21,502 nucleotides of DNA. It comes from a virus. A program made the translations under genes and the position numbers. A model generated the notes under the pieces. It did no database searches. It saw nothing but the letters and a program-made list of their open reading frames with translations, and had not been told where the DNA came from. Of the stretch, positions 1 through 21,502 are shown piece by piece (the stretch's first letter is position 1; every line of letters begins with the position of its first letter). The DNA lies in the IMG/VR virus record IMGVR_UViG_3300025646_000449, positions 1 to 21,502 of that record, one strand, 5' to 3'.

Positions 1-49
1 ACTTGTTTTGCAAGCGGTCCATGCGCTTTCTAATTTCGTCTAGATTCAT
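1..49 (-). CDS. Partial CDS, N-terminus only; possibly gp32-like ssDNA-binding protein
   Basis: An ATG at 49-47 opens a minus-strand frame that runs off the left edge; the visible peptide is MNLDEIRKRMDRLQNK. A purine-rich AAAAGG lies two bases before the ATG, one of the few Shine-Dalgarno-like leaders in this window. The short, charged, helical start resembles from memory the N-termini of gp32-like single-stranded DNA-binding proteins in distant T4-like phages, and the location just downstream of a DNA polymerase gene would fit a replication role. Only 16 residues are visible, so the identity is a guess; the existence of a coding start is more secure because the strand, spacing and order continue the upstream operon. 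Confidence 0.4.
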   Translation of the reverse strand, partial: MNLDEIRKRMDRLQNK

Positions 50-115
50 GACCTTTTAATTTTGGGTAAATATAATAACCCAGGTCAACGAATCCAAATT
101 TTACCAGAAGGCTTT

Positions 116-505
116 TTACTCTACTTCGATTATGTTTTTTAAACGTGTTCTAACCTTTTTAAACCCACCAGGGCGAGTCAAAAGAAGGCTATTACGAAAT
201 CTAGTCCAATCCACTTGAAATGAAGTATCCAATTTACCATCATTCAAATATCTGATTACCTCATTTAAGGCATTTATTGTATATAAAGTATTGGTCTGTT
301 TTTTTCTGTGGACTAAAATAGTATTGGGTAGTTGTAGGTCGTACACTGGACCATCTATGTTATATGTTAGCATTGTTTTATCATCGTCTAACGAAATCAA
401 AACAAAAATCTTATTAAATAGTATATCGTGCTCCTCAAGAATTTTATCTACAACTTCATCAACACCCTCATTTTGTAAAAAAGTGCAGTAAAGTTTATTG
501 TTCAT
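116..505 (-). CDS. Hypothetical protein, 129 aa, downstream of DNA polymerase
   Basis: I do not recognise this protein. It is soluble-looking, with no signal peptide or membrane segment. The first 60 residues are acidic (DEVVDKILEEHD, LDDDK) and the last 40 basic (VDWTRFRNSLLLTRPGGFKK, then VRTRLKN), so the C-terminus could contact nucleic acid or an acidic partner; that is inference only. It starts 34 bases after the stop of the polymerase gene and ends 66 bases before the next start, in the same direction, so it is probably cotranscribed with replication genes. The leader is A/T-rich (CAATAAATACACACATG) with no Shine-Dalgarno sequence. Confidence 0.75.
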   Translation of the reverse strand: MNNKLYCTFLQNEGVDEVVDKILEEHDILFNKIFVLISLDDDKTMLTYNIDGPVYDLQLPNTILVHRKKQTNTLYTINALNEVIRYLNDGKLDTSFQVDWTRFRNSLLLTRPGGFKKVRTRLKNIIEVE

Positions 506-539
506 GTGTGTATTTATTGCATTGTTATAGCAATAAATA

Positions 540-1865
540 TCAAAGGGCTTTTAAAGATGAGTATGTGTTGCCTCGTTTTATTTTTATAGGAAAATCAGAT
601 GAAACAATTTCTTTTATCGCCTGGAATGTATCCTTCCCGTCTTCAATTGCAAAATCAATCAATATAGAATCATACACATATAGGATAATTTTACTTTTTT
701 TACCCTCAAGTATTTGGTATAACCTTGATAACATTGTAAAATTATATTCCGTTTCAAACGCTTGAATATAGTAGTTAAATAGCTTTTGGGGGGTCATGTT
801 TTTATAATTCTCCTTTAAAAGCTTGCGCCTCGCTATTACAGTTTTAACATATCCTTGAGTATTAAATTCGCTCCACAATTTGTCTATAAATTGTTGCGCT
901 TTGTTGAAATATCCGTGTTTAAGGTATTTTTTGTTTATACCTCCGTACATTTGTTGAAACGTTAATTCTTTACTTCGTTTGTACATTTCAGCATCTACTT
1001 CATCTGTTTCGAAGTACATTTTTGCCATTTGTGTGTGTACAGATTCGCTTTTATCTAACTCGCCCCCAGATAGGCGTGCAATGATTCGGGGGTGGTAGCC
1101 CTCGAAATCCATTTCAATAAGCATGTCGTTATCTGCTTCGAAACCATCTCGCTCGCCTGTATCGTGTTTTAGAGCTGAGAAATTAACGCTATTAAAGTTG
1201 TTTGTAGGGCGTCCTGTTGTAGTACAAAAATTATACCATCCGTATATTTTGGAGTCGCGAACACTGAATTTTTCATTAATATCAAAATGTTTGTTGAATG
1301 TATCGTTAATTTTAAAACCCTCACTTACCATTTTTGCTAACGTGGGTGTGAGTATTTCGTTGTACCACTTGTTTGATTCTTCACTTTTGTAGTTGAGTAT
1401 ATACGGGTAAATCGCATTAAATTCTTCCTCTAACGCCTCGTAGTGCTTTGCAAGTGGAATGATTTTATTCACGTTATTTGCGCCATATTTGCGCTCATAG
1501 AACGTGTGTGTACCCGTTTTTGGTAATGAAGCTAGCGGTTCATTTTTTACTAAGTAGTAAATACTTTGTATATCCGTATAAAGGAGTGATGGGATGTGTA
1601 GTAAAGCTTTTACTTTTTCTTTTACGAATATATTCGTATAAGATTTTAGGTATTTTATTGGTAACTCAAGTTCAAATGCCTCGGGGTGGTCTAAATTAAT
1701 GATGAACCCCTTTTCCTTACTAAATGAATAGATGTAAAGAGCACACAGCGATTGCAATTTAGGATGTACCTCGTCGTTGTTTGTAATAAATTGAAGGTAA
1801 CATTCGCTACCCTCGTCTTCAAAAAACCGTTTTAATTGATCTTGTGTTTCTATGAGGTAGTACAT
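540..1865 (-). CDS. Family A DNA polymerase, compact, no visible proofreading site
   Basis: This is a template-directed DNA polymerase of the PolA family, probably the phage replicative enzyme. Polymerase motifs are in the right order: a thumb-start signature around 168-187 (YNEILTPTLAKMVSEGFKIN), a TTTGRPTNNFNSVNF segment at 215-229 with Arg219, motif A at 252-260 (MDFEGYHPR, catalytic Asp253), motif B at 299-309 (K299, F303, Y307, G308: the K-x3-F-x3-YG pattern) and motif C at 396-400 (YVYDS, catalytic Asp399). Two usual motif C residues differ: the His before the Asp is Tyr398 and the Glu after it is Ser400. At 441 aa it is much shorter than E. coli Pol I (928 aa). The first ~165 residues occupy the place of a 3'-5' exonuclease domain but show no DxE motif, and there is no 5' nuclease domain. 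It lies 17 bases downstream of the tail/baseplate operon. Confidence 0.9.
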   Translation of the reverse strand: MYYLIETQDQLKRFFEDEGSECYLQFITNNDEVHPKLQSLCALYIYSFSKEKGFIINLDHPEAFELELPIKYLKSYTNIFVKEKVKALLHIPSLLYTDIQSIYYLVKNEPLASLPKTGTHTFYERKYGANNVNKIIPLAKHYEALEEEFNAIYPYILNYKSEESNKWYNEILTPTLAKMVSEGFKINDTFNKHFDINEKFSVRDSKIYGWYNFCTTTGRPTNNFNSVNFSALKHDTGERDGFEADNDMLIEMDFEGYHPRIIARLSGGELDKSESVHTQMAKMYFETDEVDAEMYKRSKELTFQQMYGGINKKYLKHGYFNKAQQFIDKLWSEFNTQGYVKTVIARRKLLKENYKNMTPQKLFNYYIQAFETEYNFTMLSRLYQILEGKKSKIILYVYDSILIDFAIEDGKDTFQAIKEIVSSDFPIKIKRGNTYSSLKAL

Positions 1866-1882
1866 ACCTCAAATATACGAAA

Positions 1883-2428
1883 TTATTTTACGAACTCCTC
1901 GGGATCGTTAAAGAAAAACATGATTCTAGGGTATTGTCTTTCTAATTTCAAAACATTGTCGTTATTTACTTGTGCACTTCTAAGTGACCATATAATTTCT
2001 CCCGCACGATACAATAATTTATCGTATTCACCACTTTTTAATTTAGCATATCCTTCAGCATCCATTTCTAATATTTCGTCGTAGTTATTTACTCTTTGAC
2101 AAAAATATCTCTTCCAACTACCTTTTTCATAGTCCTTTTCAGTAGGACGTGGTCTAGAAGCTACTGGTGAGGTACTTTTTTTAAGTTTGTTGTATTGTTT
2201 TGGGTTAAGCTGGTTGTAAAGAAAATTACGTGTATTATTTACTATAAGATTTTTTTCTAATTTTATCTTTTTTAGTGGGACACGTAAATTTAAAACACTG
2301 TTTCCCGCAAAATATTTTGAGCCATATTGGATGTATTCTCCAATGTACATTTGACCATCGGAAGGATTGTATAATTCGTTTCCGTTAGTGTGTTTTACTT
2401 TATATTGTGATTTTGGAATGAATGGCAT
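1883..2428 (-). CDS. Conserved-type hypothetical protein, 181 aa, end of baseplate operon
   Basis: Function unknown. The start (MPFIPKSQYKVKHTNGNELY), an early IGEYIQYGSKYFAG segment near residues 29-42 and a later LYRAGEIIWSLR segment near 139-150 look, from memory, like a hypothetical protein often found beside structural genes in distant T4-like phages of aquatic metagenomes, but I can give no verified family name. It is rich in Tyr, Lys and Asn, with no signal peptide or membrane segment. Its ATG is one base after the TAA of the hub gene upstream, so translation is probably coupled, which suggests a structural or assembly role in the tail. The polymerase gene follows 17 bases later, so this gene marks the boundary between the structural and replication modules. 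Confidence 0.8.
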   Translation of the reverse strand: MPFIPKSQYKVKHTNGNELYNPSDGQMYIGEYIQYGSKYFAGNSVLNLRVPLKKIKLEKNLIVNNTRNFLYNQLNPKQYNKLKKSTSPVASRPRPTEKDYEKGSWKRYFCQRVNNYDEILEMDAEGYAKLKSGEYDKLLYRAGEIIWSLRSAQVNNDNVLKLERQYPRIMFFFNDPEEFVK

Positions 2429-2429
2429 G

Positions 2430-5400
2430 TTATTCTATTTCTGCTCCACCAACTGTAAATATGCTGTTTAAGTAAGTATCTGCTGTGTTTGGTTGAAGAT
2501 TACTAACTCCACTCCCTATTACAAATGGCTTATATATTTGACCGTTTATATCTATAGGAATAACTGTGTTTGATTCTTCTTCTCTTAAACGAGTTTGGAA
2601 AGATGAGTTATAATTGTTCCAATTAGTTCCAAATGCTTCTTCTACTTGTGGTCTAAATCTTTCCCACTCATTAACAATAGGAGTTAAATCCATAGTTAAT
2701 TCGTTAATTTGGTTAGAGTAAGCATTAGTACCTGTGGCCCACGCAGCCTCTATTAATGTAGAAAGAGTGTATTTAGTAGTAAAGTATCTTCTATCTAATT
2801 CAACAAACTGTTGGAATACGTTATCCTTAACTTCTTGTGATACTCCAGTTGCAGTTTCTTCAGGTGAAGGATTAGGTAACACAACTGCTTCTTCAATGTT
2901 ATCTATAGTTGGAGTTATTAACTGTGCTTGAGGTGAATCACTAATAATTTCAGTTGGTGGGATAGGTAGTAAACTAGTGTCTATACGATCCATTGGTGTA
3001 CCTGAAGCTTCAGGGATAATTTCATTTGCTGGATTACCTGTGCCTGCTCCTCTTCCTGTTCCGTCTGAATTGCCTTGTTGGTTCCCTCCATTTCCTACTG
3101 AGGTTGATTTTTTAATGTTTTCGTCATTAGGTAATAAAATCATTTTACCCCCAATTTTAGTAGTCCAGTCTTGACCAGCAGTTATTGTTTGTTCTTCTTT
3201 AAATACAATAAAGGCAACATTAGCCCCCCCGGGAGATTCATTGTTATTAGGTCTATAAGCTCGAGGTAATCGATCTTCTCTGATTTTAAAAAGGCAACCT
3301 ATTATGATATTTGAAATACCGTCTAAAGTCATAGTAAACTCTAAAGGTATTACAGCACTAGTATTAACAGATTTGTGTTCTAATTCTTTCATTTGCATAG
3401 CAGCTGTTTGGACTTCTTTTAAAGTTGATTTTAAATCATTTACTTTATCGTCTGAGTCACTTACAGAATCATTTTCATCTGAGTTAATAATTTCAAAATA
3501 TAGTGCTGCCTGTTTGTTAAATTCTTCTAAGGCTAAAAGGTATTTTTTCTTGATTTTTCCCTCCATAGTAGTAGAATCAAGTCCTAATCTAACATCTTCT
3601 TCTTTTTCTTCTTCAGTTCTTGTATCTTCAGGTGGTTCTTCAGTAGCAGTCCCATCATTACTATCATTTCTAACATAAAGTCTATTTTCGATGGCTCTGT
3701 TAAATGCTTGGAAAGTTAAATCGTCTAGATCTTCTGTTGTTTCAGGGTTTTGAGCGTGGACAGCTACTGTTGATTTTAAAGCATCTGGTACTGTGGCTTG
3801 TAAATCGTATTCTCTTACTACACTTTTATTTGATTGGACTTCAATTTCAAATATATTTTTAGCTATTTCAGCCATATCATCCCCATCTACAGGAAGATCT
3901 ATAATATAACACTCGTTTGGGTATTCTGAGTTAATAGAAAATACAAAATTGTGTAAAGGACACGCTTCATTAACTTTATCTTCCCATACTGATTTTAAGA
4001 AATCACCTAAATCAGCATTTTTATTACCTTTAATACTTGCATCGTATGCACTTAAAAGCATATCTGTGTTTAACCAAATACCTCCTATAAATCGTTGTAA
4101 TTCTTCTTTTGCATTTTTTAATTCAACAGTACTACCTCCACCAATTTCATTATCCCCTATTTCAGAAGAATCAGTAGTAAATGCATCTACTACGTTTCTT
4201 TTTAATCTGTTCCACCCCCATTCAAACATATCACCTACAGCTTCAGCAAAATATCCTAATGCTCCTTGATCAGGATCAATAGTGTGTTGTAGTCTTGTGT
4301 CAAAAAATGAGTGAGGTAAAATACAAATACCTGGATCACAGCTTAGATCTATAGATTCTTCTGGATTAGCACCTTTAAATTTAACATATTTTAATAATTC
4401 AGGTATTTTTGAATCTTGGTTATTTGGATCATTTCGATAAAAATGCTGGACTATTTTTGTGGGGGGATTTTCATTGTTTTCATCAGTATCTCCATCTCTA
4501 GTAGGGTCACTAATTACAAATTCATTTATTAAAAATGCTAATAAATCCCATCTAACATATCCTGTATTTAGGGGGGCGTCAAAATCCCCAGCCTTAGTGA
4601 TTTTATTTTTTCTTAAAAAATATTGGCCTAATTTTTCAAATTTTTCTTCTTTAGTATACTTGTCGTTTCCATTAGCATTTTTAACTGCTACCTGAGGGAA
4701 TTTTTTTAAAATGTGTTCAATTATAGCTTCTACTAATAAAGGAGAATCATCTGTTTCGAACCATTGGGGAGTCCATTCTTCTTCTCCACCCGCTGTATCT
4801 ACAGTTCCTGTGAGTTTTGCTAAAGCTATTAAGACTCCTCTTAAGGCATCAGGGTTTTTAATTTCTTCTGGTTCATCTTGGTCTTCTCTACTTAAAGAAA
4901 ATTTTATATCTTTTCCGGGATATATTTTCCTAAAAGCGCTTCTACTAGAAGGGATTTTTAGTGAGTCAAGTACTTCACCCATTGAAACTAATTCAGAGTA
5001 ACAATCAAAACCACCGTCTTCTCTAGCTTGAAAACCAAAATTAGTTACAAATCCTAAGAATCCATCGTAATTACCTCCTGTTCTTTTTTTAAGATCAATT
5101 ACTGAGTTATATATCTTTTCTTGGAATACTTTACCATTACCTTTAGGGAATACTATATCATCACTTACTCTATATTCTAAAGTATCTATATTTCCATCAT
5201 TACTTATAAAAGGAGTCCATTGCCATTCTACTAAGATAGGATATCCTGGTCTTAAATAAAGTAATTCCATAATCTCTAATTGTCTAAGATTATGAACTAC
5301 AAAACTTAATTTTGCTTGGCGTAAAGAACCATACGCACTTTTGGTTGCAATATCTAAATTAGTAATACCAGGCATTGGTACTTGACCAAACCCATCGTAT

Positions 5401-5753
5401 CCCCCATTTGCACCTAATAATGGATCTCCATACGCAGATCCAGGTCTACCAAATTCTGCACTGCGAGTTTGGCCATTGTTTAATATACCACCCTGTAGTA
5501 TAAAACGTTTTGCTAATTCGCTTCCTTTTAATTTTTGAAACTCTTCTATATTGTTGCCATCTGAAATAGATAGGTTTACATTTTGTTTATAATTGACTAA
5601 AGAAGTAGCCCTAACAGTACATTGTCGACTATTATTCCAAACTAAAGCTTGATTACTTTTATAACCACCACTTGTGCCAGTAGCTTGTAAATCTTGCCTT
5701 AATTGAATTTGTTCTTTGATCCATTTAGGGAACGATTGCTTAAAAATACTCAT
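2430..5753 (-). CDS. Large baseplate protein, probable baseplate hub (T4 gp27-like role)
   Basis: A 1107-residue structural protein. Residues ~126-182 hold a dense conserved-looking block (PMPGITNLDIATKSAYGSLR, then LELLYLRPGYP-type residues and VEWQWTPF) that I associate with baseplate proteins of marine T4-like phages. Residues ~805-875 contain TLDGISNIIIGCLFKI followed by FKEEQTITAGQDWTTKIGG, close to the last beta elements of hub/late-control proteins, where a 'GW-T-x-I' strand follows a turn. An acidic linker (TEEPPEDTRTEEEKEEDVR) lies near 690-715. After ~880 comes a Gly/Asn/Pro-rich linker and a separate C-terminal domain (~985-1107). Its ATG overlaps the stop of the gp53-like gene by four bases (ATGA). 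The hub would anchor the tail tube and spike; it is far longer than T4 gp27 (391 aa). The structural role is well supported by context; the exact hub assignment is moderate, and a wedge protein is the alternative. Confidence 0.65.
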   Translation of the reverse strand: MSIFKQSFPKWIKEQIQLRQDLQATGTSGGYKSNQALVWNNSRQCTVRATSLVNYKQNVNLSISDGNNIEEFQKLKGSELAKRFILQGGILNNGQTRSAEFGRPGSAYGDPLLGANGGYDGFGQVPMPGITNLDIATKSAYGSLRQAKLSFVVHNLRQLEIMELLYLRPGYPILVEWQWTPFISNDGNIDTLEYRVSDDIVFPKGNGKVFQEKIYNSVIDLKKRTGGNYDGFLGFVTNFGFQAREDGGFDCYSELVSMGEVLDSLKIPSSRSAFRKIYPGKDIKFSLSREDQDEPEEIKNPDALRGVLIALAKLTGTVDTAGGEEEWTPQWFETDDSPLLVEAIIEHILKKFPQVAVKNANGNDKYTKEEKFEKLGQYFLRKNKITKAGDFDAPLNTGYVRWDLLAFLINEFVISDPTRDGDTDENNENPPTKIVQHFYRNDPNNQDSKIPELLKYVKFKGANPEESIDLSCDPGICILPHSFFDTRLQHTIDPDQGALGYFAEAVGDMFEWGWNRLKRNVVDAFTTDSSEIGDNEIGGGSTVELKNAKEELQRFIGGIWLNTDMLLSAYDASIKGNKNADLGDFLKSVWEDKVNEACPLHNFVFSINSEYPNECYIIDLPVDGDDMAEIAKNIFEIEVQSNKSVVREYDLQATVPDALKSTVAVHAQNPETTEDLDDLTFQAFNRAIENRLYVRNDSNDGTATEEPPEDTRTEEEKEEDVRLGLDSTTMEGKIKKKYLLALEEFNKQAALYFEIINSDENDSVSDSDDKVNDLKSTLKEVQTAAMQMKELEHKSVNTSAVIPLEFTMTLDGISNIIIGCLFKIREDRLPRAYRPNNNESPGGANVAFIVFKEEQTITAGQDWTTKIGGKMILLPNDENIKKSTSVGNGGNQQGNSDGTGRGAGTGNPANEIIPEASGTPMDRIDTSLLPIPPTEIISDSPQAQLITPTIDNIEEAVVLPNPSPEETATGVSQEVKDNVFQQFVELDRRYFTTKYTLSTLIEAAWATGTNAYSNQINELTMDLTPIVNEWERFRPQVEEAFGTNWNNYNSSFQTRLREEESNTVIPIDINGQIYKPFVIGSGVSNLQPNTADTYLNSIFTVGGAEIE

Positions 5754-6058
5754 CTAGCTCTATTTATTCTTTCAAATTCTCTAATAATAGGGTTAGGATC
5801 TAAAGGTATTCTAATTTGTAAACCTGCTTGACAAACATAACTATCACGTCTTAATTTTCCAGGATTAGCAGTTGTGATAATCCACCATAAAGAAGCATCT
5901 TTGTAAAATTGATACGCTAAAACATCTACACGATCACCATACTCAGTTTCAACATAGATATCGTCTAATGTTTCAGGAATAAGAGGATATATAACGTTTT
6001 TTAAATAACGCTTGCCATTAAAGTCTTTTTTAACGGGGGTATTTTGGTATCTATTCAT
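5750..6058 (-). CDS. gp53-like baseplate wedge protein with LysM-like segment
   Basis: A 102-residue protein whose central part (about residues 39-90: TEYGDRVDVLAYQFYKDASL, then WWIITTANPG and GLQIRIP) matches the pattern of T4 gp53-type wedge proteins and their LysM-like fold: a polar 'GDRLD-LA-Y' helix, an aromatic 'WW-I-ANP' turn and a final 'G-Q-RIP' strand. In T4, gp53 joins neighbouring baseplate wedges around the hub. T4 gp53 is longer (196 aa), so this is a minimal version. It sits between the tube-initiator-like gene and the hub gene, with four-base ATGA overlaps on both sides, which points to translational coupling and stoichiometric production. Family assignment is from motif recognition, not a search. 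Confidence 0.75.
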   Translation of the reverse strand: MNRYQNTPVKKDFNGKRYLKNVIYPLIPETLDDIYVETEYGDRVDVLAYQFYKDASLWWIITTANPGKLRRDSYVCQAGLQIRIPLDPNPIIREFERINRAR

Positions 6059-6861
6059 TGTCCAAAGGATCCTAAGGATGATAATAAGTTAGAAGTAGAA
6101 TCAGGTGATAGCCAATTTTGTTGAGAGTCTATACCACCTCTATGAGGTAATATAAATGGTCTATTTTGGTCGTTTTCTGGGGCAAAATCGTGAACAGGTT
6201 TAAACGAACATTTTACATCCAATTGGTGGGGTAATTGATTCATTCTAAGTCCATCTGAACCCAATCTTTCCTCAGAATCTATTTCCCATGAATAAGCACC
6301 CTTCCAATTTAAACTTATATTAGTAAAAAACCCAGGAATTTCATTCATCCAATCACCAACAGTTAATCTAGCAAATTTTGCTCTCATTCTACCATTCTTG
6401 TAACTTGGTGCGGTTTGGGCTACTAAATAATTTAACTTCTGATGAAGTGGTTTCATTTCTTGTCTTGATTGAGCTTGAATTCTAAAACTAAATGAAATTG
6501 ATCTATCAAATTCGCTGTATGTATAAAATTTTTCTGCTCTACCATTATATTTAAAACTATTATGGTTAGCTGTATAATCATCACTTACATCATCCAAATA
6601 AGCTCTAAAAACTAATAAGTCGGCATTTAAAGGATTTTCAGGATCTATAACCTTAATATTGAATTTAATAAGATCTCTAGGGATATCTTCAGGAATAGGA
6701 CCATCGGCATCTATTCTTTTTATAGGGACTGCATTACGGGCATCTCCATAACCAGGATTAGGAGCACTAAAATCATAAGTATCACCTGGTTTTAGATTTT
6801 TTGGGCCACCGGGATTACCACGGCCCATATCTGTTACTATGTCTGGTCTTTGAGTTGCCAT
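6055..6861 (-). CDS. Tail-tube-initiator-like baseplate protein (T4 gp48/gp54-like role)
   Basis: A 268-residue protein with a Gly/Pro-rich N-terminus (~1-55) and a probable tube-type domain from ~60 to ~235. Recognisable blocks are DLIKFNIKVIDPENPL, FRAYLDDVSDDY, RAEKFYTYSEFDRSISFSFR, EMKPLHQKLNYLV, LTVGDWMNEIPGFFTNISLN and LPHQLDVKCSFKPVHDF. Proteins with this pattern are usually annotated as tail-tube initiators or tube-cap baseplate proteins in distant T4-like phages; they sit on the hub and start polymerisation of the gp19 tube. Placement directly after the tape measure fits. Its ATG shares one base with the tape measure stop (TAATG), and its own stop overlaps the next gene by four bases. 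The C-terminal ~35 residues are a Ser/Asn-rich tail. Whether it is nearer gp48 or gp54 cannot be decided by eye. Confidence 0.65.
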   Translation of the reverse strand: MATQRPDIVTDMGRGNPGGPKNLKPGDTYDFSAPNPGYGDARNAVPIKRIDADGPIPEDIPRDLIKFNIKVIDPENPLNADLLVFRAYLDDVSDDYTANHNSFKYNGRAEKFYTYSEFDRSISFSFRIQAQSRQEMKPLHQKLNYLVAQTAPSYKNGRMRAKFARLTVGDWMNEIPGFFTNISLNWKGAYSWEIDSEERLGSDGLRMNQLPHQLDVKCSFKPVHDFAPENDQNRPFILPHRGGIDSQQNWLSPDSTSNLLSSLGSFGQ

Positions 6862-9800
6862 TATGCAAAGTTATTGTTAGTTATATTTCTATTACGTGAA
6901 GGACCTTCACTTTGTCTTGAATTGTTAAAATTATCATTAACAACTTTAACATTATTAAGTGCCGCTACCATTTCAGGGACAAGTGCTTTAATTGTTGATG
7001 CAACAATACCTTCAACTTCTTCAGCTGATATTCCTTGTTGTTGAGTTATAGGTTTGTTTGTTTTTTGTATTACTGAACTAGTTGTATTATTTACAGGGTT
7101 AATAATATTTTCTGTTTTAGGAGTAATAGTATTAATAACAGCTTCTTGTCTAGCATTAAATTCGGCTTGTCTTTCAGCTATTTTAGGGTTATTTGAAGAA
7201 CCTACACCAGTAAAAGTTTCATCTGTAGCTAAATTTTTAACAGTTACTACAAATTCTGTTTTACCGTTATCTAAGAGGGTTTTAACTTTATCTACTATTA
7301 TAGTAGATAATTGGGCTTCTAAAGCATTTATAGTTGTTTTATCTGTTAGAGCAGTTTCTGTTTGGCTAATAGAAGTAGAAGTTTGTACAGAAGATGGTTG
7401 TGGGGTAGCAACTGAAATTCCTGGTACTAGTTCTTTTGAGGCTTGGTTTATAAGAGAAGTTTCTGTTTTATTAGTACCTAATGCTGATTGAATAGGAGAA
7501 GTAGATAATGTAGTAGGTAATAATGTATTAAGTTTTTCTAAATTAGTAGCAGCATTAAAAGTTGCTGTAGAAAGGTTTTCAGTATTTGTTGTTAGTGTTT
7601 CTTGTGTTGTTGTAGGGGAAGGAGTTGTAACTGAAATACCAGGAACTAATTCATTAGTAATTGATTTGGGATTTAAATCTACGGTGTTTGCAGTATTTGT
7701 AACGGTTGAGGCTTTGTCTGTTGTACTAATAGTGTTTGTAGCGGCAGAAGTTTTATCTATAGTGTTTGTAGCGACAGACGCCTTATCTACAATGTTTGCG
7801 GTGTTTGTAGCGACAGATGCTTTGTCTACAATGTTTGCAGTATTTTTAACGGCAGATGCTTTGTCTACAATGTTTGCAGTATTTTTAACGGCAGATGCTT
7901 TGTCTACAATGTTTGCGGTGTTTGTAGCGGCAGATGTTTTGTCTACTATATTTGCAGTGTTTGTAGCAATAGATGCCTGATTTATAGTAATTGTAGCCGT
8001 GTTTGTAGCAACAGATGCTTTGTCTACTATATTTGCGGTGTTTGTAGCAACAGACGTTTTGTCTATAGTGTTTGCGGTGTTTGTAGCAACAGAAGTTTTA
8101 TCTACATTTGTAGTAGCAGACGCTTTGTTTACTATATTTGTAGCGGCAGAGACCTTATCTACTATATTTGCGGTGTTTGTAGCGGCAGAGACCTTATCTA
8201 CTATATTTGCGGTGTTTGTAGCGGCAGATGTTTTGTCTACTGTGTTTGTAGAAATAGATGCTTGGTTTATAGTAATTGTAGCTGTATTTGTAGCAATAGA
8301 TGTCTTATCTACAGTATTTACGGCATTTGTAGCAACAGAAGTTTTATCTATAGTATTTACGGCATTTGCAGCAGTTGATACCTTGTCTACTGTATTTATA
8401 GCATTTTTAGCAGTTAAAGTTTTATCTACCGTGTTTGTAGCAGTGTTTGTAGATATGGATGCCTGATTTATAGTGATTGTAGCGGTATTTGTAGCGACAG
8501 ATGTTTTATCTACTGTGTTTACGGCGTTTGTGGCCGTTGAAGCTTTGTCTACTGTGTTTACGGCGTTTGTGGCAGTTGAAGCTTTGTCTACTGTGTTTGT
8601 AGCAGTGTTTGTAACAGTATTTGTAGCAACAGAAGCTTGATCTATAGTACTTGTAGCGGTAGTAGTTTGAGAAGTAGTAGGTGCTGAAGCTGAAGATACA
8701 TTGATAGTGCCCTTAAAATCTGATAGGGTTTCTAATTTTGCAGCATCTAATGAATTTAAAGATGTAGCTAATAAAGCAACACTGGTAGCTATCCCTTTTA
8801 AAGCAGTGCTTGTTAGATTTAATTTTGGGGCTAATTCAGCTAATGGTTTTAAAGTTAAACCTAATATTGCAATAGCACCTGCACCAAGTAATACTAATGG
8901 AGATAGTGCTCCAAAGAATGCTGCTGATGAGCCTAATACAAATAATGAACTAGCAAATCCAGCCATAACTGCTGGGTCAAGTCCTTCTAACATTTTAAAT
9001 GCTTCAGCAGTAGGAGCAATTGCACTTCCTAAAATATATAATGCTCCTGCACCTAATATAATTGCAGGTGATAAAGCACCAAATAATGCTGAAGCAGTAC
9101 CTAATATAGTTAATGCGCTTGCAAATCCTAACATTGTTGACGCGTTTAACCCTTCTAAAACTGCAAAGGCTTTTGCAGCAGGTGTAAGTGCATTTCCTAA
9201 AACGTATAATGCTCCTGCACCTAATACAACTAATGGGGCTACTACACCTAACATAGATGCTGCTGAACCTAACATAGATAATCCTGTGCTAAATCCTAAA
9301 ATTGCATCAGCAGAAATACCTGCTAAATTTTTCATTGCTTCAGCTGCGGGGACAATTGCTTTTCCTAAAAGATATATAGCGCCTGCACCCATTGCTATAA
9401 CAGGAGCAAATGCACCTATTAAAGCAGTGGTAGTAGATAATTGAGATAACCCAAATGTAAATGATAATATAGCATCAGCAGATATACCTGCTAAATTTTG
9501 CATTGCTTCTGCAGCAGGTGTAATTGCTATTCCTAAAAGTGTTATAGCTCCTGTGCCTAATAAAACTAAAGGTGATAATACCCCCATTCCAGCGGCAGCA
9601 TTTCCTAATAAATTAAGGGCGACTGAAAAACCAATCATTGAATCCGCACTAATTCCTACTAAGTTTTGCATTGCTTCTGCAGCAGGGGCTATGGCTTGTC
9701 CTAAAAGATAAATTGTTCCTGTTCCTAATGCCACTAAAGGAGCTAATGTACCCATAAAAGAAGCAGCTCCTCCAAGTATAGTAAGAGAAGTTGCAAATCC

Positions 9801-12800
9801 TATCATTGAATCAGCAGATATTCCTGCTAAATTTTGCATTGCAATTGCTGCTGGCTCAAGTGCAGAACCAATTAAATAAATAGTACCTGCCCCTAATGCT
9901 ACTAAAGGTGCTAATATACCCATTTGTGTAGCTGCGGTTCCTAATATTGTAAGGGAAGTTGCAAATCCTATCATAGAATCAGCTCCTATACCTGCTATTT
10001 GCTTCATCGCTTCTGCAGCTGGGTCAAGAGCTTCACCTAATAAGAAAATTGAACCTGCTCCTAAACCAATAAGTGGTGAAATAGTACCCATAAAAGCAGC
10101 TGTTGTGCCCAACATTGTTAATGCTGAAGCAAAACCAATCATAGAATCTGAACTAACGTCTGCTAGGGCTTTCATTGATTCAGCGGCATTACTCATACTT
10201 AAACCTAATACAGCTAAAGCACCTGAACCAATTATAATTAAAGGACTCATGACTGCTAAACCTGATACTACTAATCCTAAAGCACCAATACCAGTAGCAA
10301 GTCCTAATAAACTACCTCCATCAATTTCTGTTAATCTTTCAAATGAACCTGTAAATATATCTAAAGCAGGTGAAACAGCCATTAAAGCACTTCCTAAAGG
10401 AATCAAGGCTAAAGATACTAAACTTAAAACACCAGCACCTATTAAAGCAAATGGTGCAGCAACACCTAATACTGTTAAACCACCTGCTAATCCTGCTATT
10501 CCTGCCCCTACCATTAATAGGTTTTCACCATTTATGCCGGCAAGTGTTCCAGATAATCCGGCTAAAGATGAAGTGATTAAAGGTAATACTAATGCTCCTG
10601 CTACTAATCCAGGAATCGCCATTAATACACCACTACCAAATGCTGCTAAACCAATTCCAAAAATTGGCAATGCTGCTCCTATAGCTAATAAATTAGTAAG
10701 TGGTATTTTAGTTGTTAAATCTATTAATGACTGAGTTAATGAAGAAACTGTGGTACTGATTGATTTTCCAATAGCAAAAATAGCGGCTCCCGCAGATACT
10801 AATATATTAGCAATTGCATTTCCTATGTTTGCTATAGAGTTACCTATTTTTTCTACAGCGTTTCCGGCAGCTTCTATCCCAGGGGCAGCTAATCTTAATG
10901 CAGCTCCAAATAGAGTAAATGCTCCTATTCCAGCAAGCACAAATGGTAAGGCAGCTCCCATTATAGTTAACCCACCAGCTAAACCAACCATTCCTAAACT
11001 AAATAAAGCAAAATTACCTCCATCGATTCCAGAAATTGCTTCACTTAATTGAGTTAATGCAGGTGAAAGTATAGGTAATGTAAGAGCTCCTAGCAAGAAT
11101 CCTGGAGTGGCTGTCAATAATCCAGCACCTAATACCATTATACCTGCGCTAAATGCCAAGAACCCTGCACCATCAATACCTGCTATGGCTGCATTGAGTT
11201 CTGCGAGTGCTGGCGCTATAAGTGGTAAAGTAGCAGCACCTACTAAGAATCCAGGTGCTGAAGTTAATAAAGTTACTCCTAATATTCCTACTCCAACTGC
11301 TAAACTAGGTAATGTTAATGCTAAACCTAGCAAACCACCGAGTGGGACATTAGTGGCTAAATCGATTAAAGATTGAGTCAAAGCAGGTAACACAGTAGTT
11401 ACAGCACCTGCTATTGCAGTTATTACTCCTGCGATGGCTGTTCCAACAGCAATTACTGCAGGGGCTGCTAGTGCTAATGCGGCACCAAATGGTATTAAAG
11501 CCGCACCTAACGCGCCTATAAGCGCAACACCTAGGAAAGGTGCCCCAGTGGCTGCAACTGCACCCAACGTGGCTAATCCCGCGCCTAATGCGGCCATACC
11601 TGCTGCTGCAGGTACACCTAATAATGCTATACCTGCTAGGCCAATAGAGCCAACTGCCATAGCAGCTAATCCAAGTGATATGGGGATTAATGATAAACCA
11701 CCTAAAATAGCCATTGGGTCAGCAAATGCTTTTAACCCATTGGCAATACCTTTCATTCCTGCTTGGAGGGTTTTACCATTAAGTTTTTCAACTAATTTTA
11801 ATGGCAATGATGCTACTCCAAGAGCTATTAAACCAGGTGCAGATACAAGTAAAGATAAACCACCTTGTATAACTTTAGGGTCAGCAAATGCTTTAAGACC
11901 CTTAGCTATATTTTGCATTTTTTCTTTTAATGCCTTACCAGTGTCTTTAGGAGCAACAGTTTTACCTGCCTTTTCAGCGGCTCCTGAAGCTTTATCTGTT
12001 ACTCCTTTGACAGCAGCTGCTGGTCCTTCTCCTGGTTTAAATACACCTGCGGTATTAGCTACTTCTTCACTTACCATTCGGCCCGAAGCCATATCACGGA
12101 ATCTACCTCCTCCAGCCATTCTTGGGTCAAATTCAATGCCTGCAGCTTTATTAGCAGCACCACTAAAAGCGCCTGTTAATTTATCTTTAAGCCCTTTTAA
12201 TGGTTCAGTTAGCCCTTTAAATCTTTCTTTAATACCATCAAAAAACCCATCAGTAGAACCTGGGGCAAATGCTTCAGTAAGTTTATCTTTTATACTACCA
12301 AATGAAATCCCACTTACATTATTAGTTATTCCTTTAAAAAACCCAGCATAAGTTGCAGGATTAAATAAAGAACCAAAACTTATTCCTAGGGCTTTGGCCG
12401 CAATAGCAACACCTATTAAAGCATTACTCCAGCCACCAGTAAGTTCATTTAATTTTCCTAACCATTTAGCCACCCAAGCTATAGGTTGTAACATAGCTGC
12501 TAAAACATCAATAACAGGAGTTAAAGCTGTCATTACATTTGCAAATAAATCTTTTACTTTTGAGACAGCTGCGTTAAATTTATCTTGAGCAGAAAGTGCT
12601 TTTGCTTGTTCGTACGCTTGTTTACCCATAGTTGAACGGATTTCTTCAAGCGTTTTATTTTGCATTTCTTGTTTAAGTAATGTTTCTCCTAATTCATTAC
12701 GGTTCATGCCCATTGCCTTTGCAATAGCTTCTTGTTGTTTGACATTCATATCGCCAAACGAAGCTAAATCAACATTTTGCTTCTTGAGTTCTTCACCCAA

Positions 12801-15320
12801 AGTAGCCATATCGTTGTTAAGGGCAGCTGCTCTTGCTTTTTCAAGATTAAGCTGTTTACCAGTTAATAGTTCAGCTTCTAACTCAGCACCAATACTTTGT
12901 TCAAAATCCAATAAATTACCTTGGATTCCTTCTAATTGGGCTAAAGTAGAGCCAAATTCTCTAGCAGCAATTGCAGCTTTAGCAAGTGCTTGTGGGTTTG
13001 AAGCTAACGATGCTTGTAAACCTTTAGAAGTTTTAGCAACATCACCTAATATATCTTTAACAGATGCTGTGGTTTTGCTTGTTTGAAGCATAGCACCTGT
13101 AGTATCGTATAAATTTCCTAGTACATTTTCGGTTTCTTTACCTTGTAACCTCATTAAGGTTGTAAGGTTACCAGCTTCAGCACCAGCTAAACCAATTCGT
13201 TCAGTTAAATTTGTAAATGTTTCAGCTGATTGTGAACTAATATCAAAGAATACACCTGTAGTTTCTTTGAGTGCGAAGAATGATTTTTGTAACTTTTCGC
13301 TGTTAATAAATAAATCACCACTAGCACCTGCGGCGTTACTTAGCGCATTGCGCATAGCTAATGCATTACCATAACCAATGCCTAGTTCCTGTTGGAATTG
13401 GTTGGTTAATTGAGAATTACGTAATAATGCTGCTCCTATAGCAGTTAAAATAGCTGCGGGATCAGTTAGGGTTTGTTTAAGATTACCCATAACTTTTCCT
13501 AACATTTTACCAGCCGCATCTAATTGAGTTACTTTTTTTACATTAGCTTCTATATTAACACCTTGTTCTTTAATATTAGTGAGTATTTTATCATTAATAT
13601 TAAGATTTTTAGTGTTGATTTCAGTTTTTTCTTCTAAAAGTTTTAATTCTTCTTCAGTAAGAGTTTTTCTTTCTTCTATTTTAGAAGTTAAAATTTCTAA
13701 AGATTTTTTATCTTCTTCATTTAAAGTAGATATTTTATCTAAAACTTCCCTTCTTTTTTCTTCAATATCTGTGTTTTCAAGAACAATAGAAGATAAATTC
13801 TGTGCTATACTAATTTCTTCTTCAGTAAGTTTTTGTTTATTTTCAATTTTCTGAGTAATTTCAGCTAATTGTTTACTTTGATCTTCAGTTAAGATATTAG
13901 AAGTTTCTTGAATTTGGGTAAATACAGTAACTAACTCATTACGATTTTTAGCGGTTTCTAAAGAAGCTTTATCTTGGTATTCTTTATTTAATCTTCTTAC
14001 TTCATCCGTAACTTCTTTTACATCTTCAGCTTTAAAAACACTAGCTAATACAGGAATTTTAGAAAATTCTTTAACAATAGAACCTGTAACTCCCATGGTT
14101 TTAGCTAAGTCTTTTTCCCTTAATATTGAAGATTCAATTTCACTAGTTAAAGACTCGTATAAGGTTTTATTGTTAGCTAATACTTTATTAGATTCTATAG
14201 CTTTAATTAAACGAGTTTTTTCAGTATTATTTAAGCCTTTTAATAAATCTTGATTTTGTTCTAAAACTGCTACCTTTTCTTGGATAGATCCATTACTATC
14301 AGCTGATAATTTTCCTTCAGTTCTTAATTCTGTGATTATAGAACGGGCTAAATCTAATTGTTGGGATTTTGTAGTTAGGTTTTCTTTTGTTACTTTAGAT
14401 GCTTTAACTATTGAATCTCGTTCTTCTTTAAACCCTTGTTCTTTTCTGTTTAAGATTTGAGTCATTAACCCAAATTCACTTCGGGTAATTTGTTCTTTAT
14501 TTTCAAGCTTAGAAATAATACTTCTAACTAGTTCTTCTTCTTCAACACTTTTAGTAATATTATTATTTAAGGCATCATTTAAAACTGAAGATATTTGATT
14601 ACGTTGTTCACTTAATTTTATTGCCTTTTCAGTATTAATGTTTTCATTAGTAGCTAATTCATTAATCTGAGAAAAATATGATCTTATTTCATTTAGTTGG
14701 CGGGTTTGACCACCTAATCTTCCATTAGCACTTCTAACAGCATTATCTTGTTCTAAAACTGCGCTGACTATGTCTTGTTGAGTTTGTTTAATACTATCAA
14801 CAATAGCATTAAAATTAAGTTCAGCAGACGCTCTTTGGACTTGGGTTTCTAAACTTTTTTTATCTACGGCAACTTGTTCTTTACTATTGTTAAGTTCTTC
14901 AACAGACATAACCCTAGTAAGATCTCTATCATTTCTAATATTAAACGCAGTATCGCGTAATGATTTAAAATCTTTAAGAACAGTTCTACTAAAATCACTA
15001 GTAGTACTTATACTTCCTACTATCCTATCTAATTCACTACTTACAGAAGATATATCACTAGCATATTCATCTGTGTTTTGTGCTATATTATTAATACGGC
15101 TACTTAATTCTTCATTAAGTTGTTGGAGAAGATTTGTATTGCCCTTTGCTTGACTTAATTTATTATTATATTCTTCAGTTATAGCATTTTGGGCTTCTTG
15201 GCTTAATCCTATTTGTTTAGATAGCTGTAGAATGGTCCTTATAGACTCTTGGATTTGATCTACTAACTGTCTACTCTGATCAATTGGTCCTGGATTAATA
15301 TTATCGTTTTCTTCAGCCAT
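6861..15320 (-). CDS. Giant tail tape measure protein with multi-scale repeats
   Basis: At 2819 aa this is by far the largest gene and lies where a tape measure gene belongs: after sheath, tube and chaperone-like genes and before the baseplate genes. Regions: 1-620, charged coiled coil with repeated K-x2-LTEEE phrases near 490-590; ~607-1107, the most ordinary tape measure-like core, ending in a GGGRFRDMASGRMVSEE segment; ~1135-2205, a hydrophobic Ala/Gly/Leu/Ile-rich tract with many helix-length segments and about nine 56-residue repeats; ~2225-2550, about 25 Thr/Asn/Lys-rich 13-residue repeats (VDKASVATNTANI type); ~2550-2819, a polar tail with a duplicated ELVPGIS phrase. Tape measures fix tail length, and their hydrophobic parts may help DNA cross the host membrane. 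T4 gp29 is only 590 aa. Start chosen at ATG 15320, followed by MAEENDN; the leader has no Shine-Dalgarno sequence. Confidence 0.92.
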   Translation of the reverse strand: MAEENDNINPGPIDQSRQLVDQIQESIRTILQLSKQIGLSQEAQNAITEEYNNKLSQAKGNTNLLQQLNEELSSRINNIAQNTDEYASDISSVSSELDRIVGSISTTSDFSRTVLKDFKSLRDTAFNIRNDRDLTRVMSVEELNNSKEQVAVDKKSLETQVQRASAELNFNAIVDSIKQTQQDIVSAVLEQDNAVRSANGRLGGQTRQLNEIRSYFSQINELATNENINTEKAIKLSEQRNQISSVLNDALNNNITKSVEEEELVRSIISKLENKEQITRSEFGLMTQILNRKEQGFKEERDSIVKASKVTKENLTTKSQQLDLARSIITELRTEGKLSADSNGSIQEKVAVLEQNQDLLKGLNNTEKTRLIKAIESNKVLANNKTLYESLTSEIESSILREKDLAKTMGVTGSIVKEFSKIPVLASVFKAEDVKEVTDEVRRLNKEYQDKASLETAKNRNELVTVFTQIQETSNILTEDQSKQLAEITQKIENKQKLTEEEISIAQNLSSIVLENTDIEEKRREVLDKISTLNEEDKKSLEILTSKIEERKTLTEEELKLLEEKTEINTKNLNINDKILTNIKEQGVNIEANVKKVTQLDAAGKMLGKVMGNLKQTLTDPAAILTAIGAALLRNSQLTNQFQQELGIGYGNALAMRNALSNAAGASGDLFINSEKLQKSFFALKETTGVFFDISSQSAETFTNLTERIGLAGAEAGNLTTLMRLQGKETENVLGNLYDTTGAMLQTSKTTASVKDILGDVAKTSKGLQASLASNPQALAKAAIAAREFGSTLAQLEGIQGNLLDFEQSIGAELEAELLTGKQLNLEKARAAALNNDMATLGEELKKQNVDLASFGDMNVKQQEAIAKAMGMNRNELGETLLKQEMQNKTLEEIRSTMGKQAYEQAKALSAQDKFNAAVSKVKDLFANVMTALTPVIDVLAAMLQPIAWVAKWLGKLNELTGGWSNALIGVAIAAKALGISFGSLFNPATYAGFFKGITNNVSGISFGSIKDKLTEAFAPGSTDGFFDGIKERFKGLTEPLKGLKDKLTGAFSGAANKAAGIEFDPRMAGGGRFRDMASGRMVSEEVANTAGVFKPGEGPAAAVKGVTDKASGAAEKAGKTVAPKDTGKALKEKMQNIAKGLKAFADPKVIQGGLSLLVSAPGLIALGVASLPLKLVEKLNGKTLQAGMKGIANGLKAFADPMAILGGLSLIPISLGLAAMAVGSIGLAGIALLGVPAAAGMAALGAGLATLGAVAATGAPFLGVALIGALGAALIPFGAALALAAPAVIAVGTAIAGVITAIAGAVTTVLPALTQSLIDLATNVPLGGLLGLALTLPSLAVGVGILGVTLLTSAPGFLVGAATLPLIAPALAELNAAIAGIDGAGFLAFSAGIMVLGAGLLTATPGFLLGALTLPILSPALTQLSEAISGIDGGNFALFSLGMVGLAGGLTIMGAALPFVLAGIGAFTLFGAALRLAAPGIEAAGNAVEKIGNSIANIGNAIANILVSAGAAIFAIGKSISTTVSSLTQSLIDLTTKIPLTNLLAIGAALPIFGIGLAAFGSGVLMAIPGLVAGALVLPLITSSLAGLSGTLAGINGENLLMVGAGIAGLAGGLTVLGVAAPFALIGAGVLSLVSLALIPLGSALMAVSPALDIFTGSFERLTEIDGGSLLGLATGIGALGLVVSGLAVMSPLIIIGSGALAVLGLSMSNAAESMKALADVSSDSMIGFASALTMLGTTAAFMGTISPLIGLGAGSIFLLGEALDPAAEAMKQIAGIGADSMIGFATSLTILGTAATQMGILAPLVALGAGTIYLIGSALEPAAIAMQNLAGISADSMIGFATSLTILGGAASFMGTLAPLVALGTGTIYLLGQAIAPAAEAMQNLVGISADSMIGFSVALNLLGNAAAGMGVLSPLVLLGTGAITLLGIAITPAAEAMQNLAGISADAILSFTFGLSQLSTTTALIGAFAPVIAMGAGAIYLLGKAIVPAAEAMKNLAGISADAILGFSTGLSMLGSAASMLGVVAPLVVLGAGALYVLGNALTPAAKAFAVLEGLNASTMLGFASALTILGTASALFGALSPAIILGAGALYILGSAIAPTAEAFKMLEGLDPAVMAGFASSLFVLGSSAAFFGALSPLVLLGAGAIAILGLTLKPLAELAPKLNLTSTALKGIATSVALLATSLNSLDAAKLETLSDFKGTINVSSASAPTTSQTTTATSTIDQASVATNTVTNTATNTVDKASTATNAVNTVDKASTATNAVNTVDKTSVATNTATITINQASISTNTATNTVDKTLTAKNAINTVDKVSTAANAVNTIDKTSVATNAVNTVDKTSIATNTATITINQASISTNTVDKTSAATNTANIVDKVSAATNTANIVDKVSAATNIVNKASATTNVDKTSVATNTANTIDKTSVATNTANIVDKASVATNTATITINQASIATNTANIVDKTSAATNTANIVDKASAVKNTANIVDKASAVKNTANIVDKASVATNTANIVDKASVATNTIDKTSAATNTISTTDKASTVTNTANTVDLNPKSITNELVPGISVTTPSPTTTQETLTTNTENLSTATFNAATNLEKLNTLLPTTLSTSPIQSALGTNKTETSLINQASKELVPGISVATPQPSSVQTSTSISQTETALTDKTTINALEAQLSTIIVDKVKTLLDNGKTEFVVTVKNLATDETFTGVGSSNNPKIAERQAEFNARQEAVINTITPKTENIINPVNNTTSSVIQKTNKPITQQQGISAEEVEGIVASTIKALVPEMVAALNNVKVVNDNFNNSRQSEGPSRNRNITNNNFA
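7674..8648. repeat. 39-bp minisatellite inside the tape measure gene
   Basis: Tandem in-frame repeat coding for VDKxSxATNTAN[I/T]. The base unit is 39 bp (13 codons); I count about 25 units, a few shortened to 30 bp or extended to 42 bp. Some neighbours look identical: the unit containing gctttgtctacaatgtttgc recurs at 39-bp spacing near 7857-7910, and the unit with gagaccttatctactatatt appears twice near 8150-8200. A higher-order pattern is also visible: a unit ending TATIT followed by an INQAS unit occurs three times. Confidence 0.93.
8830..10330. repeat. 168-bp tandem repeats coding for 56-residue hydrophobic units
   Basis: About nine in-frame copies of a 168-bp unit within the tape measure gene. 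Each codes for a 56-residue block of the type SADSMIGFATSLTILG, then PLVALGAGTIYLLG, then PAAEAMQNLAGI. The spacing was checked at three landmarks: the block coding for ADS-MIGF starts near 9977, 9809 and 9641, that is every 168 bases. Copies are diverged at DNA level but keep the same register. Confidence 0.92.
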
Positions 15321-15354
15321 AAGTTAGAAATATTCCTATATAAATATTAAAAAG

Positions 15355-15383
15355 TATAAGGTGATGCAAAGCACCACCTTATA
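15355..15383 (-). terminator. Terminator-like hairpin between chaperone frame and tape measure
   Basis: The arms TATAAGGTG and CACCTTATA pair over 9 bp, followed by one A-C mismatch and an inner TGC/GCA stem with an AAA loop. On the minus strand the hairpin is followed by CTTTTTAATATTTA, so it resembles an intrinsic terminator or attenuator. It contains the stop codon of the upstream 76-codon frame and lies 35 bases before the tape measure start. It could lower tape measure expression relative to the chaperone, or be an RNA processing/stability element. Confidence 0.65.
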
Positions 15384-15609
15384 GTTCGTTCTTTAACCCA
15401 GAGTCTTTTGGTAAGTTATCCCAGTCAATGTCAAAGTTTTCAAATGTTTCCATTGCTTTTTCATCATTGGTTTTGCCTTGCTGGGCTTCTTCTTGTTTCT
15501 TATGAATATCACTAATTTTGTTTATATAATAACGTCTCATATAAACGGGTAAATTCCATGCTTGTTCGAAACTAAACCCTCCCTTTCCCCAGTAGACAAG
15601 GTCGAACAC
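15379..15609 (-). CDS. C-terminal domain of tail assembly chaperone, probably expressed by frameshift
   Basis: The frame codes for about 76 residues from a GTG at 15609, but it is open further back to a TAA at 15660-15658. The codons before the GTG read sensibly (GLTSSYKPVIYDE), and the following FDLVYWGKGGFSFEQAWNLP and VYMRRYYINK blocks look like the domain that follows gp26-like proteins in related phages. No good start exists: the GTG has GAG directly against it with no spacing for a ribosome site, and the nearby ATGATG at 15617-15612 is in another frame that soon stops. I therefore think it is normally made as an extension of the upstream gp26-like protein by a +1 shift, giving a ~342-aa fusion. 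The second half is charged and probably helical. Independent expression from the GTG remains possible. Confidence 0.75.
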   Translation of the reverse strand: MFDLVYWGKGGFSFEQAWNLPVYMRRYYINKISDIHKKQEEAQQGKTNDEKAMETFENFDIDWDNLPKDSGLKNEL

Positions 15610-15628
15610 CTCATCATAAATAACTGGT

Positions 15629-15660
15629 TTATAACTGGAGGTCAGGCCAAAAGAAACTTA
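15629..15660 (-). other. Candidate +1 programmed ribosomal frameshift site
   Basis: The gp26-like frame ends AGT TTC TTT TGG CCT ... TTA TAA. The downstream frame is +1 relative to it and is open from just after the TAA at 15660-15658, giving a 28-base window of overlap. Within the window the run TTTT (15652-15649) lets the tRNA on TTT re-pair perfectly with TTT one base later, after which GGC CTG ACC TCC AGT TAT is read. The predicted fusion is 253 + 13 + 76 = 342 residues. The position just upstream of the tape measure gene is the classic place for tail chaperone frameshifts. Confidence 0.6.
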
Positions 15661-16408
15661 CTCCAATGGGAATTTGGACGTCATTAACAACAGTGCCGTC
15701 CTCTCCTTCGAAGTTAAACGTAAGATCTACGTCAGGTGACATATTTTTAACGTAATTTCTTAACGCCCTTGAATCAACTGCAAGTAATTCAGTATCAACA
15801 AATTCTCTAATAGTAGAAGCATCTGTATCTCCATCAACCGAAACAATTGTATGTTTGAGTCGTGTAGTTAATTCTGCTTCTCTCTTCATTTTTCTTAAGT
15901 TTTTAAGCTCAAGTTGAATGTTGTTTTCATCTCTTTGAGTAAGAAGCTTAAATGTTATTTTTCTCTTAGAAACAGGTAATTCAAAATCAAATTCATTTAC
16001 ACCAGGTGTTTTAACTAGTCCATCATCTAATTCTTTATCTTGAACCATAGACAAGTCAACCATTACTTCTTCATCCTCATTAGTATTAGGATTAGTGTAG
16101 TTAAACACATAATGAGGCCCATACCCATAGACCCGCGCCGCCACCAAAATAGCGTTTTTATCTCCAATTAAAATGTCGTTAAAATTGATAGGTGATACCA
16201 CTAGTGATTCTAATAGTTTATCAATTACAACTCCTGATTTGATGAAGCTTTGGTTTGTTAGGATATCCTCTTCCTTTGCGGTCATGTACTTTACTTCAAT
16301 AGTACCATCTTTAAGAGGAGAATCTTGTGGGTATAATAACCCTTTTGAAGGTAAACCTACCTTTTCTGTTTGTAACTTTTTTTCAGCCATGTTTATAACT
16401 TTAGACAT
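15629..16408 (-). CDS. T4 gp26-like tail/baseplate assembly protein (T4 baseplate family)
   Basis: A 259-residue protein with the hallmark N-terminal block of the T4 gp26-type 'T4 baseplate protein' family (Pfam T4_baseplate, as I recall it): LPSKGLLYPQDSPLKDGTIE at residues ~19-38, then VKYMTAKEEDILTNQSFIKS. The middle (~75-150) has a beta-rich part with YGPHYVFNYTNPNT, and a charged helix follows (LKNLRKMKREAELTTRLKH). It ends SFFWPDLQL. In T4, gp26 is needed for baseplate hub assembly; in this gene position, between tube and tape measure, the protein probably acts as a tail assembly chaperone for the tape measure. ATG at 16408 gives MSKVINMAEKK; the seventh codon (ATG at 16390, MAEKKL) is an equally plausible start. 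It follows a terminator, so it may have its own promoter in 16409-16430, though I see no clear consensus. Confidence 0.85.
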   Translation of the reverse strand: MSKVINMAEKKLQTEKVGLPSKGLLYPQDSPLKDGTIEVKYMTAKEEDILTNQSFIKSGVVIDKLLESLVVSPINFNDILIGDKNAILVAARVYGYGPHYVFNYTNPNTNEDEEVMVDLSMVQDKELDDGLVKTPGVNEFDFELPVSKRKITFKLLTQRDENNIQLELKNLRKMKREAELTTRLKHTIVSVDGDTDASTIREFVDTELLAVDSRALRNYVKNMSPDVDLTFNFEGEDGTVVNDVQIPIGVSFFWPDLQL

Positions 16409-16430
16409 TTATCGTTTACATATACATATA

Positions 16431-16466
16431 TGAATAAATAAAAAGAAGCGCCAAAAGGCGCTTCTT
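16431..16466 (-). terminator. Intrinsic terminator after the tail tube gene
   Basis: A perfect 10-bp stem (AAGAAGCGCC with GGCGCTTCTT, 16443-16466) around a four-base loop, followed on the minus strand by TTTATTTATT. It lies 25 bases beyond the stop of the tail tube gene and before the gp26-like gene, so it should end the abundant sheath/tube transcript. It is the clearest terminator in the window. Confidence 0.88.
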
Positions 16467-16490
16467 CTTTATGTAAAATGTTGGGCGATA

Positions 16491-16994
16491 TTAGTATCTT
16501 AAGAGGCAGTAATCCATCGCAAGAGTTAAGCTGATAGTTTGAGCTGTGTTAGCGTTAGACCAGTCAGCATCTTGGAAATCAACACTCTTGATGAAAGATC
16601 CTTTAAGTTCCCATTCTTCAACAACATCACCTACGGGACCTAAAGAGCGGAATTTTACATCCTTCTTGTAGAAATCTTGGTAACCGTCTCTACCAGTTAC
16701 TGACTCGTGGTGGAGTCTGAACCAGTTCATTACAGCTTGAGCACCAGATGGGTTGATTGGATCGTACAATTCGCACGTAATGTCTCCCCAGGAAACTCTA
16801 CCTTTCAATTTTCTTTGTAGGTTAATGTGGTCGAGAGTAATCTCTTCGAACGATGGTTTAGGTCTATCAGCCTTTTTTACAAGGTAAGCAGGTACACCTT
16901 CAATGTCGAAGTAGAATCTGTTCTTTGTTTTAGGCTCGTATGTCTTGTAGAACATACCGATATCGCCTAATTGTTCGTTCTTTAAAATTGCCAT
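16491..16994 (-). CDS. Tail tube protein (T4 gp19-like)
   Basis: A 167-residue protein that matches T4 gp19 (163 aa) in length and layout. Polymerised hexamer rings of this protein form the inner tube of the contractile tail, through which DNA passes. Recognisable features are the N-terminal RFYFDIEGVPAYLVKKADRP, the strand segment SFEEITLDHINLQRKLKGR, the block VSWGDITCELYDPINPSGAQ followed by VMNWFRLHHESVTGRDGY, and the final AQTISLTLAMDYCLLRY, all typical of the T4 gp19 tube family. It lies 41 bases after the second sheath gene and is closed by a strong terminator, consistent with one high-level sheath/tube transcript. The leader AAAATAAAATAAAATGGC lacks a Shine-Dalgarno sequence. Confidence 0.92.
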   Translation of the reverse strand: MAILKNEQLGDIGMFYKTYEPKTKNRFYFDIEGVPAYLVKKADRPKPSFEEITLDHINLQRKLKGRVSWGDITCELYDPINPSGAQAVMNWFRLHHESVTGRDGYQDFYKKDVKFRSLGPVGDVVEEWELKGSFIKSVDFQDADWSNANTAQTISLTLAMDYCLLRY

Positions 16995-17035
16995 TTTATT
17001 TTATTTTTTAATGTTGTTGGTTATTAATACATATA

Positions 17036-18772
17036 TTAATCTGTGAAAGAAGCACCAGTTGGTGTTAAAACGAAATCAAGTACTACGAATTCAGCAGTTT
17101 TGGTAGGCTGTAAGAATACCTGACCGACCAATTTGTTTTCGTCAATGATATCTGGTGTGTTGAGTTGGCCATCTACTTTGATTTGGAAAGCATAAAGACC
17201 TTGTCTCTGTACCAAGCTTTCAAGGTATGGAGTAGCTTGTCTTACAAAGCGGTCTCTAGTTTGCTGAGTATTCTGTTCAAATACGAGCTTTCTAGAGAAC
17301 CCACCGATTGTATCTTTCACATCAAGCAACAATCTGCGAACGTTTACTCTATCGAGTGCGCTAGTAGCATTTTGTAGTGTTTTCTGACCGAAAATTACAA
17401 TTCCTTGTCCTGGGAAAGTAGCAATTGGGTTAACTTTTGAAGAGTAGAGGTCATCTCTTTGTGTCTTAGACAATTTAGTTTCAACCTTACTTACATTAGT
17501 AACACCACCTCTAGTTAAACCAGCAGGTGCGAACCAAGGTGCTGCTAAGCTATCATTCTTGGCGAATACACCAGGAACAATTACAGATGCTGGGCACCAT
17601 ACGTTTCTACCTAACTCAGTGCTTCTAACTTGAGCCCAAGGCCAGTAAGTAGCAGCATAGTTAGTATCTAATGCTTCAGCAGCTGTTTTAGCATCACTCA
17701 CAGCAGAACCGTAATCTACAGTATCTACTACAAACAAGCTATCACCTCTATTAGTAGTGTTAGCAATTACAGTATTAACTAACGTAGAGTGGTCTGCTTG
17801 TGTTACACCAGGAATAATTAGAGTTTTGAATTTAAACTCTTCTTTGTTGCGAAGGATATCGATTGAAGCAGTATAATCATTAGTTGCTAAACCTTGAATA
17901 GCTCCAGCAGCTGAACCATTAGCACCAAATAATGGATTACCGGATGTGTTAGTACCTACACCACCTTCAAAAGTACCGCTTTGAGCTGTTGGTAAGTATT
18001 GGCTAAATGGAGTAGATCCATCAAGATTTACGTTACCATCAGATGATAAGTACTGGTAAGTGGGGTTATTAACTGCTTTTACTCTTACCAGTTGTGATTT
18101 GTTAGGGAATTCACCTCTTACTACTACAGATACGGGGTCAGTACTATCATCCTTTTCAAAGTACTGATCACCAATTTTTCTTGCGATGTAGTTTGGTGAA
18201 AGCGGATCGAGTGAGCAGTTAGTGAACTGTTCTAATACTATAGGAGCATTAGTAGTATCGTCACCTCTTCTGATTGATACAGTGAATGTACCAGCAGCTT
18301 GGTTAACATTACTAATTTCGTATCTAATGTTATCTTTAGATCCTGAGTGTAAACCACCACCTGTGTATTCTGGACCCACACTATTTAGGAGAGCACCTTT
18401 ACCAAGTGTTTCTAATTCAAATGGGTTGGTTTCAACACCACCTACAGTAGTCATATCACTACCTGAAGCTGCTGTCCATGAATCTGCATCTTTTACTACT
18501 CTTACAACTAATGCAGTAGAACCACCATTTTGGAAGTAGTTTTTAGTTGCTAAGCTAGTGTAATATTCATATGCATTAGAAGCAGATTCTAAAGTAGTAC
18601 CGTATATAGCTTTAAATTCGTTATAGTTTTTAACGAGTGTTGGAATTTCAACAGGTCCCTTTACGGTTGGACCTATAATTGCCATCCCTGAGGGATCTAC
18701 TCCAGGTGATACAAGAGATTTGTCAACCTCTTGTAGCAATACACCGGGAGATACTATTGTTTCTGTTGCCAT
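17036..18772 (-). CDS. Contractile tail sheath protein, second paralogue
   Basis: A 578-residue tail sheath protein (T4 gp18 role). The N-terminus MATETIVSPGVLLQEVDKSL with a following GMAIIGPTVKGPVEIP is the usual sheath start that forms the inter-subunit arms. The C-terminal half carries the conserved sheath core: YWPWAQVRSTEL, SLAAPWFAPAGLTRGG, GQKTLQNATSALDRVNVRRL, QTRDRFVRQATPYLESLVQR, QGLYAFQIKVDGQ and a final AEFVVLDFVLTPTGASFTD. It is a paralogue of the gene just upstream (21-base gap) and lacks that gene's extra ~154-residue insertion. T4 gp18 is 659 aa. Both genes keep intact reading frames and complete ends, so neither looks like a decaying copy. It may form a mixed sheath, a special ring at one end, or be used alternatively; the sequence does not say which. 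Confidence 0.95.
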   Translation of the reverse strand: MATETIVSPGVLLQEVDKSLVSPGVDPSGMAIIGPTVKGPVEIPTLVKNYNEFKAIYGTTLESASNAYEYYTSLATKNYFQNGGSTALVVRVVKDADSWTAASGSDMTTVGGVETNPFELETLGKGALLNSVGPEYTGGGLHSGSKDNIRYEISNVNQAAGTFTVSIRRGDDTTNAPIVLEQFTNCSLDPLSPNYIARKIGDQYFEKDDSTDPVSVVVRGEFPNKSQLVRVKAVNNPTYQYLSSDGNVNLDGSTPFSQYLPTAQSGTFEGGVGTNTSGNPLFGANGSAAGAIQGLATNDYTASIDILRNKEEFKFKTLIIPGVTQADHSTLVNTVIANTTNRGDSLFVVDTVDYGSAVSDAKTAAEALDTNYAATYWPWAQVRSTELGRNVWCPASVIVPGVFAKNDSLAAPWFAPAGLTRGGVTNVSKVETKLSKTQRDDLYSSKVNPIATFPGQGIVIFGQKTLQNATSALDRVNVRRLLLDVKDTIGGFSRKLVFEQNTQQTRDRFVRQATPYLESLVQRQGLYAFQIKVDGQLNTPDIIDENKLVGQVFLQPTKTAEFVVLDFVLTPTGASFTD

Positions 18773-18793
18773 TTTGTATTAATTTTTATTTTA

Positions 18794-21004
18794 TTAGTCT
18801 GTGAAGCTTGCGCCTGTTGGGGTTACGATAAAGTCTAATACAACAAATTCAGCTGTTTTAGTAGGCTGTAAGAATACCTGACCGACCAATTTGTTTTCAT
18901 CAACTACGTCAGCTGGGTTTAATTGACCATCCATCTTGATTTGGAAAGCATAAAGACCTTGTCTCTGTACCAAACTTTCGAGGTATGGGGTGCATTGTCT
19001 TATAAATCTATCGCGAGTTTGTTGAGTATTTTGTTCAAATACGAGTTTATCAGCAAATCCACCGATTGTATCTTTCATATCAAGTAACAATCTACGAACA
19101 TTGATTCTATCAAGAGCGCTTGTATCGTTTTGGAGAGTTTTCTGACCAAATACTACCAAACCAGTATCTGGGAATGTAGCGATTGGGTTAACTTTTGAAG
19201 TGTAAAGATCATCTCTTTGTGTTTTAGAAACTTTAGTTTCAACTTTAACAACAGAACGACCTAATTTACCTCTAACTTCACCAGCAGGTGCGAACCAAGG
19301 TGCTGCTAAGCTATCATTTTTAGCATAAACACCAGGAATTACAGCAGAAGCAGGAACCCAAATATTTCTGTTTAATTCTGTGCTTCTAACCTGAGCCCAA
19401 GGCCAGTAAGTAGCGGCATAACTTGTGTCTAATGCTTCAGCATTAGTTTTAACAGCAGATTGTAAAGCTCCATATGCTACTACGTCTGCAACAAATAAGC
19501 TGTCACCTCTAAATGTAGTGTTTGCGATTATAGTATTTAAAGTAGAAGAGTGGTTTTCTTGGTTTAACCCAGGAACAACTAATGTCTTAAACTTAAACTC
19601 GTCTTTATTTTTAAGAATTGAAATTGCTTTAGTGTAGTCAGTTGATTTTAATCCTTGTAATGCACCGTGATTATCAGATTGTGCTGATTGAGATCCATAT
19701 AAACCAGCTACTCCTGTGGGAATGTTTGCACCGGTAGCGCCACTAAATTCACCAGTCTGTGCAATCGGGAGAGAAGCTGAGTATGAAGTATTTCCTGAAT
19801 CTTCAGCAACATCTCCATTAGGAGCGAGGTATTGATATGTTGGTAAGTTTACAGCAGAAACTCTTACAAGGTTTGATTTGTTTTCAAATTCACCCTCAAC
19901 GTTTACTACATAATCACTGCCATCTTGAGATACAGTAAAGCTTTGATCACCAATTTTTCTTGCGATGTAGTTTGGAGAAAGTGGATCAAGTGAGCAGTTA
20001 GTGAATTGTTCTAGAACAAGTGGAGCATTTGTTGTGTCGTCACCTCTTCTGATTGATACAGTAAATGTACCTGCTTTATTGTTTACATTACTAACTTCCC
20101 ATCTGAAGTTGTCTTTAGTACCTTGTGGTAAACCACCACCAGTGAATGTTCCACCAGCTACAACACCATTACGAACAGTAGCTGCGGTAACAGTTGAAGG
20201 TAATCCAGCACCAACTGTGGTAGTTATATCACCGTTGTTTTGACCTGCAAATGCAACAACACCATTTGTTGTGTTTGTTACGGCAAGTGCAACAGCATTA
20301 TCGTCTATATCAAAGTAAGCTCCTAATGATTCAGAGACTAAAATTGATGCTGAAAGAGCTGTGATAGTTCCATCGGGTAGTGCAATTGAGTCAGCTCCAC
20401 CTCCTGCTAAGTCTACTTTAATAACTGTACCTAAAGGTTCATCTCCAGATGAATAATTAGAACCTGAGAATACTACTTGATAATCAACACCACCTGAAAC
20501 AATCGTAATATACGCATTTGTGTTGGTTGAAGTTAATTCTAAAGAAGAAGTATTAATTGCTGCAGTGTTGGTAAATGTAATTTTATCAACACCTACCTGT
20601 CCAGTAGATACACTGTTTAAGTCAGCACCTTTACCTAAAGTTGTAAGGGTAAATGGTTGAGTGCTGTCTTTAGCTGAAGCTGATAAGTGGGTGTTGGAGG
20701 CTGCGCCCCAAGTACCTGAGGCAGAAACAACTCTTACTACAAGAGCGGAAGCACCTCCATTTTCGAAATAATTTTTTACTGCTAGGTTAGTGAAGTACTC
20801 GTAAGCTTCTGAACCAGATTTAATGGTAGTTCCGAAGACTTCTTTGAACTCATTATAGTTTTTAACTTGAGTAGGAATTTCAATAGGACCTCTAGCAGTA
20901 GGTCCGATAATTGCCATTCCTGAAGGGTCAGTACCTGGAGAGACAAATGATTTGTCTACTTCCTGTAACAACACCCCTGGGGATAGAATTGTTTCTGTTG
21001 CCAT
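18794..21004 (-). CDS. Contractile tail sheath protein, first paralogue with inserted domain
   Basis: A 736-residue tail sheath protein. The N-terminal ~60 residues (MATETILSPGVLLQEVDKSF...) and the C-terminal ~350 (YWPWAQVRSTELNRN, SLAAPWFAPAGEVRG, GQKTLQNDTSALDRINVRRL, AEFVVLDFIVTPTGASFTD) are nearly the same as in the following sheath gene. Between about residues 133 and 286 it carries an extra Ser/Thr/Gly-rich, probably beta-sandwich domain (from VGVDKITFTNTAAINTSSLE to about TAATVRNGVVAGG) that the 578-aa paralogue lacks; the two rejoin at TGGGL. In T4 gp18, variable domains sit on the outside of the sheath, so this insert may be surface-exposed. The leader AGAAAAATAAAATGGC has no Shine-Dalgarno sequence. 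It is the first gene after a stem-loop, probably in one transcript with the second sheath and tube genes. Confidence 0.95.
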   Translation of the reverse strand: MATETILSPGVLLQEVDKSFVSPGTDPSGMAIIGPTARGPIEIPTQVKNYNEFKEVFGTTIKSGSEAYEYFTNLAVKNYFENGGASALVVRVVSASGTWGAASNTHLSASAKDSTQPFTLTTLGKGADLNSVSTGQVGVDKITFTNTAAINTSSLELTSTNTNAYITIVSGGVDYQVVFSGSNYSSGDEPLGTVIKVDLAGGGADSIALPDGTITALSASILVSESLGAYFDIDDNAVALAVTNTTNGVVAFAGQNNGDITTTVGAGLPSTVTAATVRNGVVAGGTFTGGGLPQGTKDNFRWEVSNVNNKAGTFTVSIRRGDDTTNAPLVLEQFTNCSLDPLSPNYIARKIGDQSFTVSQDGSDYVVNVEGEFENKSNLVRVSAVNLPTYQYLAPNGDVAEDSGNTSYSASLPIAQTGEFSGATGANIPTGVAGLYGSQSAQSDNHGALQGLKSTDYTKAISILKNKDEFKFKTLVVPGLNQENHSSTLNTIIANTTFRGDSLFVADVVAYGALQSAVKTNAEALDTSYAATYWPWAQVRSTELNRNIWVPASAVIPGVYAKNDSLAAPWFAPAGEVRGKLGRSVVKVETKVSKTQRDDLYTSKVNPIATFPDTGLVVFGQKTLQNDTSALDRINVRRLLLDMKDTIGGFADKLVFEQNTQQTRDRFIRQCTPYLESLVQRQGLYAFQIKMDGQLNPADVVDENKLVGQVFLQPTKTAEFVVLDFIVTPTGASFTD
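20147..20608 (-). other. Beta-rich inserted domain within the first sheath gene
   Basis: This stretch codes for residues ~133-286 of the 736-aa sheath protein and has no counterpart in the 578-aa paralogue (length difference 158 residues). It is rich in Thr, Ser, Gly, Val and Asn with alternating hydrophobic residues (AYITIVSGGVDYQVVFSGS; AVALAVTNTTNGVVAFAG), a pattern typical of phage surface beta domains. Boundaries are estimated from where the two sheath proteins stop aligning. Confidence 0.75.
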
Positions 21005-21040
21005 TTTATTTTTCTATTTAATGTTTATTGTAGCCTAATG

Positions 21041-21064
21041 TGGGGGACCATTGCTGGTCCCCCA
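21041..21064. other. Intergenic stem-loop upstream of the sheath genes
   Basis: Perfect 10-bp stem, TGGGGGACCA with TGGTCCCCCA, closing a four-base loop, in the 95-base gap between the 89-aa gene and the first sheath gene. On the minus strand it is followed by CATTAGGCTACAATAAAC, which is not a T-tract, so it is not a standard intrinsic terminator. It may be a Rho-type or processing hairpin that separates or stabilises the sheath transcript. The rest of the gap is AT-rich with no clear promoter consensus. Confidence 0.6.
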
Positions 21065-21099
21065 TAAATATAGGAAAGGTTTCTAAACCCAAATATTTA

Positions 21100-21369
21100 T
21101 TAGGCTTCTTCTTCTTGAAGAGCAGGAGTAAATTCTCCTGTTTCTAAATTAATACTACCTTGTCCATATGTAGTAGTCAATTTAGAGATAATTTCTTGTT
21201 CACGCTTTCTTACTTCTTCAAGATTTGCTTCAACTTGCTTTCTTCTATCACTAAGAGTCATTCTATCAAGTTGATATTGACCTGCTTGGTATACAACGGT
21301 GTTGTAAAGGTTTTGAAGTTCTCTAATTTCAGAGATTTCTTCGTCGGTAAATTTTACTATGTTTGCCAT
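21100..21369 (-). CDS. Small coiled-coil protein, 89 aa, unknown role in tail module
   Basis: Function unknown. Most of the protein, about residues 8-68, is charged and helical with heptad-like spacing (ISEIRELQNLYNTVVYQAGQ; RRKQVEANLEEVRKREQEII), so it is probably a coiled coil or helical hairpin. After that comes LTTTYGQGSINLETGEFTP, a short beta-like tail, and an acidic end (QEEEA). Small proteins of this form occur, in my recollection, near structural genes of distant T4-like phages; I know no tested function. It is preceded by a 55-base gap after an unidentified gene and followed by a stem-loop and then the sheath gene. The start at ATG 21369 (MANIVKFTDEE) follows an A-rich leader without a Shine-Dalgarno sequence. 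Confidence 0.8.
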   Translation of the reverse strand: MANIVKFTDEEISEIRELQNLYNTVVYQAGQYQLDRMTLSDRRKQVEANLEEVRKREQEIISKLTTTYGQGSINLETGEFTPALQEEEA

Positions 21370-21424
21370 AACTTTAATTTTTTATGTTTGGATATACGTA
21401 TGTAATAAATTCAGAAGAACCAAA

Positions 21425-21502
21425 TTAATCCCAACTAATTCCACTAATAGATACAATTTGTGCTGTAGGAATTCCTGAAAGAGATGATATGTTAGCTTTA
21501 AG
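21425..21502 (-). CDS. Partial CDS, C-terminal 25 residues of an unidentified protein
   Basis: A minus-strand frame enters from the right edge and stops at TAA (21427-21425). The visible end is LKANISSLSGIPTAQIVSIS followed by GISWD. It contains a short internal echo, ISSLSGI and IVSISGI, 11 residues apart, as seen in beta-repeat ends of some phage structural proteins. It is in the same direction as, and 55 bases before, the coiled-coil gene. Nothing more can be said about its function from this fragment. Confidence 0.6.
   Translation of the reverse strand, partial: LKANISSLSGIPTAQIVSISGISWD

Follow-up and report, generated by a model that had tools for sequence, protein, structure and literature searches.

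The window, i.e. the whole stretch of 21,502 nt analysed here (positions 1 to 21,502 of the IMG/VR virus record IMGVR_UViG_3300025646_000449), harbours on its minus strand a gp26-like gene (15629..16408) whose 259 aa product is a candidate for the short form (TAC-N like) of a tail assembly chaperone. The product matches PF12322, the family of T4 gp26 and gp51, with 25.7 bits (cut-off 24.5) and covers positions 9-219 of the 219 of the profile; it also matches the baseplate hub family phrog_150 (E 3.6e-12). The gene ends with GTA AGT TTC TTT TGG CCT GAC CTC CAG TTA TAA and is overlapped by a downstream +1 frame on the same strand, whose open stretch runs from 15657 to the stop codon at 15379-15381, giving therefore an open overlap of 29 nt with the gp26-like gene; a reading made earlier from the letters of the window alone (hereafter the sequence-only reading) had seen this overlap, but had put its length at 28. 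The +1 frame encodes a putative C-terminal (T-like) domain of 89 codons plus stop (15379..15648, minus strand), so that the predicted long form consists of the first 253 residues of the gp26-like protein and this domain, i.e. 342 aa. At the junction lies the conserved shift site TTC TTT TGG CCT (0 frame; 15644..15655, minus strand), with the P-site TTT at 15652-15650 and the skipped base inside the TTTT run at 15652-15649, which is present as described. The lack of a credible start in the downstream frame also holds, the GTG at 15609 being the only start-like codon ahead of its conserved core.

This unit (15379-16408) sits between the genes for the tail tube and the probable tape measure protein, as is usual for chaperone pairs. 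The upstream tail tube gene (16491..16994, minus strand) is recognized by its match to the tail tube family phrog_4542 (E 6e-27), while the downstream ORF (6861..15320, minus strand, 2819 aa) is probably the tape measure gene, judging from its size, repeats and position; it has no Pfam match, and the ORF at the homologous place is annotated as tape measure in phages immuto and SP-15. Its repeats form arrays of 39 nt (13 aa, TNTVDKAS-like) and 168 nt (56 aa) units at 7729-8628 and 9175-10091. Two hairpins resembling intrinsic terminators, both on the minus strand, border the unit: one at 15355..15383, which begins where the +1 frame stops, and one at 16440..16469, separating the tail tube gene from the chaperone unit. 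With such hairpins on both sides, the gp26-like gene and the +1 frame look like a single transcription unit. A crude test detected a terminator after the second frame at 44 of 204 loci versus 46 of 420 control stretches, and we therefore claim this terminator for the window alone. Further upstream, the window carries two adjacent and diverged tail sheath genes (17036-18772 and 18794-21004, minus strand; 578 and 736 aa, both phrog_23). Beside the tail cluster lies a 441-aa ORF (540-1865, minus strand) with a match to profiles of phage DNA polymerases (phrog_17, E 4.8e-13).

A first scan of viral contigs yielded 80 loci with 51-90% identity, and every one of them that is long enough to extend beyond the gene end has the downstream domain in this same +1 frame, with the bases of the site nearly fixed. 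Two more scans and the addition of phage records raised to 211 the number of distinct loci at which a second domain could be detected; the domain is in the +1 overlapping frame at 210 of these, which are drawn from related sequences and do not represent independent events, and in the -1 frame at one. The latter locus (L175) has kept the TTT TGG site, and either an assembly indel or a true change of direction may underlie its frame. Phage records with the +1 arrangement, among which SP-15, GXN1, LIS04, Mel-JY01 and the jumbo phage LR756508 also fit, come from Flavobacterium, Microcystis, Bacillus, Listeria, Streptococcus, Streptomyces and Rhodothermus. Only four loci were found in a scan of genome contigs, and a plasmid search with the BRock protein gave no match. 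The entropy of the +1 frame by codon position is coding-like, both before the 0-frame stop (0.72/0.71/0.99) and after it (1.32/1.05/1.54). The +1 offset of the frame with the domain is far beyond chance.

At the slip site itself, the P-site codon is TTT at 197 and CTT at 13 of the 210 loci, followed by T (204 loci) or C (6 loci), then mostly by GG or AC/AT, and then by CCT. The A-site codon is thus a sense codon, i.e. TGG at 164/210 and TAC/TAT at 39/210 loci, and not a stop codon of the prfB type. The site encodes conserved residues in both frames, namely Phe/Leu-Trp/Tyr-Pro in frame 0 and G-L-T in frame +1. Its codon usage is strongly biased: the slip-site Phe is TTT in all 197 cases, while TTC is used for 474 of 2131 (22%) Phe codons elsewhere upstream in the same genes, and the Pro after the site is CCT at 200 of 202 loci versus 34% elsewhere, at least partly because a Leu (CTN) is conserved there in the +1 frame. 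A canonical -1 heptamer (X XXY YYZ with the domain in the -1 frame) does not describe the site, since the domain is in the +1 frame; moreover, the -1 frame of the window runs into a TGA a few bases past the P-site codon, and the same TGA is found in most relatives. No conserved RNA stem was found downstream of the site (mean z -0.80 vs -0.26 for a control stretch); a Shine-Dalgarno-like motif upstream of it is present at 51 of 178 loci and hence not conserved as a stimulator.

Comparison with T4-type phages links this unit to known long chaperones. T4 gp51 continues for about 48 residues past its PF12322 match, and P-SSM2, S-PM2, HTVC008M, Cr30, phiM12 and phiW-14 encode a similar C-terminal domain in a -1 frame that overlaps their gp26-like gene, with T TTT TTY as the site. 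Aligned by hhalign to a profile of these -1 domains and the gp51 C-termini, the +1 domain scored a probability of 96% (P 2.7e-9), and the fused product over its whole length matched the complete T4-type long forms (P 4.5e-20), the alignment staying collinear across the junction FF; T4 gp26 alone gave no match to the +1 domain. The link between T4 gp26/gp51 and G/GT-type chaperones proposed in the sequence-only reading is thus borne out by profile alignment. Homologues with an in-frame long form, which that reading had suggested looking for, do exist, i.e. T4 gp51 and its kin; T4 and RB43 have two separate genes, and in RB43 and Klebsiella phage RCIP0002 a gp26-like gene comes immediately after the gp51-like one. 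In a tree of the short form, for which the alignment was built from contig loci, sequences with the +1 arrangement occupy one half and those with the -1 or two-gene arrangement the other, with Campylobacter phage CP21 as long-branch exceptions. The proposal that the gp26-like family uses a +1 shift consequently stands for a broad clade, but not for the cyanophage/pelagiphage branch, which uses -1.

Given that the fused product can be aligned over its full length with T4-type long chaperones, the comparison argues for a short (gp26-like, as lambda G) and a long (gp51-like, as GT) form produced via a +1 shift. The gp26-like gene is therefore very probably a tail assembly chaperone gene with a programmed +1 ribosomal frameshift, the second domain apparently being reached only by way of the first frame. 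From these sequences we infer the slip, its efficiency and the binding roles of the products as follows. The majority of ribosomes would terminate at 15629, yielding the 259-aa gp26-like short form. In a minority, the peptidyl-tRNA-Phe on TTT (15652-15650) would shift by +1 onto the overlapping TTT and GGC would be read next; these ribosomes would end at 15379, and their product, the long form of 342 aa, would carry an additional helical domain. If the two forms work as lambda G and GT do, the N-terminal part common to both would bind the tape measure protein encoded next, the C domain found only in the less abundant long form would recruit the tail tube protein, and both chaperone forms would eventually leave the tail.

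That the downstream frame is instead a separate small gene, with its own start or coupled at the gp26 stop, seems very unlikely, even though it is how several annotations have it: small genes are recorded there in immuto (gp038), Mel-JY01 (WWT39326), SP-15 (SP15_046) and BRock (gp135), and in the annotated records examined the second domain is either such a small separate gene, in part or whole, or was missed. One 595-kb phage (LR756511) has a homologous-looking second ORF that starts at an ATG of its own, which overlaps the stop of the gp26 gene, at a gene end without the slip site. However, when the +1 frame was searched from its upstream stop to some 36 nt beyond the site, 66 of 178 non-redundant loci had no ATG, GTG or TTG at all and 69 had only GTG or TTG, while an ATG occurred somewhere in 43, with no conserved place for a start. 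Conservation of the +1 frame begins at the slip site, upstream of any start, and the fixed nucleotides of the site would be left without a reason.

A -2 ribosomal shift would lead into the same frame as the +1 shift; we regard it as a little less probable even than a separate gene. Most loci do have a poly-T, and -2 re-pairing is permitted at 184 of 210 of them, but it would place the tRNA on a poor codon at the remaining 26, including the window (TTT to TCT), whereas a +1 slip re-pairs the tRNA on TTT or TTC at 210/210 loci. This favours the +1 direction given in the sequence-only reading, for which the frame offset and the slip site are, moreover, both conserved among homologues. Slippage of RNA polymerase on the T run, resulting in a mixed mRNA pool, is hardly to be expected: although the run reaches at least 7 T at many loci, it is interrupted in the window (TTTCTTTT) and at about 24 loci with TTC or CTT, and the codon phase is constrained. 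That the arrangement results from gene decay or from an error in sequencing or assembly, for which only the single exceptional locus L175 would speak, can practically be dismissed, since the same frame recurs in more than 200 independent contigs as well as in finished phage genomes; error, raised beforehand as a possible refutation, is thus ruled out for the family.

The preferred reading, i.e. programmed +1 frameshifting, has several precedents. The abstract by Vladimirov and colleagues is said to name 26 and 51 and to report frameshifting as conserved in several T4-like groups. As far as their study (Vladimirov, Gautam, Davidson, Virology 2022, 566:9-15) is represented in the papers citing it (PMC12846349, PMC10885494), it identified the tail assembly chaperones of T4-like phages, which some groups produce by frameshifting and T4 from separate genes; the link drawn here had been published with it, which corrects the sequence-only reading on this point. 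It is cited for -1 poly-T signals (PMC12846349) and, in the PRFect paper (PMC10885494), for some T4-like phages having a short gene plus a longer fused gene without frameshifting. The T4-like chaperones resemble the window in belonging to PF12322, in the short/long pair, in the C-terminal domain by profile and in having a poly-T where the short form ends in FF, but differ in using -1 at T TTT TTY or two genes, versus +1 at TTT-T in the window.

Frameshifting of the lambda G/GT type is widely conserved, with T4 as an exception (PMC5009743), and lambda gpG/gpGT shares with the window a pair of frames that overlap directly ahead of the tape measure gene and the short and long products (PMC5009743); it differs in its -1 direction, its site and, at the sequence level, its protein family. 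A +1 frameshift is known for the chaperone of the haloarchaeal myovirus HSTV-2 (PMC5009743). By inspection, its overlap has TTT followed by C, as in the TTT-C variants of SP-15 and GXN1, but the HSTV-2 chaperone has no match to PF12322 and belongs to another family. The +1 site of prfB, encoding RF2, is CUU UGA. Both there and in the clade of the window a P-site YUU slips +1 onto UUU, including the CTT of 13 loci; in prfB, however, the A site holds a stop codon, while the clade has a sense codon and no conserved Shine-Dalgarno-like stimulator.

Considering all branches together, it seems likely that one whole branch of the gp26 family shifts +1 at a conserved sense-codon YUU U without a recognizable stimulator, while the sister branch shifts -1 at the same place or uses two genes, i.e. 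three decoding strategies with a direction that switched in evolution. A +1 shift throughout a broad sister clade, together with a switch of direction within one family, appears to be new. The clade would contain a frameshifted counterpart of T4 gp26/gp51, with a slip direction opposite to that of the cyanophage branch. It allows the +1, -1 and two-gene solutions for one protein pair to be compared as they occur in nature, and provides a compact sense-codon +1 site for testing. It also calls for a correction of annotations in which the second domain is recorded as a small separate gene or overlooked.

The structures of the short form and of the C domain were predicted as two separate pieces. 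Among 871 solved chains, the best two matches of the short form were YqbN of B. subtilis (Z 5.2), which we take to be an XkdN-type tail chaperone, and the HK97 chaperone 2ob9 (Z 4.7), a similarity that may reflect a common arrangement only. The model of the C domain comprises three helices (mean pLDDT 71), and its fold matched nothing among viral models at E <0.001. The C domain (window 15382-15654, minus strand) weakly resembles DUF6760 (PF20546; 16.2 bits, curated cut-off 27), and DUF6760 compared with the C domains of 13 relatives gave a best E of 1.5e-4. A scan of 287 bacterial genomes for DUF6760 gave no match, with the controls equally silent. DUF6760 is known from contractile injection systems, and the possible connection of these systems with the chaperone pair is worth a look. 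Finally, Campylobacter phage CP21 has two PF12322 copies (L282 and L280), of which L282 carries TTT TAC near its end and, in the +1 frame, a C domain of the gp51 type; this may be a +1 shift that arose independently within the T4 half of the tree.
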